Origin: Hyphomicrobiaceae bacterium | GTDB taxonomy: Bacteria > Pseudomonadota > Alphaproteobacteria > Rhizobiales > Hyphomicrobiaceae | Direction of reading: 5' to 3' | Assembly (NCBI GenBank): GCA_022842785.1 | Contig: JALHOW010000009.1 | Location: 1 to 64,000 of the forward strand | Length of the DNA: 64,000 bases | Shown here: positions 1-64,000 of the stretch, piece after piece | Position numbering within the stretch: the stretch's first letter is position 1 | How the letters are laid out: each line of letters starts with the position of its first letter | Program-made: the position numbers and the translations under genes | The notes under the pieces: generated by a model | Databases searched by the model: none | What the model was told of the DNA's origin: nothing | The model's input: the letters and a program-made list of their open reading frames with translations, nothing else

Positions 1-58
1 CGTAGGCGAAGCCAACGGATTTACAGTCCGTCCCCTTTAGCCACTCGGGCACCTCTCC
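1..58 (-). tRNA. tRNA-Tyr (GUA), 3' part cut by window edge
   Basis: Read on the minus strand, position 58 begins a tRNA acceptor stem (GGAGAGG), followed by the D arm (CCCGAGTGG) and an anticodon stem-loop whose centre is CTGTAAA, giving anticodon GUA for tyrosine. The long D-arm/variable-arm pattern fits a class II tRNA such as tRNA-Tyr. The variable arm runs off the left edge, so the T arm and the 3' end are not present. Confidence 0.93.
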
Positions 59-88
59 ACGCACAGCAACGGGCAGCAAAACCGCTGA

Positions 89-105
89 GGGAGGCTTGGC
101 CTCCC
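89..105. other. GC-rich hairpin between tRNA-Tyr and the aminotransferase gene
   Basis: GGGAGGC (89-95) and GCCTCCC (99-105) form a perfect 7 bp stem with a 3-nt loop. It lies between the tRNA start and the 3' end of the aminotransferase gene, where a terminator for that gene would be expected, but no U-tract follows on either strand. It is either a weak terminator or an incidental palindrome. Confidence 0.3.
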
Positions 106-196
106 GGCCTCGTCCCGTGCTGGAAGCCCGCCTTATCGGGGCCTAAGCCCGCCCTGTCAATGCTTATCAGGCACGCAGGGCGAGCCGGCCGGCCGA

Positions 197-1426
197 TTAG
201 CCGGTCGCCTTGTCCCGCAAGGGCACCACATTGTGCATGGATGCCGTGCCCTGGGAGAGGAAGCGCTTGATATTGCGCGCCGCCTGGCGAATGCGGTGCT
301 CGTTCTCGACGATGGCGATGCGGACATAGCCCTCGCCGTGCTCGCCGAAGCCGATGCCGGGGGCGACGGCGACCTCAGCCTTCTCGACGAGCAGCTTCGA
401 GAATTCGAGACTGCCGACCTCGCGGAAGGCCTCGGGGATGGGTACCCAGGCAAACATCGATGCACCGGGCGGCTCGAAATTCCAGCCGGCGTTGCCGAAG
501 CTCTCGACCAGCACGTCGCGGCGGCGCTTGTACGTGGCGCGCATCTCGTGAATGCAGTCATCCGGGCCGTTGAGAGCCGCGGCAGCTGCAACCTGGATCG
601 GCGTGTATGCGCCATAGTCGAGGTAGCTCTTCACGCGGGCGAGCGCTGCAAGCAGGCGCTCATTGCCGACAGCGAAGCCCATGCGCCAGCCGGCCATGGA
701 GTAGGTCTTCGACATCGAAGTGAACTCGACGGCGACATCCATGGCACCCGGCACTTGGAGAAGCGAGGGCGGCGGGTTGGCGTCGTCGAAGTAGACTTCG
801 GCATAGGCGAGATCCGAGAGTAGGATCAGCTCGTTCTGCTTCGCGAACTGCACGAGCTCGCGATAGAAATCGAGGCTTGCGACGTGCGCTGTCGGGTTCG
901 CCGGATAGCAGACAACGAGGGCGATCGGCTTGGGGATCGAGTGCTTGACGGCCCGCTCGAGTGCCGGAAAGAACGCGGGCGTCGGGTCAGCCGGCACTGA
1001 GCGGATCACGCCGCCGGCCATCAGGAAGCCGAAGGCGTGGATCGGGTAGCTCGGGTTCGGCACGATCACCACGTCGCCCGGCGCTGTGATGGCCTGCGCC
1101 ATGTTGGCGAAGCCTTCCTTCGAGCCGAGCGTGGCCACGACCTGGGTATTGGGGTTCAGCTTCACGCCAAAGCGGCGGCCGTAATAGGCCGCCTGGGCTT
1201 TCAGCAGGCCGTTGATACCCTTGGAGGCCGAATAGCGATTGGTCCGCGGCTTGCCCACGGTCTCGACGAGCTTTTCCGTGATATGCCGCGGCGTCGGCAG
1301 GTCCGGATTGCCCATGCCGAGATCGATGATGTCGGCGCCGCGAGCTCGTGCCTGGGCCTTGAGCTTGTTCACTTCCGCAAAGACGTAGGGCGGGAGGCGC
1401 TTGATGCGATGGAAATCCTCGATCAC
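197..1426 (-). CDS. PLP-dependent class I aminotransferase (AlaC / LL-DAP aminotransferase-like)
   Basis: A 409-residue fold-type I aminotransferase, cytoplasmic. The PLP-binding lysine is K240 in the SMSKTYSMAGWRMGF block. N177 in YPANP and D205 in SDLAY are the usual cofactor ligands, and the N-terminal LGMGNPDLPTP block is typical of the AlaC/YfdZ/LL-diaminopimelate aminotransferase group. Members make alanine/glutamate or act on diaminopimelate-related substrates, and the exact substrate cannot be read here. The start is GTG at 1426, preceded by GAGG seven bases upstream. The gene stands alone on the minus strand between tRNA-Tyr and the divergent phaC. In related bacteria such a gene is often next to homoserine dehydrogenase, but that is not seen in this window. 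Confidence 0.88.
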   Translation of the reverse strand: MIEDFHRIKRLPPYVFAEVNKLKAQARARGADIIDLGMGNPDLPTPRHITEKLVETVGKPRTNRYSASKGINGLLKAQAAYYGRRFGVKLNPNTQVVATLGSKEGFANMAQAITAPGDVVIVPNPSYPIHAFGFLMAGGVIRSVPADPTPAFFPALERAVKHSIPKPIALVVCYPANPTAHVASLDFYRELVQFAKQNELILLSDLAYAEVYFDDANPPPSLLQVPGAMDVAVEFTSMSKTYSMAGWRMGFAVGNERLLAALARVKSYLDYGAYTPIQVAAAAALNGPDDCIHEMRATYKRRRDVLVESFGNAGWNFEPPGASMFAWVPIPEAFREVGSLEFSKLLVEKAEVAVAPGIGFGEHGEGYVRIAIVENEHRIRQAARNIKRFLSQGTASMHNVVPLRDKATG

Positions 1427-1715
1427 GGCAGAACCTCAATTTGCTCAAGGGGCATAAGATAGCCGGCCGCCGCTCGTGCGGGCGACCGAGCTGGCACGGT
1501 CTACTCTATTGCGCGGATTCCCGCCAGAGTGAGGCAGGGACGGCTCACGGAGGTGATATCGTAATCATGGGGCCGGCCTGCGATTGCCAGTTCGGGGGGC
1601 CACAGCTAAGAGTTGACTTAACGTGCGCTGATTAGTCCCTCGCGCGACCCGCGGGAATCACCCTCAATTGCGCGGTGGCTCCAGGTGGTGGCGCTTGCTC
1701 GCCTGGAATGCCCGC

Positions 1716-3557
1716 ATGCCCAAGAAAACCCCGGAAGTGCCCGCAAAGTCCCCTGCAACCCGAGTGGACTGGACGCAGTACATGGTCAACGATCCGGAAG
1801 CCTTCACGCGCAACATGGTGCGCCTGGTCGAGGAGGGCGGCAAGGCCTGGGCAGCTCTGATCGAGCGCTCGGAGAAGTCCAACGGCGCGATGAGCCCGCC
1901 GAGCGACATGAACGAGGCCACCCACATCGTCGGCGAGATTATGCGCCAATGGTTCAGCGATCCTGTCCGGGCCGCAGAATCACAGAGCGATCTCATGCGC
2001 GGCTACGTGGACGTGTGGAACACGACCGTACGCCGCATGATGGGCGAGGAGGTCGAGGACGTCGCGAAGCCGGAGCCCGGCGATGCCCGCTTCCGCGACG
2101 CGGAATGGACGAGCAACCCGTACTTCGATTTCTGGAAGCAGGCGTATCTCGTCACCTCGCACTGGGCCGAGAAGGTCATCGATGACACCGAGGGCTTCGA
2201 CGAGCGCACGCGCCAGCGCGCCGAATACTATTTCCGCCAGGTCGCGAGCGCATTCTCGCCGTCCAATTTTCCGCTGACGAATCCGGAGGTCATGCGCGAG
2301 ACGTTCAAGTCCAACGGCGAGAACCTCGTGCGCGGTGTCGGCAACCTCCTGACCGACCTCGAAACCTCGGGCGATGTTATCAAGATCAGCCAGACGGACA
2401 CGAGTGCCTTCGAGGTCGGCCGCAATCTCGCGATCACGCCCGGCAAGATCGTCTTCCAGAACGATATCTTCCAGCTCATCCAGTACACGCCCTCAACGCC
2501 CAAGGTGCGCGAGGTGCCGCTGCTGATCGTCCCGCCGTGGATCAACAAGTTCTATATCCTCGATCTCACCGAGCAGAAATCCTTCATCCGCTACATCGTC
2601 TCGCAGGGCTTCACGGTCTTCGTCGTGTCGTGGGTCAATCCCGACAGGCGTCTCGCGAACAAGACCTTCGAGGACTACATGCGCGAGGGTATTCATGCCG
2701 CGACCGATGCGGTGCAGCGCGAGACCGGGCAGGAGAAGATCAACATCGTCGGCTATTGCGTCGGCGGTACGCTGCTCGCGACCACGCTCGCCTATGATGC
2801 CGCGACGGGGCGCGATAACTACAACTCGGCGACATTCTTCGCGGCGCAGGCGGATTTCACCAAGGCCGGCGACCTGCTGCTCTTCATCGACGATGCGCAG
2901 CTCAAGGCACTCGAGGAAATGATGGCCGAGCGCGGCTATCTCGATGGCTCACGCATGGCGACCGTCTTCAATCTGCTGCGCCCGCGCGATCTCATCTGGC
3001 CGTACATCGTCAACAACTACATGCTCGGCAAGACGCCCTTCCCGTTCGATCTCCTGTACTGGAATCAGGATTCGACACGGATGCCGCCAGCCAACCACAG
3101 CTTCTATCTGCGCGAGTTCTACAAGGACAACAAGCTCGCCAAGGGCGAGCTGAAGATCGGCGGCATTACGCTCGACATGAGCAAGGTCAAGCTGCCGGTC
3201 TACGAGCTCGCTGCGCGTGAAGATCACATCGCGCCGGCGAAGTCCGTGTTCATCAGCTCGCGGCTCTTCGGTGGGCCGGTCGAGTATGTGATGGCCGGCT
3301 CGGGCCACATCGCCGGCGTGATCAATCCGCCGCTCGAGGGCCGCCCGCCCAAGTACCAGTTCTGGACGAATCCCGATCGCGTCGAGAAGATCGAGGAGTG
3401 GCTCGAAGGGGCCAAGGAGACGCCGGGCTCCTGGTGGCCACATTGGATGAGCTGGCTGAAGAAGCGCTCGGGCAGCACGATCGGAGCGCGCGAGCCCGGC
3501 ACAACGCTCGGTGTGATCGAGGACGCGCCCGGCTCATACGTGCGCGCGAAATCTTAG
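1716..3557 (+). CDS. phaC: class I poly(3-hydroxyalkanoate) synthase
   Basis: Polymerises 3-hydroxyacyl-CoA into PHA storage granules. With the ATG at 1716 the product has 613 residues, normal for class I PhaC. The lipase-like box GYCVGG holds the catalytic nucleophile C348. The other triad members are D503 (AREDHIAP) and H531 (GSGHIAG). An N-terminal PhaC_N region precedes the alpha/beta-hydrolase core, with the conserved PPWINKFYILDL block. A longer TTG start at 1668 is possible, but its extra residues look non-conserved, and the ATG has GGA at a workable distance. No phasin, phaA/phaB or phaR is adjacent. The 3' end converges on the TIGR02186 gene. Confidence 0.95.
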   Translation: MPKKTPEVPAKSPATRVDWTQYMVNDPEAFTRNMVRLVEEGGKAWAALIERSEKSNGAMSPPSDMNEATHIVGEIMRQWFSDPVRAAESQSDLMRGYVDVWNTTVRRMMGEEVEDVAKPEPGDARFRDAEWTSNPYFDFWKQAYLVTSHWAEKVIDDTEGFDERTRQRAEYYFRQVASAFSPSNFPLTNPEVMRETFKSNGENLVRGVGNLLTDLETSGDVIKISQTDTSAFEVGRNLAITPGKIVFQNDIFQLIQYTPSTPKVREVPLLIVPPWINKFYILDLTEQKSFIRYIVSQGFTVFVVSWVNPDRRLANKTFEDYMREGIHAATDAVQRETGQEKINIVGYCVGGTLLATTLAYDAATGRDNYNSATFFAAQADFTKAGDLLLFIDDAQLKALEEMMAERGYLDGSRMATVFNLLRPRDLIWPYIVNNYMLGKTPFPFDLLYWNQDSTRMPPANHSFYLREFYKDNKLAKGELKIGGITLDMSKVKLPVYELAAREDHIAPAKSVFISSRLFGGPVEYVMAGSGHIAGVINPPLEGRPPKYQFWTNPDRVEKIEEWLEGAKETPGSWWPHWMSWLKKRSGSTIGAREPGTTLGVIEDAPGSYVRAKS

Positions 3558-3657
3558 TTTTCGCGCCGCGCCTGCTGGCAAGTCTCCAACCATCTGGCGT
3601 TGTGCCATGGCGCGGCCCCCATGTGGCAACGGTGTACGCCGTGGCGCCAGAGGCCGA

Positions 3658-4599
3658 CTAAGCCTTGTTGCGGTTGAAGACGTACGACGCGAGCATCCCG
3701 GCGCCGACGGCGATGAGTACCGTCAGGACGCCGTAGAAAAAGGGATGATCGAAGGCGAAGCGGTGGACGAAATGCTCGAGGCCCTCGCGCTCGAGATCGA
3801 GCTTCGTCGTGTAGGTGCTGAGCAGCTCACCGTCCCGGAAGAGATAGACCCGCGTCTCGAAGGCGCCGACCGTTACGGTTGCCGGCATGTCGAAGGCCGA
3901 GCGGAAGAGGCTGCGTCCGACGAAAGCCACGCCGTATTCATCCTGCTGATAGAGGCGATCGCGCCGCTTGAGGCGCACCACCGCATCGCGCCACTCCCGG
4001 ATCTCGTCGGCGGTCAGGTTGCGGGCCGAGCGGTGGAAGGTCATGGGTACAAAATCGAAGCCGATGCCGCTCGACTTGAGCACGTCGTCGGAGGCGACCT
4101 CGTCGAGCGGACGCGTGGAGCTGATCGCATAGTAGCTCGGCACGCTCGTGAAGGTTGTCGAGGAGGTATTGATCCAAAGGCCGCCGACGTTGCTCTTCTT
4201 GCGGGCGACGAGCCGCGAAGGCGCTCCCGAGATAACGATGACAACATCGTAGAGGCCTGATTCCGCGCTCGCCTGGCGGCTGTTGTCGACGGCGCCAAAG
4301 ACGATGATGCCCGTTCCCGAGAAGGTTGAGGTCACCGCAATCCGGCGGGTGGAAACATCCGCATGGACGGCTTCGCGAGGGAGCGACGGGCCTTCCGGCG
4401 CGCGGACTTCGGGGGCGACCGGCGTCGGCGGTGCGATCTGTGGGGCGGGGACCGGCTGGAGCGGCACTGTCGGCGGCTGCGGCGGGAGTGGTGGTGGTGG
4501 CGTCTGGCCGACAGCGGGCCACAACAGCGCGCACGCCGTCAGCAGGCCTGCAGCGAGTGCCGCGATCGTGCCGCTATGTCCGGCGCGCACGCCCATCAC
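3658..4599 (-). CDS. TIGR02186 family membrane-anchored protein
   Basis: A 313-residue protein with an N-terminal signal/anchor (AALAAGLLTACALLW), a proline-rich linker (about 33-60), an extracytoplasmic beta-rich domain (STRRIAVTSTFSGTGIIVFG onward) and one C-terminal membrane helix (GVLTVLIAVGAGMLASYVF) ending in NRNKA. This matches the alphaproteobacterial TIGR02186 family of unknown function. Its start overlaps the stop of the upstream TauE/SafE gene by four bases (4596-4599), so the two are probably translationally coupled and may work together at the inner membrane. That pairing is recurrent in Alphaproteobacteria. The role is unknown. Confidence 0.82.
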   Translation of the reverse strand: MMGVRAGHSGTIAALAAGLLTACALLWPAVGQTPPPPLPPQPPTVPLQPVPAPQIAPPTPVAPEVRAPEGPSLPREAVHADVSTRRIAVTSTFSGTGIIVFGAVDNSRQASAESGLYDVVIVISGAPSRLVARKKSNVGGLWINTSSTTFTSVPSYYAISSTRPLDEVASDDVLKSSGIGFDFVPMTFHRSARNLTADEIREWRDAVVRLKRRDRLYQQDEYGVAFVGRSLFRSAFDMPATVTVGAFETRVYLFRDGELLSTYTTKLDLEREGLEHFVHRFAFDHPFFYGVLTVLIAVGAGMLASYVFNRNKA

Positions 4600-5519
4600 G
4601 GTCTCCCGAGCGGCGTGAGCGAGAAAAGCTCGCCCGGATGCACGACGAGGCTCCAGGCGAGCCGAAGCGCAACCAGCAGCACGATGCCGGCAAGAAGAAA
4701 GCGGAGCTGCTCACCCCTGAGGCGCTGGCCCGCGATGGCACCGAATTGGGCACCGATGACGCCGCCGACGATCAGCAGGAGCGCGAGCGTGGCGTCGACG
4801 GTCTGGTTCTGCGTCGCGTGCAGGATGGTCGTGGCCGCGGTCACAAACGTGATCTGGAAGAGCGAGGTCCCGACGACCACATTGGTCGGCACCTTGAGCA
4901 GGTAGATCATGGCGGGGACCATGATGAAGCCGCCGCCCACACCCATGATGGCCGCGAGAAAGCCGACGAAGACGCCGAGCACCAGCGGCGGGAGCGCGCT
5001 GATGTAGAGCTTCGAGCGGTGAAAGCGCATCTTGAACGGTAGGCGGTGCACCCAGTTGTGCTGTCCGCGCTGGCGGCTTGCGGGCGCGACACCTGACTTC
5101 AACTGCCGAAGTGCGTTGATGCTCTCGATCATCATGAGACTGCCGATGACCCCGAGCATGGTCACGTAGCTGATGATGACAAAGAGGTCGAACTGGCCCG
5201 CACGGCGCAGCGCTTTCACGGCCTCGACGCCGAACACCGAGCCGACGATACCGCCCGTGAGCAGGATCGTGCCCATTTTGAAGTCGATGTTGCGCCGCCG
5301 GTATTGGGCGAGCGCCCCCGACACGGACGACGCCACGATCTGCGCGGCCTCGGTACCGACGGCGACGGCCGAGGGGACGCCGGTGAAGATCAGCAGCGGT
5401 GTCATCAGAAACCCGCCACCGACCCCGAACATGCCCGACAGAAAGCCGACCGACGCCCCCATCCCGATGAACAGGAAGAGGTTGGCGGACATCTCGGCGA
5501 TCGGCAGATAGATGTTCAC
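4596..5519 (-). CDS. sulfite exporter TauE/SafE family membrane protein
   Basis: A 307-residue polytopic inner-membrane protein. Two homologous halves each begin with the family's glycine-rich motif: GMFGVGGGFLMTPLL near residue 30 and IMGVGGGFIMVPAM near residue 190. About eight membrane helices are visible. The family exports sulfite, sulfoacetate or other organosulfur anions, and substrate cannot be deduced. The GTG at 5519 is the longest start, and ATG at 5495 (MSANLF) is an alternative because neither has a strong ribosome site. It forms a two-gene unit with the TIGR02186 gene. Confidence 0.87.
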   Translation of the reverse strand: MNIYLPIAEMSANLFLFIGMGASVGFLSGMFGVGGGFLMTPLLIFTGVPSAVAVGTEAAQIVASSVSGALAQYRRRNIDFKMGTILLTGGIVGSVFGVEAVKALRRAGQFDLFVIISYVTMLGVIGSLMMIESINALRQLKSGVAPASRQRGQHNWVHRLPFKMRFHRSKLYISALPPLVLGVFVGFLAAIMGVGGGFIMVPAMIYLLKVPTNVVVGTSLFQITFVTAATTILHATQNQTVDATLALLLIVGGVIGAQFGAIAGQRLRGEQLRFLLAGIVLLVALRLAWSLVVHPGELFSLTPLGRP

Positions 5520-5816
5520 TTTGCGGCGCCGGATACGGATGCTGCGGGGTTGCAGGTTTGGGCGAGGGGCACGCCAACGACGGCAACATTGCCCAGGGCG
5601 GGGCCTGAGCCTCGTGTCGGCCGGACGTGTTCTCGGGACTAGATACCGGGTGCTATAAGCCCTGAGGACGCGCGGCGCGTCAATGCGTTGTTGAGATCGA
5701 TCGTTCCGTTTTTCAACGGTGTCATCCGCTGAGTGCGCAGCATGCGCACCGGCAGCGCTTGCATCCTTGCTGGCCCGAGGTTTTTCGTGATTGCGGAAGC
5801 GGCGGCGAAGGGCCCG

Positions 5817-8423
5817 CTACTGGCGCACGGACTGCCAGCCTTGGCCCAGGCCCCGACTGTCGTTGGCTTCCCCTTCCACGGCCTTCGCGCGCCACTGGAT
5901 GACGAGCACATCCGCGGATCTCACACTGGCGCTGTCGAGCTTTGCGAGCACGGCGTCGCGGCGGCGCGTTGCATCCTTGTCGCCACTGCGTGCGGCGAGC
6001 GTATACCACTTATAGGCTTCGATGTTGTTGGCCGGCACGCCGAGGCCGCTCTCGTAGAGGATGCCGAGATTGTACTGGCTGTCGGCGAGACCGCGGCTCG
6101 CGGCTTCCGTGAACCACTGCACGGCCGAGGGATAATCGGGGCTCATGCCGGGCCGCCCGGCACTAAGTACGGCGAGATTGTGCATGGCGCGGACGTTGCC
6201 TTGCTCGGCGGCGCGGTTGTACCAGACGCGCGCGCGCCCCGGATCGGCGGTGACGCCGAGGCCGCGTTCGTAGAGGGCGCCGAGACGATACTGTGCGGCG
6301 GCGAGGCCCTGGGTGGCGGCGCGCTGGTACCAAGTTGCGGCCTGGCCGAAGTCCTGGGGAATGCCTTTACCTTCGGCGTAGCGCGCAGCCACCTCGAATT
6401 GGGCCCTTGGGTCGCCCTTCGATGCAGCATGACGCAGGGAGAGCGGCCCGAGCAGGGCTGGCGGCATTTCGACCGATCGCGACATCGTCGGCATGTCGCC
6501 CCGCGACATCGTCGGGTTGTCGCCCGTGGCAGTGGGCACAGTGGCGACGGGCGAGCTTACTGGCGCTGGCCCTTGGCCGACGGTGGTGATGAGATCGGCC
6601 GTCGTGGTCGTAACCAGAGACGCCGGCACGGATGGCTGAACAACCGGGGTCGAGAGGTTCGCCTTCTGGATGGGCTCAATTGGCTGAGCCTTCTCCGGTG
6701 CTGCGTCGTCACTCGGCTCTTCGGCTGCCGCCTGCACGGGTGACCCGATCAGGTGGGACGTATCGCCGGTCCGCGTCGCGCCAGCACCGAAGCCGGAGAG
6801 GTAGCCCCGCAAGCTCGGGCCTGCAACGAGCCAGAAGCCGGCGAGCAGGAAGGCGGCAAAACTTGCAACGAGCAGAATACTAGGGCGCGGCAGAGACCGG
6901 CCAACTGAGGCGCGGGGCGCAGACGGTGCCTCGCTCGAGACCTTCTCGGCGGCGCGTCGTGCCATGGCGATCATCGCGTGACGGTCGACGTCGCCGGCGG
7001 CGGTCATGTGCGGTGGCGGTGTGCCCTGCGCCGCGGGGCGCGGACGGCGAGGTGCGGGAGGGATATCGGCTGGTGCGACCGGCAGCTCGGCACTCCCTGG
7101 AAGCTCGACGGCCATTCCCTGAGGCCCAGGGAGATCGATGTGTTCCTCACGGGGAGGCTCGGGCGTTCGCACGCTGAATGCTGGCGACACCTCGGGCTGG
7201 GCTGGTGCGCGTGCACGCATGAGAACGTCGTGGTTCCGCTCCTGGGCGTTCTCGATGGCTTCGACGCGGTCGATCAGATGCTGCATGGCCTGCTGCATCG
7301 TATCGAGTGCCTCGGCGTTCTGGGCGTCGCCCTGCCGCTGCTCGCCGATGAAGGCGTCGAGCATGGCGGTGAGCTCGACGAGGCGGGGATCGCTGCCCAT
7401 GGCGTGAGCTGCGTGCGCAGCAGGCGCTTCGCTGCGGATCGCCTCAGCGACACGCTCGGCGGCGGCGGAGGCGATCGCACTGAGTTTTTCGTCCGTCGGC
7501 GCGAGGGCGCCAAGGAGCCGTGTCATCTGCTCGTCGGACAGGCTCTGGCGGAGATCCGAGAGCCGGCTCTCGATGACATCGAGCCGCCCGAGCTGACGCT
7601 GGGCTCGATCGAGCTGGACAACAAGATCGCCGACTTGCTGTTCGACGCTCTTCAAGGCGTCGGGATTGGTGTCTGGTCGGGCACTGATCTCGTTCAGCGC
7701 GCGATCGAAGCGCTGCTCGAACTGGTCGAAGCGCGCGCCGATGGCGACCAGAGCGTTGTGCGGATTGTGGGCGGCCAGCGACTGCTCGACGCGGTCGGCA
7801 ATATCGGCAAAACGCGCCTCGAGCCGGGAAGGATCGATGGCCCTTTCGGCCGGTGCCGCCAAAGTGGGCGAAGAGGGTGCGGCCATCGGCGGCACGACGG
7901 TGGATTGAGCTGAGAGGACTTCCTCACCGGATTCGCCGAAAGGGGACTTACTCGGCGCTGTCATGGGCGCCTGGGTAAACTCAGGCCCTGCAAAATCGGG
8001 AAGTGCCGAACGCAGCGCCGGCGGCGCATCGTCCACCGGTCGTTGCGCACTCATGATTGCGTGCCGCAGCTCGGCGCGGACAGTTTCTGGCAGTATCCCC
8101 TCTGCGTCGTCGGTGGGGCGTGCCGCGTGCGCGCGCGGCTCGGCATCGGTCAGACGCTCGGAAAAGGACGACATCGCCGCCTCGATCCGGTCGATGGCGG
8201 CGCTGTATTCGTGGGGCAAGCTCGGCTTAGCGGTGCTGGCGCGATCCGAAAGTGCTGCAACGCGCCCCTGCATGTCGTGGAGCGCTTCGGTATGCCGCGA
8301 GCCCGCGTCCGTGAGCTCATGAGCGAGGCTGTCGAGCAGGCTTTTGAGATCGACGGGAGGGCCGTCGGCGCCGTAGCCGTTCGCCCTGGGCTTTGCAGTG
8401 TCCTCATCGCCTGCCATTTCCAT
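5817..8423 (-). CDS. PodJ-like SEL1-repeat protein with coiled coil and single membrane segment
   Basis: An 868-residue protein in three parts. Residues 1-500 are cytoplasmic and largely helical, with predicted coiled coil (about 200-400), then a Pro-rich linker and the conserved block DRHAMIAMARRAA at about 480. One membrane helix follows at 515-537. The periplasmic part ends in four to five SEL1-like repeats (about 665-850; recurring A-x-YxLGxLYExGxGV and AxxWYxxAAxxG patterns). This is the architecture of the polar organiser PodJ of Caulobacter and related rhizobial localisation factors, but without a recognisable C-terminal peptidoglycan-binding domain. A role in polarity or cell-envelope organisation is inferred. 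The start is ATG at 8423, with no operon partner. Confidence 0.83.
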   Translation of the reverse strand: MEMAGDEDTAKPRANGYGADGPPVDLKSLLDSLAHELTDAGSRHTEALHDMQGRVAALSDRASTAKPSLPHEYSAAIDRIEAAMSSFSERLTDAEPRAHAARPTDDAEGILPETVRAELRHAIMSAQRPVDDAPPALRSALPDFAGPEFTQAPMTAPSKSPFGESGEEVLSAQSTVVPPMAAPSSPTLAAPAERAIDPSRLEARFADIADRVEQSLAAHNPHNALVAIGARFDQFEQRFDRALNEISARPDTNPDALKSVEQQVGDLVVQLDRAQRQLGRLDVIESRLSDLRQSLSDEQMTRLLGALAPTDEKLSAIASAAAERVAEAIRSEAPAAHAAHAMGSDPRLVELTAMLDAFIGEQRQGDAQNAEALDTMQQAMQHLIDRVEAIENAQERNHDVLMRARAPAQPEVSPAFSVRTPEPPREEHIDLPGPQGMAVELPGSAELPVAPADIPPAPRRPRPAAQGTPPPHMTAAGDVDRHAMIAMARRAAEKVSSEAPSAPRASVGRSLPRPSILLVASFAAFLLAGFWLVAGPSLRGYLSGFGAGATRTGDTSHLIGSPVQAAAEEPSDDAAPEKAQPIEPIQKANLSTPVVQPSVPASLVTTTTADLITTVGQGPAPVSSPVATVPTATGDNPTMSRGDMPTMSRSVEMPPALLGPLSLRHAASKGDPRAQFEVAARYAEGKGIPQDFGQAATWYQRAATQGLAAAQYRLGALYERGLGVTADPGRARVWYNRAAEQGNVRAMHNLAVLSAGRPGMSPDYPSAVQWFTEAASRGLADSQYNLGILYESGLGVPANNIEAYKWYTLAARSGDKDATRRRDAVLAKLDSASVRSADVLVIQWRAKAVEGEANDSRGLGQGWQSVRQ

Positions 8424-8785
8424 TCCCCTTGCCGCGCGGGCGTCAACAGCACCTTTCTGTCGCGCTCCCCCTGAGTGGGCCTAGGGAAGAAGCCGGACTC
8501 GAGCGTCAGCGGCTTTCGTGCGTCGGCAGTGATGCAACTCGGGCCACGACGCGGGACGAATCCATGGAACATTGAGAACGACGCTCGCAAGGCACCGTAA
8601 ACTTTTGGTTAAGCTCACACTGACAACGGAGAAAAATCGGCAAACCGAACTCGGCACGCGCCACCGGCAGCGATGCGAATCACACGACACTTGAACATCG
8701 TACGTAAGGAAGCTTGCGTGAGCCAGCGTTGACAATCACTGGTTGTGAATTGCCAGCGGCACAATCACGCGCTCCAGGCCCTGGA
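8424..8785. other. long intergenic region between gcvPB and the SEL1 gene; no gene seen
   Basis: No convincing coding sequence is seen here. The left half should hold the promoter of the minus-strand SEL1 gene. The right end, near 8771-8801, carries two adjacent perfect hairpins, each with a 7 bp stem (GCTCCAG/CTGGAGC and GGAGCGG/CCGCTCC). They lie downstream of gcvPB in its direction of transcription and may act as its terminator, although no U-tract follows. Confidence 0.5.
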
Positions 8786-8890
8786 GCGGCTATTCCGCTC
8801 CAGCTTGCGCCAGCTCCTGTACCGCTGCGGCTTTCGCCGGCTCTATTCAGCTGCGGCTTTCGCCAGGTCTATTCCGCTGCGGCTTTCGCC
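8786..8890 (-). repeat. four-copy degenerate 26-bp tandem repeat spanning the gcvPB stop codon
   Basis: On the minus strand the units 8865-8890, 8839-8864, 8812-8838 and 8786-8811 share the core GGCGAAAGCCGCAGC, and all but the third then read GAATAG. The first two differ at only a few bases, the third is 27 bp and diverged, and the fourth is most diverged. The gcvPB stop (TAG, 8869-8871) lies inside the first unit, so the last residues (AAKAAAE) are encoded by the repeat and further copies extend into the 3' untranslated region. Confidence 0.75.
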
Positions 8891-10449
8891 GCGGGCGGAC
8901 GCCACCTCAAGCGCGGCTCGCGTGCGGCCTTGGTTTCGTCGAGGCGGCGGCGGGGAGCGAGCATCGGCGCTTCCGTGAAGCGGCTCTTGTCATTGCCGTG
9001 CTTGGCCTCGTTGGCGAGGAAGCGCAGCGTGCCGATGAACTGGTCGAGGCTCTGTTTCGATTCCGATTCCGTCGGCTCGATGAGCATCGCCCCGTGCACG
9101 ACCAGCGGGAAATACATGGTCATGGGATGATAACCCTCGTCGATCATCGCTTTCGCGAAGTCGAGCGTGGTGACGCCGGTATCTTTCAGCCAGCTATCGT
9201 CGAACAGCACCTCGTGCATGCAGGGCCGGTCGCCGGTCGGGCCGCCGAAAGGCTGGCTCATGAGATCCTTGAGGCTCGCGCGGATGTAGTTGGCGGAGAG
9301 CACCGCATCTTCCGACGCCTGCCGCATGCCATCGGCACCGTGCGACAGCATGTACGTCAGCGCGCGCACGTACATGCCCATCTGGCCATGGAAGGCCGTG
9401 AGGCGACCGAAGGGCTTGGCGTCGCCGGCTGCGCCCTCGTCCTCGACGAGCAAAAGCTTGTCGCCATCCTTGCGTATGAAGGGGAGGGGCGCGTAGGGCG
9501 CGAGCGCGGCGGAGAGTACGACCGGGCCGGCGCCGGGACCGCCGCCGCCGTGCGGCGTCGAGAAGGTTTTGTGCAGGTTGATGTGCATGGCGTCGATGCC
9601 GAGGTCACCGGGCCGCACCTTGCCGACAATGGCGTTGAAGTTGGCGCCGTCGCAGTAGAAGTAGGCGCCCGCCTCGTGCACGGCCTTGGCGATCTCTACG
9701 ATCTCGCGTTCGAAGAGGCCGCACGTATTGGGATTCGTCAGCATGATCGCAGCGACGTCCGGCCCGAGTGCCGCGCGCACGGCTTCGGCCGAGACGGTGC
9801 CGTCGGCCATGGCCGGGATCGGCTTCACGCGATAGCCCATGAAGGCGGCCGTCGCGGGGTTCGTGCCGTGTGCACTGTCAGGAACGAGCACGACGTCGCG
9901 CTTCGATCCCTTGGCTTCGTGCGCGGCCTTGATCGCCAGCATCCCGCAGAGTTCGCCGTGCGCACCCGCCTTCGGCGAGAGCGAGACGGCCGGCATTCCC
10001 GTGAGCTCCATGAGATAGTGGGCGAGCGTCTCCATGAGCTGGATGGCGCCCTGCACAGTGCTCTGTGGCTGCAGGGGATGAATGTCGCCGATGCCGGGAA
10101 GGCGCGCCATCTTCTCGTTGAGGCGCGGGTTGTGCTTCATCGTGCATGAGCCGAGCGGGTACAATCCGCTGTCGATCGCGTAGTTCTTGCGCGAGAGGCG
10201 GACGTAGTGGCGCATGGTCTCCGGCTCGGTGAGGCCGGGAAGTCCGATCTCGGCCTTGCGCTCGAGCCCACCGAGGCGCGATTTCGCCTTGGGCGCGCTT
10301 GGAAGATCGACGCCAGTTCTGCCGGTGTCGCCGATCTCGAAGATCAGCGGCTCTTCATGATCGAGGCCGCGATTGCCGGTGAAGGTGGTGATCTCGGAGG
10401 ATGAGACAGTGCCCGGTGCGGTCGGGCGACCCTGGGTGTTCATGGCCAT
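8869..10449 (-). CDS. gcvPB: glycine dehydrogenase (decarboxylating) subunit 2
   Basis: C-terminal half of the split P-protein of the glycine cleavage system. With GcvPA it decarboxylates glycine and transfers the aminomethyl group to lipoyl-GcvH. The PLP-binding block HINLHKTFSTPHGGGGPG carries the Schiff-base lysine, and the family motif PLGSCTMKHNPR is near the N terminus. About 526 residues, normal for GcvPB. ATG at 10449 is chosen because AGGAG lies eight bases upstream; GTG at 10452 and ATG at 10443 are alternatives. The start overlaps the gcvPA stop (TGATG), indicating coupling. The 3' end lies in a 26-bp tandem repeat. Confidence 0.95.
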   Translation of the reverse strand: MAMNTQGRPTAPGTVSSSEITTFTGNRGLDHEEPLIFEIGDTGRTGVDLPSAPKAKSRLGGLERKAEIGLPGLTEPETMRHYVRLSRKNYAIDSGLYPLGSCTMKHNPRLNEKMARLPGIGDIHPLQPQSTVQGAIQLMETLAHYLMELTGMPAVSLSPKAGAHGELCGMLAIKAAHEAKGSKRDVVLVPDSAHGTNPATAAFMGYRVKPIPAMADGTVSAEAVRAALGPDVAAIMLTNPNTCGLFEREIVEIAKAVHEAGAYFYCDGANFNAIVGKVRPGDLGIDAMHINLHKTFSTPHGGGGPGAGPVVLSAALAPYAPLPFIRKDGDKLLLVEDEGAAGDAKPFGRLTAFHGQMGMYVRALTYMLSHGADGMRQASEDAVLSANYIRASLKDLMSQPFGGPTGDRPCMHEVLFDDSWLKDTGVTTLDFAKAMIDEGYHPMTMYFPLVVHGAMLIEPTESESKQSLDQFIGTLRFLANEAKHGNDKSRFTEAPMLAPRRRLDETKAAREPRLRWRPPAAKAAAE

Positions 10450-11792
10450 CACAGGATCTCCTTCAGCGCTGCGGCAAAGGCCGCGCGGTCGTCATCGGTG
10501 TTGATCTCGGTGGACGCGACGAGGATCAGATCGGCGAGTGCGGGCTTGTCAGGCTCGAGGCGTGAGACGGGCACACCGCCGAGAACGTCCTTCTTGGCGA
10601 GCTTTTCGATCACGTCCGCGGCCTTGCCTGGGACTTTGATCGTGAACTCATTGAAGAACGTATCATTCAGCACGCTCACGCCCGGCACCTTGGCGAGGCG
10701 TTCCGCGAGATCGCAGGCATTGGCGTGATTGAGCGCGGCGAGCTTTCTGAGGCCTGCTTCGCCGAGCAAGGTCATGTGAATGGTGAAGGCCAGCGCGCAC
10801 AGGCCCGAGTTCGTGCAGATGTTGCTCGTCGCCTTCTCGCGACGAATGTGCTGCTCACGCGTCGAGAGCGTCAGCACATAGCCACGCTTGCCCGCGGCAT
10901 CGACGGTTTCGCCCGCGAGGCGGCCGGGCATCTGGCGGACGAATTTCTCACGCGTCGCGAAGAGACCCACGTAGGGCCCGCCGAAGTTCAGGCCATTGCC
11001 GATGGACTGGCCCTCGCACACGACGATGTCGGCGCCCATCTCGCCCGGCGACTTCAGTGCGCCGAGTGCGACGACCTCTGTCACAACTACGATCAGCAGT
11101 GCGCCCTTGGCGTGCGCCGCTTCGGCGATGGGTTTGAGGTCGCGAATGCTGCCGTAGACGCTCGGATACTGCACGACGATGCAACTCGTCTCACCATCTA
11201 TGGTGGCCGCCGCATCTTCCTTGCCGAGCGGATCGGGCGCGAGTGCCGTGACTTCCGAGCCGCCGTACTTGGCGAGCGTTTCCGTCACTGCGCGGTAGTG
11301 CGGCTGCAGCCCGCCGGAGAGCACGGCCTTCTTGCGTCGCGTGATCCGGTGCGCCATCAGCACGGCTTCACCGCAGGCTGTCGAGCCGTCGTACATGGAA
11401 GCATTGGCCACATCCATGCCGGTCAGAAGCGCAACCTGCGACTGGAACTCGAACAGCACCTGCAGCGTGCCCTGCGTGATCTCGGGCTGATAGGGCGTAT
11501 AGCTCGTCAGAAACTCGGAGCGCTGGATGAGATGATCGACGCTCGCCGGCACATGGTGGCGGTAGGCGCCGGCACCGACGAAGAACGGCACGGAACCCGC
11601 CGCCACGTTGCGTGCGGAAAGCCGTCCGATTTCGCGCTCGACGGTGATCTCGCTCTGGGTCTTGGCGAGGGCCGGCAGGGATTTCAGCAGCTTGGCATTG
11701 GGCACATCGGCGAACAGGTCGTCGATTGCCTTGACGCCGATCTTCGCGAGCATGTCCGCCCGGTCGGCCTCATCGAGGGGAAGATAGCGCAT
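10449..11792 (-). CDS. gcvPA: glycine dehydrogenase (decarboxylating) subunit 1
   Basis: N-terminal half of the split glycine decarboxylase, 447 residues from ATG at 11792 ([15 protein letters not shown]), which matches the usual GcvPA beginning. Family blocks include [19 protein letters not shown] and [14 protein letters not shown]. It lacks the catalytic PLP lysine, which is in GcvPB, and forms an alpha2beta2 enzyme with it. It sits in the gcvT-gcvH-osmC-gcvPA-gcvPB order, all minus strand. A split P-protein is common in Gram-positives and archaea and occurs in a subset of proteobacteria, whereas many Rhizobiales have one long GcvP. Confidence 0.95.
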
Positions 11793-11817
11793 AGTCGAAC
11801 TCCTCGTTGAGGATGTG

Positions 11818-12297
11818 TCAGTGGTGTGCGGGCATGCCGGCGATGGTGACGGTCGCGCGGATGGAATTGGCGATGTAGCACTCGGCGTGCGCGCGCTCGT
11901 GCAGCGCGGCGATATCGGCGTCGGTTGGCTGCTTCTCGCCGGACCACACAATTTTCGGATCCAACGTGATCGCGGAGATGTAGAGCTTGCCCGCCTCGTT
12001 CGGCGTCATCACGCCGGTCGCGGTGTCGCTGTAGCTGTCGACAACGAAGCCCTTGCGTCCTGCGAAGGCGAGAAAGAAGAGCATGTGACAGGACGAGCAG
12101 GCGGCAACGAGCGCTTCTTCCGGATCGACGGCATCGGCGCGCGACATCGGCGGCTTGACGGACGACGGCGCCGGTGAGGCTGGCACGACGACGCCCTCAT
12201 CGAAGCGCCATTCGTGCGCGCGGCTGTACTTGTTGTCCGTGAAGACAGCACCCACAGGGCGCTGCCAATGCACGGTCGCCTGATAGGTGTGCGACAT
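11818..12297 (-). CDS. OsmC/Ohr family protein inside the gcv operon
   Basis: A 159-residue OsmC-fold protein. Members are thiol-dependent peroxidases that reduce organic hydroperoxides, often with lipoyl-protein as the reductant (established for Ohr). Cysteines C67/C70 in ACSSCHM and C140 in AHAECYIAN occupy the positions of the peroxidatic and resolving cysteines. ATG at 12297 gives the conserved [11 protein letters not shown] beginning. It lies eight bases after gcvH and 25 bases before gcvPA, so it is co-transcribed with the glycine cleavage genes. Being next to the lipoylated H-protein suggests a link to lipoyl redox chemistry, but that is inference. Confidence 0.87.
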
Positions 12298-12305
12298 GGC
12301 GTGCC

Positions 12306-12680
12306 TCAGCCGTTCTTGGCGAATTCGTCGTAGGCTGCGCGGTCCATGAGCGCATCGAGTTCGGCTGGATTCGAAAGGCGCACCTTGAAGAACCAAGCCT
12401 TGCCCTCGGCATCCTCGTTGACGAGCCCTGGTGTGCTCGCGACATCGGCGTTGGCTTCGATTACCTCACCCGTCAGCGGCGAGTAGACATCGCTCGCGGC
12501 CTTGACGCTTTCGACCACGGCAACGGCTTCCTCGGCAGAAACCTTGCGGCCGACCTCGGGCACTTCGACGAACACGACGTCGCCGAGCTGATCCTGGGCG
12601 TGAACGGTGATGCCGATGGTGGCGATATCGCCCTCGACGCGGATCCACTCGTGATCCTTGCTGAACTTCTCGATGGCCAT
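12306..12680 (-). CDS. gcvH: glycine cleavage system H protein
   Basis: A 124-residue lipoyl carrier that shuttles the aminomethyl group between the P, T and L proteins. The lipoylation site is K60 in [11 protein letters not shown], in the standard hammerhead context. The ATG at 12680 yields the typical beginning [13 protein letters not shown] and has AGGAGC upstream. It lies 37 bases after gcvT and is followed by the osmC-like gene. Confidence 0.96.
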
Positions 12681-12717
12681 GAATTGCTCCTGATTGCAGG
12701 TGTTCGGGGTGCTGAGG

Positions 12718-13860
12718 TCAGCGCACGTAGCGGTGTGGTGTGAAGGGCATGTTCGCGACGACGGCGGGCAATGGCTTGCCGCGTACGACGAGCTGGATGG
12801 GTGTGCCGAGTTCGGCGTTGGCGCTCTCGACGTAGCCCATGGCAACGGGGCCATTTACGGAGGGACCAAAGCCGCCCGAGGTGATGGTGCCGATCGGCTT
12901 GCCGCTCGTGTCCTGGATCTCGGTGCCTTCGCGAGCGGGCGCGCGGCCTTCTGGTTTGATGCCGACACGGCGACGACTGGGACCGTTGGCGAGCTCGGTT
13001 TTGATGCGGTTGGCGCCGGGGAAGCCACCTTCATCGCGGCGGCGCTTCTGGATGGACCACTGCAAACGCGCCTCGATGGGCGATGTGGTGGTGTCGATAT
13101 CGTGACCATAGAGGCAGAGACCCGCTTCAAGGCGGAGCGAGTCGCGCGCGCCAAGGCCGATGGCCTCGACGTCGGGTGTAGCCGTCAGCAGGTTCCAGAC
13201 CTTTGCAACGTGCGCATTCGGCACGGCGATCTCGTAGCCATCTTCGCCTGTATAACCGGAGCGCGTGAGATGCACGGTCTGGCCGTCGAGCATCGCGAAG
13301 CGGCCGCTCATGAAGCTCATGCTCTCGACGCCTGGAACGAGCTTGGAGAGCACGGCGACGGCGCGCGGCCCCTGCAGCGCGATGAGTGCGTGGTTCTCGT
13401 CCACCTCGAGGCGCACGCCCGAGGGGATGTTCGCCGCGATATGCGCGTAGTCGGCGTCCTTGCAGCCGGCATTGACGATGAGCAGCAGCGAGCCATCGTT
13501 CTCCACGCCTTCAGGGCGCGTAATCATGAGATCGTCAAGGATGCCGCCGTCTGCCGCGAGGAGCTGCGAATAGCGCTGCTGGCCGGGCTTGAGGTTCAGA
13601 ATGTCGGCGGGGAGGAGCGCCTCGAGCGCGCGGGCCGTCGTTGCGTGATCGGGGCCACGTAACCAGCAGGTGCCCATGTGGCTTACGTCGAAAAGGCCCG
13701 CCTTCTCGCGCGTCCAGAGGTGCTCCTTGAGTACGCCGAGCGGGTACTGCACGGGCATGTCGTAGCCCGCGAACGGCACCATCTTGGCGCCGGCGGCGAC
13801 GTGCAGATCGTAGAGGGGAGTCCGCCGGAGCGGTGCACTTGCAGGGGAGTCTGCAGTCAT
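12718..13860 (-). CDS. gcvT: aminomethyltransferase (glycine cleavage T protein)
   Basis: Transfers the methylene group from aminomethyl-lipoyl-GcvH to tetrahydrofolate, releasing ammonia. About 380 residues. Motifs: [24 protein letters not shown] at the N terminus, FDVSHMG, and the folate-binding region with the [10 protein letters not shown] block. The C-terminal barrel ends with [12 protein letters not shown] at 13860 is taken; GTG at 13875 would add five residues. First gene of the operon, directly downstream of a tandem glycine riboswitch, so expression should respond to glycine. Confidence 0.95.
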
Positions 13861-13917
13861 CGTGACGAGGTCCACGCGGCTCTAAGCTCGCGGCGACTAT
13901 TCGCGCGAGCCGGAGCC

Positions 13918-14128
13918 CCCTCTGTCACGGAACCTGAGAGTTTCCGGTCACTCGCCCCTTAACGGCTTCGAGCGACCTTACACCTTCGGTGAGCCGGCCT
14001 TGCCACCGGCTGCTTTCCAGAGCGCCATCAATCTGCGGTCCTTTTGCCTGAGAGTTTCCGGGGCGGTTGCTCCTTCGGCGCCTGCACGCAGCTCGATGTG
14101 AGCCGCGAGCCGATCTCTTCCGCAGATG
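13918..14128 (-). promoter_or_regulatory. tandem glycine riboswitch upstream of gcvT
   Basis: On the minus strand two aptamers follow each other. Aptamer 1 has a P1 stem ATCTGCGG (14120-14127) paired with CCGCAGAT (14031-14038) and contains the conserved GCCGAAGGAGCAAC and CTCTCAGGCAAAAGGAC blocks. Aptamer 2 contains CACCGAAGGTGTAAG and ACTCTCAGGTTCCGTGACAG, with a closing CTCTG/CAGAG pairing around 14020 and 13920. The linker is short, as required for the tandem architecture. It lies just 5' of gcvT. Glycine binding is expected to raise expression of the cleavage operon (established behaviour of the class). The expression platform is not obvious. Confidence 0.95.
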
Positions 14129-14214
14129 TCGACTGGCGGGCTGAGCATAGGCGAGCTGCCGATGCTGTCAATCGGCGCTCACCATCATGCTGCGGGAAAA
14201 ACAGGCGCTGTGGA

Positions 14215-14859
14215 CTAACCAGCGCCCGGTGCCGTCTGCTCGAAGCCGACGAAGACATCGATATCGCCGGGGCGTGCGCCCTCGGGAATGTCGAAAGTCA
14301 CGGTCCGAACTTGCGAGAAATACCCGATCGGATTGTCGATCGTGACCTGCGCTTCAACGCTGGTACGGTCGCCGCCGATGGACGCGCGCTTGGAATCGCG
14401 AACGGAGACCTGGACGGGCAGGTGGACCACACCCGGCCGCCCGCGGGGGCCGAGCAGGATGCGTCCCGAGAAACCGTATTTCACGGAAACGCGGCCGCCC
14501 TCGATGTTGCACTCGCGCGCGGTCCGCGTGATCTCGCCACGATGTACGACGCCGAGGCTGTCGCCGGCCCGACCGGGTTCATAGATCGTGACGTGGTGGT
14601 CGCGCGATGCCACCTGGATGCGCGGACAGCCATGAGCGACCCCGCCGCCGGCACTGCCGCCCTCCGCCTTGGCCGAGGAGAGCATGCTTTCCTCGGTGAC
14701 GCGCCCGGACGGGCCCGTCGAGCCCGTGCCGCCGAACATGCCGCCGCCCATGCCGGACGTGAGCGTGGACATGCCGCAGCCCGATACCATCAGGCCGACA
14801 GCCGAGGCTGCAAGAAGGCGTAGGCCTGCGAGCTGCCCGGCCGACCACAAACGACGCAT
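14215..14859 (-). CDS. putative lipoprotein of unknown function
   Basis: 214 residues from ATG at 14859, which has GAGGGGG three bases upstream. The N terminus is a lipoprotein signal: basic start (MRRLWSAG), hydrophobic stretch, and lipobox LMVSGC with the lipidated cysteine near residue 29. A Gly/Ser-rich linker follows, then a beta-rich C-terminal domain (CPRIQVASRDHHVTIYEPG to VGFEQTAP) with repeated strand-like segments. It is probably anchored in the outer or inner membrane facing the periplasm. No known family was recognised beyond being typical of Rhizobiales. Divergent from ispH. Confidence 0.75.
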   Translation of the reverse strand: MRRLWSAGQLAGLRLLAASAVGLMVSGCGMSTLTSGMGGGMFGGTGSTGPSGRVTEESMLSSAKAEGGSAGGGVAHGCPRIQVASRDHHVTIYEPGRAGDSLGVVHRGEITRTARECNIEGGRVSVKYGFSGRILLGPRGRPGVVHLPVQVSVRDSKRASIGGDRTSVEAQVTIDNPIGYFSQVRTVTFDIPEGARPGDIDVFVGFEQTAPGAG

Positions 14860-15083
14860 ATTCCCCCTCACGCGGTCCCCATTCCAATAGGATGACAGTC
14901 CCCCTGCCATCATATGTGTCATCACCGGTCCCCGCGCTCCGGCCGCAAGGGAGCGAGCCCCATTGCTCTTGATTTTATTCGACAACTGTAGCACCTCGCT
15001 CAAACCCGTGCCAAGCTGCGATCCTGGCGGAACGCTCTTCCCGCTTCTCGCGCGGCTCGCTCCAACGTCGGCTCGAAACCACC

Positions 15084-16070
15084 ATGTCCGAACGCCCGCC
15101 GCTGACCATCCTGCTTGCCGCTCCGCGCGGTTTCTGTGCTGGCGTCGACCGAGCCATCCAGATCGTTGAGCTAGCGCTCGCCCGATTCGGCGCCCCGGTC
15201 TACGTGCGCCATGAGATCGTTCACAACCAATTTGTGGTCGAGAACCTCCGGCGGAAAGGCGCCATATTTGTGGAGGAGCTCGACGAAATTCCGGAAACGG
15301 ATGCCCCTGTGATATTTTCGGCGCACGGGGTACCGAAGTCGGTCCCGGCAGCCGCCCGTCTGAGGAACCTTTTTTACCTTGATGCCACCTGCCCACTGGT
15401 CTCGAAGGTGCACGTCGAGGCTGAGCGCCACCATGCCGCTGGCAACGAGATTCTCCTGATCGGCCACGCCGGCCACCCCGAGGTGATCGGCACCATGGGA
15501 CAGCTCCCTGAGGGGGCCGTGCGCCTCATCGAGACGGCCGAGGATGCGCGCACGATCGAGCCGGCAAACAGCGAGAACCTAGCGTTCATCACACAGACGA
15601 CGCTCTCCGTGGACGACACGGCCGAGATCGTCGCGATCCTCAAGGAACGCTTTCCGAAGATCACCAGTCCGCACAAGGAGGACATCTGCTACGCCACGAC
15701 CAATCGGCAGGCGGCGGTAAAAAGCATCGCGCCGCGCTCGGACCGCGTGATCGTGGTCGGCGCGCCGAACAGCTCAAATTCGCTGCGGCTCGTCGAGGTC
15801 GCGGAACGCGCCGGTTGTCCGAAGGCGCTGCTCATCCAGCGCGCGCACGAGATCAACTGGGCTGACTTCGACGGCATCCGCACGCTCGGCGTGACGGCGG
15901 GCGCATCGGCGCCCCAGGTCCTGGTGGACGAGATCATCGACGCCTTCCGCGGGCGCTACGAGGTGACGGTCGAGAGCGTCGTGACGGCCAAGGAGAGCAT
16001 TGCCTTCAACGTGCCGCGCGAGTTGCGGGACGATGCGCCGCCGCGGGCGGCCCGGCGCGCACAGGGATAA
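15084..16070 (+). CDS. ispH: 4-hydroxy-3-methylbut-2-enyl diphosphate reductase
   Basis: Last step of the MEP isoprenoid pathway, reducing HMBPP to IPP and DMAPP with a [4Fe-4S] cluster. 328 residues. Cluster cysteines are C18 (PRGFCAGV), C103 (DATCPLV) and C202 ([11 protein letters not shown]), and the family's conserved SAHGV and GHAGHPE histidine motifs are present. First gene of ispH-thrB-rnhA: thrB starts 7 bases after its stop. Confidence 0.97.
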
Positions 16071-16077
16071 GGCTGCC

Positions 16078-17046
16078 ATGGCCGTCTACACCGAAGTTTC
16101 CGACGACGACCTCGTGCGCTTTCTCGAAGGCTATTCGCTTGGCACGCTGCTCTCATGCAAGGGCATCGCCGAGGGCGTAGAGAACACTAACTACCTCGTG
16201 CGCACCGAGAAAGGGCCGTTCATCCTGACGCTCTACGAGCGCCGGGTGAACCGCGCCGACCTCCCATTCTTTCTCGGCCTCATCGAGCATCTGGCGCAGA
16301 ACGGGCTGAGTTGCCCGACGCCCGTGCACGATCGCAATGGTGCCATGCTGCAGGAGTTGGCGGGGCGGCCTGCAGCGCTCGTGACGTTCCTCGACGGTGT
16401 GTGGATACGCCGGCCGCGCGTCGAGCATTGCGCCGCCGTGGGCAAGGCGCTCGCTGAGCTTCATCTTGCAGGGCGCGGCTTTGCCATTCGCCGCGAGAAT
16501 GCGCTGGGACTCTCCGGTTGGCGCCCGCTCTACGAGCGCTTCCGAGATCGTGCCGACGAGATCTTCGGCGGGCTCGGTGCCATGATCGAGGGCGAACTCG
16601 CGCATCTCGAAACCAACTGGCCGCGCGACATTCCGCAGGGCGTCATCCACGCCGATCTCTTTCCCGACAACGTCTTCTTCATCGGCGATCGGCTCTCGGG
16701 CTTGATTGATTTCTACTTCGCCTGCAATGACGCGCTCGCCTACGACCTGGCCGTCTGCCTCAATGCCTGGTGCTTCGAGCCGGACAACTCCTTCAACCTG
16801 ACCAAGGGTATGGCGCTGTTGCGCGGCTACGATGCCGTGCGGCCTCTCGAACCTGCGGAGCGCGCTGCGCTTCCGCTGCTGGCGCGTGGCTCGGCGCTGC
16901 GGTTCCTGCTGACGCGCGCCTATGACTGGATCAACACGCCGGAGGGGGCCCTCGTGAAACGCAAGGATCCGCACGAGTATCTGCGGCGTCTGCACTTCCA
17001 CCAGTCGGTCGCGTCGGCGAGCGAGTACGGGCTTCAAGAACGCTGA
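16078..17046 (+). CDS. thrB: homoserine kinase (type II, APH fold)
   Basis: Phosphorylates homoserine in threonine synthesis. 322 residues with the aminoglycoside-phosphotransferase-like fold of alphaproteobacterial ThrB rather than the GHMP fold. The catalytic loop is [13 protein letters not shown] and the metal-binding DFG-equivalent is [11 protein letters not shown]. The N terminus [19 protein letters not shown] is typical. ATG at 16078 follows ispH closely. The stop overlaps the rnhA start (TGATG), so translation is coupled. Confidence 0.95.
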
Positions 17047-17531
17047 TGGCAGGTCACTCCAAACCTATGGCAGATCCCTCCAAACCTCATGTCATCATCC
17101 ACACGGATGGCGCCTGCTCGGGCAATCCGGGGCCGGGGGGCTGGGGCGCAATTCTCGAATCCGGCGAGCATCGCAAGGAGCTGTCAGGGGGCGAGGCGGC
17201 ATCGACCAACAACCGCATGGAGCTGATGGCGGCGATCGCCGCGTTGGAGGCCTTGAAGGGATCCTCGCGTGTCGATCTCTGGACGGACTCGGTCTATGTT
17301 CGCGACGGCATCACGAAGTGGATCCACGGCTGGCGGCGCAACGGTTGGAAGACCGCCGACAAGAAGCCTGTGAAGAACGTGGAGCTTTGGCAGCGCCTCG
17401 ACGAGGCCACGAAGCGCCATACCATCGAATGGCACTGGCTCAAGGGCCATGCCGGCCATCCCGAGAACGAGCGCGCCGATGAACTGGCGCGCGAGGCGAT
17501 CAAGGCTTTGCGCGAGAGTGGGAAAGCTTAA
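17046..17531 (+). CDS. rnhA: ribonuclease HI
   Basis: Cleaves RNA in RNA:DNA hybrids. 161 residues with all four metal-binding carboxylates: D21 ([11 protein letters not shown]), E59 (NNRMELMA), D81 (WTDSVYV) and D145 (NERADELA), plus the conserved histidine in LKGHAGH. It starts in the TGATG overlap with thrB; ATG at 17067 (MADPSK) is an alternative internal start. Its TAA stop shares the TTAA at 17528-17531 with the stop of the convergent monooxygenase-like gene, so the two genes end on top of each other. Confidence 0.96.
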
Positions 17532-17884
17532 GCGCCCGCTTTGTCGTGTACACTCCGGCTATCCACCGGCGCCTCATCGCGCTCGTTCATGCCGTAGTCG
17601 CGAATGATGCTCGCAATGCGCAGGCGATAGTCGGCGAAGATGCCAGCGCGGCCCCTGGCCTGCGCGCCACGATGTGCCATGGTGTTGCGCCACGCGCGCA
17701 CGGCTTCCTCGTCGCGAAAGAACGAGAGGGAGAGCACCTTCTTCGGGTCCGTAAGGCTCTGGAAGCGCTCGACGGAAATGAAACCATCGATCTCCTGGAG
17801 GATCGGCCTGAGGCCTGCGGCGATGTCGAGGTATTCCTCCTTGCGCCCATCGGCGGGATACACTTCGAAGATGACGGCGATCAT
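17528..17884 (-). CDS. antibiotic biosynthesis monooxygenase (ABM) domain protein
   Basis: A 118-residue ferredoxin-like dimeric alpha/beta barrel protein starting [20 protein letters not shown], with [24 protein letters not shown], the typical ABM strand-helix-strand block. Such proteins include cofactor-free monooxygenases and haem-degrading enzymes, and function here is not known. The start overlaps the stop of the upstream NIPSNAP gene by four bases (17881-17884), so the two small barrel proteins are coupled and may form a heteromer. Confidence 0.8.
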
Positions 17885-18204
17885 GTCTTCTCTCCGTGGG
17901 GCATGGAAACGCACTTGAGAAACGTGCGGTCCTCGCGCAGCAGGAACTTCTCGCGCTGGGCGAAGAGGACATTCTCGCGCCCGAGCGGGTCGGCCGCAAG
18001 CCGGGCGCGGTAGGCCTCGTATTCGGCGAGGCTCGGAATGTTATAGATGCCATAGGCTAGCGTGCTCGAGCCTTCGTGAGGGGCGTAGTAGCCGATCAGG
18101 TCGGCGCCGCAGCGGGGAATGGCCTGGCCCCAGTTACGCGCATATTGGGCGAATTCGTCCTTCTTGGTCGGGTCGATATGGTAGCGGATGATGCACGTCA
18201 ACAT
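17881..18204 (-). CDS. NIPSNAP family dimeric-barrel protein
   Basis: 107 residues, start ATG at 18204 (MLTCIIRYHIDPTKKDEFAQYARNW). The family signature features GYYAPHEGSSTLAYGIYNIPSLAEYEAYR are clear. NIPSNAP proteins share the dimeric alpha/beta barrel fold with ABM proteins, and their bacterial role is poorly defined. First gene of a two-gene unit with the ABM protein, divergent from the GFA-type gene. Confidence 0.82.
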   Translation of the reverse strand: MLTCIIRYHIDPTKKDEFAQYARNWGQAIPRCGADLIGYYAPHEGSSTLAYGIYNIPSLAEYEAYRARLAADPLGRENVLFAQREKFLLREDRTFLKCVSMPHGEKT

Positions 18205-18350
18205 GGCGGCCTCCATTCGGGTTGTATTGATGACGACGATGGCGCGCATGGCGTATGGAATGCTTCGGCAGCGATCGAACCGATCGAAAAAAGCCCGAAA
18301 GGCTCCTAAAATGCCGGCAGCGAGTCGCCTTGCGTGACGAAGGACGTCCC

Positions 18351-18818
18351 ATGAGCACAGATTCCGACAAACTGCCGTCGGGCGAGGAGCCGATCACGCG
18401 CGGACACTGTCTGTGCAAGGCCGTCAGCTATGAGTTCACAGGTAAGCCGCGCTGGGTCATGCACTGTCATTGCGCGAGCTGCCGGCGGGCTGTGGGCTCC
18501 GCGGTTGCGACCTACGTCGGCATCAAGACCGAGAATGCGCGCTTCACGGGAGCGACGCCGCTGAAGCACGAAAGCTCACCCGGCGCTTTCCGGCATTTCT
18601 GCGGAACGTGCGGCACGCCTGTGGCATATACGGGCGCGCGCTGGCCGGACGAAATCCACTTCTATCATGGCACGCTCGAAGATCCGTCCGCTTGGCCGCC
18701 GACCGGTCATGCGCACGTCGTCGAACAGGTTGCCTGGTTCGAGGTGCATGATGAGTTGCCGCGCTTCGAGGCTCTTGCAGGCAAGGGCGCGAAGCCCGCG
18801 CGGGTCGGACCAAGATAG
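18351..18818 (+). CDS. GFA/CENP-V family zinc protein
   Basis: 155 residues of the glutathione-dependent formaldehyde-activating (Gfa-like) fold. The zinc-binding cysteines are C20 and C22 (GHCLC), C39/C41/C44 (CHCASC) and C84/C87 (CGTCG). Few members have proven formaldehyde activity, so the name is structural. ATG at 18351 gives MSTDSDKLPSGEEPI. Thirteen bases separate it from the next gene, an exported hypothetical protein, suggesting co-transcription. Confidence 0.83.
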   Translation: MSTDSDKLPSGEEPITRGHCLCKAVSYEFTGKPRWVMHCHCASCRRAVGSAVATYVGIKTENARFTGATPLKHESSPGAFRHFCGTCGTPVAYTGARWPDEIHFYHGTLEDPSAWPPTGHAHVVEQVAWFEVHDELPRFEALAGKGAKPARVGPR

Positions 18819-18831
18819 GGGAGTACGTGGC

Positions 18832-19560
18832 GTGTGGGGGCAGGTGAGAACTGGATGGCGGTTGATCGGCGCAGTGATCGGCATTGCTGCAGGACTTGCG
18901 GTCGTGTCACCGAGCCATGCGCAGGGTACGCGGCAGATAGCTGTCTCGATCGGCGGCCAGGAGGTCATCCTCGTCGTGGATCCGGACCAGTGCATGCTCG
19001 AGCGTGATCATCCCTCCGACAAGCGCGTGTACGAGCTCGTCGAGCGCGGGCTCGCCGGTCAGAACGAGCTGCTGCTGGCGGCCGCCGACTGCGATCAGAT
19101 CGAGCCCTGGCGGAACGGCGCTCGACCGACCCTAGATGATTTCACCCAGGTGCAGATCGGGCTCGTGCATCGCACGCGCAATCTCGCCGGGCGTGAGGAA
19201 GCGACGTCGAAAGAGATCTGCGCGGCCCTTCGCAAGAATGGCGATGCGCTCATCACGGGGCCTGTGGAGGCCGTCCGCGAACGCTTCAACAAGGCGAGTG
19301 ATGTCGTGAAGCTCAACGAGACGCAGTTGGTCGGCGTCGTGCATGAAGATCGCGATGCCTGCTACGCCAGCCTTCTCCAGCGCATCCGGACCGAGCAGGG
19401 TACCGACAAGCTCATTCTCTGCGTCTATGCGCATGTGGTCGTGCGCGGGCGTCTCCTCTACATGTACCGCTACACGGAAGGCGACAACTACGCTTCGATG
19501 GTGAAGATGACCGATTTGCTGCGGAAGTCCGTGCAGGCCCACCTCGATGCCAACCGATAG
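18832..19560 (+). CDS. exported hypothetical protein
   Basis: 242 residues from GTG at 18832, which is preceded by AGGGGAG at good spacing; GTG at 18844 is an alternative. A Sec signal peptide (hydrophobic LIGAVIGIAAGLAVV, then SPSHA cleavage) is followed by a mature domain with four cysteines (QCMLERD, ADCDQIE, EICAALR, DACYASL) and a late LILCVYAHVVVRGRLLYMY strand pair. Probably periplasmic. No family recognised. Next gene kdsA follows 26 bases later. Confidence 0.72.
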   Translation: MWGQVRTGWRLIGAVIGIAAGLAVVSPSHAQGTRQIAVSIGGQEVILVVDPDQCMLERDHPSDKRVYELVERGLAGQNELLLAAADCDQIEPWRNGARPTLDDFTQVQIGLVHRTRNLAGREEATSKEICAALRKNGDALITGPVEAVRERFNKASDVVKLNETQLVGVVHEDRDACYASLLQRIRTEQGTDKLILCVYAHVVVRGRLLYMYRYTEGDNYASMVKMTDLLRKSVQAHLDANR

Positions 19561-19586
19561 TTCACACCACACCAGAAGGAGGGCTC

Positions 19587-20441
19587 ATGAGCAGCAGTGA
19601 TACGCTTAAGCCCAATGCGGAAGTTCGCGTCGGCGATGTGACATTCAGCGCGCGCCGGCCCATTGCGGTGTTCGCTGGCCCCTGCCAGATGGAGAGCCGC
19701 GCGCACGCGCTCGAGATGGCGACGGCGCTCAAGGAGATTGCCGGCCGCCTCGGCCTCGGGCTCGTCTACAAAACGAGCTTCGACAAGGCGAACCGCACGT
19801 CGCTCTCCGGTAAACGGGGGGTTGGCCTCTCCGCCGCGCTCGACGTATACGCCGAGATCCGTTCGAGCCTCGGTCTCCCGGTGCACACCGACGTGCACGA
19901 CGTGGAGCAGTGCGCGATCCTCGCCGAGGTCGTCGATGTCCTGCAGATTCCGGCCTTCATGTGCCGGCAGACGGACCTGCTCGTCGCCGCGGCGAAGACG
20001 GGGCGCGTGGTCAAGATCAAGAAGGGGCAGTTCCTCGCGCCGTGGGACATGGCGAATGCCGTCGCCAAGATCACGGGCAGCGGCAACCCGAACGTGCTCG
20101 TGACCGAGCGTGGTGCCTCCTTCGGCTACAACACCCTCGTGGTGGACATGCGCAGCTTGCCGATCATGGCGGAGACGGGGGCGCCGGTGATCTTCGACGC
20201 GACGCATTCGGTCCAGCAGCCGGGCGGCAAGGGAACAAGCTCCGGCGGCGACCGCCGCTTCGTGCCCGTTCTCGCGCGTGCGGCGGTGGCAGTCGGTGTC
20301 GCAGGCCTCTTCATCGAGACGCATCAGGATCCCGACAACGCACCGTCCGACGGCCCCAACATGGTGCCGCTCAAGGATTTCGAGCGGCTCATGCGCGAGC
20401 TGATGGAGATAGACGCGGTCGCCAAGCGCCACTCGGCCTGA
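19587..20441 (+). CDS. kdsA: 3-deoxy-8-phosphooctulonate (Kdo-8-P) synthase
   Basis: Condenses PEP with arabinose-5-phosphate to Kdo-8-phosphate for lipopolysaccharide inner core. 284 residues. The block AVFAGPCQMES has cysteine C33 at the metal position, the hallmark of metal-dependent (class II) enzymes; the E. coli enzyme has Asn there. Other motifs: YKTSFDKANRTS, RGASFGYN, FDATHSVQQPGG. Strong RBS (AAGGAGGG) before ATG 19587. It works in the same pathway as kdsD at 27649-28680. No pyrG or eno neighbour is visible. Confidence 0.97.
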   Translation: MSSSDTLKPNAEVRVGDVTFSARRPIAVFAGPCQMESRAHALEMATALKEIAGRLGLGLVYKTSFDKANRTSLSGKRGVGLSAALDVYAEIRSSLGLPVHTDVHDVEQCAILAEVVDVLQIPAFMCRQTDLLVAAAKTGRVVKIKKGQFLAPWDMANAVAKITGSGNPNVLVTERGASFGYNTLVVDMRSLPIMAETGAPVIFDATHSVQQPGGKGTSSGGDRRFVPVLARAAVAVGVAGLFIETHQDPDNAPSDGPNMVPLKDFERLMRELMEIDAVAKRHSA

Positions 20442-20590
20442 GGGCCTGGTAAGTGCGCTTCGCGTGATAAGTCGATCACGGATGACCGCGCGATTGCCTT
20501 GAGAAAGGCCCGGTTTATCGGCATTATTTCCTCGTTCGTTGGCGGACCAATGACTTCATGAGAAGTCCGCCCGTCGGAGGAGAAAACGAA

Positions 20591-21544
20591 ATGTCGAAGC
20601 TCATCAAGGCGCTTGCGGGCGCCGCTACTCTTTTGTTTGCAACGCAAGCTGCCCTCGCCCAGGACGCAGGCACGACCTCGCGCTGGGGCAAGGACGATCA
20701 AGCAGGCGCCTCCAACCTCATGACGCCCAAGAAGGTCATGGAGGCCATGAAGTACATGAAGACCGGCAACGTCATCGCGCTCGGCCGGACGTATGAGGCC
20801 GCCATGCCGCTCTTCGGCGCGCGCGCATTCGCGTTGCGCGGTACCGGCGGGCTCGCCGGCGGCCCCGTGGGTGAGAACAACGTCATCTGGATGGACGACT
20901 TCCTGTCCACCGAGATCGGTCAGGTCGGTACGCAGTTCGACGGTCTCGGCCACATCGGCATTGGCGGGCGCAATGTCTTCTACAATGGCAATTCCGCTCA
21001 GGACATCTTCGGACCGACCGGTCTCAAGCGCTTAGGCATCGAGCATGTGAAGCCATTCTTCACGAAGGGCATCCTGATCGACGCGGCAGCGCATCGCGGC
21101 GCGCCGATGAATGCGGGTGACGAGATTACCGTTGCGGATATCGAAGCAGCCCTCAAGAAGCAGGGCCTGACGGCCGATGCCATCGGTGAGGGCGACGTGG
21201 TGCTGTTCCATACGGGCTGGGCCCGTCACTGGATCAAGGACAATGCCACCTTCAATAGCGGCTGCCCGGGCATTGGTCTCGAGGCGGCGCAGTGGCTGAT
21301 CAAGAAGGGTGTCGCGGTTGTCGGCGCGGATACCTGGCCGGTTGAGGTCATTCCCAATCCGAACGCCAAAGCTGCCTTCCCGGTCCATCAGGAGTTCCTG
21401 GCGAAGAACGGCATCTTCATCCACGAGAATGTCGCGACGGAGCGCCTCGCCGAGGCCAAGGTCTATGAGTTCGCCTACATTTTCGCCCCGCTGCCCATCA
21501 AGGGCGCAACGGGCTCACCCGGAAACCCGATCGCCGTGCACTGA
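20591..21544 (+). CDS. periplasmic cyclase family protein (kynurenine-formamidase-like fold)
   Basis: 317 residues starting at ATG 20591 after GGAGGAG. A signal peptide (MSKLIKALAGAATLLFATQAALAQ) targets it to the periplasm. The mature part is a cyclase-family (PF04199) metal-dependent hydrolase: FDGLGHIGIGGRNVFYN supplies the histidine and acid region, LIDAAAHRG and EGDVVLFHTGW are further family blocks, and GADTWPVEV is near the end. Substrate unknown. Members hydrolyse formylkynurenine, isatin or similar amides. Confidence 0.83.
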   Translation: MSKLIKALAGAATLLFATQAALAQDAGTTSRWGKDDQAGASNLMTPKKVMEAMKYMKTGNVIALGRTYEAAMPLFGARAFALRGTGGLAGGPVGENNVIWMDDFLSTEIGQVGTQFDGLGHIGIGGRNVFYNGNSAQDIFGPTGLKRLGIEHVKPFFTKGILIDAAAHRGAPMNAGDEITVADIEAALKKQGLTADAIGEGDVVLFHTGWARHWIKDNATFNSGCPGIGLEAAQWLIKKGVAVVGADTWPVEVIPNPNAKAAFPVHQEFLAKNGIFIHENVATERLAEAKVYEFAYIFAPLPIKGATGSPGNPIAVH

Positions 21545-21561
21545 GCGCTGTAAACTGTTGA

Positions 21562-21585
21562 GGGCGGCGCCTCGTGGTGCCGCCC
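21562..21585 (+). terminator. stable hairpin after the cyclase gene
   Basis: GGGCGGCGCC (21562-21571) and GGTGCCGCCC (21576-21585) make a 10 bp stem with one G:T pair and a TCGT tetraloop, 17 bases after the cyclase stop. No U-tract follows, so termination may be Rho-assisted or the hairpin may only protect the 3' end. Confidence 0.5.
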
Positions 21586-21647
21586 GATTCGCGCCCCGCC
21601 CTTAGAATCATCTACAACCCTCGGCGTCGGAGTGGGTGGGGGTACGC

Positions 21648-23483
21648 ATGGCACGAGGGGCGCGGGCACGAGTACGCGAAATCGATAGCGATGACGCGCA
21701 GGCATACCTGGGTGTCACCGCCTCCGCCCGCGGCTACACGTGGCGCGAGCGCCTCGCGCCGGGAGCCGCGAATACGGCGATCGCCATCAGCCAGCAGCAC
21801 GGACTTCCCGAACTGCTCGGGCGCGTGCTCGCGGCGCGCGGCATCGGCATCGACGAAGTGCCGACGGTGCTCGAGCCGACCATCCGCGCGCTCATGCCCG
21901 ATCCGAGCACGCTCAATGACATGGACAAGGCCGCGCGTCGGCTCGCGGATGCGGTCGTCAGGCGCGAGCGCGTCGCGGTTTTCGGTGATTACGACGTCGA
22001 TGGCGCGTGCTCGTCCGCACTCATGCGCCGCTTCTTTATGGCTCATGGCCTCGATGCGACGATCTACATTCCCGACCGCATGTTCGAGGGCTACGGTCCG
22101 AACGTGCCGGCGATAAAGGGGCTCGTCGAGAAGGGCGCGCAGCTCATCGTGACCGTGGATTGCGGCACGACGAGCTTCGAGGCACTGGCACCGCAGCATC
22201 GCGGCAAGACCGACGTCCTCATCATCGACCACCATCAGGCCGACGAGCAGCTGCCCGAAGTGAGTGCGGTCGTCAATCCGAACCGACAGGACGATATCTC
22301 CGGGCTCGGACATCTCTGTGCGGCGGGCGTCGTCTTCATGGTGCTCGTCGCGACGACGCGCGAGCTACGCCAGCGCGGCTACTACGACAAGAACGGCCAG
22401 CCGCCCGATCTTCTCTCCATGCTCGATCTGGTCGCGTTGGCGACGGTGTGCGATGTGGTGCCGCTGCAGACGCTCAATCGCGCCTATGTCACGCGCGGCC
22501 TGGAGGTCATGCGCCAGCGCCAGAACATCGGCCTGCGCGCGCTCGTCGATGCGGCGGGCCTCAACCAGCCGCCGACGCCATATCTGCTGGGTTTTGTGCT
22601 TGGGCCGCGCATCAATGCCGGCGGGCGCATCGGCGATGCGGCACTGGGCGCGCGCCTCCTCTCGCTCGACGACGAGACGGAAGCGGCCCGCATTGCCGTG
22701 CAGCTCGACAAGCTCAATCGCGAGCGCAAGACTATCGAGACGCAGATGCTCGAAGAGGCAACGGCGGAAGCCGACCGCCTCATCGACGAGATGCCGGATC
22801 TGCCGATGCTGGTGGTCGCCTCCGAGCGTTGGCACAAGGGCGTCGTTGGGCTCGTCGCGAGCCGTCTTGTCGATCGCTTCGGGCGTCCGGCGTGCGTGAT
22901 TGCTTGGGAAGGTCCTGATCAGGGGACGGGTTCGCTACGCTCCATCGCTGGCGTCGATATCGGATCGGCCGTGCGCGCGGCGGCAGCCGATGGCCTGCTG
23001 CTCAAGGGTGGTGGGCACGCCATGGCGGCGGGCCTCACGGTTGCGCGCGACAAGTTCGAGGCGGCGCGCACATATCTCGCCGAGCAGGTTGCCTCACCCG
23101 CGACGACAGCGCGTGCCGCGCGTGCCCTGGAGATCGACGGTGCACTCACGCCCGCTGCTGCCAACGACACACTCATCGATCTCATCGAGCGCGCGGGACC
23201 TTACGGCCAGGGCAATCCGCAGCCACGTTTTGTCTTCCCCGCGCATCGCGTGCGCTTTGCCAAGGTCATGGGGGAGGCGCATCTGCGCGTGACGCTCGAA
23301 GCCGATGACGGCAGCCGCATCGAGGGCATAGCCTTCCGCGCGGTTGGGCAACCGCTCGGCGAGTTGCTCACGAATACAGGCGGTATGCCGATCCACGTCG
23401 CCGGGAACCTGCGCCGCGATACATGGGGCGGCCGCCAGCGCATTGAGCTGCAGATCGAGGATGCGGCTGATCCGAGAAGGTAA
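21648..23483 (+). CDS. recJ: single-stranded-DNA-specific 5'-3' exonuclease RecJ
   Basis: Recombination/repair nuclease that degrades 5' ends. 611 residues from ATG 21648, with GGTGGGGG upstream. DHH-family motifs are in order: GDYDVDGACSS (motif I), VDCGTTS (II), IIDHHQAD (III, the DHH), then a DHHA1 region with VVASERWHKGVVGLVASRL and LLKGGGHAMAAGL (GGGH motif), and a C-terminal OB-like RecJ_OB region. Length is normal. The TAA stop abuts a long palindrome. Confidence 0.96.
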   Translation: MARGARARVREIDSDDAQAYLGVTASARGYTWRERLAPGAANTAIAISQQHGLPELLGRVLAARGIGIDEVPTVLEPTIRALMPDPSTLNDMDKAARRLADAVVRRERVAVFGDYDVDGACSSALMRRFFMAHGLDATIYIPDRMFEGYGPNVPAIKGLVEKGAQLIVTVDCGTTSFEALAPQHRGKTDVLIIDHHQADEQLPEVSAVVNPNRQDDISGLGHLCAAGVVFMVLVATTRELRQRGYYDKNGQPPDLLSMLDLVALATVCDVVPLQTLNRAYVTRGLEVMRQRQNIGLRALVDAAGLNQPPTPYLLGFVLGPRINAGGRIGDAALGARLLSLDDETEAARIAVQLDKLNRERKTIETQMLEEATAEADRLIDEMPDLPMLVVASERWHKGVVGLVASRLVDRFGRPACVIAWEGPDQGTGSLRSIAGVDIGSAVRAAAADGLLLKGGGHAMAAGLTVARDKFEAARTYLAEQVASPATTARAARALEIDGALTPAAANDTLIDLIERAGPYGQGNPQPRFVFPAHRVRFAKVMGEAHLRVTLEADDGSRIEGIAFRAVGQPLGELLTNTGGMPIHVAGNLRRDTWGGRQRIELQIEDAADPRR

Positions 23484-23715
23484 TTCGCGCCTGCGGCGCG
23501 ACGGGGCTTTCGCCCCTGCCCCGAACCGGGGAGCCCCCGGACCCCCTTCTTTTTTAGACTTGCTTGGACGCGGCACACTCACCTTCTGCCCGTGTTGGAC
23601 GGGGAAAAGGGTCGGTGCATTCGCAGCGGACTCCAAATCCATAAAAGGCGGGGGTTTCGGGGGTGTCGCCCGATCGGGTGCAGGGCTGAGGCCCTGCTCG
23701 CGCCGAAGGCGCGAA
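23484..23715. repeat. ~230-bp imperfect palindromic element filling the recJ-suhB gap
   Basis: No coding sequence. Ends TTCGCGCC (23484) and GGCGCGAA (to 23715) are inverted copies. Moving inward, each arm repeats the same order: a GCGCC/GGCGC mini-hairpin, a GGGC..GCCC hairpin (GGGGCTTTCGCCCC on the left, GCAGGGCCTCAGCCCTGC on the right, read inward), a CCCGAxCGGG block, CCCC tracts and a TTTT run. The arms meet at CTTCTGCCCGT (23583-23593) and ACGGGGAAAAG (23599-23609), with GTTGG between. It begins directly after the recJ stop. Left arm 23526-23555 (CCGGGG-AG-C-CCCCGG, then T6) could end recJ transcripts. Confidence 0.78.
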
Positions 23716-23807
23716 CATAACCGCGACCCGGCCGCCTCTTGTATCTCCGGCCCCCAGGCGGTAGGGGTTCAGCCTTCCATCAGTTCAGGCCAAAAAACCG
23801 AGGCGCC

Positions 23808-24599
23808 ATGCCCGTATCCGCGCTTATGAATGTCATGATCGGGGCTGCCCGCAAGGCCGGGCGCAGCCTCTCGCGCGATTTCGGCGAGGTGTCGCAGCTC
23901 CAGGTCTCGGTCAAGGGCCCGGCGAACTTCGTATCCGCTGCGGACCAGCGCGCCGAAGAGATCGTCTATCGCGAGCTGGCGAAGGCCCGGCAGGGCTACG
24001 GCTTCCTCATGGAGGAGGGCGGCGAGATCGAGGGTGATGACAAGACGCATCGCTGGATCGTCGATCCGCTCGACGGCACGACGAACTTCCTGCATTCGAT
24101 CCCGCTGTTTGCGATCTCGATTGCGCTCGAGCGCGATGGCGAGCTGGTCGCGGGCCTCATCTACAACCCGGTGTCTGACGAGCTCTATACGGCCGAGAAG
24201 GGCAAGGGCGCGTTCCTGAATGACAGGCGGCTTCGCGTGGCCGCGCGCAAGTCGCTGCAGGACAGCGTGCTAGGGACTGGTATCCCATTCCGCGGGCGCG
24301 GCGGGTATGAGCGCTACGAGCGTGAGACGCGGCCGCTCATGCGCGAAGTCGCCGGTATCAGGCGCACGGGCGCGGCGTCCGTCGACCTTGCCTGGACGGC
24401 TGCCGGACGCTTTGACGGCTACTGGGAGCACGATCTGCAACCTTGGGATATTGCCGCAGGCATCGTTATCCTGAGAGAGGCGGGCGGCATCGCAACAGAC
24501 ATTGCCGGTGGCGAGGAGATGCTCGACAAGGGCAGCATTGTTGCGGGCAATCCGACGATCCATAAGTTGCTGCTGGGGGCGCTCCAGAAGGCGTCGTGA
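23808..24599 (+). CDS. suhB: inositol monophosphatase family protein (SuhB-like)
   Basis: 263 residues from ATG 23808. Li-sensitive phosphatase motifs: motif A FLMEEGG (E70) with IVDPLDGTTNF (D86, D89) for metal binding, and motif B WEHDLQPWDIAAG for the third metal. Hydrolyses inositol-1-phosphate and related sugar phosphates; in proteobacteria SuhB also associates with transcription antitermination complexes. Stand-alone gene preceded by the palindromic element; no strong RBS is seen (GAGGCGCC). Confidence 0.9.
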   Translation: MPVSALMNVMIGAARKAGRSLSRDFGEVSQLQVSVKGPANFVSAADQRAEEIVYRELAKARQGYGFLMEEGGEIEGDDKTHRWIVDPLDGTTNFLHSIPLFAISIALERDGELVAGLIYNPVSDELYTAEKGKGAFLNDRRLRVAARKSLQDSVLGTGIPFRGRGGYERYERETRPLMREVAGIRRTGAASVDLAWTAAGRFDGYWEHDLQPWDIAAGIVILREAGGIATDIAGGEEMLDKGSIVAGNPTIHKLLLGALQKAS

Positions 24600-24772
24600 T
24601 CGCGTGGTTCTCGATGCCTTCGAATTGCCATGACTGGACAGTTGTGATTTTCGCCACAGTCCCTGGTTGTTTTGCCACGATCATCGGGTAGTGTTTGCTG
24701 CACTGCGTGCCGACTGCCGCGTTCCACGGCGGCTCTGTGACGTGTGGCTGAGGTGTGAGGCGGAGTTGAGCA

Positions 24773-25813
24773 ATGGCGAGAGGAACGCGGCCGACTGAGC
24801 TGGCGTCCAGACGGCTGCACCGAACGCTCAATACGCCGGGGCCATTCCTCCGCGGCATGTTGGTCTTCGTGGTGATCGTCGGCCTGTGCGGCGCCATTCT
24901 CTACCAGCAGATCCAGCACGCCTTCTGGGCGAACCCGGTGCTCAATGGGTTCATTCTTGCGGTGCTCGGCATCGGCATCTTGCGCGCCTTCGGGCAGGTG
25001 ATCCGCCTCTATCCCGAGATCCGCTGGGTGAATGCGTTCCGCATTGCCGATCCGGGCCTCGCCATCGAGCACAAGCCAGTGCTGCTGGCGCCGATGGCGA
25101 CCATGCTGCGCGATCGCACGGGGCATCTCTCGCTTTCGACCTCGTCGATGCGCTCGATCATGGATTCGATCGGCGGGCGCCTCGATGAAGCGCGCGATAC
25201 CGGCCGCTATCTCGTCGGCCTTCTGGTTTTCCTCGGGCTGCTCGGCACGTTCTGGGGCCTTCTCGACACGATCAATTCGGTCGGCAACACTATCAACTCG
25301 CTCGACACGAAGGGCAGCGACAGCGTGCTCATGTTCGAGGAGCTGAAATCGGGACTGTCCGGTCCGCTACGCGGCATGGGCACGGCCTTCTCGTCATCGC
25401 TGATGGGTCTCGGTGGGTCGCTGGTGCTCGGCTTTCTCGATCTGCAGTCGAGTCACGCGCACAACCGCTTCTACAACGAGCTCGAGGAATGGCTCTCCGG
25501 CATTACGGAGCTGACGCCGGGTGGTGAGCAGAATGGCGAGGTCGGCCAGCAGATCTACGGCGCTCTGTTCGAAGTCCAGCGCACGATCGCCGAGCTTTCC
25601 GATCGCATTCATATGATCGGGTCTTCGGGCGGCCAGGGCGCGGAGAGCATGCGCGAGGTCGGGCGCGGCCTGCAGGAGGTCGTTGTCCAGATGCGGGCCG
25701 AGCAGAAGATCGTGCGCGAGTGGGTCGACGAGCAGGCGGCGCGTCAGTCTGAGATGACGTCGGCGCTGCGCGATCTCTCAGGTCGCGGCGGCGGATCACG
25801 GCGAGGTAGCTAG
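24773..25813 (+). CDS. MotA/TolQ/ExbB-type proton-channel family protein
   Basis: 346 residues. N-terminal membrane helices MLVFVVIVGLCGAILY (about residues 29-44) and GFILAVLGIGILRAF, then a cytoplasmic stretch and the conserved channel helix RYLVGLLVFLGLLGTFWGLLDTI (residue ~143 onward), and a second pore-region helix (FSSSLMGLGGSLVLGFLDL). The C terminus is helical. It likely forms the stator pore with the OmpA-domain protein encoded three bases downstream; the pair uses ion flow to act on the cell wall or envelope (inferred from the family). No flagellar genes are nearby, so a motility role is not supported. Confidence 0.85.
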   Translation: MARGTRPTELASRRLHRTLNTPGPFLRGMLVFVVIVGLCGAILYQQIQHAFWANPVLNGFILAVLGIGILRAFGQVIRLYPEIRWVNAFRIADPGLAIEHKPVLLAPMATMLRDRTGHLSLSTSSMRSIMDSIGGRLDEARDTGRYLVGLLVFLGLLGTFWGLLDTINSVGNTINSLDTKGSDSVLMFEELKSGLSGPLRGMGTAFSSSLMGLGGSLVLGFLDLQSSHAHNRFYNELEEWLSGITELTPGGEQNGEVGQQIYGALFEVQRTIAELSDRIHMIGSSGGQGAESMREVGRGLQEVVVQMRAEQKIVREWVDEQAARQSEMTSALRDLSGRGGGSRRGS

Positions 25814-25816
25814 TCT

Positions 25817-26845
25817 ATGGCGGGCTCGCGCTCACGGCGTTCGAACGAGTACGGCGAGTTCTGGCCGGGTTACGTCGATGTCATGTCGACGCTGCTTCTG
25901 ACGTTCGTGTTCCTGCTCTCGCTGTTCATGCTCGCCCAGTTCTTTGTGAGCCAGGAGTCGGGCCGCAAGGATACCGCCCTCGGAAAGCTGAACCTCCAGA
26001 TCGCTGAACTCACGAGCCTGCTCTCGCTCGAAAAGGGCAAGAGTCGTTCGCTCGAGGACGAACTCGCTTCTATCCAGGCGACCCTCGCGTCGGCACGCGC
26101 AGAGAGTGCGCGCCTGTCCGGCCTTGCAGGGCTCGATGCAGAGCGCGCCGGGGCAGCCGAGGCGCGGAGCCTCGGCCTGACAAAAGAGCTCGAAGGTCAG
26201 AAGGAAATTTCGAGCGAGGCCCTTGCCAAGGTTGACCTCCTTAATCAGCAGCTGCTTGCGCTGCGCCGCCAGATTGCGGCGCTCAACGAGGCGCTGGCCG
26301 CGGCCGAATCCAAGGACAAGGATTCGCAGGCGCGGATCTCGGATCTGGGTGCGCGGCTCAATGTCGTGCTCGCCCGGCAGGTGCAGGAGCTGCAGCGCTA
26401 TCGTTCGGATTTCTTCGGTCGCCTGCGGGAGCTGCTGAGGGATCGCAAGGATATCCGCATTGTCGGCGACCGCTTTGTCTTCCAGTCGGAGGTGCTCTTT
26501 CCTTCCGGCCAGGCGACCATGACGCCGGAAGGTCTGGCGGCGATCGACCAGCTGGCGGCGGCCATCGTCGAACTCGAGCGGCAGATCCCGAAGGAGATCG
26601 GCTGGGCCCTGCAGGTGGATGGGCATACGGATGCGCGCCCCATCGCGAGCAGTGCATTTCCGTCGAACTGGGAGCTGTCCAGTGCGCGTGCGATCAGCGT
26701 CGTGAAGTACCTGATCAGCCGGGGTGTGCCGCCCAACCGCCTCGTGGCGGCGGGCTATGGCGAGTTCGCGCCTCTCGAAGACGGGGCAAGCGACGAGGTA
26801 TTGCGCCGAAATCGCCGTATTGAGCTCAAACTGACAAACCGTTGA
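25817..26845 (+). CDS. MotB-like OmpA-domain peptidoglycan-binding protein
   Basis: 342 residues. A short cytoplasmic N terminus, one membrane helix beginning YVDVMSTLLLTFVFLLSLF with D21 at the position of the proton-carrying Asp of MotB, a long coiled coil (about 50-190), and a C-terminal OmpA/MotB domain with ALQVDGHTDARPI and SSARAISVVKYLISRGV, the peptidoglycan-binding core. ATG at 25817 follows the MotA/ExbB-like stop by three bases, so the two form one unit. The long coiled coil is longer than in flagellar MotB and suggests a periplasmic rod between membrane and wall. Confidence 0.87.
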   Translation: MAGSRSRRSNEYGEFWPGYVDVMSTLLLTFVFLLSLFMLAQFFVSQESGRKDTALGKLNLQIAELTSLLSLEKGKSRSLEDELASIQATLASARAESARLSGLAGLDAERAGAAEARSLGLTKELEGQKEISSEALAKVDLLNQQLLALRRQIAALNEALAAAESKDKDSQARISDLGARLNVVLARQVQELQRYRSDFFGRLRELLRDRKDIRIVGDRFVFQSEVLFPSGQATMTPEGLAAIDQLAAAIVELERQIPKEIGWALQVDGHTDARPIASSAFPSNWELSSARAISVVKYLISRGVPPNRLVAAGYGEFAPLEDGASDEVLRRNRRIELKLTNR

Positions 26846-26877
26846 GCCGCCGGCCATTTTTGAACACATCTAAACAG

Positions 26878-26897
26878 GCAGCCCTAACAAGGGCTGC
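26878..26897 (+). terminator. hairpin after the MotB-like gene
   Basis: GCAGCCCT (26878-26885) and AGGGCTGC (26890-26897) form a perfect 8 bp stem with an AACA loop, 32 bases after the stop. A second small hairpin (CGACG-GCC-CGTCG) follows at once. No U-tract, so terminator status is tentative. Confidence 0.45.
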
Positions 26898-27069
26898 GAC
26901 GGCCCGTCGGTTGCGGCTCAGGGCCCTTGCGCGCTATAAGGCAGTAACTTGGTTGTGAAAAAACACTGGATGTTGACCCCAAAAGTCGAGTATTCCCATC
27001 GGGAATGACTGCGAGACGATTGGGCTCGCCCTTTTCTAGACGGCGCGACAACGCTTGGTGAGCGGAAAT

Positions 27070-27522
27070 ATGCACAAAGCACATGGTCATGAGGATAACG
27101 GCAGACCCCTCGACGAAGCCGAGGTAACCGAGCTGCTGCGCCGGGCCAGGCTGCGTCCGACGCGCCAACGCCTCGCGCTCGGCGGTCTGCTGTTCACCGA
27201 TCACGGCCGCCACGTGACGGCTGAGATCCTGCACGCCGAGGCGGTAGCGGGTGGCGAGCGCGTATCGCTCGCGACGGTCTACAACACGCTGCACCAGTTC
27301 AAACGGGCCGGTCTCGTGCGCGAACTCGCGATCGACGGCACCCGGACGTACTTCGATACGAACACGTCGAACCACAGCCATTTCTATGTCGAGCAGGATG
27401 GCCGGCTGATGGACATCCCGGACGGCTCGATCCGCGTCGACGGCTTGCCGACACCGCCCAAGGGGATGCGCATCAGCCACGTCGATGTGGTCGTGCGTCT
27501 CATCGAGGACAAACGCGATTAG
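27070..27522 (+). CDS. irr: iron response regulator Irr (Fur family)
   Basis: 150 residues from ATG 27070; GTG 27058 and TTG 27055 are longer options. Fur-type winged helix (LRRARLRPTRQRLALGGLLF; recognition helix region SLATVYNTLHQFKRAGLV), then the dimerisation domain with TYFDTNTSNHSHFYVEQDG. H102 and H104 lie in the histidine cluster used for haem/metal sensing in Irr. The N-terminal haem regulatory motif GCPW of Bradyrhizobium Irr is absent, as in several rhizobia. Irr controls haem and iron genes in Alphaproteobacteria. Ends in a clear terminator. Confidence 0.9.
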   Translation: MHKAHGHEDNGRPLDEAEVTELLRRARLRPTRQRLALGGLLFTDHGRHVTAEILHAEAVAGGERVSLATVYNTLHQFKRAGLVRELAIDGTRTYFDTNTSNHSHFYVEQDGRLMDIPDGSIRVDGLPTPPKGMRISHVDVVVRLIEDKRD

Positions 27523-27555
27523 ATTGCAGCCCTTCCGGCGCTGCCGATCAAACAC

Positions 27556-27592
27556 AAGGGCCGCGAGCATCGTGTGATGCCCGCGGCCTTTT
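27556..27592 (+). terminator. Rho-independent terminator after irr
   Basis: Starting 34 bases after the irr stop, AAGGGCCGCGAGCATCG and TGATGCCCGCGGCCTT form a long near-perfect stem (main pairing GGCCGCGAGCATC / GATGCCCGCGGCC with one mismatch) closed by a short loop and followed by TTTT. Textbook intrinsic terminator for irr; it also separates irr from the convergent kdsD. Confidence 0.85.
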
Positions 27593-27648
27593 CATTTCGC
27601 GATAAGGCCGACGTCAGCCGCCCCAATACTGATAGTGGTAGGCGTTGT

Positions 27649-28680
27649 TCAGGCGACGCTCGCGCGGAGGAGATCGTGGACGTGGACGAGGCCAATCGGC
27701 CGCCCGGCGTCGACGACGAACAGCGTCGTGATCCGCGACTTGTTGAGAATGTCGAGCGCGGAAGAGGCAAGCGCCGTCGCTTTGATCGTCTTCGGGTTCG
27801 AGGTCATGATCTGGCCGGCAGTGGCCGACAACAGATTGGGCCCCATGTGACGACGCAGGTCGCCGTCGGTGATGATGCCGACGAGCTTGCCGTCACCGTC
27901 GACGATGCCGAGGCAGCCGAGCGCCTTCTGCGTCATCGTGACGAGCGCGCCGCTCATGGGCTCGTCCACGCGTGCGAGCGGCAGACGGTCGTCCTTGTGC
28001 ATGAGATCCGTGACGAACTTGAGCTGCGCGCCGAGCGATCCACCGGGGTGGAACACCTTGAAGTCCGTTGCGGTAAAGCCGCGCGCTTCGAGCAGCGCCA
28101 CGGCAAGGCAATCGCCGATCACGAGCTGCATCGTCGTCGATGTCGTCGGCGCGAGGCCGTGCGGGCAGGCTTCGCTCGCGCGTGGCAATTCGATAACGAT
28201 GTCGGAGGCCTGACCGAGCGCGGAGGCTGCGCGAGACGTGATCGAGATCAGGGGCACGCCGAAGCGGCGCGAGTACGTGACGACGGTTTTGAGCTCGATG
28301 GTTTCGCCCGACCAGGAAATGGCGAGCAACACATCCTTCGGCGTCACCATGCCGAGATCGCCGTGGGCTGCCTCGGAGGGATGCATGAAGAAGGCGGGCG
28401 TGCCGGTCGATGCGAACGTTGCCGCGATCTTGCGGCCGATGTGCCCCGACTTGCCAATGCCGCAGATGATGACGCGGCCTTCGGCGCCGGCGAGTACGCG
28501 CACGGCCTCCTGGAAGGGCTCACCAAGACCATTCTGCAAGGACGCGGCGAGTGCCGTGAGCCCCGAGCTTTCGGCCTCGAGCGTGCGCAAGGCGCTCGCG
28601 ATTGCAAGCGGCACTGTGCTGGTATTGGCCGGCTGGGATTTGGCGGACATGGTTCTTGGGCGATGGGCGGCTGATGCCAT
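27649..28680 (-). CDS. kdsD: arabinose-5-phosphate isomerase (KpsF/GutQ family)
   Basis: Converts ribulose-5-phosphate to arabinose-5-phosphate, the KdsA substrate. An SIS domain (VIICGIGKSGHIGRKIAATF, FMHPSEAAHGDLGM, LLAISWSGET) is followed by two CBS domains (MSGALVTMTQKALGCLGIVD; IMTSNPKTIKATALASSALDIL). 343 residues from ATG 28680, which has GGGGG upstream; ATG 28650 (MSAKSQP) gives 333 and is equally plausible. Together with kdsA, 7 kb away, it supplies the Kdo pathway. Convergent to irr, divergent from the RidA gene. Confidence 0.92.
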   Translation of the reverse strand: MASAAHRPRTMSAKSQPANTSTVPLAIASALRTLEAESSGLTALAASLQNGLGEPFQEAVRVLAGAEGRVIICGIGKSGHIGRKIAATFASTGTPAFFMHPSEAAHGDLGMVTPKDVLLAISWSGETIELKTVVTYSRRFGVPLISITSRAASALGQASDIVIELPRASEACPHGLAPTTSTTMQLVIGDCLAVALLEARGFTATDFKVFHPGGSLGAQLKFVTDLMHKDDRLPLARVDEPMSGALVTMTQKALGCLGIVDGDGKLVGIITDGDLRRHMGPNLLSATAGQIMTSNPKTIKATALASSALDILNKSRITTLFVVDAGRPIGLVHVHDLLRASVA

Positions 28681-28910
28681 GACTATAACCCCCATCCCGG
28701 GTGCGCAAAGCCCCGGGATAATACGTGGCCGAACGAATCGGCTTTCCCCTGCGCCCGGATGTGACACGATGATGGAGGCCCATGCAAGCGCGCGATCCGC
28801 GCACGGCCTTAGTCCGTGTGTCGTCCAAGTGATTTCGCGATAAGGATGAACTAGAACCAGCATGTGAACGGCGTACGCGGATCGCTGCGACCGCTCCGAG
28901 GGAGGGAACC

Positions 28911-29294
28911 ATGCAGAAGCGGATCATCAATGCGGCCGGCACGCCGGCGCCTGCGGGCACGTATTCCCAGGCCATAGAGGTGCGGGACGCCACGCGCACG
29001 CTCTATGTCAGCGGCCAGATCCCGGTTGCGGTGGATGGCTCGGTGCCGGCCGATTTTGCGAGCCAGGCACGCCTTGCCTGGCAGAATGTGGTCGCGCAGC
29101 TCCATGCAGCCGACATGACGCTCGACAATCTGATAAAGGTGACGATCTTCCTTTCCGACCGCCGCTACATTCCCGAATACCGGCAGGTGCGCGGCGAGTT
29201 TCTCGGCGAGCGCAGACCTGCCTTGACCTGCATCATCACCGGCATCTTCGATACGGCATGGCTGCTCGAGATCGAGGCGATAGCCTGCGCGTAA
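28911..29294 (+). CDS. RidA family (YjgF/YER057c) protein
   Basis: 127 residues. Starts MQKRIINAAGTPAPAGTYSQAIEV. RidA proteins hydrolyse reactive enamine/imine intermediates from PLP enzymes, but in subfamilies outside archetypal RidA the activity differs. The critical arginine of canonical RidA (GRxxV/A context) is not obvious: the C-terminal block reads RRPALTCIITGIFDTAWLLEIEAIA, so it may belong to a RidA-like subgroup. GAGGGA precedes the ATG. First gene of a likely five-gene unit reaching 32440. Confidence 0.84.
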   Translation: MQKRIINAAGTPAPAGTYSQAIEVRDATRTLYVSGQIPVAVDGSVPADFASQARLAWQNVVAQLHAADMTLDNLIKVTIFLSDRRYIPEYRQVRGEFLGERRPALTCIITGIFDTAWLLEIEAIACA

Positions 29295-29336
29295 CGACAC
29301 ATCAAAAAGAAACAAAGCACGGAGGAAATTCAGAAC

Positions 29337-30311
29337 ATGACCGAAACCAGCGTGCCCGCACCGCGCCGCCCTTGGACACCGGCGAGCTATTATCCCGATC
29401 CCGCAATCCGCGTCCTGCATCCGAGCTTCCAGCGCTATGTCATCGCGCTCGGCGCGGTTGAGCGTCTCGCGACCGGCTTTCGCTGGGCAGAAGGTCCAGT
29501 GTGGTTCGGCGATGGCCGCTACCTGCTTTGGAGCGACATTCCCAACAACCGCATCATGCGCTGGGACGAGGAGACGGGCGTGACGTCCGTCTTCCGCAAG
29601 CCTTCGGATTACGCCAACGGCCATACGCGCGATCGCCAGGGCCGCCTCATCACCTGCGAGCACGGTGGACGTCGCGTCACGCGCACGGAATACGATGGCA
29701 CGATCACCGTCCTCGCCGATCGCTTCGACGGAAAGCGGCTCAATTCGCCGAACGATGTGGTGGTGAAATCCGACGGCAGTATCTGGTTCACCGATCCGCC
29801 GTTCGGACTGCTGAGCGACTACGAGGGTTACAAAGCCGAGCAGGAGCTGCCACACGGGCTCTATCGCATCGATGGTACGAGCGGTCGGCTGGAGCTGCTC
29901 GCGGATGATATTCCGGGTCCGAATGGGCTCGCCTTCTCGCCGAATGAGAGCATTCTGTACGTGGTCGCGTCCCGCGCGCAGCCCAATCGCGAGATCATTG
30001 CTTATGACGTGACGGCGGGCGGCACGAAGCTCTCAAATCGCCGCGTCGTCATCAATGCCGCCGGTGGTACGCCGGATGGCTTCCGCTGTGACACGGACGG
30101 CAATCTCTGGTGCGGCTGGGGCATGGGCACGGAGGAGCTGGACGGCGTCCGCATTTTCGCGCCGGACGGCACGCCCATCGGCCACATCGCATTGCCTGAG
30201 CGCTGCGCCAACGTCTGCTTTGGCGGTCTCAAGCGCAATCGCCTGTTCATGGCCTCGAGCCAGTCGCTCTATGCGGTCTACGTCAATGCCCAAGGCGTGA
30301 AGGGCGGTTGA
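29337..30311 (+). CDS. SMP-30/gluconolactonase/LRE family lactonase
   Basis: 324 residues, six-bladed beta-propeller calcium-dependent lactonase family. Blocks: GFRWAEGPVWFGDGRYLLWSDIPNNRIMRW, GHTRDRQGRLITCEHGGRRVTR, LNSPNDVVVKSDGSIWFTDPPFG (metal-ligating Asn/Asp) and PDGFRCDTDGNLW. Cytoplasmic, no signal peptide. It would open a sugar or aldonic lactone. 42 bases after the RidA gene and 80 bases before the alcohol dehydrogenase. Confidence 0.9.
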   Translation: MTETSVPAPRRPWTPASYYPDPAIRVLHPSFQRYVIALGAVERLATGFRWAEGPVWFGDGRYLLWSDIPNNRIMRWDEETGVTSVFRKPSDYANGHTRDRQGRLITCEHGGRRVTRTEYDGTITVLADRFDGKRLNSPNDVVVKSDGSIWFTDPPFGLLSDYEGYKAEQELPHGLYRIDGTSGRLELLADDIPGPNGLAFSPNESILYVVASRAQPNREIIAYDVTAGGTKLSNRRVVINAAGGTPDGFRCDTDGNLWCGWGMGTEELDGVRIFAPDGTPIGHIALPERCANVCFGGLKRNRLFMASSQSLYAVYVNAQGVKGG

Positions 30312-30391
30312 GCAGGGGGCCTGAGCGGCCTAAAATGCCCGCCATTCCAGCCGACAACAATATCCGTCAAGGAAACACGAGGAAACGTCCC

Positions 30392-31489
30392 ATGCGCGCT
30401 GCCGTGCTCACCGAGGTCAACAAGCCCCTCGAGCTGCTCGATTTCGAACAGGAAGGTCCCAAGGAGGGCGAGGCGCGCGTCAAGGTGAAGGCTGCGGGCG
30501 TATGTATGTCCGACTGGCATATCATGATCGGTGACTGGCCTGCGCCGCTGCCGATGATCCTCGGTCATGAGGCCGCTGGCGAGGTCGTCGAGGTCGGCCC
30601 CGGTGTGAAGAACGTGAAGAAGGGCGATCACGTCATCTTCTCGTTCCGTCCGAACTGCGGCTACTGCCGGTACTGCGCGAAGGGCAGTTCCGTCCTCTGC
30701 ATCGGCCACAACGACAAGCCGCGCCACATGATGCACGACGGCACGACGCGCATCAAACTCAACGGCGAGCCTGTCTATCAGATGGCGCGCATCGGCACAT
30801 TCTCCGAGATGGTCGTGTGCCCGGCCGAGCAGCTCGTGTCGGTGCGCAAAGATTTGCCCTGGACACACGCCGCGATCATCGGGTGCTCGGTGGCGACAGG
30901 TGTCGGCGCAGTGACGCGTCATGCCAAGATCGAGGCTGGTTCGAGCGTCGTCGTCGTAGGCGTTGGTGGCGTTGGGCTCAATGCCGTGCAGGGCGCGCGG
31001 CTCGCCGGCGCCAAGACGATCATTGCGGTCGACCTGCTCGATAACAAGCTGCAGATGGCAACCAAGTTCGGTGCCACGCATATCATCAACGCGTCGCGCG
31101 AGGACGTGGTGAAGCGCGTGCGTGAGATCACGGGCGGCCTCGGCGCCGACTATTCGTTCGATGCGATCGGCACGGCGAAGACGACCGAGCAGATCATCGA
31201 CGTGCTGGCGCCGGCAGGTCATGCCACCATCGTCGGCATCCCTCATGTCGATGCGAAGGCGCAAGTGTCGCCATTTCAGATGGTCTACACGGAGAAGAAG
31301 GTGTCGGGCACTTATTACGGCTCGATCCGGCCGACGATCGACTTCGGTGTTCTCGCCGACCTCTCGCTCGAAGGAAAACTCGACCTCGACGGCCTGATCA
31401 GCCGTACCTACAAATTCGACGAGATCAATGAAGGCTTCCAACTCATGGCCAAGGGGCAGGTCGCCCGCGGCGTCATCGAGTTCAACTGA
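30392..31489 (+). CDS. zinc-dependent alcohol dehydrogenase (MDR family)
   Basis: 365 residues. Catalytic zinc ligands C38 and H59/E60 (GHEAAGEV); structural zinc cysteines C89, C92, C95 and C103; Rossmann motif VVVGVGGVGLNAVQGARLAGA. Closest in style to class III/Zn-ADH enzymes oxidising small alcohols or aldehyde-thiol adducts; substrate uncertain. ATG 30392 follows GAGGAAACG. The upstream in-frame GTG at 30308 overlaps the lactonase stop, but the conserved N terminus starts at 30392. Confidence 0.9.
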   Translation: MRAAVLTEVNKPLELLDFEQEGPKEGEARVKVKAAGVCMSDWHIMIGDWPAPLPMILGHEAAGEVVEVGPGVKNVKKGDHVIFSFRPNCGYCRYCAKGSSVLCIGHNDKPRHMMHDGTTRIKLNGEPVYQMARIGTFSEMVVCPAEQLVSVRKDLPWTHAAIIGCSVATGVGAVTRHAKIEAGSSVVVVGVGGVGLNAVQGARLAGAKTIIAVDLLDNKLQMATKFGATHIINASREDVVKRVREITGGLGADYSFDAIGTAKTTEQIIDVLAPAGHATIVGIPHVDAKAQVSPFQMVYTEKKVSGTYYGSIRPTIDFGVLADLSLEGKLDLDGLISRTYKFDEINEGFQLMAKGQVARGVIEFN

Positions 31490-31500
31490 GAAGACGAAGA

Positions 31501-32160
31501 ATGACAAAGCTCAAGACCGTCGATCTCGCGCTGCCCGCTTCCACGGAGGAGCTGGCGAAGCTCGAGATCGGCAATGTCGTGTACCTCACCGGGCGCGTTC
31601 ACACGGCGCGCGAAGGCGTCTACAAGCGCGCCGTCGAGGAACGCAGCAACGTGCCCTCCGGCATTGGCACGGCGAGCTTCCACTGCTCGCCGGCGGCCAG
31701 CGTCGGCCCCAATCGCGAGCTGACCGTCGGCGCCGTGACGGCGACTGCTTCGTTCCGTTTTGCCAAGTGGATCGACGGCTGGTTCGACATGTCGGGCTGC
31801 AACGTGATCATCGGCAAAGGCGGCATGTCGAGCGAGATCTACAAGAACAGCTTTGTGCCGCACAAAGCCATCTACCTGACGACGGTCGGCTACGGCACGG
31901 GCGCATTGCTCGGGCGCGGCATCAAGAAGGTCGTCGATGCGCACTGGCTCGAGGAGCTGGGTCTCGCGCAGGCCATCTGGGTGTTGGACGTCGAGCGCTT
32001 CGGCCCCTTCCTCGTCGAGAGTGACCTCAATGGCAACTCGCTCTTCGAACGCGAGAACGCGAAGATCTCGCCGGGCTTGGAGAAGCTCTACCGCGGTACG
32101 AAGCCCGCCACACTCCGCCGCTTCGGCGAAACCGACGACAAGACGGACGAGGTGATTTGA
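31501..32160 (+). CDS. fumarate/tartrate dehydratase beta-subunit-like protein (Fumerase_C), orphan
   Basis: 219 residues of the class I fumarase C-terminal family: IGNVVYLTGRVHTAREGVYKRAVE, VGAVTATASFRFAKW, VIIGKGGMSSEIYKN, HWLEELGLAQAIWVLDVERFGPFLVESDLNGNS. These match the L(+)-tartrate dehydratase beta subunit (TtdB). The Fe-S-cluster alpha partner normally precedes it, but here the gene before is a zinc alcohol dehydrogenase, 11 bases away. Either the alpha subunit is elsewhere or the protein acts alone on another hydroxy acid. Confidence 0.82.
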   Translation: MTKLKTVDLALPASTEELAKLEIGNVVYLTGRVHTAREGVYKRAVEERSNVPSGIGTASFHCSPAASVGPNRELTVGAVTATASFRFAKWIDGWFDMSGCNVIIGKGGMSSEIYKNSFVPHKAIYLTTVGYGTGALLGRGIKKVVDAHWLEELGLAQAIWVLDVERFGPFLVESDLNGNSLFERENAKISPGLEKLYRGTKPATLRRFGETDDKTDEVI

Positions 32161-32179
32161 GTTGGCATTGGGGAGCGCC

Positions 32180-32440
32180 GTGAAGCCGCGAATCACGATT
32201 GCCATCAATGATGGAACGCTCGAAATCCTACTGAATGAGGAAGGGCGCGATCTGCTTGTGCAGGAGCTCACATCGCTCAGTAAGAAACGAGATCACTTCC
32301 ACCTCATGCCTGAGGAACTGGTTTATGAGGTGCCGCTCCAAGTGAAGCCCTACCGCGAAGCTGATCAAGTGATCGAGTACGGCAAGGTGCTATTTCGGCC
32401 CGATGACTGGGACGCCCAGTATTTCCCTCACGTCCTATGA
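32180..32440 (+). CDS. small hypothetical protein
   Basis: 86 residues from GTG 32180, with GGGGAG four bases upstream; TTG 32162 would add six residues. Acidic/hydrophilic, ends abruptly after an alpha/beta-looking core: RITIAINDGTLEILLNEEG, helix GRDLLVQELTSLSKKRDHFHLM, strand VLFRPDDWD. The helix followed by DHFHLM resembles small proteins filed as immunity-protein-like (Imm32 type), but the match is by memory only and no toxin is nearby. Nineteen bases after the dehydratase-like gene. Confidence 0.62.
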   Translation: MKPRITIAINDGTLEILLNEEGRDLLVQELTSLSKKRDHFHLMPEELVYEVPLQVKPYREADQVIEYGKVLFRPDDWDAQYFPHVL

Positions 32441-32447
32441 TGCGCCG

Positions 32448-32918
32448 CTACAACGGCGTGCCGGGCTTCTTCGCGCTGTCCTCTTCGAGATTGCGCAGGC
32501 GGTCGCGGAACTTCTTGAACATGCGCTCGACGTAGTCGAGTGCGCTGTCGACATCCTCTTCGCTCGGAAGCTGGAACTTCTCAGCTGGCGGCCCCGCAAC
32601 GGGCGGTGCGGGCTGGATGCCTGCGATGCCCTGTAGCCGTTGCACTTCGGCTTTCAGCTCGACGTTCTCGGCGCGCAGTCGCTCGATTTCCTTAGCGAGG
32701 CCCTGGCTCTCCTCCTGCGCGGGCTGGCAGAGCACGAGGTTGCCGGTGCCGGCGCGGCACGTCGAGACGGCGCCGGTCTGCGTGTCGAGGCGCAGGAAAC
32801 CGCCCTCGATCGGCTGCATGGTGAAGCGGCCGGGCACATCGCGCGTCTGGGCGGAAGCGGGCAGCGTCGCGAGGACGGCCAGCACGGCGGGCGCCAGAAG
32901 GTGGATTCTGCGGATCAT
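32448..32918 (-). CDS. exported hypothetical protein with short coiled coil
   Basis: 156 residues from ATG 32918. Signal peptide (MIRRIHLLAPAVLAVLATLPASAQ), then a two-Cys segment (RLDTQTGAVSTCRAGTGNLVLCQPA) that resembles a common alphaproteobacterial periplasmic domain, a coiled coil (LAKEIERLRAENVELKAEVQRLQG) and a C-terminal helix (DSALDYVERMFKKFRDRLRNLEED). Probably periplasmic; role unknown. Its end faces the small protein gene, 7 bases away (convergent). Confidence 0.78.
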   Translation of the reverse strand: MIRRIHLLAPAVLAVLATLPASAQTRDVPGRFTMQPIEGGFLRLDTQTGAVSTCRAGTGNLVLCQPAQEESQGLAKEIERLRAENVELKAEVQRLQGIAGIQPAPPVAGPPAEKFQLPSEEDVDSALDYVERMFKKFRDRLRNLEEDSAKKPGTPL

Positions 32919-33019
32919 GGTTCGCTCCTGCGGCCTGAGACGGCGGGAGGCTAGCAGATGATTGTGGCGTGTGCGCACTTCAAGGCCGCATTGAGAATAT
33001 GTGCGGCGCTGCGACGCGT

Positions 33020-33688
33020 TCAGTCGTCGGTGAGCAGGCGTCCTATGACCCCGCCGAGTACGGCGCCGAGGATTGGTGCGACCCAGAACACCCAGAGCTG
33101 CAGCAGCGCGTCCGTGCCGCCGAAGACGGCCGTTGCGAGACTGCGGGCCGGGTTGATGCCACCGCCGGAAACGGGGATCGTGAGCAGGTAGAGGCCGACG
33201 GTCGCGAAGCCGACAGCGAGCGGTGCCAGTGTCGCCGGTGCGCGACGGCCGCCCATGCCGACGACGACGAGCACGAGGATGGCGGTTGCCGCGGCCTCGA
33301 TCGCGAAGACGGCTGTGAGGCCATAGGCGCGGCCATAGCCGTTGGCGATCGACGAGAGCCCGCCCTTTGGAGGAGATGCCGCGCCAGCGAGGACCAGCGC
33401 GAGAAGGCCGATTGCCCCAAGGGCGCCGACGCACTGGGCGAGGATCATCAGGGGTGCGCGGCTCGAGTCGAGACGGCCAGCAGCTATGAGACCGAGTGTG
33501 ACGGCGGGATTGAGGTGCGCACCTGAGACAGGACTGAACGCCGCCATCATCGCGAGGACGATACCGCCGGCCGCGAGGGCCGCGGCGAGGCCCGCGACGC
33601 CTGCGGGGGCAAGCAGCAATGTCCCGCAGAGCGCGAGCACGAGGGCGAACGTGCCGGCGGCCTCCGCCATTAGCTCACGCGTGCCCAT
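33020..33688 (-). CDS. aquaporin (MIP family)
   Basis: 222 residues, six membrane helices plus the two half-helices bearing NPA motifs: SGAHLNPAVTLG and GGGINPARSLA. Inner-membrane water (or small solute) channel. ATG 33688 is preceded by GAGGAGGCACC. Stand-alone on the minus strand. Confidence 0.93.
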   Translation of the reverse strand: MGTRELMAEAAGTFALVLALCGTLLLAPAGVAGLAAALAAGGIVLAMMAAFSPVSGAHLNPAVTLGLIAAGRLDSSRAPLMILAQCVGALGAIGLLALVLAGAASPPKGGLSSIANGYGRAYGLTAVFAIEAAATAILVLVVVGMGGRRAPATLAPLAVGFATVGLYLLTIPVSGGGINPARSLATAVFGGTDALLQLWVFWVAPILGAVLGGVIGRLLTDD

Positions 33689-33830
33689 GGGTGCCTCCTC
33701 GCTCGCAAAGCCGAAGTCCAGCGATAGCCGAGTCAGGCCGGTTTGTGAATGCACGGCCCGAAAAGCATTGCGCCCCGCACACGAGGTGCGAGGCGCATGA
33801 AGCAGGAGTGGCTGAAGTTCAAGATCGAAG

Positions 33831-34511
33831 TCAGTCGTCGACGCGCGCGGTACGTGCCGACAGACGATTGACGACCACGACGGTCGTGCCGACGCCGACG
33901 CGGCGCGACAGATCGGTGACGTGGCCGTTCGTCATGCGGAAGCAGCCGGACGAGGTCGCGCGGCCGATGGTGCGGGCATCATCGGTACCGTGAATGCGAT
34001 AGAGCGTGTTGCCGAGGTAGAGTGCCTTGGCGCCGAGCGGATTGTACACGCCGCCGGTCATTTTCACGGGCAGATGCGGCTGACGCTGGCGCATTTCCGC
34101 CGGCGGATGCCAGTCAGGCCAATTGGCTACGCGGCTGATGCGCTCGGTGCCCGTCCAGGTAAAGCCTTCGCGGCCAACCGAGATCGGGTAGACGAGCGCG
34201 TGACGCGACGACTGCACGAGGTACAGCCTACGGGCGCCCGTATCGATCACGATGGTGCCGGGTGCATAGCTGCTCTCGAACGAGGCGCGGCTGGGGCTCG
34301 CCGGAGAGACATCCGGACGCGGGCCGCCACTCATCAGCTCCTGGCCCTGAGGCCGCGGGCGGGGGCCGTAGCGGTCCTCATCGAACCGCGGGCTCGGGCT
34401 TGAGTAGCTCGGTGTCCGATAACCCGGTTGGTTCCAGGGCATCCAATCCTGAGCGAGGGCGGGCGGGGCCACGACGCCCGTCATCACGAGCGCCAACGCA
34501 ACACGAAACAT
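33831..34511 (-). CDS. L,D-transpeptidase (YkuD family)
   Basis: 226 residues. Signal peptide (cleavage after APPALA), a proline-rich linker (25-80), then the YkuD catalytic domain from TIVIDTGARRLYLVQSS. The active site reads H174 (YRIHGTDD), S188, C190 and R192 (SSGCFRM). Forms 3-3 peptidoglycan cross-links or anchors proteins to peptidoglycan in the periplasm. Upstream is an AT-richer stretch with AAGGAG ten bases before the ATG. Confidence 0.93.
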   Translation of the reverse strand: MFRVALALVMTGVVAPPALAQDWMPWNQPGYRTPSYSSPSPRFDEDRYGPRPRPQGQELMSGGPRPDVSPASPSRASFESSYAPGTIVIDTGARRLYLVQSSRHALVYPISVGREGFTWTGTERISRVANWPDWHPPAEMRQRQPHLPVKMTGGVYNPLGAKALYLGNTLYRIHGTDDARTIGRATSSGCFRMTNGHVTDLSRRVGVGTTVVVVNRLSARTARVDD

Positions 34512-34737
34512 TGTATATTTACTCCTTATTTACCCGTAGCTTGCTCGTCCGAGCGCATACGAACTGTGTACCACGCGTCAATAGCCGATCGAACCCCAAA
34601 ACGCACGCATCTCACGTGAACTTGACCTTGCGTGTGACTACATGGCTCCGCGTTGAAGATCGGCAGACGACATCGGGCCTGAAACACGAGTAGATTGTCT
34701 CTCAGTGTTTTCACTGAAATGCGCTGGAGCGAGCCCG

Positions 34738-36543
34738 ATGGCGAACATAAATGCCGGTCCCTTCACTACGCGCCCTGAGATCGAGGGCACATTCGGGGTC
34801 TGCGCGACCACGCATTGGATTGCGACAGCAGTCGGCATGTCCATCCTCGAGAAGGGGGGCAATGCCTTCGATGCGGGCATCGCGGCGGCATTCACGCTGC
34901 AGGTCGTGGAGCCGCACCTGTGCGGCCCCGGCGGCGACGTGCCCGTGATCGTCTACGACACGAGGAAGGGCGTGCCGGAAGTCATTTGCGGGCAGGGGCC
35001 GGCGCCGGCGGGCGCCACGATCGCGCATTATCGCGATCACCTCGGCCTCGACATCGTACCCGGCACGGGACTGCTCGCGGCCTGCATTCCCGGCACATTC
35101 GAAACCTTCATGATGATCCTGCGCGACCGCGGCACCATGCGTCTGCGCGATGTTCTGGAGCCCGCGCTCGGCTATGCGCGGCATGGCCATCCGATCGTGG
35201 AGCGTGCTTGCGCGACCATCGCGACCGTGAAGCAGCTTTTCACGGAGCACTGGCCGACTTCGGCAGCCGTGTATCTGCCGGGCGGCAAGGTACCCGCACC
35301 CGGTACGCTCTTTCGCAATACGGCCCACGCCGAGACCTATCAGCGGATTCTCAAGGAAGCCGAAGCCGGCGGCGGCAGTCGCGAAGCCGAGATCGACCGC
35401 GCCCGCAAGGCCTGGAGCCAGGGCTTCGTCGCCGAGGCGGTCGACCAGTTCTGCCGCACGAACGAAGTCATGGATGTGAGCGGCCGGCGTCACAAAGGTG
35501 TGCTGACCGGCGCCGACATGGCGAGCTGGCTGCCGACCATCGAGGCACCAGTAGCGCTCGACTATCACGGCTACACGCTGCTGAAGCCCGGCCCTTGGAC
35601 CCAGGGTCCGGTGATGCTCCAGCAGCTCGCCATCATGAAGGGCTACGATCTCGACAAGCTCGATCCGACGGGCGCCGATTTCGTGCATCTGTGGATCGAA
35701 GCGGCGAAGCTCGCCTACGCGGATCGCGAGGCCTTCTACGGCGATCCGAAATTCGCCGACGTCCCGATGGATACGCTGCTGTCCGAGCGCTACAATTCGG
35801 ATCGCCGCCGCCAGATAGGCCAGTACGCCTCCATGGAGCAGCGTCCGGGCGTCATCGAGGGCTACGACGGCAAGGTGATCGTCAAGTCGACGTCGGAAAG
35901 GCGCGAAGCCGTAAGCGCGGCGGGTGCCGGCGAGCCGACGGTCGGCGCCATGGGGCAGGTCAATGGCGATACCGTCCACATCGATATCATCGACAAGGAC
36001 GGCAACATGTTCACGGCGACGCCCTCGGGCGGCTGGTTGCAGTCCTCGCCCGTGATCCCCTCCCTCGGTTGGCCGCTCGGCAGCCGCGCGCAGATGTTCT
36101 GGCTCGAGGAAGGACTGCCGGGGACGCTCGTGCCGGGCAAACGTCCGCGCTCGACGCTGTCGGTCGGCATGGCCCTCAAGGAGGGTAAGCCGTACATGGT
36201 GTGGGGAACGCCAGGCGGCGACCAGCAGGATCAGTGGAGCGGGCAATTCTTCCTGCGTCATGCCCATTTCGGCATGAACATGCAGGAAGCGATCGATGCG
36301 CCGGCTTGGCACATTGAGCATTTCCCGGCCTCGTTCTGGCCGCGCGCGGCGCGCCCGGGTGTCGTGGTCGTGGAAAATCGCCTGCCGGCGGCAACGATCA
36401 AGGAGCTCGAGCGGCGTGGCCACAAAGTCGAGGTCGGCCCCGACTGGTCGGAAGGTCGCCTGACGGCCGCCTCGCAGGTAGGACCGCGCCGCCGCGCCGC
36501 CGCCAATCCGCGCGGTATGCAGGGGTATGCGGCTGGGCGGTGA
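34738..36543 (+). CDS. gamma-glutamyltransferase family protein
   Basis: 601 residues, Ntn-hydrolase superfamily. The self-cleaving nucleophile threonine is T412 (NGDTVHIDIIDKDGNMFTATPSGGW). Other blocks: GGNAFDAGIAAAFTLQVVEPHLCGPGGDVP near the N terminus and RPRSTLSVGMALKEGKPYMVWGTPGGDQQ. No signal peptide with ATG 34738, unlike classical periplasmic GGT, so it is probably cytoplasmic and belongs to the GGT-like hydrolase branch. Substrate unknown. Confidence 0.9.
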   Translation: MANINAGPFTTRPEIEGTFGVCATTHWIATAVGMSILEKGGNAFDAGIAAAFTLQVVEPHLCGPGGDVPVIVYDTRKGVPEVICGQGPAPAGATIAHYRDHLGLDIVPGTGLLAACIPGTFETFMMILRDRGTMRLRDVLEPALGYARHGHPIVERACATIATVKQLFTEHWPTSAAVYLPGGKVPAPGTLFRNTAHAETYQRILKEAEAGGGSREAEIDRARKAWSQGFVAEAVDQFCRTNEVMDVSGRRHKGVLTGADMASWLPTIEAPVALDYHGYTLLKPGPWTQGPVMLQQLAIMKGYDLDKLDPTGADFVHLWIEAAKLAYADREAFYGDPKFADVPMDTLLSERYNSDRRRQIGQYASMEQRPGVIEGYDGKVIVKSTSERREAVSAAGAGEPTVGAMGQVNGDTVHIDIIDKDGNMFTATPSGGWLQSSPVIPSLGWPLGSRAQMFWLEEGLPGTLVPGKRPRSTLSVGMALKEGKPYMVWGTPGGDQQDQWSGQFFLRHAHFGMNMQEAIDAPAWHIEHFPASFWPRAARPGVVVVENRLPAATIKELERRGHKVEVGPDWSEGRLTAASQVGPRRRAAANPRGMQGYAAGR

Positions 36544-36578
36544 AAGCACGCGCAAAATGCCGGAGAGTTTGAGTCTGG

Positions 36579-36619
36579 ATGGGATGCAGGCTTATCCCAC
36601 CCAGTTTGGTGCATCCCAT
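36579..36619. repeat. 10-bp perfect inverted repeat after the GGT gene
   Basis: ATGGGATGCA (36579-36588) and TGCATCCCAT (36610-36619) are perfect inverted copies 21 bases apart, with a smaller GGGAT/ATCCC overlap inside. It sits between the convergent GGT gene and the lower-GC hypothetical gene. It could be a bidirectional terminator without U-tract or mark the edge of inserted DNA. Confidence 0.6.
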
Positions 36620-36647
36620 ACGACGGGCCGAGTGGGATCAATTATGA

Positions 36648-37064
36648 CTAGCGTTGCGGATAGCCCTTGGGGGCTTCTTCGAAGTCCGCGAGAAGTGATG
36701 CTGCCAAACTAAGCTCCGTGTCCGCATCATCTGGGAGCAAATACAACAACGCCGCGAGCTTCAACCTTAAGTGGTCGGGACGTGAGGCTCGGAGCGTGCC
36801 GAGATCCGCGCAGACCCCGTGCAACTGATCAGTAAGCTTGTCGAGCGTTCTCTGGTAATGTAGCTCATCAAGATATTCTGATCCCTCTCGATAGCCTGGA
36901 GCCATGCCTCCAATGGCGGAGGTAAGGCGATAGAAATTCTTCTTCAGATCGTCGAGATATAGGGTCGCTGATGGTAGCGGTCTTCCTCGATTCTCTATCC
37001 ATGCTCCTGCCAATAGGTTTGGGGTGTTGGCAGTATCAGACGCAGTCATTCTTAATACTCGCAT
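36648..37064 (-). CDS. hypothetical protein in a lower-GC patch
   Basis: 138 residues from ATG 37064 (MRVLRMTASD), with GGAGGA a little far (12 bases) upstream; ATG 37049 is the alternative. No signal peptide or membrane segment. Helical middle (LDDLKKNFYRLTSAIGGM; YQRTLDKLTDQLHGVCADLGTL) and a C-terminal helix. No family recognised. Codon and base use are clearly less GC-rich than the neighbours, and it lies directly downstream of the 3' end of tRNA-Val, suggesting acquisition by transfer. Confidence 0.6.
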   Translation of the reverse strand: MRVLRMTASDTANTPNLLAGAWIENRGRPLPSATLYLDDLKKNFYRLTSAIGGMAPGYREGSEYLDELHYQRTLDKLTDQLHGVCADLGTLRASRPDHLRLKLAALLYLLPDDADTELSLAASLLADFEEAPKGYPQR

Positions 37065-37298
37065 TCTACTGTCGTTTCCTCCGTGATGGTGAGGCGCACT
37101 TATTAGGCTGCGCGCCGCGCCACCATCAGAAATCATGGGTTTGCCACAATCTGTCAACATGGTTTTCTCGATTTAGGAATAAATCCCTCAACCTATGCGG
37201 GCGCTGCATAACATAGTTAATATGCAGAACACGCGATGATGCGTGCGTGCACGCCAATAAATTGAACCATGTATGATACTTGGTGGATTTGCCCGGGA
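37065..37298. other. AT-richer gap between tRNA-Val and the hypothetical gene
   Basis: No gene, integrase fragment or direct repeat of the tRNA 3' end was found. Composition is less GC-rich than the rest of the window. It should contain the promoter of the minus-strand hypothetical gene. Confidence 0.4.
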
Positions 37299-37373
37299 TG
37301 GTGGGCAGTACAGGGATCGAACCTGTGACCCCTACCATGTCAAGGTAGTGCTCTACCGCTGAGCTAACTGCCC
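37299..37373 (-). tRNA. tRNA-Val (GAC)
   Basis: On the minus strand GGGCAGT begins at 37373, followed by D arm AGCTCAGCGGTAGAGC, anticodon stem CTACC and loop TTGACAT (anticodon GAC, valine), variable loop, T arm (CAGGTTCGATCCCTG) and closing ACTGCCC with encoded CCA at 37299-37301. All stems pair. Confidence 0.97.
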
Positions 37374-37487
37374 ATCCCGTGGGGCCCGGCGCCGGTCGAT
37401 CGGCGTGGGCAAGGTGGCTCTCTTAGCGAACAGGGGGCGTTCGCGCAAGGAGGGACTGCTGCTCGTCGGCGAAAAACGCCGCACGGC

Positions 37488-38558
37488 TCAGGCAGCCCAA
37501 TATTCCGGGAAGGCGATCCAGGCACGGCGCAGGTCAGCGGGTGCCGGCTTTTGCGTCGCGTGGACCTGCATGAGCGCCTCTCGCCGCGCCACGGCTCGAG
37601 CGAGCGAGCCCTCGAACATGTCTGCCAGACCCTCGCGATAGGCCGCTGCCGCCGAAGGCTCACCCTGAGCGAGCGCTGCGGCCGCCTCGCCGGCCATCTC
37701 GCCGGAGATGACGGCCGACATGATGCCGGCGCCCGTGATCGGATTGGTGAGGCCCGCCGCGTCACCTGCGAGCAGCACATACGCGCCGCCGATGCGGGCG
37801 ACCGGCTCCAGCATCCCGCCGCTCGGGATCGCGCCACCCGTATGCCCCAGCACGTCGCGTCCGACGCGTCCCTGTGCGGCGAGCTGCTCATGCAGGTCGT
37901 CGAGCAGGGGTTTGAAGTGCGATCGCCAGCCCGGATCGCCGCCGAGGCCGAGATTGGCGACGTCGCCCTTCGGAAAAAGCCACGCATAGCCACCGGGAAG
38001 CTTGTGCGAGAGGAAAATGTCCGTCTCTTCGAAAGGCACGAGCAGGGGCACGCTTATCTGCCGCGTTTCGGCGAGCACTTCGTTCTCGATGCCGACCGCA
38101 GCACCGACGGCCGATCGCGGTCCATCCGCACCGATGATGACCGCCGCCGAAAGCCGGCTCCCGTCGGAAAGCCGGGCCGTACCATCGGCATCGATCCCGC
38201 GCAGCGATAGTCCGAACCACGTTCTGGCCCCGGCCTGCTCGGCGCGCGCGACGAGGGCGGCATCGAACGCGCGCCGATCGATCATCACGCCCGAGAACTG
38301 CTCGCGCAGATGCGGGGCCTCGTCCTCAACGAACGTCGTCATGGCGCGAATGCGCTGCTGGCGATGCTGGTCGATGCCCGGGACCTGCTGGCCGATCAGT
38401 GCAGGTACGAACTCGGCACACTGCACGGGGTGTCCGGCAATGCGCTTGCGATCGATGGCGGTCACGCGCGCACCCCGAGCGGCGGCGGCGGCGGCAGCAC
38501 TTGCACCCGCGGGCCCGAGCCCGATCACCAGGACGTCGATGGAGCGCGCTTCACTCAC
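37488..38558 (-). CDS. geranylgeranyl reductase family flavoprotein
   Basis: 356 residues from GTG 38558, preceded by GAGGA eight bases upstream; TTG 38573 is a longer option. FAD-binding Rossmann motif DVLVIGLGPAGASAAAAAA at the N terminus, the second FAD motif YVLLAGDAAGLTNPITGAGI, and the dinucleotide-stabilising AAVIIGADGPRSAVG block. The family reduces isoprenoid chains (chlorophyll or membrane lipid side chains) or acts on other polyprenoids; no bacteriochlorophyll genes are nearby. 38 bases downstream of apt, probably co-transcribed. Confidence 0.86.
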   Translation of the reverse strand: MSEARSIDVLVIGLGPAGASAAAAAAARGARVTAIDRKRIAGHPVQCAEFVPALIGQQVPGIDQHRQQRIRAMTTFVEDEAPHLREQFSGVMIDRRAFDAALVARAEQAGARTWFGLSLRGIDADGTARLSDGSRLSAAVIIGADGPRSAVGAAVGIENEVLAETRQISVPLLVPFEETDIFLSHKLPGGYAWLFPKGDVANLGLGGDPGWRSHFKPLLDDLHEQLAAQGRVGRDVLGHTGGAIPSGGMLEPVARIGGAYVLLAGDAAGLTNPITGAGIMSAVISGEMAGEAAAALAQGEPSAAAAYREGLADMFEGSLARAVARREALMQVHATQKPAPADLRRAWIAFPEYWAA

Positions 38559-38596
38559 GCTTTCAGTCCTCAATCAGTCCTCAATTCCCCCAATCT

Positions 38597-39127
38597 TCAA
38601 TGCCCGTCAAAGGCCATCAGTGTCTCGCAGCGGATGCCCATATCCTCGAGGCGTTTGCGGCCGCCGATCTCGGAAAGATCGATCACGAAGGCCGCGCCGA
38701 CGATGTTTCCGCCCGAGCGGCGCACGAGCTTGGCAGCGGCTTCCGCGGTGCCGCCTGTTGCGATGAGATCGTCGACGATGAGGATGCGGGCGCCGGGAGC
38801 GATCGCATCCTCATGGATTTCCATGGCATCGACGCCGTACTCGAGCGTGTATTCCTGGCCGATGGTCTTCCAGGGGAGCTTGCCCTTCTTGCGGATGGGC
38901 ACGAAGGCCGAGCCGAGCCGATCCGCAACCGCTCCGCCGAGAATGAAGCCTCGTGCCTCGATGCCCGCGACCGCGTCGATCGGTTCGCCGCGCCAGGGCT
39001 CGGCCATGCGCATGATCGTCGCCTTGAAGCCTTGCGCGTCACCGAACAGGGTCGTGACGTCGCGGAACATGATGCCGGGCTTGGGGTAGTCGGGGATCGT
39101 GCGAACGAGACTCTTCAGATCGGCCAC
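38597..39127 (-). CDS. apt: adenine phosphoribosyltransferase
   Basis: Purine salvage: adenine plus PRPP gives AMP. 176 residues, typical. PRPP-binding motif ILIVDDLIATGGTAEAA and N-terminal DYPKPGIMFRDVTTL block. Located between an SDR gene (39 bases upstream) and the flavoprotein gene (38 bases downstream), all minus strand. Confidence 0.97.
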   Translation of the reverse strand: MADLKSLVRTIPDYPKPGIMFRDVTTLFGDAQGFKATIMRMAEPWRGEPIDAVAGIEARGFILGGAVADRLGSAFVPIRKKGKLPWKTIGQEYTLEYGVDAMEIHEDAIAPGARILIVDDLIATGGTAEAAAKLVRRSGGNIVGAAFVIDLSEIGGRKRLEDMGIRCETLMAFDGH

Positions 39128-39166
39128 GGAGGCGGCTCCACTATTGTTGTGACGGTCGATTGGGGT

Positions 39167-39952
39167 TCAGCTCTCCCAGGGCACGCCTCCCGCGTACGTC
39201 ATGTACGGCACGCCCGCGAGCCAGCCGGAATCGACGGGCAGCAGGATGCCGGTGATCGTGCGTGCCTGATCCGAGGCGAGGAACGAAATGGCAGCCGCAA
39301 TGTCCGAGGGCTCGGGCAGTGTCTTGAGCGCGTGCACGCCCATGATCTTGTTCATGTCGCGCTGGCCGGCCGCGACCTTGGCCCGCAGCGGCGGCGTCAT
39401 GACGTAGGTCGGCCCGACGCTGTTCACGCGGATATTGTGGCGCCCGAGCTCGACGGCGAGGATCTGCGTCAGGCGCGCGACGGCTGCCTTGCCGAGGTTG
39501 TAGGCGGGGATCGGCAAGGGCTGGAGGGAATTGATCGAGCCGATGGTGACGATGGCGCCGCGCTGCTCGGGGATCATACGGCGTGCGAACGAGCGGCACG
39601 CGTGGAGCGTGCCGTTGTAATTGACCTGCCACATGCGGTCATGTGCGGCCATGTCCATGTCGAGGACGGACTCGGTGTTCGGGATCAGGCCCGCCGATGT
39701 AACCAGCACGCGCGGTGCGCCGAATTCCTTTGTCACGGCCTCCGCTGCGGCTTCGACGGCATCGCCATTGGCAACATCACAGCGCCAAGCCTTGGCGCCA
39801 TTGCCGATGTCGCGTGCGACCGCCTCGGCAGCCTCCAGGTTCACGTCGAGAATGGCGATACGGTAACCATCCACAGCGAGCCGCCGCGCCGTCGCCTCCC
39901 CGATGCCGCTCGATCCGCCCGTGATGACGGCAATGCCTGCCTCTCCGGCCAT
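39167..39952 (-). CDS. SDR family NAD(P)-dependent oxidoreductase
   Basis: 261 residues from ATG 39952. Glycine-rich TGGSSGIGEAT cofactor motif, NNG-equivalent region (LVTSAGLIPN), Ser in VTIGSINS and the YxxxK pair in AYNLGKAAV; C-terminal GILLPVDSGWLAGVP is the standard SDR ending. Substrate unknown. Heads a probable operon with apt and the flavoprotein. Confidence 0.88.
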   Translation of the reverse strand: MAGEAGIAVITGGSSGIGEATARRLAVDGYRIAILDVNLEAAEAVARDIGNGAKAWRCDVANGDAVEAAAEAVTKEFGAPRVLVTSAGLIPNTESVLDMDMAAHDRMWQVNYNGTLHACRSFARRMIPEQRGAIVTIGSINSLQPLPIPAYNLGKAAVARLTQILAVELGRHNIRVNSVGPTYVMTPPLRAKVAAGQRDMNKIMGVHALKTLPEPSDIAAAISFLASDQARTITGILLPVDSGWLAGVPYMTYAGGVPWES

Positions 39953-40140
39953 GTGCGCTTTCTCCCCTGGTTGCCGGCGCGCGTTGTCGCCGGCCTTTCT
40001 CATGCCGGCAAGGTTATCCGAAGGCCGGTTCCACAACCAGGGCTTGAAATGGAGCCGTCGGTCTTATTGCACCGCTCCGCTCCGGCAGGTATCTGTCTCG
40101 CGCGACAACGTGCCGGGCAGAACGGCGGCAGGTCGAAAAG

Positions 40141-40617
40141 ATGAGTGCCAGGCCCAAAATGGACAATTTGAAACTCATTGCCCTCGACGCCGAGGACCTG
40201 AAGGTCGTCTCCGCGCATTTGCAGGATGCGGTGCTGAAGGTCGCGGACATGGCCTTCGTACCCAGCGAGCGGCGCTTCGCGGCCATTCTGAACCGCTTCG
40301 ACTGGACGACGACGCTGCCTGGCGGCAAGCGCAGGGTGCCGGTACGGCGGCAGACTGCACTCCGCTTCGAGCGTGTGCTCGGTGCGCAGGTGAGCGGCAT
40401 CGATCTCAAGGCCGGACAGGAAGTCCTGGAACTGCTGGCGCTTCAGTTCGAGCCGACGCCGGCCACAGAGGATCCGCAGGGGCATCTGACGCTGGTGTTC
40501 GCTGGCGGCGGCGCGGTGCGCCTGCATGTCGAGTGCATCGAGAGCGAGTTGAAGGATCTCGGCCCGGCATGGCAAGCGCGCGCCGTTCCGAAGCATCCGG
40601 ATGATGAGAATGTCTAG
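40141..40617 (+). CDS. DUF2948 family protein
   Basis: 158 residues, ATG 40141 (MSARPKMDNLKL; ATG 40159 is an internal alternative). Matches the conserved alphaproteobacterial DUF2948 family that sits upstream of hisD: DLKVVSAHLQDAVLKVADM, RRFAAILNRFDWTT and HLTLVFAGGGAVRLHVECIE. Function unknown. Separated from hisD by a palindromic repeat element. Confidence 0.87.
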   Translation: MSARPKMDNLKLIALDAEDLKVVSAHLQDAVLKVADMAFVPSERRFAAILNRFDWTTTLPGGKRRVPVRRQTALRFERVLGAQVSGIDLKAGQEVLELLALQFEPTPATEDPQGHLTLVFAGGGAVRLHVECIESELKDLGPAWQARAVPKHPDDENV

Positions 40618-40667
40618 CGCCTCGTTGTCCTGAATAAACGCCACAGACGCTCTAGAGTGCTTAGAAT

Positions 40668-40807
40668 CCCCTCTCCCCGCACTTGCGGGGAGAGGGTTAG
40701 GTGAGGGGCGGCGGCATACGCCAATGTCGCGCGCGTGGCCGCCCCTCATCCCGACCTTCTCGTCGCGCCAGAGGCGCGCTTCCAGCGCGACAAGCACGGG
40801 GAGAAGG
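40668..40807. repeat. palindromic intergenic repeat element upstream of hisD
   Basis: Three successive stems. CCCTCTCCCCGC (40669-40680) pairs with GCGGGGAGAGGG (40685-40696), 12 bp perfect. TGAGGGGCGGC (40702-40712) pairs with GCCGCCCCTCA (40738-40748). CCTTCTC+GTCGCGC (40755-40768) pairs with GCGCGAC (40785-40791) and GAGAAGG (40801-40807) with an internal bulge. This GC-palindrome-plus-TTAGGTGAGGGG layout resembles repeat families scattered in rhizobial genomes; only this copy is seen here. Confidence 0.82.
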
Positions 40808-40827
40808 GGAAAATAAGGGAACGACAT

Positions 40828-42156
40828 ATGCCAACGCGCCTTACGACATCCGACGCCGGCTTCGAGGCGGCCTTCCGGACGTTCCTCGCACAGAAGCGCG
40901 AGGTCTCGGAGGATGTGGGCACGCAGGTGCGCGCCATTCTCGCGAACGTGCGCGCGCGGGGTGATGCAGCTCTCATTGAGTTCACGCAGCGCTTCGACCG
41001 CTTTGATGTCGGCGCCAGAGGTTTGCGCATCACGGCGGAGGAGATCTCGGCGGCCGTCGCATCTGCGGATGCAGAGACCGTCGCCGCGCTGACGCTCGCG
41101 CGCGATCGCATTGCGGCCTACCACCAGCGCCAGGTGCCGCACGACGATCGCTATCGCGATGCGCTGGGTGTGGAGCTCGGCGGGCGCTGGACGGCCGTCG
41201 AGGCCGTCGGGCTCTATGTGCCGGGCGGCACGGCTTCGTACCCGAGCTCAGTGCTCATGAATGCGGTGCCGGCGCGTGTCGCGGGCGTGCCGCGCATCGT
41301 CATGGCCGTGCCGACGCCGGACGGGCAGCTCAATCCGCTCGTGCTGGTCGCGGCTCATCTTGCGGGCGTCGAGGAAATCTACCGCGTCGGCGGCGCGCAA
41401 GCCGTGGCGGCGCTCGCCTATGGCACGGAGACCATTGCGTCCGTCGTCAAGATCGTCGGGCCGGGCAATGCCTATGTGGCCGCCGCCAAGCGGCAGGTAT
41501 TCGGCACGGTCGGCATCGACTCGATTGCGGGGCCGTCCGAGGTCCTGGTCATCGCCGATCGCGACAACGACCCAGAGTGGATCGCCGCCGACCTCCTCGC
41601 ACAAGCCGAGCACGACACGGCGGCGCAGTCCATTCTCATGACGGACGATGCGGCCTTTGCGGATGCCGTCTGCGCCGCGGTGGAGCGGCAGCTTGCCATT
41701 CTGCCGCGCGGTGCCATTGCGGCCGAGAGCTGGCGCGACTTCGGCGCCGTGATCTTACTCGAGGACTTGGGTGAAGCCCCCGCGCTCGCCGATCGTATAG
41801 CGGCAGAGCATCTGCAGATTGCCGTACGCGAAGGCGATCACCTCGCTGATGCCATTCGCAATGCCGGCGCGATTTTCCTCGGCGCACATACGCCGGAAGT
41901 CATCGGGGACTATGTCGCCGGCTCGAACCACGTGCTGCCGACAGCGCGGAGCGCGCGGTTCTCCTCCGGGCTCGGTGTCCTCGATTTCATGAAGCGCACA
42001 TCCATTCTGCGCCTCGACGAGACCGCGCTCGCAGCACTCGGGCCCGCGGCCATGCGGCTTGCGGATGCCGAGGGGCTCGAAGCGCACCGCCGCTCGATCG
42101 CCGTGCGGCTCGGACCAAACGCGCTGGTCGCGCGACCTGGGAAGGAGGGCACGTGA
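40828..42156 (+). CDS. hisD: histidinol dehydrogenase
   Basis: Last two steps of histidine synthesis, L-histidinol to histidine with NAD. 442 residues. Motifs: [71 protein letters not shown], and C-terminal zinc/catalytic residues in AEHLQIA and [11 protein letters not shown] 40828 has AAGGGA upstream. The stop overlaps the UPF0262 start (GTGA, 42153-42156). Confidence 0.97.
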
Positions 42157-42638
42157 GCGAATTGCCCGATGCGCCTCGTTCCCGGCTCGTCGGCATCACG
42201 CTCGACGAGGCCTCGATCACGCGCGGGAATGCTAACATCGAGCATGAGCGTGAGGTTGCGATCTACGACATCATCGACGCCAATACATTCGAGGTGGAAG
42301 GACGTGAGGGCCCGTTCACGCTGAAACTCTCGGTGATCGAGGACCGTCTGCATTTCATCATCGATACCGAGCCGGTCACGGGGGAACACACCTTCATGCT
42401 CTCGCTGTCGCCGCTGAAGCGCGTGATGAAAGACTATTTCATCGTTTGCGATAGCTACTACAAGGCCATCCGCACGGCACCGCCCTCGCGCATCCAGGCC
42501 ATCGACATGGGGCGGCGCGGGCTGCACGACGAAGGAAGCCGCGTGCTCACGGAGCGTCTCAAGGGCAAGATCACGGTCGACCATGACACGGCGCGGCGTC
42601 TGTTTACGCTGATCTGCGCGCTTCATTGGAAAGGCTGA
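42153..42638 (+). CDS. UPF0262 family protein
   Basis: 161 residues from GTG 42153, which overlaps the hisD stop. Conserved blocks [67 protein letters not shown] and [16 protein letters not shown] identify the UPF0262 family, which is alphaproteobacterial and of unknown function. Usually coupled to hisD and a low-molecular-weight phosphatase gene, as here. Confidence 0.92.
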
Positions 42639-42644
42639 CGCAGT

Positions 42645-43142
42645 ATGCCGGGGGGCACGGGCAGCAATGACGCCGGCCATCCGGAGATCGCGCGCGAGCT
42701 GCCCGGCGCCGTGCTGTTTGCCTGCACGATGAATGTCGTGCGCTCGCCGATTGCCGCGGCGATCCTGCGTCATCTCGCCGGAAGGCGCGTCTACGTCGCC
42801 TCTGCAGGCGTGCGTGCAGGCGCCGAACGGGATCCTTTCGTGACGGCCGTCATGGAGGAGATCGGGATCGACGTCTCGGCGCACGCGCCGCTCGCGCTTG
42901 CCGATCTCGACGACACTTCGTTCGACCTGATCGTGTCGCTCTCACCGGAAGCGCATCACTCCGCGCTCGAGCTCACGCGCACCATGGCCGTCGACGTCGA
43001 GTACTGGCCGACTTTCGACGCTTCGCTGATGGTCGGCCAGGGCAATCGCGAGCAGACGCTCGATGTGTACCGGCGCGTGCGCGATCAACTCTTTGAGCGC
43101 ATCAAGCGCCGCTTCGGCTTCGAGGGCGGACCGACGGTGTAG
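42645..43142 (+). CDS. low-molecular-weight protein tyrosine phosphatase family protein
   Basis: 165 residues. The phosphate loop reads C27-TMNVV-R33-S (CX5R). The usual acid loop DPY/F is replaced by a DVEYWPTFDAS segment, so substrate and catalytic efficiency may differ. Arsenate reductases of the same fold have extra cysteines that are not apparent. Six bases after UPF0262. In many Rhizobiales infA and maf follow, but here a convergent gene follows instead. Confidence 0.85.
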   Translation: MPGGTGSNDAGHPEIARELPGAVLFACTMNVVRSPIAAAILRHLAGRRVYVASAGVRAGAERDPFVTAVMEEIGIDVSAHAPLALADLDDTSFDLIVSLSPEAHHSALELTRTMAVDVEYWPTFDASLMVGQGNREQTLDVYRRVRDQLFERIKRRFGFEGGPTV

Positions 43143-43160
43143 GTCCGCCCATTGCTGCCG

Positions 43161-43733
43161 CTACGCAGGGAACGGCTCGATGCCTGGCTTGGCGCCCTCA
43201 GGGAGCGGCGCGCGCGAGACGTTCAGGATCATCGCGAGCAGGCTGTAGTACCCATGGATGCCGATCATGTCGACGACACCGCGCTCGCCGAACTGCTCCT
43301 TGGCACGCGCGTATGTCGCATCACTCACTGAGCGGTTGCGTGAAAGCTCGTCGATGAAGTCGTAGATCGCGGCTTCGTCGGCGGCCATTTTCGCGGGCCG
43401 GTGTCCCGCTGCGATCGCGTCGATGATCTCGCTCGCGAGGCCCGCCTTCTCGGCAATGGTGCGGTGGTGGTGCCACTCGAAGGTCTGCGACCACAGGCGC
43501 GCCGTCATGAGGATGATCATCTCGGAGCGCCGCGGTTCCATCGCGCTGTTGAAGCGCAGGTACTCGCCCGTCTTCTGCAGTCGGTTCATGAACTCGGGGC
43601 TGCGCAGCAGCGGGATGAAGGGCCCGACGAGGTGGCCACGCGGGCCGGAGACGATGTCCTTGACGGCGGCTTTCTGTGCGTCCGTCATCTCGGCATCGGA
43701 GAGCATCGGCATGCGTGGCGGGCGGGTGGTCAT
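43161..43733 (-). CDS. carboxymuconolactone decarboxylase (AhpD-like) family protein
   Basis: 190 residues, all-helical. The core EMIILMTARLWSQTFEWHHHRTIAEKAGL matches the CMD/AhpD family, but the redox pair CxxC of AhpD is absent (WSQTFEWHHH), so it is not an alkylhydroperoxidase partner of the usual type. The HHH stretch may bind metal or substrate. Function uncertain. Confidence 0.83.
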   Translation of the reverse strand: MTTRPPRMPMLSDAEMTDAQKAAVKDIVSGPRGHLVGPFIPLLRSPEFMNRLQKTGEYLRFNSAMEPRRSEMIILMTARLWSQTFEWHHHRTIAEKAGLASEIIDAIAAGHRPAKMAADEAAIYDFIDELSRNRSVSDATYARAKEQFGERGVVDMIGIHGYYSLLAMILNVSRAPLPEGAKPGIEPFPA

Positions 43734-43819
43734 GGAGAGGTTTCCTCAGGCTGTCGTTGATGCGGATGTGTTGGTCGACAGAGTGTCGACGTGAAGTCTA
43801 ATGCGCGCGGATGGCGTGC

Positions 43820-44488
43820 TCAAAGATTTGGCCACTCGCTGGTCTTGCGCGCGATGAGCTGCCTATCGTTGTGCAGGACTTCGAGGCTTGGCGCAAAGGC
43901 TTCCGCAAAGAGAAGGATTGCATCACCCGGCCTCTCGGCGCTCGGCTTGTCACGTCCCCATTTGAGGTCATCCCAGATGATGACGCCACCCACTTTCAGG
44001 AGCGGCCATGCCAGGGCCGAGAGCGCAAACACCCAATCGCGCGCCTTGCCCGCGTCTGCATAGATCACGTCGAACGCTTCTTTCTGCTTGCGCAGGTCAT
44101 CGAGTGTAGCTGCGGCCGGGCCCTTGATCTTCCTGATGCGCTCGCCATAGCCTTCCATGTTTTTGTCGAAGCGCGCCTCGACGGCTACCGCCAGTTCCTT
44201 ATCCGCAAATGCGAACTGGTCCATGCTCACGACGTGTGCATTCGGTAGCATCTCGAGAAACGTCACGGCGGATCGGCCTTCGTAGCTCCCAATATCCAGA
44301 ACTTTAGCTGGTCGACCTTTGAACTGATCGAGCGCCGCAAGCCACGAATCGAGGTCGCGCGTGAGCCAGTCCGTCGTGAAGTCCTTGTCGCTATACCAGG
44401 CTGCCAAATCAGGTGCCGGTCCTTGCCATCGCAGCTTGGGCGTTCCCGTAGCTTTGCGCGCAAACAGTGAGAGGATGCTTCGAGGCAC
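43820..44488 (-). CDS. class I SAM-dependent methyltransferase (Methyltransf_24-like)
   Basis: 222 residues. SAM-binding motif I is KVLDIGSYEGRSAVTFLEM; acid loop VSMDQFAFADKEL; motif with catalytic-region Asp FDVIYADAGKARDWVFAL; VGGVIIWDDLKWG follows. Substrate not evident. A TPR/glycosyl-transfer context is not present. Confidence 0.83.
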   Translation of the reverse strand: MPRSILSLFARKATGTPKLRWQGPAPDLAAWYSDKDFTTDWLTRDLDSWLAALDQFKGRPAKVLDIGSYEGRSAVTFLEMLPNAHVVSMDQFAFADKELAVAVEARFDKNMEGYGERIRKIKGPAAATLDDLRKQKEAFDVIYADAGKARDWVFALSALAWPLLKVGGVIIWDDLKWGRDKPSAERPGDAILLFAEAFAPSLEVLHNDRQLIARKTSEWPNL

Positions 44489-44577
44489 GATCTCTAATCC
44501 TTATATCCAAGGTCGAGGACGCAACGGAGGCTTGTCGAAGGCAACCCGGACTGGCGCTGCTCAAGCACATACCGTCA

Positions 44578-44988
44578 TCACGTCCCGCTCTTCGTGTCCC
44601 AGCCCGACGTATCCTTGTCGAGGAACTTGTTGGGCTTGAGAAATATCGACAGCACGAGACAGCCATTCGGCGAGTGTGCGTTGTGGCGGTTGCCAGCTGG
44701 GCGCCATACGAAATTGCCGGGCGTCGCGATGCCCTCTTCATCCTCGAGCGTGCCTTCGAGCACCCACGTCTGCTCGATCTCGACGTGCTCGTGATAGGGG
44801 AGCTGGGTGCCGGGCGCGAAGCGGAACAACGCTGTGACGAGGCCGCTATCCTTGTCCTCGACGAGCACCTTCATGTCGACACCTGAAAATCGTGTCTCCT
44901 GCCAAGGCAGCTCCGCGACATTGAGATAGCGCGAGGCCAGGGGGCCGAGCTTGTCGGCGTCTTTGAGAAATGGCGTCGTGGCAACCAT
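44578..44988 (-). CDS. cupin domain protein (ChrR-like fold)
   Basis: 136 residues, a small cupin of the ChrR/ARD type. Cupin motif 1: GTQLPYHEHVEIEQTWVLEG (metal-binding His/Glu), motif 2: PAGNRHNAHSPNGCLVLSIF. It is short and lacks the zinc-binding ASD N-terminal domain of anti-sigma factor ChrR, so it is probably a free-standing metallo-cupin. Substrate unknown. Confidence 0.8.
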   Translation of the reverse strand: MVATTPFLKDADKLGPLASRYLNVAELPWQETRFSGVDMKVLVEDKDSGLVTALFRFAPGTQLPYHEHVEIEQTWVLEGTLEDEEGIATPGNFVWRPAGNRHNAHSPNGCLVLSIFLKPNKFLDKDTSGWDTKSGT

Positions 44989-45063
44989 GGCGTGCGACCT
45001 CCCGGTTCAATGTTCTGTATTGGTTTGACGAGCGCCGCAGATTTTCACCTGCGGTGGCGACTG

Positions 45064-46272
45064 TCAAACCTGGGGGAGGCCTTCGGCAAAATGCTCGGCG
45101 AGCCGACTGCCGAGCAGGCTGTCATAGACGGCAAGCGTCTGGCGCTGCATTTCGGTGACGGTGAAGCGCGTGGCAACCGACGCGACCGCGCGGTCGCGCA
45201 TGGCCTCGCGGGTCGTCCCGTCCATCGCGAGCGCTTCGGCAATGGCGTGGGCGAGCGCCGCGGCATTGCTTGGCGGCACGTGCCAGCCGGTCGCTTCGCC
45301 GGGCGTTACATGCGGCGGCGCCAGTATGATCTCCGGTGGTGCGCCGATATTGGTGGTGATCACGGGGCAGGCTGCGGCTTGTGCCTCGGCGGCGGCGAGA
45401 CCGAACGCTTCCGGTTCGATGGAGGCAACGAGCGTCACATCCGCGGCGGCATATGCAGCCGGCATGTCGGCGACATGACCGGGCAAGCGAATATGATCAC
45501 CGACGCCGAGAGAGGCGGCAAGCTCGCGGAGGCCTGAGGCATAGGCATCACGCCCCTGGGCATCGCCCGCCATGACCAGCACGGCGCCAGCCAGCCCTTG
45601 TTTCGCGCGAAGTGCGGCAAGTGCTTCGATGGCGACGCGCTGACCCTTCCAGTTCGTCAGGCGAGCCGCCTGCAGGATGATCCGCTCCTGATCGGCCACG
45701 CCCCACGCGGCTCTCAGTGCGGCAATGCGCTCCGGTGTGACGCTCGAGCGTGCAAATCGCGCGACATCGACGCCGCGCGGCACGATCGTGAGGCGCGCCC
45801 TCTCGGTGCCGTAGCGGCGCGTGATGAGATCGCCTGTGTAGTGCGAGTTTGCGATCACGCGATCGCCGCGCGCCATGACGCTGTTATAGAGGCGCTTGAA
45901 CCGATTGCTCTCGCCATACGCGCCATGGAATGTCGTGACGAACGGAATGCCGGTGCGGCGCGCAGCTGCAAGGCCGCTCCAGGCCGGCGCGCGGCTTGCT
46001 GCATCGATGAGTGCGATGCCTCGCTCGCGAACGAGCCGGCTCAGCCGGCCGATGTTGGCCAGAACGGTCGCCGGGTTCTTGCTCGCGACCGGCATCGTGA
46101 TGATCTCGCCGCCAGCAGCGGTGACCTCGCCGGCGAGGCGCCCGCCTTCGGTGGCGACGAGCGCGCATCCGCCCGCGCGCACGATGGCATCGGCGATCTG
46201 GATCGTGCAGATCTCGGCGCCGCCGCTTTCGAGCTGGGGTATGATCTGCAGTATGGTAGGTGAGGCGGCCAT
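45064..46272 (-). CDS. glycosyltransferase family 4 protein
   Basis: 402 residues from ATG 46272. GT-B fold: N-terminal domain ILQIIPQLESGGAEICTIQIADAI, the linker to the C-terminal domain with IVPRGVDVARF, LQAARLTNWKGQRVAIEAL, and the C-terminal nucleotide-sugar site SIEPEAFGLAAAEAQAAACPVITT (EX7E type: E-AFGLAAAE). Retaining transferase using a nucleotide sugar, probably for LPS or exopolysaccharide. Divergent from the alpha/beta-hydrolase gene, 57 bases apart. Confidence 0.9.
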   Translation of the reverse strand: MAASPTILQIIPQLESGGAEICTIQIADAIVRAGGCALVATEGGRLAGEVTAAGGEIITMPVASKNPATVLANIGRLSRLVRERGIALIDAASRAPAWSGLAAARRTGIPFVTTFHGAYGESNRFKRLYNSVMARGDRVIANSHYTGDLITRRYGTERARLTIVPRGVDVARFARSSVTPERIAALRAAWGVADQERIILQAARLTNWKGQRVAIEALAALRAKQGLAGAVLVMAGDAQGRDAYASGLRELAASLGVGDHIRLPGHVADMPAAYAAADVTLVASIEPEAFGLAAAEAQAAACPVITTNIGAPPEIILAPPHVTPGEATGWHVPPSNAAALAHAIAEALAMDGTTREAMRDRAVASVATRFTVTEMQRQTLAVYDSLLGSRLAEHFAEGLPQV

Positions 46273-46329
46273 GAGCCCGTCGGGTTCGGTAAGTGGAGCC
46301 GGCGGCCCACGAAGCAAGGGATTTATAGA

Positions 46330-47148
46330 ATGGCGCAGGCCGAACCACAATTTTTGCGCGTTGGTGACGGTGCGTCCGCAGGCGCACCTGGGCGGCGCAT
46401 TGCCTACCTGAGCGATCCCGGTGCGCCGGGACAATTACCGGGCGTGATGTGGCTCTCGGGCCTCAAGTCCGAGATGACGAGCACCAAGGCCTCCGTGCTG
46501 GCGGCCTGGGCGGCGGAGCATGGCCATCCCTGCACGCGGTTCGATTATTCCGGGCATGGCCAATCGGCGGGCCGCTTCGAGGAAGGCACGGTCGGCGCCT
46601 GGCTCGAAGAAGCGCTTGCCGTTTTCAAGGAGGCGACACGGGGCCCGCAGATTCTTGTCGGCTCCAGCATGGGTGGCTATATCGCGCTGCTCGTCCTGCG
46701 CACGCTCATGCGTGAGGCGCCTGCGGAGGCGGCGCGCATCAAGGGCTTGCTGCTGATCGCGCCGGCCTGGGACATGACCGAGCGGCTCATGTGGGCGCGT
46801 TTTCCGGAGAGCGTGCGTCGCGAGGTGATGGAGAAGGGCGTGTATCATCGGCCCTCCAAGTACGGCGATGGCGACTATGCCATCTCGCTGCGCCTGATCG
46901 AGGAAGGGCGCAATCATCTGATCGGCGACGCGCCCTTCGATCCAGGCCGCCCGATTCACGTTCTGCACGGTTTGCTCGATCCGGATGTGCCGTGGGAGTA
47001 CACGCTCGATCTCGTCGCGCACCTGACGGGCGATCACGTGCAGGTCTCGGCGGTGCCCGATGGCGAGCACCGCCTCTCACGTCCCGAGGATCTAGATCTC
47101 ATGATCCGCGCGCTCGAAGGCCTCGCGGGCGTGTCGTACGCGAAGTGA
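46330..47148 (+). CDS. alpha/beta hydrolase
   Basis: 272 residues. Nucleophile elbow GSSMGG, Asp in LLDPDVPW, His in GEHRLSRPED; the fold is like ABHD10/thioesterase-type hydrolases (FDYSGHGQSAGRFE, MGGYIALLV). Cytoplasmic. Substrate not determined. Ends two bases before the convergent coiled-coil gene stop. Confidence 0.86.
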   Translation: MAQAEPQFLRVGDGASAGAPGRRIAYLSDPGAPGQLPGVMWLSGLKSEMTSTKASVLAAWAAEHGHPCTRFDYSGHGQSAGRFEEGTVGAWLEEALAVFKEATRGPQILVGSSMGGYIALLVLRTLMREAPAEAARIKGLLLIAPAWDMTERLMWARFPESVRREVMEKGVYHRPSKYGDGDYAISLRLIEEGRNHLIGDAPFDPGRPIHVLHGLLDPDVPWEYTLDLVAHLTGDHVQVSAVPDGEHRLSRPEDLDLMIRALEGLAGVSYAK

Positions 47149-47149
47149 G

Positions 47150-48814
47150 TTACCAGCGTCCGCGAGGTGCCATGAGCTTGGGGTCGGCTTCGGCACGCTC
47201 GGCGTCGGCGAGACCTGTCACGAGCACACGCTCGAAGGCGTGTGGCGGTACGCGCTCGGCCTCGTCTTCAGAGATCACCCACATGGTGTAGCCATCGCCC
47301 TCGATGGCACCGGTGCACGTCAGGCGATCGTTCGCAGTCGTTCGGCAATGCGACAGCACGTCGACGCGCTCCGGCTCGCGCCGATCGTGGCGAATGACGC
47401 GAATGTCCACGGGCTGCACGTCTGCCGGCAGTCCGCCGAGATCGACATCGCGAAACACGCACGTCGTATCGCCATTGCAGGCGCCGGCGCGGCGGCCGAT
47501 GGCATTGCCGAAGCGCATGGCACCGCGGCCGTGGATGAAGCTTGCCGACGCCGACGGACCATTGCTCACGTAGCAGCCACCGGACGTGCAGAGCACGGGA
47601 TCCATGCTTTCATAGCGCCGTCCACGACGGTAGCGCGGCTCCATCTGAAGAAGGACAGTCACGCGACCGTCGAAGGGGAGCTTCGGATCGCTACTGTAGT
47701 TGCTGGGAGCTTGACCGTAATGGCTCGGCACTTGTGGCGCAGTGCCGGCTCGCGGCTGCAGCGGCACGTCGCGAAAGCCATCGTTGTCGACGATGCGTCC
47801 TCGTCCCGATGTCGGTTCGAGAATACGCTCCGCAGTGGTGCTCGCGACAGGAACAGGTTCTGCACCAGCAGTGCGTTGTGCCAGATGCTCCTCGCGAATG
47901 CGCTTTAGACGTTCGGCAACGCGCGCGATCTCGGCATCGGCCTCGATATCGGCAACGCGGCGTGCTTCATCAGCGGTCGTGCGCTCTACGTCGCGTCGTA
48001 CTTGCGCCGCGTGCTTATCGGCTTCGGCGCGCTGAGCTTCCTCGGCTGCGGCACGCTCGGCGGCAACGCGCAGCGCCTCGTTAGCCTTTCGGATTTCCTC
48101 GACCTTGCGGGCGACTTCGGCGAGGCGCGCTTCTTCAGCACGTCGCTTCTCTTCAGCGGCCCAAGCTGCCTGCTCAACCCTGCGTGCTTCGGCAGCGAGA
48201 CGTTCGGCTTCGGCGCGCTTCGTCTCTTCCTCAGCCTTGCGCGTCATATCGACACGCCGCGCTTCCTCGGCTTTGCGGGCTTCCTCAGCGGCGATGCGCG
48301 ATGTCTCCGCGGCCTTCCTGGCCTCCTCGGTCTTGCGCGCTTCTTCCGCGACGCGCATCTGTTCGGCTTCGCGTGCCGCCTCGATCTGGCGGGCCTTCAA
48401 TGCCCGCTGACGCTCAGCTTCGGCATCGCGTGCTTCACGCTCGGCGCGGATTGCATCGAGCCGGGTTGCTGCTTCCTCGAGCTTGCGGCGTTCCTCCGCC
48501 TCGGTACGAGCGCGGGCGAGCATCTCGGATTCGTGCGCCTTCTGCGACTTGGCTGTCGCGGCACGGGCGGCTTCTTCCTTGCGCTGCTGCGCCTGCTTGC
48601 GGGCAGCTTCCTTGCGCTTTGCCTCCTTCGCGGCTTCGGCGCGCTGAGCATCCTCGGCAAAGCGGTTTGCAATGGCGTGGCCCGCGTTTGTTGCAGGCTC
48701 CCCGACGGCAGGGAGGGAAGTGACGAGCAGTACGGAGGCGAGAGCACCGGCAATGCCGGTCGTGCGATGGTATGTGAGGCAGTCAACAAATGCTCGACGC
48801 TTCGAGCTGGACAT
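47150..48814 (-). CDS. exported long coiled-coil protein with cysteine-rich C-terminal domain
   Basis: 554 residues from ATG 48814. An N-terminal signal/anchor (TGIAGALASVLLVTSLPAVG) is followed by about 280 residues of almost uninterrupted Ala/Glu/Arg/Lys coiled coil (40-320), a linker, and a C-terminal domain (about 370-554). That domain has six cysteines in paired spacing: CTSGGC, CNGDTTC, C...C in LSHCRTTANDRLTCTG. Likely periplasmic or surface, with disulfides in the C-terminal domain. The coiled coil resembles TolA low-complexity regions, but there is no TolA domain. Function unknown. Confidence 0.78.
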   Translation of the reverse strand: MSSSKRRAFVDCLTYHRTTGIAGALASVLLVTSLPAVGEPATNAGHAIANRFAEDAQRAEAAKEAKRKEAARKQAQQRKEEAARAATAKSQKAHESEMLARARTEAEERRKLEEAATRLDAIRAEREARDAEAERQRALKARQIEAAREAEQMRVAEEARKTEEARKAAETSRIAAEEARKAEEARRVDMTRKAEEETKRAEAERLAAEARRVEQAAWAAEEKRRAEEARLAEVARKVEEIRKANEALRVAAERAAAEEAQRAEADKHAAQVRRDVERTTADEARRVADIEADAEIARVAERLKRIREEHLAQRTAGAEPVPVASTTAERILEPTSGRGRIVDNDGFRDVPLQPRAGTAPQVPSHYGQAPSNYSSDPKLPFDGRVTVLLQMEPRYRRGRRYESMDPVLCTSGGCYVSNGPSASASFIHGRGAMRFGNAIGRRAGACNGDTTCVFRDVDLGGLPADVQPVDIRVIRHDRREPERVDVLSHCRTTANDRLTCTGAIEGDGYTMWVISEDEAERVPPHAFERVLVTGLADAERAEADPKLMAPRGRW

Positions 48815-48996
48815 CGCCGCTACTCCTTCGAGGAAGGCACAATCACGAACGGCAGCGCGCACCGGGACCGGGCGCCGTCATCATGTCGAATACGCAGTAC
48901 GGAATGACGGTACGCTGGGATTTGGGCGGCCGAACGGACGCCCGATGAACGCGGCGTGAATTTGCTCACGTGCGAGCCTAAGACTCGTGAACGCCT

Positions 48997-49863
48997 TCAC
49001 GCGCGGAGTAACGCGGCATCGTGGGCCAATCCGTCGCGATAGGTCGGGTAGGCGAGTGTGAGGCCCAACGCTTGTTTCAAGCGCGCATTCGAGATGCGCT
49101 TGCGCTCGGAATAGAAGCTGCGCGCCATGGGCGTGAGATCGGCTGTCGCGAAGTCGACAGACGGTGGTGCAGGCAACGCGAGAAGTGTCGCCGCGTATGC
49201 AAGTACATCCTGGGGTGGGGCTGGCTCGTCGTCGGCGACATTGTATATGTCGTGCGCTGCGGGACTTGCGATCGCAGCCGCGAGCACGTTCGCAATGTCC
49301 TCGACATGAACGCGGTTGAAAACCTGCCCGGGCTTCACGATGGCGCGTGCCGTACCATTGCGGACGGATTCGAGTGGGCCGCGGCCGGGGCCGTAGATAC
49401 CGGCCAGGCGAAAGATCTCGGTGCGGATGCCGGTGCGCTTGGCGAGATCGAGCCAGGCCTGTTCGGCGGCAAGCCGCCAACGACTGCGCGTGCTGACCGG
49501 CTTCGGCGTTGTTGTCTCATCAACCCAGGCGCCACCGTGATCGCCGTACACGCCGACTGTCGAGAGATAGCCGACCCAGGAAACGGTTTGTGAGAGATCG
49601 CCGGCATGTTGGCGGAGTAAGGGATCGCCTGCTGCGTCGGGCGGAGCGGAAACAAGAATGTGCGTCGCGGTCGCGAGTGCTGTGCGCAGTGCTTCGCTCG
49701 GCGCCGTGCCGTCGAAGGCGATCGCGTCATAGCCATGTGTGGCGATCCGTGCCGCGCCATCATCCGACTTCGCTGTGCCGATGACACGCCAGCCCTCAGC
49801 GGCGACGCGCGCGGCGAAGACCTGCGCCGTGTATCCGAGCCCGATGCACAGCAGTGTGTTCAT
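48997..49863 (-). CDS. NAD(P)-dependent SDR-like oxidoreductase (YeeZ/extended-SDR type)
   Basis: 288 residues, start ATG 49863. N-terminal Rossmann motif LLCIGLGYTAQVFAARVA and the GIYGPGRGPLESVRNGTARAI block of extended SDR/epimerase-like proteins. Some relatives are annotated as sugar-nucleotide epimerases. Its start overlaps the queG stop (49860-49863), so it is the last gene of the GST-dapA-like-queG-SDR unit. Confidence 0.82.
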   Translation of the reverse strand: MNTLLCIGLGYTAQVFAARVAAEGWRVIGTAKSDDGAARIATHGYDAIAFDGTAPSEALRTALATATHILVSAPPDAAGDPLLRQHAGDLSQTVSWVGYLSTVGVYGDHGGAWVDETTTPKPVSTRSRWRLAAEQAWLDLAKRTGIRTEIFRLAGIYGPGRGPLESVRNGTARAIVKPGQVFNRVHVEDIANVLAAAIASPAAHDIYNVADDEPAPPQDVLAYAATLLALPAPPSVDFATADLTPMARSFYSERKRISNARLKQALGLTLAYPTYRDGLAHDAALLRA

Positions 49864-51047
49864 GAGGCGAGTGCCGTGGTCCATTCATCGCGGACGCTCT
49901 CGTCGCTCTCCTGGGCATGCGATGCGGCGAGCCTCTCGATACGCGCGCGCGGCACGAGACGCGAAAGCGCCCATATGGCCGCCCCGCGCACGAGCGCGGC
50001 CTCATGATTGAGCAGGCGCTCTATGAGCGGCACCAGTTGTTCATCCGCGCTGTTGCCGGCGGCAATGAGTACGTTGCGCAGGAAGCGTGCGAGACCGGCG
50101 CGCTTGATGGGCGTGCCTGCGAAGAGTTCACGGAAGGCCGCGTCATCGAGTGCGAGGAGCTCGTCGAGACGCGGACCTTGCGTCTCGGGCCGAATGGCAA
50201 TCTGCAGATCGTGGGAGGCCTGCGCGAACTTGTTCCACGGGCAGACTGCGAGGCAGTCGTCGCAGCCAAAAATGCGGTTGCCGATGGCCGCGCGGAACTC
50301 GTGCGGGATCGGTCCTTTGTGTTCGATGGTGAGGTAGGAGATACAGCGACGCGCATCGAGCTGATAGGGCGAAGGGAACGCGGCTGTCGGGCAGGAGTCG
50401 AGGCAGCGCCGGCAGCTTCCACAGTGATCGATCTCGGCTTCATCAGGTTCGATTTCGGCGGCGCTCAGCACGATGCCGAGATACAGCCACGAGCCGTGCT
50501 CGCGTGAGACGAGATTCGTGTGCTTCCCCTGCCAACCGAGCCCGGAGAGGGCAGCAAGTGGCTTCTCCATGAGCGGCGCAGTATCGACGAAGACCTTCAC
50601 GTCCGCGCCCGTTGCGAGCTGCAGAGCGCGGGCAACGCGCTTCAGCCGCGGCTTCACGACGTCGTGGTAGTCGCGTCGCGCGGCATACACCGAGATGCTG
50701 GCGCGATCACCAACCTCGAGAAATCGGAGCGGGTCTTCATCCGGCGCGTAGCTGAGACCGAACACGATCGCGCTTTTCGCCTCGGACCACATGGCATTGG
50801 GGTGCTGACGGCGGTCGGCCTTGGCCTCGAGCCAGTCCATATCGCCGTGTTGGCCATCGGCGATGAACTTCAGGAAGCGGCGGCCGGGCTCCGCACCGAG
50901 ATCACCGACGCGGGCAATACGCACGGCGCTGAAACCAGCCGCGGCCGCCTCTCGCGCGACAAGCGCGCGCATGTCGTGCGGCGTGCTGTCGGGGCGGATG
51001 GCGCCGTCATCCGCGTGCTTTATCCGCACGGCCGATGTCGGCGCCAT
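49860..51047 (-). CDS. queG: epoxyqueuosine reductase QueG
   Basis: Cobalamin-dependent reduction of epoxyqueuosine to queuosine in tRNA anticodons. 395 residues. Cysteine clusters CGSCRRCLDSCPTAAF and CDDCLAVCPW bind two [4Fe-4S] clusters; SYAPDEDP and GWQGKHTNLVSREHGSW blocks fit QueG, and the C terminus contains HEAT-like helices (LLNHEAALVRGAAIWALSRL). Seven bases downstream of the DapA-like gene. Confidence 0.95.
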   Translation of the reverse strand: MAPTSAVRIKHADDGAIRPDSTPHDMRALVAREAAAAGFSAVRIARVGDLGAEPGRRFLKFIADGQHGDMDWLEAKADRRQHPNAMWSEAKSAIVFGLSYAPDEDPLRFLEVGDRASISVYAARRDYHDVVKPRLKRVARALQLATGADVKVFVDTAPLMEKPLAALSGLGWQGKHTNLVSREHGSWLYLGIVLSAAEIEPDEAEIDHCGSCRRCLDSCPTAAFPSPYQLDARRCISYLTIEHKGPIPHEFRAAIGNRIFGCDDCLAVCPWNKFAQASHDLQIAIRPETQGPRLDELLALDDAAFRELFAGTPIKRAGLARFLRNVLIAAGNSADEQLVPLIERLLNHEAALVRGAAIWALSRLVPRARIERLAASHAQESDESVRDEWTTALAS

Positions 51048-51054
51048 GATGGCC

Positions 51055-51981
51055 TCACGCGGCCTCGGCGAAGTTCAGCTTGAAGCCGTGAACTTCGGCG
51101 AGTGTCTGGATCGCCTTCTCGGCCTCGGCCTCGGGGAGTTCCGTGAAGGGCGGGCGCAGCTCGGCCCAAAGCGGGTCGTTGCGGTAGTGCGCAAGCAGCG
51201 CCTTCAGCACGGGGATCATCGGGTACTGCTGGATGGCCTGGCGCAGTGCCGTCACGTTCGCCTGAATCTTGTCGGCGTTGGGGCCCTGCCAGTTGTCGAA
51301 AACCTCGCGGATCGCGCGTGCGCTCACGTTCGCCGTTGCCGAGATGCAGCCGGCGCCGCCGAGACGCAAAGCGTCGAGCAGGAAGGCCTCGGAGCCCGGG
51401 AAGACCTCGAAGTCCGGGAAGGCTTCGATGATGGCCTTCGTATTGCTCCAGTCGCCCGAGGAGTCCTTGAGGCCCACGACGGTCGCAGGGAATTCCTTGC
51501 GCAGACGCTCGATCAGCGGCAGCGAGAAGCCGACCTGCGCGATCGGCGGGATGTGATAGAGGTAGGCCTTGAGATCATCGTCGCCGACTTCCTCGATGAC
51601 CTCGGCGAAGAAGCGGAAGAGGCCCTCCTCGCTCGGATTCTTGTAGTAGAAGGGCGGCAGCATGAGCACGCCGCCGCAGCCGAGCTCGACCGCGTGATCG
51701 GTCAGCAGGATGGCATCAGCGAGCGAGCACATGCCCGTGCCCGGCATGAGCTTGGACGCCGGGATGCCCGCTTCGATAATCTCCTCCAGCATCTCCATGC
51801 GCTCGTCGATGCCGAGTGAGTTTGCCTCGCTTGTCGTGCCGAAGGGCGCAAGACCCGTGCAGCCGTCTTCGAGCAGCCACTCGCAGTGCTCGACGAAACG
51901 ATCGAGGTCGGGCGCGCCGTCCTCGCCGAAAGGTGTCAGGACCGGAGCGATCACGCCGGAAAAGATGGGGTTCGTCTTCAT
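51055..51981 (-). CDS. dihydrodipicolinate synthase/N-acetylneuraminate lyase superfamily protein
   Basis: 308 residues. TIM-barrel aldolase with Schiff-base K172 (VVGLKDSSGDWSN) and catalytic Y142 (AYLYHIPP); the substrate-binding TTSEAN block is near residue 49. The lysine-synthesis DapA signature is weaker, so it may be a KDG aldolase or other keto-acid lyase. It sits between a GST gene and queG on the minus strand. Confidence 0.86.
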   Translation of the reverse strand: MKTNPIFSGVIAPVLTPFGEDGAPDLDRFVEHCEWLLEDGCTGLAPFGTTSEANSLGIDERMEMLEEIIEAGIPASKLMPGTGMCSLADAILLTDHAVELGCGGVLMLPPFYYKNPSEEGLFRFFAEVIEEVGDDDLKAYLYHIPPIAQVGFSLPLIERLRKEFPATVVGLKDSSGDWSNTKAIIEAFPDFEVFPGSEAFLLDALRLGGAGCISATANVSARAIREVFDNWQGPNADKIQANVTALRQAIQQYPMIPVLKALLAHYRNDPLWAELRPPFTELPEAEAEKAIQTLAEVHGFKLNFAEAA

Positions 51982-52053
51982 GTCGGCGTTCCTTGTTGTC
52001 GCGCAGAGGCGGATGGTTCTTGCGGGCAGCCGGTGGCCGCCCGAATTCAATGG

Positions 52054-52686
52054 TCAGGCGGGCATGGGGATGCCGTCCTGCGGCACCGGTACCTGATAGC
52101 CTTTCTGGACGGCCGGGCGTGCGGCGATGGCCTTGTACCAGCGGCTGACATTCTCGAACTGGCCGAGGTCGATGCCCTGCCATTCGAAGCGCGAGATCCA
52201 GGGCCAGATGGCCATGTCGGCGATTGTGTAGTCGCCGGCGACGTAGTCGGTTTTCGCGAGCTGGCGGTCGAGCACGCCGTAGAGCCGTGCGGCCTCCTTG
52301 AGGTAGCGCTCTTCGGCATAAGGGGCTTTCCCCTTGTTGAAGCGCACGAAGTGATGAACCTGGCCGAGCATGGGGCCAATCCCACCCATCTGCCACATCA
52401 GCCACTGCATGGTGTTCCAGCGCCCCTTCTCGTCGGTCGGCCAGAACTTGCCGGTCTTCTCGGCAAGGTACATCAAAATCGCGCCGGATTCGAAGAGCGC
52501 GAGACCGTTGTCGCGATCGACGATCGCGGGAATGCGGTTATTGGGGCTGATCGCGAGAAACTCGGGCTTGAACTGCTCGTCCTTAGAGATGTTCACTGAA
52601 TGGACGGTGTAGGGGAGCGCCACCTCTTCCAGCATGATGGAGACCTTGCGTCCGTTGGGCGTGGACCAAGTGTAAAGATCGATCAT
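52054..52686 (-). CDS. glutathione S-transferase family protein (YfcG/YghU type)
   Basis: 210 residues. Thioredoxin-like N-terminal domain IDLYTWSTPNGRKVSIMLEEVALPY, with the Ser/Asn of the active site in TPNGRK, NNRIPAIVD with the cis-proline, then the helical C-terminal domain. YfcG/YghU proteins reduce disulfides with glutathione. First gene of the minus-strand unit. Confidence 0.87.
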   Translation of the reverse strand: MIDLYTWSTPNGRKVSIMLEEVALPYTVHSVNISKDEQFKPEFLAISPNNRIPAIVDRDNGLALFESGAILMYLAEKTGKFWPTDEKGRWNTMQWLMWQMGGIGPMLGQVHHFVRFNKGKAPYAEERYLKEAARLYGVLDRQLAKTDYVAGDYTIADMAIWPWISRFEWQGIDLGQFENVSRWYKAIAARPAVQKGYQVPVPQDGIPMPA

Positions 52687-52954
52687 AGGCGTTCCTCGCG
52701 GCCGGGCCGGTCCCGTTGGGCATGTCTGTTATCGGAGCGCGTGAAGGTAGACGCTCCATGGCTCAGGGGCAACGAAGACCTGCGCCGGCGCGGGTGTTCG
52801 CATTGCCGTCGTGGGCGCAGCAGCAACTCTTGAGCATTGATGAACGCTTCGACAGCGTCTCGACATCCTCGCAACAAAGTGCCGCACTAGTCTGAGGATG
52901 AGAGGTCATTAGCGTTGACCAGTTCTTAGGCCGTTGCTGCGTATACTTTCCGTT

Positions 52955-53623
52955 ATGTTGCGTATGTGGGTGAAATACGGTCTTACGATTGCGGGGCTGC
53001 TCCTGATCATGGGATGCGCCAAGCAAGCGTACTTCGTGGCCAAGAACGAGCCGTGGCGCGCCGACGAGGAGCGCCGCTGCCTCGCGTCCGGCTACATTCG
53101 CAACAATCCCTACATCTCGAAGCGGAGCGCCCTTGGCGGACCCGCGCCGTGCGGCTCCGTTCAGCCACTGTATGTGGGCGCGACGGCGCATGGTGCCGTG
53201 GAGCTCAAGCCGCAGGCGACGCTCCAGTGCCCGATGGTTCCCGCGACCGACCATTGGGTGGTGACCTCGGTCATGCCGGCCGCCCGCCGCTACTTCGGCA
53301 CGGATGTGGTCGAGCTGAAAGTTGTCGCGTCCTATTCATGCCGGCCCCGCAATGGCATCGCGGGAGGCGTACTTTCTGAGCATGGCTTGGCCAATGCCCT
53401 TGACATCGCGGCCTTCAGGCTGGCGGATGGACGGGAGGTTTCCGTGCTCTCGGGTTGGAATGGCAACGTTGCCGAGCGTGCGTTTCTTCGCGCGGTACAC
53501 CGAGGGGCCTGCCGGACGTTCACGACAGTCCTGGGCCCCAATGCGGACCGCTTCCACCGTGATCACTTTCACCTCGATCTCGCGCGCCATGGGCGCAGCG
53601 GGGAGGTCCGCGTATGCCGCTGA
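52955..53623 (+). CDS. extensin-like lipoprotein
   Basis: 222 residues from ATG 52955; ATG 52964 and TTG 52934 are alternatives. Lipoprotein signal with lipobox GLLLIMGC, then an extensin-like (PF06904) domain: VVASYSCRPRNG, LSEHGLANALDIAAF, and HRDHFHLDLARHG near the end, with six cysteines. The H-x-x-x-H-x and Asp pattern resembles metallo-peptidases of the DD-carboxypeptidase fold. Probably envelope-associated. Confidence 0.84.
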   Translation: MLRMWVKYGLTIAGLLLIMGCAKQAYFVAKNEPWRADEERRCLASGYIRNNPYISKRSALGGPAPCGSVQPLYVGATAHGAVELKPQATLQCPMVPATDHWVVTSVMPAARRYFGTDVVELKVVASYSCRPRNGIAGGVLSEHGLANALDIAAFRLADGREVSVLSGWNGNVAERAFLRAVHRGACRTFTTVLGPNADRFHRDHFHLDLARHGRSGEVRVCR

Positions 53624-53771
53624 AACTGTGGGCGGCTGGATCGACATGTGGCGCGTCTACAACTATATGGTGGATGGACCACATACAAAAGTTTCGTCGT
53701 TTGCAACGATTTAGCAACAGGACTGTGCTGATATTTCAGCGTCGCACTCTGCCTGTGACATCCGGAGCCGT

Positions 53772-54638
53772 GTGTTGAGTCTGCAGCTGATAGATGACCA
53801 GGGGCAAGTGTGGGACGGGAGCTCGCGTCAGCTCCGTCACGCCTATGACTCGCCCTATTCGGGGGGTGAGTTCTCCGATTATGCGGTCGTCAATCTCGGT
53901 TTCATCGCGACCAACGTCTACGGCCAGTCGGCGCAGATCCGCCTGCGCCCGAGCTTCACGGCTGATGCCGCCTATGACGCCCTCTACCGCTGGCTGCTGA
54001 ACCGGCGTTTCGACCGCGTCGTGCTCACGTGGCTCGACAGCACGTGGCAGAACGAGATGCTGCGATCGAACCAGGCCGCGCTCATCCGTCTCGATGATCT
54101 CATCGAGCAGGCCAAGCGCCAGCGGCCTGAGGACTTCATGTCGACGCTCATCCCGGGCGATGAAATTGCACGGGACGCGACACTGAACGAGCTGTTCCGC
54201 GTCTGGAAGCTGTCCACGCGCGACAACCGGCCGGAGTCCGTCAAGACCGCGATCAATTCGATCCTCGGCAATCGCTACGCCATCGTGCAGCAGGACCAGA
54301 TGAACAGCCGGCTCCTCTACAAGGAGCTCGGCGACGGTCTTTTCACGAGCTATGACACGTGGCGCACGTGCGCTGTCGGGGCCCCCATGGAGGAGATGCC
54401 CGATCGTGCCTATGGCCGGTGGGTGAAAGGCTGCTACAGCGGCGTGCTGAGCACGATGGAACCCGCGGTCGAAAAAGTGGATGCCATCGTGCATTGGCCG
54501 CATTCCGGCAGGACCAGAATGCGGTACCGGCGTCTGATCCTGCCGCTAGCCTTGAGCGACGGAAGCCGTATTGTTGTGGGCGGTTCGCTGGTCGACGACC
54601 GCATCGACCTTCGCTTCAGGCGGCGTGAGCAGACCTGA
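53772..54638 (+). CDS. hypothetical protein with PAS-like C-terminal half
   Basis: 288 residues from GTG 53772 (TTG 53775 has the better Shine-Dalgarno spacing). No signal peptide. N-terminal beta-rich half starting LSLQLIDDQGQVWDGSS; middle helices (AAYDALYRWLLNRRFDRVVLTWLD; LDDLIEQAKRQ); C-terminal segment with RMRYRRLILPLALSDGSRIVVGGSL, which recalls the last strands of PAS_5-type domains. Its last 93 bases overlap the opposite-strand GNAT-like gene end. No family firmly recognised. Confidence 0.68.
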   Translation: MLSLQLIDDQGQVWDGSSRQLRHAYDSPYSGGEFSDYAVVNLGFIATNVYGQSAQIRLRPSFTADAAYDALYRWLLNRRFDRVVLTWLDSTWQNEMLRSNQAALIRLDDLIEQAKRQRPEDFMSTLIPGDEIARDATLNELFRVWKLSTRDNRPESVKTAINSILGNRYAIVQQDQMNSRLLYKELGDGLFTSYDTWRTCAVGAPMEEMPDRAYGRWVKGCYSGVLSTMEPAVEKVDAIVHWPHSGRTRMRYRRLILPLALSDGSRIVVGGSLVDDRIDLRFRRREQT

Positions 54639-55403
54639 GAAGTAGTCGACCAATTCCTCTGCGTTCGACCAGATGAGCGCCAGACGCGCATCTCCGAAGA
54701 GCGAGTTGCGCAGCAGGACCTCCCACTCGACATGACGATAGCCGGCGCGTTGTGCCGTGCCACCGGCCACAACTTTGTCGACCATGAAGCTGAGGGTGAC
54801 GTCGCTGCCCCACTTGGTGAGGGAAAGGGCCTTGGTGAGGCGCGGCAGGATCGAGGTCAGGCCCTGCTTGCGGTACTCGGGATGATACCAGACGGCGCCC
54901 GAGTAGATGAACTGACCGGCAATGGCCTCGGCGGCCGGAGCCGTGATCGTGCAGGACTCACCCGGCAGGCGCTGACGGTCGGGATCGGGATAATAGAGGC
55001 TGAGGCTCTCCGTCTCTTCCCGGAACGTGCGCTCGCCGATGTCGTAGAAGCGCGCGGCCTGTGCCGCGATGATTTTACCGGAAGCATTGCGCCCGATCAG
55101 AGCAAAGCTGTTGGTGTTATTGATTCCGCCAAGCTCCGGGCTGAAGACCGCGAACAGGGGCGGCCAGCTATCGAGGTTTTGTTGGTTAACCTCGGTGAGC
55201 ACCTCGATCGGCGCGAACTGCAGATTGATGCCGCGCTCGCGGAGCATCGTATCGCCGCGCAGGAATAGCCGCGAGAGAAGCTGACGAGGGCCATGGTCGA
55301 TGCGCACATCGGCCAGGAAGTTCTGGTTGAAAGTCTGAGGAAGAATGGCAGGTGCCGGCACAGCGCGCAGGCTGCTGGCAGAAGCCCTAGCGGAGGTATG
55401 CAT
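54546..55403 (-). CDS. GNAT-like acyltransferase, function unknown
   Basis: 285 residues from ATG 55403. The acyl-CoA-binding signature is VWYHPEYRKQGLTSILPRLTKAL (Q/R-x-x-G-x pattern), preceded by SGAVWY strand. N-terminal region about 100 residues is extra. GNAT enzymes acylate small molecules or proteins. The stop region overlaps the plus-strand PAS-like gene by 93 bases. Upstream lies a perfect palindrome at 55520. Confidence 0.7.
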   Translation of the reverse strand: MHTSARASASSLRAVPAPAILPQTFNQNFLADVRIDHGPRQLLSRLFLRGDTMLRERGINLQFAPIEVLTEVNQQNLDSWPPLFAVFSPELGGINNTNSFALIGRNASGKIIAAQAARFYDIGERTFREETESLSLYYPDPDRQRLPGESCTITAPAAEAIAGQFIYSGAVWYHPEYRKQGLTSILPRLTKALSLTKWGSDVTLSFMVDKVVAGGTAQRAGYRHVEWEVLLRNSLFGDARLALIWSNAEELVDYFSGLLTPPEAKVDAVVDQRTAHNNTASVAQG

Positions 55404-55519
55404 TACAGGTTCCCCCAATGATACTGAACGCTAAGGACAGCGCACCGGAACGCCTTGCGGCAACGCTTCCTTAACCTTACTTATAGGATGGAATTCTTAT
55501 CTGATGCAAGAGTATTTAC

Positions 55520-55531
55520 GGTAAATTTACC
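55520..55531. promoter_or_regulatory. perfect 12-bp palindrome upstream of the GNAT-like gene
   Basis: GGTAAATTTACC at 55520-55531, in an AT-richer gap. It is 117 bases upstream of the GNAT-like start and the only gene that could read from it on the minus strand is that gene. Candidate operator for a dimeric regulator; no regulator has been identified. Confidence 0.45.
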
Positions 55532-55661
55532 AGCCTAAGTGCCGGAATCTGGGCGGAAATTGTCCTATTTTGAGACGCGAGTTAACACTTCGGCAATAGA
55601 TCGACCGGCAACTGGTTCAGACTAGGAAGAAAAGCCGCAATACACCCAAGGATTGCGCTGC

Positions 55662-57242
55662 TCAGCTCTGCAGCCGATAAAGCGTCGAAAGCGCGCGCGG
55701 GAGCAATTCGGGAAGATCCTCGGCAATCAAACCACCGCCCGCCTGCATGGCGGCGGCACCATGCAGCCATACGGCCGTCGCTGCGCCTTCGAACGGCGGT
55801 GCGCCCTGTGCGAGCAGGCCGGTAATGAAACCGGCGAGCACGTCTCCCGAGCCGGCCGTCGCCAGCCAGGGCGGCGCGTTCTCGTTGATCGCGACGCGGC
55901 CATCGGGCGCTGCGATGCAGGTGTCGGCGCCCTTCAGGACGATAACGGCACCACTTTCGCTCGCAGCCTGTCGAGCGCGCTCGAGACGCGATGCATCATG
56001 CCTGCCGAAGAGGCGGCGGAATTCGCCGTCGTGCGGGGTGAGCACCACCGGCCGCGCGGCATTGGCCTTGATGGCGGTGAAGAGCCGCTCCGGACCGGGC
56101 TCGGGATCGGCGGATGGTCCGGGGAGAAAGCCGAGCGGCGTGGGATCGATGTCGTCGCCGTCCGGAAAGTCCGGTCGTGCTGCGAATGACGTGAGGGCAT
56201 CGGCGTCGAGAACGATGGCGGCGCCGGACGCGAGCGCAATCTCGACCATGCGGCACGTCGCTAGGCCCACGCCTGAGCCGGGGCCGATCAGCACCGCGTT
56301 CTTGCGCTTGTCGGCCAGCACGCCGGCGAGGCCCTCGGGTACATTGAAGGGCTTGAGCATGATGGCGGTCAGATGCGCCGCATTGACGGGGAAGGCTGCG
56401 CGCGGGGTTGCAACAGTCACGAGGCCTGCGCCTATGCGCAGTGCGCCGCGGGCGCCGAGACGCGCCGCGCCTGTGCTCTCAGCGGGACCTGAAACGACGA
56501 CGGCGTGTCCGCGCGTGTACTTGTGCGCCTCGCTCGTCAGCGTCGGGATAGCGGCGCGCCAAAGCTCCGGGCCGTTCGCGAACGTGCGGGGTGCGATCTG
56601 ATCGAGCACACTGCTCGGGATGCCGATATCGGCAAGCGTCACGATCCCGCACAGCGCGCGGCCGGGCAGAAGGATATGGCCCGGCTTGCGGCGGAAGAAC
56701 GTAATGGACTGCGTTGCCTGAACGGCAGGGCCGGTCGGCGCACCGGTCGTGCCATCGAGCCCGCTCGGCACGTCGATGGCGAGCACCGGCAGGCCCGATG
56801 CGTTCACCGCGTGGAGGGTCTCGGCGGCGGCGCCCTCGATGGGTCGGGAGATACCTGCGCCGAACAAGCCATCGATGATGAGATCGCAGTCGCGAATGCA
56901 GGTTGGGCCGATGGGTTCTATGGCGTCCGACCAAAGTGCCGCGAAATGTGCGGCATCACCCTTGAGCGTGCCGCGCTCACCGAGCAGTGCCAATCGCACG
57001 CGATAGCCTCGCTCGACCAACCGGCGCGCCGCAACGAACGCGTCGCCGCCATTATTGCCGGGTCCGGCCAGCACGAGAATACGCGCGCTGATGCCCACCA
57101 TGGTGCCGGCTACATCGGCGACCGCCTCGCCGGCGCGCGCCATGAGCTCGAGCGATGACACGCAGGCAACAACAGCCAACCGGTCCGCCTCGGCCATCTC
57201 CTTGGTTGTGAGCAGCTCGATAGGGGCCGTTACGTCAGACAT
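55662..57242 (-). CDS. nnr: bifunctional NAD(P)HX dehydratase / epimerase
   Basis: 526 residues. N-terminal epimerase (NnrE/YjeF_N): VLAGPGNNGGDAFVAARRLVERGY and IDGLFGAGISRP. C-terminal ADP-dependent dehydratase (NnrD/carbohydrate-kinase-like): AVLIGPGSGVG, VLTPHDGEFRRLFG, and GSGDVLAGFITGLLAQG near the end. Repairs hydrated NADH/NADPH. Fusion of both activities is normal in bacteria. Followed upstream by two small minus-strand genes. Confidence 0.95.
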   Translation of the reverse strand: MSDVTAPIELLTTKEMAEADRLAVVACVSSLELMARAGEAVADVAGTMVGISARILVLAGPGNNGGDAFVAARRLVERGYRVRLALLGERGTLKGDAAHFAALWSDAIEPIGPTCIRDCDLIIDGLFGAGISRPIEGAAAETLHAVNASGLPVLAIDVPSGLDGTTGAPTGPAVQATQSITFFRRKPGHILLPGRALCGIVTLADIGIPSSVLDQIAPRTFANGPELWRAAIPTLTSEAHKYTRGHAVVVSGPAESTGAARLGARGALRIGAGLVTVATPRAAFPVNAAHLTAIMLKPFNVPEGLAGVLADKRKNAVLIGPGSGVGLATCRMVEIALASGAAIVLDADALTSFAARPDFPDGDDIDPTPLGFLPGPSADPEPGPERLFTAIKANAARPVVLTPHDGEFRRLFGRHDASRLERARQAASESGAVIVLKGADTCIAAPDGRVAINENAPPWLATAGSGDVLAGFITGLLAQGAPPFEGAATAVWLHGAAAMQAGGGLIAEDLPELLPRALSTLYRLQS

Positions 57243-57245
57243 TCG

Positions 57246-57449
57246 CTAGATCTTCTCGAGCCACACCAGCAGACCGCGCACGATGCCGATCGGAAAGAAG
57301 ACAATGTCACCGAACAACCAGAGCCAGCGTCGTGCCTGCGCGTCGTGCACCAGCGCCGTCACGAACAACGCGGCGAGACCTGCTGCGATGACCCATTGCA
57401 CGAGGCCCGTGCCGAAAGCCATCGGGAAGAACCAGTAGTAGTCATACAT
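57246..57449 (-). CDS. small two-helix membrane protein
   Basis: 67 residues: MYDYYWFFPMAFGTGLVQWVI then AAGLAALFVTALVH and a second hydrophobic segment WLWLFGDIVFFPIGIVRGLLVW ending in LEKI. Start ATG 57449 lies within the 3' end of the VOC gene (8-base overlap), and its stop precedes nnr by four bases, so it is co-transcribed. No family recognised. Confidence 0.68.
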   Translation of the reverse strand: MYDYYWFFPMAFGTGLVQWVIAAGLAALFVTALVHDAQARRWLWLFGDIVFFPIGIVRGLLVWLEKI

Positions 57450-57858
57450 CGGCGGCCCCTGCTGCTTTCATGCGCGGATCTGCGTACGTGCTGAGTTCGA
57501 CGAGATTGCCATCGGGATCGCGAATGTAGATCGAGTGGAGCGTGCCGCGCGCGCCCGTCCGCTCGGACGGCGGGACGAGGATCGGCACGTCGTTCGCGAC
57601 CAGTTGCTCCTCGACGCCGTCGAAGTCGTCGACCAGCAGGCAGATGTCGCCGGAGCCGGTCATCGGGTGCTCGGCGCGCGGTGAGAACATGTTGTCCGAC
57701 TGGTGCAGATTTATCTTGTGCGGACCGAACCTCAGTGCCGAGCGCCGGTCGGGGCCGAACACCTCATGTGTCATGCCGAGTGCGCGCGTGTAGAAGGCGA
57801 CGGTGCGTTCGATCGAGGCGACCGTCAGCACGAAATGGTCGAAGCCGATGACTTTCAC
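57442..57858 (-). CDS. VOC family (glyoxalase/dioxygenase fold) protein
   Basis: 138 residues from GTG 57858, which gives the conserved KVIGFDHFVLTVASIERTVAFYTRALGMTHEVF beginning. Vicinal-oxygen-chelate fold, with metal-ligand-like H (HFVLT) and E (DPDGNLVELSTY). Substrate unknown. First gene of a minus-strand unit with the small membrane protein and nnr. Confidence 0.84.
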   Translation of the reverse strand: MKVIGFDHFVLTVASIERTVAFYTRALGMTHEVFGPDRRSALRFGPHKINLHQSDNMFSPRAEHPMTGSGDICLLVDDFDGVEEQLVANDVPILVPPSERTGARGTLHSIYIRDPDGNLVELSTYADPRMKAAGAADV

Positions 57859-58157
57859 GGGTGCAGTCTCCTGCGTGCCGATGCGTTGCGCGCACTCTGA
57901 TCCGCGTTGTCGCGCCTCGCAACTCAAATGCTCATGGTTTGAGTGCCGCGGGCTGCTGTTTTTTTTAAGGGACGGCCTAACGGTCGGCGCGCGGTCGCGC
58001 GCTCAGGAAGAGGTGCTATTGCACTCCGCAGTGGCAGTCTGCCCTCGGCTGCCAAAACGAGTGCGGTGGCGGCCGAAGGCCGCAAGGCAAGAATGCCGAC
58101 CGGGAAAGTGGCAGCCGCGGCGCCAGTAGCCGAAGGCGTTGGCGTCCGCGGATAAAC
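57859..58157. other. intergenic region between VOC gene and PanB-like gene
   Basis: No gene seen. It contains a T8 run at about 57959-57966, several CG-rich palindromes (GCGCGCGGTCGCGCG; GCGGCC-GAA-GGCCGC), and an overall repeat-like look, without a clear match to the recJ-suhB element. It should hold the promoter of the VOC gene and the 3' end of the PanB-like transcript. Confidence 0.4.
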
Positions 58158-59048
58158 TCAAATCTGCTTACGCTTCTGCACCATCTTCGCGAACTTCTCG
58201 TACTCCTCTTCCTTCACCGTGTAGGAGTGATCGTCATCGGGGAAGGTGCCTTCCTTGACCTCCTTCACGTACTGCTTGATGCCGTTCACGGCGACCTCGG
58301 TGAGATTGGCGAAGCGCTTCGTGAACTTCGGCTTGAAGTCTGTGAAGACGCCGAGCAGGTCGTGACAAAGAAGGATCTGGCCATCCGTGCCGACGCCGGC
58401 GCCGATGCCGATGGTCGGTATCGTGAGCTGCTCGGAGATGAGGCGCGCGATCTTCGCGGGCACGGCCTCGAACTCCAGCATGAAGCAGCCGGCATCCTCG
58501 ATCGCGAGTGCATCCTCGAGGATCTTCATGGCGGCGTCGGCCGTGCGGCCCTGGATCTTGAAACCGCCGAACGTTGCGATGGTGTGCGGCGTGAGGCCAA
58601 TGTGCGAGGCGGTTGGAATGCCCGCATCGACAAGGGCCTTCAGGATGTGCGCCTGCGACTTGCCACCCTGCGGCTTCACCGCGTCCGTCAGCGCGTCCTG
58701 CATGAAGCGCGTCGCGTTGACGAGGGCGCGGTCGACGGTGTTGTAGCTCTGGTAGGGCATACAGCCGAGTACGAACGTATTCGGGGCGCCGCGCCGGATG
58801 GCCTGCGCGTGCATGGTCATCATGTCCATGGTCGCAGGGATCGTGCTCTTGTGGCCGTGCGCGATCATGGCGAGGCTGTCGCCGACCACGGCGACGTCTA
58901 CGCCGGCCATTTCCGCCCACTGCGCGGCGGTGTAATCCGGCACGGACATGTAGACCATCTTCTCGCCCGTCTTCTTGCTGTCACGGATCTCCGTGATCGT
59001 CCGTTTTTCGCGCTTCTTTGCCGCTTCGCCCGCCGGTGTGCTGGCCAT
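58158..59048 (-). CDS. PanB-family protein (ketopantoate hydroxymethyltransferase-like) with altered metal ligands
   Basis: 296 residues from ATG 59048. Overall PanB: GDSLAMIAHGHKSTIPAT, RRGAPNTFVL, SHIGLTPHTIATFGGFKIQGRT, IPTIGIGAGVGTDGQILLCHDLLG, and catalytic-base E194 (LEFEAVP). But of the three Mg ligands known in E. coli PanB (Asp45, Asp84, Glu114), only D57 (GDS) is kept; Asp84 is C96 (LGCMPY) and Glu114 is Q127 (AVKPQGG), while the Lys of this motif (K125) remains. A ~16-residue basic N-terminal extension is present and no panC follows. It may not make ketopantoate. Confidence 0.8.
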   Translation of the reverse strand: MASTPAGEAAKKREKRTITEIRDSKKTGEKMVYMSVPDYTAAQWAEMAGVDVAVVGDSLAMIAHGHKSTIPATMDMMTMHAQAIRRGAPNTFVLGCMPYQSYNTVDRALVNATRFMQDALTDAVKPQGGKSQAHILKALVDAGIPTASHIGLTPHTIATFGGFKIQGRTADAAMKILEDALAIEDAGCFMLEFEAVPAKIARLISEQLTIPTIGIGAGVGTDGQILLCHDLLGVFTDFKPKFTKRFANLTEVAVNGIKQYVKEVKEGTFPDDDHSYTVKEEEYEKFAKMVQKRKQI

Positions 59049-59142
59049 GGTTTCACTCCCTCCGTGCTGATATATCTTGCGTATGCTAAGGAGTGGCATG
59101 GTCGAGGGCAAGCAGCACCTCGCGCGTTCGGGAGAGGTACAC

Positions 59143-59511
59143 ATGTGGTTGTTGAGCTGGAGCGCGCTCGTGATGTTCGCGCTGCTGGTGATGAGCGCGG
59201 CGCTCTACGGGCTGACGGCGAGCGGTCATTTTCCGAGCGAACACCGGGCGGAAGCCCTGCGCTCGACAGGCGGCGCGGCCATCCTCTGGGGCACGATGGC
59301 ATTGGCGCTGGCGACCGCGATCGTCGGACTGGCGCTCGCCTGGACCGTACTGCCCTGGACCTGGGCCGTGATCGTCGGCGGGGCGGTGCTGCTCATGGCG
59401 CCGCTGGTCCTCCAGCTCTTCCCCGACAGCTTTGTCGATGGGCGGGCCGGGCTCCTCGTGTTCGCCGGTATTGGCGGGGTGCTGTCGCTTGCGGTGTTGG
59501 CCTACGCCTAG
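59143..59511 (+). CDS. small hypothetical membrane protein
   Basis: 122 residues from ATG 59143, with GGAGAGG upstream. Four predicted membrane helices: LLSWSALVMFALLVMSAALYGL, AAILWGTMALALATAIVGLAL, AVIVGGAVLLMAPLVLQL and GLLVFAGIGGVLSLAVLAY. No family recognised. It lies 39 bases before phoR and may be co-transcribed. Confidence 0.7.
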   Translation: MWLLSWSALVMFALLVMSAALYGLTASGHFPSEHRAEALRSTGGAAILWGTMALALATAIVGLALAWTVLPWTWAVIVGGAVLLMAPLVLQLFPDSFVDGRAGLLVFAGIGGVLSLAVLAYA

Positions 59512-59550
59512 GGGTGTCGGAGCCGCGCACAAGGGTCTAAAAGACGACGC

Positions 59551-60918
59551 ATGACAGTGCGCGAAACGGAGAAGCGGCGCGTGCGACTGCTCGGCGGTAG
59601 CGAGCAATATTCCATCGGCGATGTGCTGCGGCGCGGGCTCGAGACGGCTGTGCGGCGCATACGTCAGCGCGCGCCCTTGCTGCTCGCGGTTACGATCGGT
59701 GGTGGTGCTGTCGGCTTGATCGGCGGTCTCTCGCCGTGGATGGTTGCGCTCGGCGCTGGTCTGGCATTTGTGCTGGCCGGCCTCGTCTCGCTGGAGGGCG
59801 AAGCCGACACGATCGAAGCGGCGGCCGCGCTCGCGCAACGCGGTGCCATGGCCGATCTCGCGGCGCGCTGGCGTGCCGCGCTCGATGCGGTGCCGGATCC
59901 GGTGATCGCACTCGATGAGACCGGCGCCATCGTGCACATCAATCCGGCGGCACAAGAGATCTACGTGCTGCTGCGGTCCGGCGGGCAACCGTCGCTTCTG
60001 AGCCGGGATCCCGAATTTCTCCAAGCCATCGACGAAGTGCTCGATGACGGACGCCAGCGTACGGTCGAGATTCAGGAGCGCGTGCCGATCGATCGCCGCG
60101 TCAGGATCACGCTCACGGCCATGAGCGGGGCTACTGCAGAGGCTGGTGCTCCGCGCGTCGTGATCGCTCTGCGCGATCTGACCGAGCAGGATCGCCTTGG
60201 GCGCATGCGCGCGGACTTCGTCGCCAATGCGAGCCATGAGCTGCGCACGCCGCTCGCCTCGCTCGTGGGTTTCATCGAGACGCTGCAGGGCCGGGCGAGC
60301 GACGATCCAGCGGCACGCGCGCGCTTTCTCGGCATCATGCAGCAGCAGGCTGCACGTATGGCGCGGCTCGTCGATGATCTCTTGTCCTTGAGCCGCGTCG
60401 AGATGCGCGAGCACCTGCCGCCGCGCACAGCAATCGATCTCAACGAGACCATCGGAGCTGCCGTGCAGGCGCTGGAGCCGGTCGCGCGCGCATCTGGATC
60501 GGCACTGTCGTTCTCGCCCTCCGACGGGCCGGCTGTCGTTCTTGGCGATACCGACGAGATCGTGCAGATCCTACAGAACCTCGTGCAGAACGCGCTGAAG
60601 TACGGCGCGCCCGGGTGCCCGGTAGCTGTGTCCATCCGCCGGGAAGCACGCGGGCCGACGAGCCGCATTGCCGTTGCCATACGCGACGAAGGGCCCGGCA
60701 TTCCGCCAGAGCACCTGCCACGCCTCACGGAACGCTTCTATCGCGTGAATGCCAAGTCGAGCCGCGAGAAGGGCGGCACGGGCCTTGGGCTTGCCATCGT
60801 CAAGCACATCGTCAATCGCCACCGCGGCGAGTTCAGGATCGCGTCGGAGCCAGGAAAGGGCTCGACGTTCACGTTCCTCATTGACGAGCAGGCGCGCCGG
60901 CCGAGCGCGGCGCTGTAG
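59551..60918 (+). CDS. phoR: phosphate regulon sensor histidine kinase
   Basis: 455 residues. Two membrane segments (LLLAVTIGGGAVGLIGGL; VALGAGLAFVLAGLVSL), a PAS domain (about 105-210), HisKA with H229 (NASHELRTPLASL), and HATPase_c with N, G1 (RDEGPGIPPE) and G2 (GGTGLGLAIVKHI) boxes. Phosphorylates PhoB when phosphate is scarce. No pst transporter follows; phoU does. Identity is from context and domain order. Confidence 0.9.
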   Translation: MTVRETEKRRVRLLGGSEQYSIGDVLRRGLETAVRRIRQRAPLLLAVTIGGGAVGLIGGLSPWMVALGAGLAFVLAGLVSLEGEADTIEAAAALAQRGAMADLAARWRAALDAVPDPVIALDETGAIVHINPAAQEIYVLLRSGGQPSLLSRDPEFLQAIDEVLDDGRQRTVEIQERVPIDRRVRITLTAMSGATAEAGAPRVVIALRDLTEQDRLGRMRADFVANASHELRTPLASLVGFIETLQGRASDDPAARARFLGIMQQQAARMARLVDDLLSLSRVEMREHLPPRTAIDLNETIGAAVQALEPVARASGSALSFSPSDGPAVVLGDTDEIVQILQNLVQNALKYGAPGCPVAVSIRREARGPTSRIAVAIRDEGPGIPPEHLPRLTERFYRVNAKSSREKGGTGLGLAIVKHIVNRHRGEFRIASEPGKGSTFTFLIDEQARRPSAAL

Positions 60919-60950
60919 GCGGATTTATTACGCCATAATAATAGGTTATT

Positions 60951-60968
60951 CTGTCACAAAGTTGTAGG
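60951..60968 (+). promoter_or_regulatory. possible PHO box upstream of phoU
   Basis: CTGTCACAAAG followed by TTGTAGG resembles a PhoB-binding repeat pair (CTGTCAC plus a degenerate TTGTAGG half at the 11-base period), in an AT-richer stretch between phoR and phoU. It is about 80 bases before the phoU start, suggesting that phoU-phoB have their own PhoB-responsive promoter. Confidence 0.4.
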
Positions 60969-61048
60969 CTGACAGCGCTAGATTGCGGCGCAATCAGAGG
61001 CGGCCCCCGTTGGGCGGCACAAATGCCTCGGACAATCGGAGCACCAGG

Positions 61049-61765
61049 ATGCGCGAGCACACGGTCAAGGCCTTCGAGCAGGAACTGCTTCTGCTGGACA
61101 AGCGCGTCACGCAGATGGGTGGCCTCGCCGAGCAGCAGCTCGGGCGCGCCTTCGAAGCCCTCGAGCGGCGCGATCCGAAACTCGCGGCCGAGATCGTCGC
61201 GGGTGATGCGCTGATCGACCAGCTCGAGCGCGACCTGCAGGATCAGGCGATCGTCATGATCGCCAAACGCCAGCCGCTGGCCGACGACCTGCGCCACATC
61301 ATGACCGTGCTCAAGATCGCGGGTGATCTCGAGCGGATCGGCGATCTCGCGAAGAACATCGCCAAGCGTGCGCTCGCCATCTCGGGTGAGAACCATCCGA
61401 AGTCGCTCATGACCGGCCTCAAGAACATGACGGAGCTGGCGCTGCACCAGCTCAAGGACGTTCTCGATGCCTACAGCGAGCGGCAGGCCGACAAAGCGCT
61501 CACGGTGTGGCGTTCCGACGAGCAGATCGACGCGATGTACAACTCGCTGTTCCGCGAGCTGCTGACCTACATGATGGAAGACCCGCGCAACATCGGGCTC
61601 TGCACCCATCTGCTGTTCGGCGCCAAGAATATCGAGCGGATCGGCGACCACACGACGAACATCGCCGAGAACGTGCATTTCCTCGTCCACGGGAAGCCCG
61701 TAACGGACGCGCGGCCGAAGGGCGACGATACCAGTTCGACGCTGATCACGACTCAAGAGACGTGA
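61049..61765 (+). CDS. phoU: phosphate transport regulator PhoU
   Basis: 238 residues from ATG 61049. Two PhoU repeats of three helices, with conserved D/E-rich metal motifs: DLERIGDLAKNIAKRA and NIERIGDHTTNIAENV. Negative modulator of PhoR and Pst. Next to phoB, but there is no pstB in the window. Confidence 0.95.
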   Translation: MREHTVKAFEQELLLLDKRVTQMGGLAEQQLGRAFEALERRDPKLAAEIVAGDALIDQLERDLQDQAIVMIAKRQPLADDLRHIMTVLKIAGDLERIGDLAKNIAKRALAISGENHPKSLMTGLKNMTELALHQLKDVLDAYSERQADKALTVWRSDEQIDAMYNSLFRELLTYMMEDPRNIGLCTHLLFGAKNIERIGDHTTNIAENVHFLVHGKPVTDARPKGDDTSSTLITTQET

Positions 61766-61938
61766 TCGCGGACAGAGATGCGTGGCGCCGCCAATGGCCG
61801 CGATGAGATGGCCGGAAGCAGGGCACCCACGCTGTAAGTTTGGAGAGTGACGTGCGCATTGCGACATTGAGATCGGCGCGGGGACAGGTGGTCCGCAGTG
61901 ATCCTGCGCTGGGGCAATCCAGGGAGAGCCGGGCCCGC

Positions 61939-62625
61939 ATGAGCATCAGGATCCTGGTGGTCGAGGACGATCCCGCCATCGTCGAGCTGATCACGTACAA
62001 CCTGGAAGCCGACGGCTTCGACGTCATCGTCGCGGAGACGGGCGAGGAAGCGCAGCTCCTCATCAACGAGGAGAATTTCGACCTCGTCCTCCTCGACTGG
62101 ATGCTGCCGGGTGTCTCCGGTATCGAGCTCTGCCGGCGTCTGCGCCAGCGCCAGGAGACGATGGCCGTTCCCATCATCATGCTGACGGCGCGCGGCGAGG
62201 AAGGGGACCGCGTGCGCGGTCTTGCAACTGGGGCGGACGACTACATCGTCAAGCCGTTCTCGGTTGCCGAACTGGTCGCGCGCGTCAAGGCCATGCTGCG
62301 GCGCGCCGCGCCTGAGCGCGTCTCGGACATGATCACGGTCGGCGATGTGGTCCTCGATCGCCTCGCCCATCGCGTGCGTCGCTCGCAGCGCGAAGTCCGC
62401 CTCGGGCCGACCGAGTATCGCCTGCTCGAATTCATGATGGAGCGGGCGGGGCGCGTGCTCAGCCGCGAGCAGATCCTCGATGGGGTCTGGGGCCGCCAGG
62501 CCGAGCTCGACGAGCGCACGGTCGACGTGCACATCGGGCGCCTGAGGAAGGCCCTCATCCGCGGCAAGGAAGCCGAAGTCATTCGCACGGTCCGCGGTGC
62601 AGGCTATGTCATCGAGCCGGCCTGA
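61939..62625 (+). CDS. phoB: phosphate regulon response regulator PhoB
   Basis: 228 residues from ATG 61939; longer starts at 61840 lack conservation. Receiver domain with VVEDDP and phospho-acceptor D53 (LVLLDWMLPGVSG), K at KPFS, then an OmpR-type winged helix (LGPTEYRLLEFMMERAGRVLSREQIL; TVDVHIGRLRKAL; VIRTVRGAGYVIE). Binds PHO boxes. Gene order phoR, phoU, phoB. Confidence 0.94.
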   Translation: MSIRILVVEDDPAIVELITYNLEADGFDVIVAETGEEAQLLINEENFDLVLLDWMLPGVSGIELCRRLRQRQETMAVPIIMLTARGEEGDRVRGLATGADDYIVKPFSVAELVARVKAMLRRAAPERVSDMITVGDVVLDRLAHRVRRSQREVRLGPTEYRLLEFMMERAGRVLSREQILDGVWGRQAELDERTVDVHIGRLRKALIRGKEAEVIRTVRGAGYVIEPA

Positions 62626-62735
62626 GGTTGCCTAAGCGGGCGCGAGTCGCGCCGCTTCTCTCGGCGGCCTGCCGGTGCTAGAGGGTCGTGATCGCGCACC
62701 CGCGCGGCCAGACATCTCTCGCGACCGGCCCCATC

Positions 62736-63923
62736 ATGACCATCGACTTCAAGGATCCCGTGGCGCTTGCCCAGGCGCTGATTCGCTGTCCCTCCGTGAC
62801 GCCGGAAGAGGGTGGCGCGCTGACGCTTCTCGAGGCCGCGCTGGGCCCCGCGGGTTTCGACTGCAAGCGCCTCGTCATGCGCGAAGCCGGCACGCCCGAC
62901 GTCGACAATCTCTACGCACGTCTCGGGCGCAAGCAGCCGAACCTCTGCTTTGCCGGTCATACGGACGTTGTCCCGGTTGGTGATGCGGCGAAGTGGACGC
63001 ATCCGCCTTTCGGCGCCGAGATCCATGACGGTGTGCTCTATGGCCGCGGCGCCGTCGATATGAAGGGGGCGATCGCCGCGTTCGTCGCGGCGACGCTTCG
63101 GCTCGTCGAGCGTCATGGTGGTGGGCTGGGCGGCGAACTGCCGGGCGCGATCAGCTTCCTCATCACGGGCGACGAGGAAGGCCCCTCGATCAACGGCACC
63201 ATGAAGTTGCTGGACTGGATGCGGGCCAACGGCGAGGTCATGGACGCCTGCATTGTTGGCGAGCCCTCGAATCCCAAGACGCTCGGTGAGGAGATCAAGA
63301 TCGGCCGGCGCGGCTCACTCAATGCGGAGTTGGTCGTCGCCGGGAAGCAAGGCCACGCGGCCTATCCGGCGCTGGCGGAGAATCCGGTGCCCAAGATGGC
63401 CCGGCTCATCGACCGGCTCTCATCGACTCCGCTCGACCAGGGGAACGACGATTTCGAGCCGTCGAGCCTCCAGGTGACCGTGCTCAACGTGCCGAACACG
63501 GCGACGAACGTCATTCCCAACGAGGCGCGCGCCAAGTTCAACATCCGCTACAACAATCTTTGGACCCGACCCAAGGCCGAGGCCTGGGTGCGCGAGCAGT
63601 GTGCCGTGGCCGCTGCCGAGGTCTCCGCGCGCTGGGAGGTGAGTTTCTCGGGGACGGGTGATGTGTTCCTGACCAAGCCCGGTCCGCTCGTCGAAACGCT
63701 GAGGGGCGCGGTCATCGAGGCCACCGGGCGAACGCCTGCGCTCACGACCAACGGCGGCACGTCCGATGCCCGTTTCATCCAGGCCTATTGCCCGGTGGTC
63801 GAATTCGGCCTCACCAACGCGCTCGCTCATCATGTGGACGAGCGGGTGGCCGTGGCGGACCTGCAGGCGCTGACCGGCGTGTATGAGCGCTTCATCGAGC
63901 GCTATTTTGCCGTGAGGGTGTGA
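62736..63923 (+). CDS. dapE: succinyl-diaminopimelate desuccinylase
   Basis: Lysine/cell-wall diaminopimelate synthesis: N-succinyl-LL-DAP to LL-DAP. 395 residues from ATG 62736. M20-family zinc ligands H75 and D77 (FAGHTDVV), D108 (GRGAVDMKGA), catalytic E147/E148 region (ITGDEEGPSIN). Substrate-binding dimerisation domain in the middle. Ends at 63923; no gene starts in the last 77 bases. Confidence 0.95.
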   Translation: MTIDFKDPVALAQALIRCPSVTPEEGGALTLLEAALGPAGFDCKRLVMREAGTPDVDNLYARLGRKQPNLCFAGHTDVVPVGDAAKWTHPPFGAEIHDGVLYGRGAVDMKGAIAAFVAATLRLVERHGGGLGGELPGAISFLITGDEEGPSINGTMKLLDWMRANGEVMDACIVGEPSNPKTLGEEIKIGRRGSLNAELVVAGKQGHAAYPALAENPVPKMARLIDRLSSTPLDQGNDDFEPSSLQVTVLNVPNTATNVIPNEARAKFNIRYNNLWTRPKAEAWVREQCAVAAAEVSARWEVSFSGTGDVFLTKPGPLVETLRGAVIEATGRTPALTTNGGTSDARFIQAYCPVVEFGLTNALAHHVDERVAVADLQALTGVYERFIERYFAVRV

Positions 63924-64000
63924 CGAAGGTGCACGCCGCTGCCTTGATCCTGCCGCGAGGCGGTCGTCTCAATCCCGATTGACGGGGCGGATTCCTCCGA

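Follow-up and report, generated by a model that had tools for sequence, protein, structure and literature searches.

Between recJ and the following suhB-like gene, the window (the whole 64,000-nt stretch of DNA analysed) holds a palindrome of ~230 bp, and the question raised by this locus is what kind of element sits so close behind a gene. An earlier note placed the palindrome at 23484–23715, with ends TTCGCGCC / GGCGCGAA and a meeting point CTTCTGCCCGT, GTTGG, ACGGGGAAAAG, all of which are present in the sequence. It was also said to begin directly after the recJ stop codon, as is the case: the TAA occupies 23481–23483 and is followed at once by TTCGCGCC, which leaves 1 nt between the stop and hairpin H3 of the left unit. 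The explanation that we favor, with a probability of roughly 70%, is that the palindrome is a REP/BIME-type 3'-end repeat of Hyphomicrobium and its kin, copied between gene ends without a RAYT. The features referred to below are as follows.

21636..23483, + strand: recJ (615 aa), the upstream gene; RecJ relatives found by sequence
23484..23715, no strand assigned: whole element, two inverted copies of unit U flanking a core; from sequence, arm comparison, fold and covariance model
23485..23560, - strand: left unit U, in the order H3, H2, H1, C-run, T-run from recJ; covariance model R1, 73.6 bits (both units behind recJ belong to the 36 sequences that built R1)
23485..23501, + strand: H3 of the left unit, TCGCGCC TGC GGCGCGA; from sequence
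23526..23540, + strand: H1 of the left unit, CCGGGG AGC CCCCGG; from sequence
23542..23555, + strand: C-run and T-run CCCCCTTCTTTTTT behind H1, which complements the conserved A-rich block of U
23582..23611, + strand: probable decayed S1 arm, CCTTCTGCCCGT-GTTGG-ACGGGGAAAAGGG, in the core of the element; by eye
23635..23714, + strand: right unit U, with A-rich block, H1 (23657–23673), H2 (23680–23697) and H3 (23698–23714); R1, 89.2 bits for 23636–23714
23739..24599, + strand: suhB-like gene, downstream, with a listed start TTG at 23739

Structure of the element and of its unit

The halves of the 232-nt palindrome were found separately elsewhere in the same genome, and a repeat unit, U, was therefore defined. 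The element between recJ and the suhB-like gene comprises two inverted 79-nt units U, each with three hairpins, and a core of 74 nt. The two inverted copies described earlier thus stand as inverted units, but the copies are confined to 23485–23560 and ~23635–23714, and the 74-nt centre lies outside the unit. The inverted arms 23484–23530 and 23669–23715 are 72% complementary over 47 nt. Folding of the transcript, a check that the earlier note had proposed, gave -144.2 kcal/mol for 23480–23720 against a mean of -104.8 (S.D. 5.6) for 200 shuffles, none of which was as good (z = -7.0). For the parts, z was -0.43 for the left H2-H1-T-run segment, which is no more stable than its shuffles, -2.17 for the whole left unit and -3.38 for the right unit. 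No Rfam family matched positions 21000–26000 up to an E value of 1. Among the 20 of 65 plasmid matches listed for positions 20000–26000, none covered the recJ–suhB gap; those listed correspond to recJ, the suhB-like gene, kdsA or an ORF near 21 kb.

Read from the gene that it abuts, U consists of H3 (TCGCGCC-NNN-GGCGCGA), H2, H1 (CGGGGG-ACA-CCCCCG), a C-run and CTTTTAT. H2 is a stem that switches type, with GGGGC/GCCCC, AGGGC/GCCCT and GCGAGG/CCTCGC among its forms. Across 36 aligned units the T-run is conserved, appearing as the A-rich block on the other strand, and the loops and linkers are also common to the copies (consensus GGTTCGGGGGTGTCCCCCGATCGGGG). In this alignment 97.6% of 741 stem cells are paired and both sides have changed in 10 of the 21 pairs, counts that are biased towards the structure drawn because the units were taken from BLAST matches and the structure from their consensus. 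Slid structures were 42–52% paired, and none of 500 shuffles scored as high. U is thus a unit of ~79 nt with three GC-rich hairpins maintained by compensatory change.

Copies at gene ends and their possible turnover between species

The earlier note had suggested a BLASTN search of the genome, and this returned 49 matches to the 232-nt element (the query's own position, and certain sites matched on both strands, being counted). The covariance model identified at least 126 units, the weakest at ~25 bits; this number is a lower bound, since 150 of 4901 candidates were scored. So many copies rule out a solitary cruciform or a single ancient structure, and the earlier proviso that the element might have no other copies and be unchanged in relatives has fallen away: copies are many and the sister species differ. 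At E ≤ 1e-4 the model matches 33 of 103 genomes from the family, the own genome being one of them, and these span 15 of 25 genera; outside the family but within the same order, BLAST yields one weak match among 24 genomes. The 899-kb contig C2 of the own genome carries 3 of the 126 units, against ~23 expected by length. Rfam searches at 20 loci gave a single match at gathering score, the suhB/mmgR sRNA RF00519 (L018, 1920–1997). It lies away from the repeat but near another U copy, on contig C9 of the own genome at ~78.6 kb, and not beside the suhB-like gene of the window.

Units were grouped into 84 elements in the own genome: 47 single units, 22 pairs with H3 outward, 14 pairs with H3 inward and 1 other, or 48 single and 13 inward after correction of locus L050, where the second match is the same unit in reverse reading. 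H3-outward pairs share the build of the element behind recJ, with spacers that reach 193 nt and, at the other extreme, give way to an overlap of 5 nt, and H3-inward pairs touch or overlap at H3. By gene borders drawn with a purpose-built codon-score caller rather than taken from annotation, convergent genes flank 40 elements, tandem genes 31 and divergent genes 2, and 5 elements fall in a called ORF; 79 of 84 are therefore outside called ORFs, including 6 whose context could not be assigned. A gene between U copies was considered as an autonomous partner and rejected. At L170 and L023, inverted units enclose 1.04 and 0.47 kb, and the enclosed ORFs, by eye, suggest a membrane protein and a thioesterase-like gene of an ordinary kind.

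The units tend to approach stop codons with one particular end. The H3 end lies 0–9 nt from the stop codon that it faces at 40 of 57 own ends, against 9 of 57 for the opposite end (p = 5e-9), and in relatives at 23 of 39 against 2 of 21 ends (p = 2.5e-4); adjacent units, like related copies, do not count as independent observations here. The opposite end has 12 further cases in which a called ORF ends 2–12 nt inside the element, which at L040 is, by eye, the TAA of CATAAAAG. In tandem contexts, such as recJ–suhB, there is no stop codon for the second unit to face. Units thus tend to have their outer hairpin within a few nucleotides of a stop codon, in many cases where two genes converge.

Judged by RecJ, Hyphomicrobium sp. 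CS1BSMeth3 (L055), MAG KLAP182 (L056) and MAG Bin_29_2 (L099) come closest among the named relatives, at 93–95% identity. The ATG at 23808 in the suhB-like gene is preserved in the first two, and also in the third with one change before it. All three share the recJ–suhB gap, and in each it reads U'-spacer-U with a different spacer: an intact S1 pair (see below) in two and a short spacer in one. The gap of KLAP182 contains CCTTCTCCCCGT..ACGGGGAGAAGGG. Comparison of this interval between sisters, as had been suggested, found an element kept behind recJ with other spacers inside it. No target duplication came to light in the analysis. Twelve more distant RecJ loci, of 15 gaps inspected from 80 loci, have other neighbors and no U by eye.

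At shared gene ends, the relatives' units, chosen as top model matches, were compared with those of the own genome. The unit at the orthologous end ranked first among 121 own units in 4 of 34 comparisons, or 4 of 30 once repeated rows are removed, and the best unit at another site had an identity of 0.90–0.96 in 20 of 34; because a best-of-120 search against one ortholog favors paralogs, these figures are a lead to exchange and not proof of it. Two sites were followed in the own genome and in relatives G002, G003 and G004, the flanks in G001 being on different contigs. At L031, U is present in the own genome and in G002 and absent from G003 and G004, in which the two stop codons have only a short H3-like palindrome between them; inspection by eye gave no sign of a target duplication. 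At L142, the own genome has U and a further repeat, S2; G002 and G004 have instead S1-DUF559-S1 with H3-like ends, and G003 has other content and no U. Since H3 is palindromic, any two H3s are also direct repeats, and the solo H3 of the empty site is what a deletion between them would leave behind. In the compared shared gene ends, sister species have different units and spacers.

For site L177 of G002, the own genome has no flank match, and in G004 the flanks are 1.3 kb apart with no BLAST unit match between them. At L185, L203 and L197 (G002/G004), each locus joins the flanks of two different own elements, so that rearrangement junctions coincide with repeats; these junctions were found because the loci were centred on elements.

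These comparisons bear on three other explanations of U. An ordinary MITE, in which the U hairpins are terminal inverted repeats moved by a lost or distant transposase, would account for the many copies, the inverted ends of pairs and the presence or absence at L031. As to inverted ends shared with an autonomous transposon, the S1-DUF559-S1 arrangement at L142 in G002 and G004 has H3-like ends but holds U itself only as weak remnants. Against it stand the 47 single units among 84 elements, the varied spacers and the tight abutment of copies to stop codons. Nor does H3 behave as a target duplication: same-direction identity was 0.578 within elements and 0.576 between elements (22 pairs). The earlier proposal of a MITE-like mobile repeat therefore survives as far as dispersal is concerned, but its MITE part is not established, and we regard a MITE as unlikely.

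Origin in situ as intrinsic bidirectional terminators, with their likeness due to shared constraint, would fit the frequent convergent location, the hairpins and an A-rich block that is a T-run when read from the gene. Shared constraint of this kind is at odds with the likeness of loops and linkers and with best cross-species matches that are often non-orthologous. A simple terminator scan of the element behind recJ found no terminator inside it, and the T-run of the left unit starts 9 nt past H1 (first TT at 6 nt), a spacing that argues against a strong intrinsic terminator. Independent origin as terminators is accordingly given still less weight than a MITE.

A classical RAYT-driven REP/REPIN system is the least probable of the three, very improbable in our estimate, in spite of the resemblance of U to BIMEs in architecture and location. 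No match to Y1_Tnp (PF01797) was found in the own genome or in G001–G004, G001 being 87% complete, in a search that did pick up the family in 5 of 14 control genomes, including E. coli; a RAYT would have to have been lost recently or to lie in an assembly gap. By eye, the bases adjoining H3 differ between units, and a constant GTAG beside it is absent.

The core, the S1 repeat and DUF559 genes

The 74 nt between the two units behind recJ look, by eye, like a decayed arm of a second repeat, S1. Among 121 own units, S1 adjoins the A-rich end of U at 12 and S2 at 16 (28 of 121 together); random stretches of the window gave 7 of 2000 for each repeat. Among the relatives' units, S1 adjoins 39 of 76. 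An S1 pair is also found elsewhere in the window.

40669..40807, no strand assigned: S1 inverted pair, with no DUF559 gene inside

The right hairpin of this pair contains a nested palindrome, GTCGCGCC..GGCGCGCTTCCAGCGCGAC, that is also found in L019, L026, L184 and L229. The third repeat, S2 (GCCGCGGGCTGCTGGGA...), has many matches in the genus and occurs at the spacer start of L229, at ~910–1005 of L031 and at 1088–1172 of L142; in L229 and L031 it begins, by eye, directly behind a stop codon.

The ORF between the S1 arms at L142 in G004 is a DUF559 protein (E = 3.8e-31), and it is related to 3hrl, an endonuclease-like protein of solved structure (E = 1.2e-16). To our knowledge, DUF559 is not a known transposase. 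Four of the five genomes of the genus carry such genes, five in all, and one extra weak match is Vsr. At L242, in the own genome, a true Vsr-like gene is followed by what appears by eye to be the start of a cytosine methylase. S1 arms flank all five genus DUF559 genes on both sides, with an inward-facing arm on each side in four (L238–L241) and an outward-facing right arm in L237. Near these genes U is absent (L237–L239) or left as weak remnants of 19–22 bits (L240 and L241).

Across the Alphaproteobacteria, matches to PF04480 were found in 64 of 190 genomes, with E < 1e-20 in 47. Inverted arms were scored at 35 DUF559 loci, the 5 of the genus and the 30 best-scoring of the class: 19 score ≥20 and 27 score ≥13, and 16 stay below 20. 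A score of ≥20 was reached by none of 55 RecJ genes, 217 gaps around recJ and 134 shifted gaps of the same loci, so that strong inverted arms occur at 19 of 35 DUF559 loci and in 0 of 406 control gaps; 8 of the 134 shifted gaps reach 13. Pairing arms across loci is a stricter control, since S1 arms are alike between genomes; here the 95th percentile was 19 and the maximum 27, which 9 of the 35 loci exceed. Many arms share one plan, hairpin-NN-RGGG-tract (25 of 51 arms aligned), and residues D52, E63 and D65 do not vary among the loci aligned for the protein, 28 of 35.

An S1-like pattern (net ≥5) occurs in 22 of 47 strong-DUF559 genomes and in 4 of the 143 others (p = 3.5e-12), low counts being partly circular because the pattern was derived from arms beside DUF559. 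The association was checked within two size classes (19 of 35 against 2 of 45 for genomes of ≥3 Mb; 3 of 12 against 2 of 98 for smaller ones), and base composition and descent may still contribute to it. Of the 47 DUF559 genomes, 15 show no such pattern; in turn, net ≥5 is reached in 4 genomes that have no strong DUF559, a weak one being present in one of them.

These observations allow a different account, in which DUF559 would spread S1-type repeats, including the probable remnant in the core of the recJ element, by hairpin cutting and repair copying in a homing-like manner, with U riding along as U'-S1-S1'-U composites. The arms at all five genus genes, the contrast with control gaps, the shared pattern and the invariant acidic residues speak for it. 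The outward arm of L237, the scores attained by cross-locus pairs, the loci and genomes on either side without the expected partner, and the near absence of U beside genus DUF559 genes speak against it. We consider this account possible but doubtful as an explanation of the element. The wider proposal, that DUF559, a Vsr-like PD-(D/E)XK nuclease, drives a large RAYT-independent REP-like class (hairpin plus GGGTGAGGGG-type tract) across the Alphaproteobacteria, is put forward with the same reserve, as tentative. The nuclease would cut extruded hairpins, and repair would copy repeats from site to site; if true, this would explain the changing 3' cassettes at orthologous gene ends, such as that behind recJ. 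As the nuclease gene often lies between inverted repeat copies, with loose copies in the same genomes, it is a concrete and testable candidate for a mover. By title and abstract, no paper was found that links DUF559 with palindromes or REPs, and such a link may exist in print. A Caulobacter DUF559 protein is called Vsr-like (PMC12907096) and Legionella segments with transposase and DUF559 are reported as recombination hot spots (PMC12308824).

Possible function and comparison with known repeats

Returning to a REP/BIME-type 3'-end repeat as the preferred reading, our best guess is that U would act as an mRNA 3'-end structure, and a role at the level of the transcript is plausible from its stop-codon position and compensated stems. 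In the recJ mRNA, the hairpins would form directly behind the stop codon and serve as such a structure. They may block 3' exonucleases and attenuate read-through into suhB, or they may slow ribosome release, as reported for E. coli REPs ≤15 nt from a stop codon. The U copies would be non-autonomous and would arrive, or be swapped, by ectopic copying between repeats, whether transposition-like or by gene conversion; selection would tolerate a copied U mainly at gene ends, and a RAYT would play no part in the spread. Points against this reading are the negative terminator scan, the T-run that starts 9 nt past H1, the poor fold of the left H2-H1-T-run segment and, in tandem contexts, a second unit with no stop codon before it. 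If units are swapped at fixed gene ends, repeats can rewire bacterial 3' ends faster than the genes served evolve.

U can be likened, by description only, to RIME and Rhizobium mosaic elements, RIME being palindromic intergenic mosaic elements of alphaproteobacteria. Like U, the BIME/REP elements of E. coli have alternating palindromic units and linkers, many copies and a location outside genes (PMC2817692). E. coli REPs are reported to stall ribosomes when ≤15 nt from the stop codon (PMC12306157 and PMC5082802), and protection of upstream mRNA has likewise been reported. An E. coli REP is one palindrome of 20–40 nt, whereas U has 79 nt and three hairpins, and no RAYT was found in the genus of U (own genome and G001–G004). 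The consensus printed for Br-REP1 of Bradyrhizobium japonicum (PMC5082802), CCGGAATCTCGAGATTCCGG, is absent by eye from the U consensus.

CGTC repeats are reported mostly from alphaproteobacteria, without a transposase (PMC3733652); they have a single stem of 8–9 bp with an unpaired CGTC at one end, unlike the three-hairpin U. Some palindromic repeats, the CGTC class among them, have thus been reported without a mover. The CGTC found in U is the complement of GACG in AAAAGACGGGGG, and a G-run separates it from H1. The TIRtron TIR motif GGGGWSAS resembles GGGGAGAG of the S1 arms (PMC3733652), but TIRtrons carry a tyrosine transposase where S1 loci have a DUF559 gene. Taken together, the mosaic build and 3'-end location of U fit BIME/REP better than MITE, and the U family, as judged from its sequence, is new but of a known, REP/BIME-like kind. 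What is unusual in it is the three-hairpin unit, the tight fit to stop codons, the missing RAYT and the changing tenants, and the link to DUF559 is the part that could be new.
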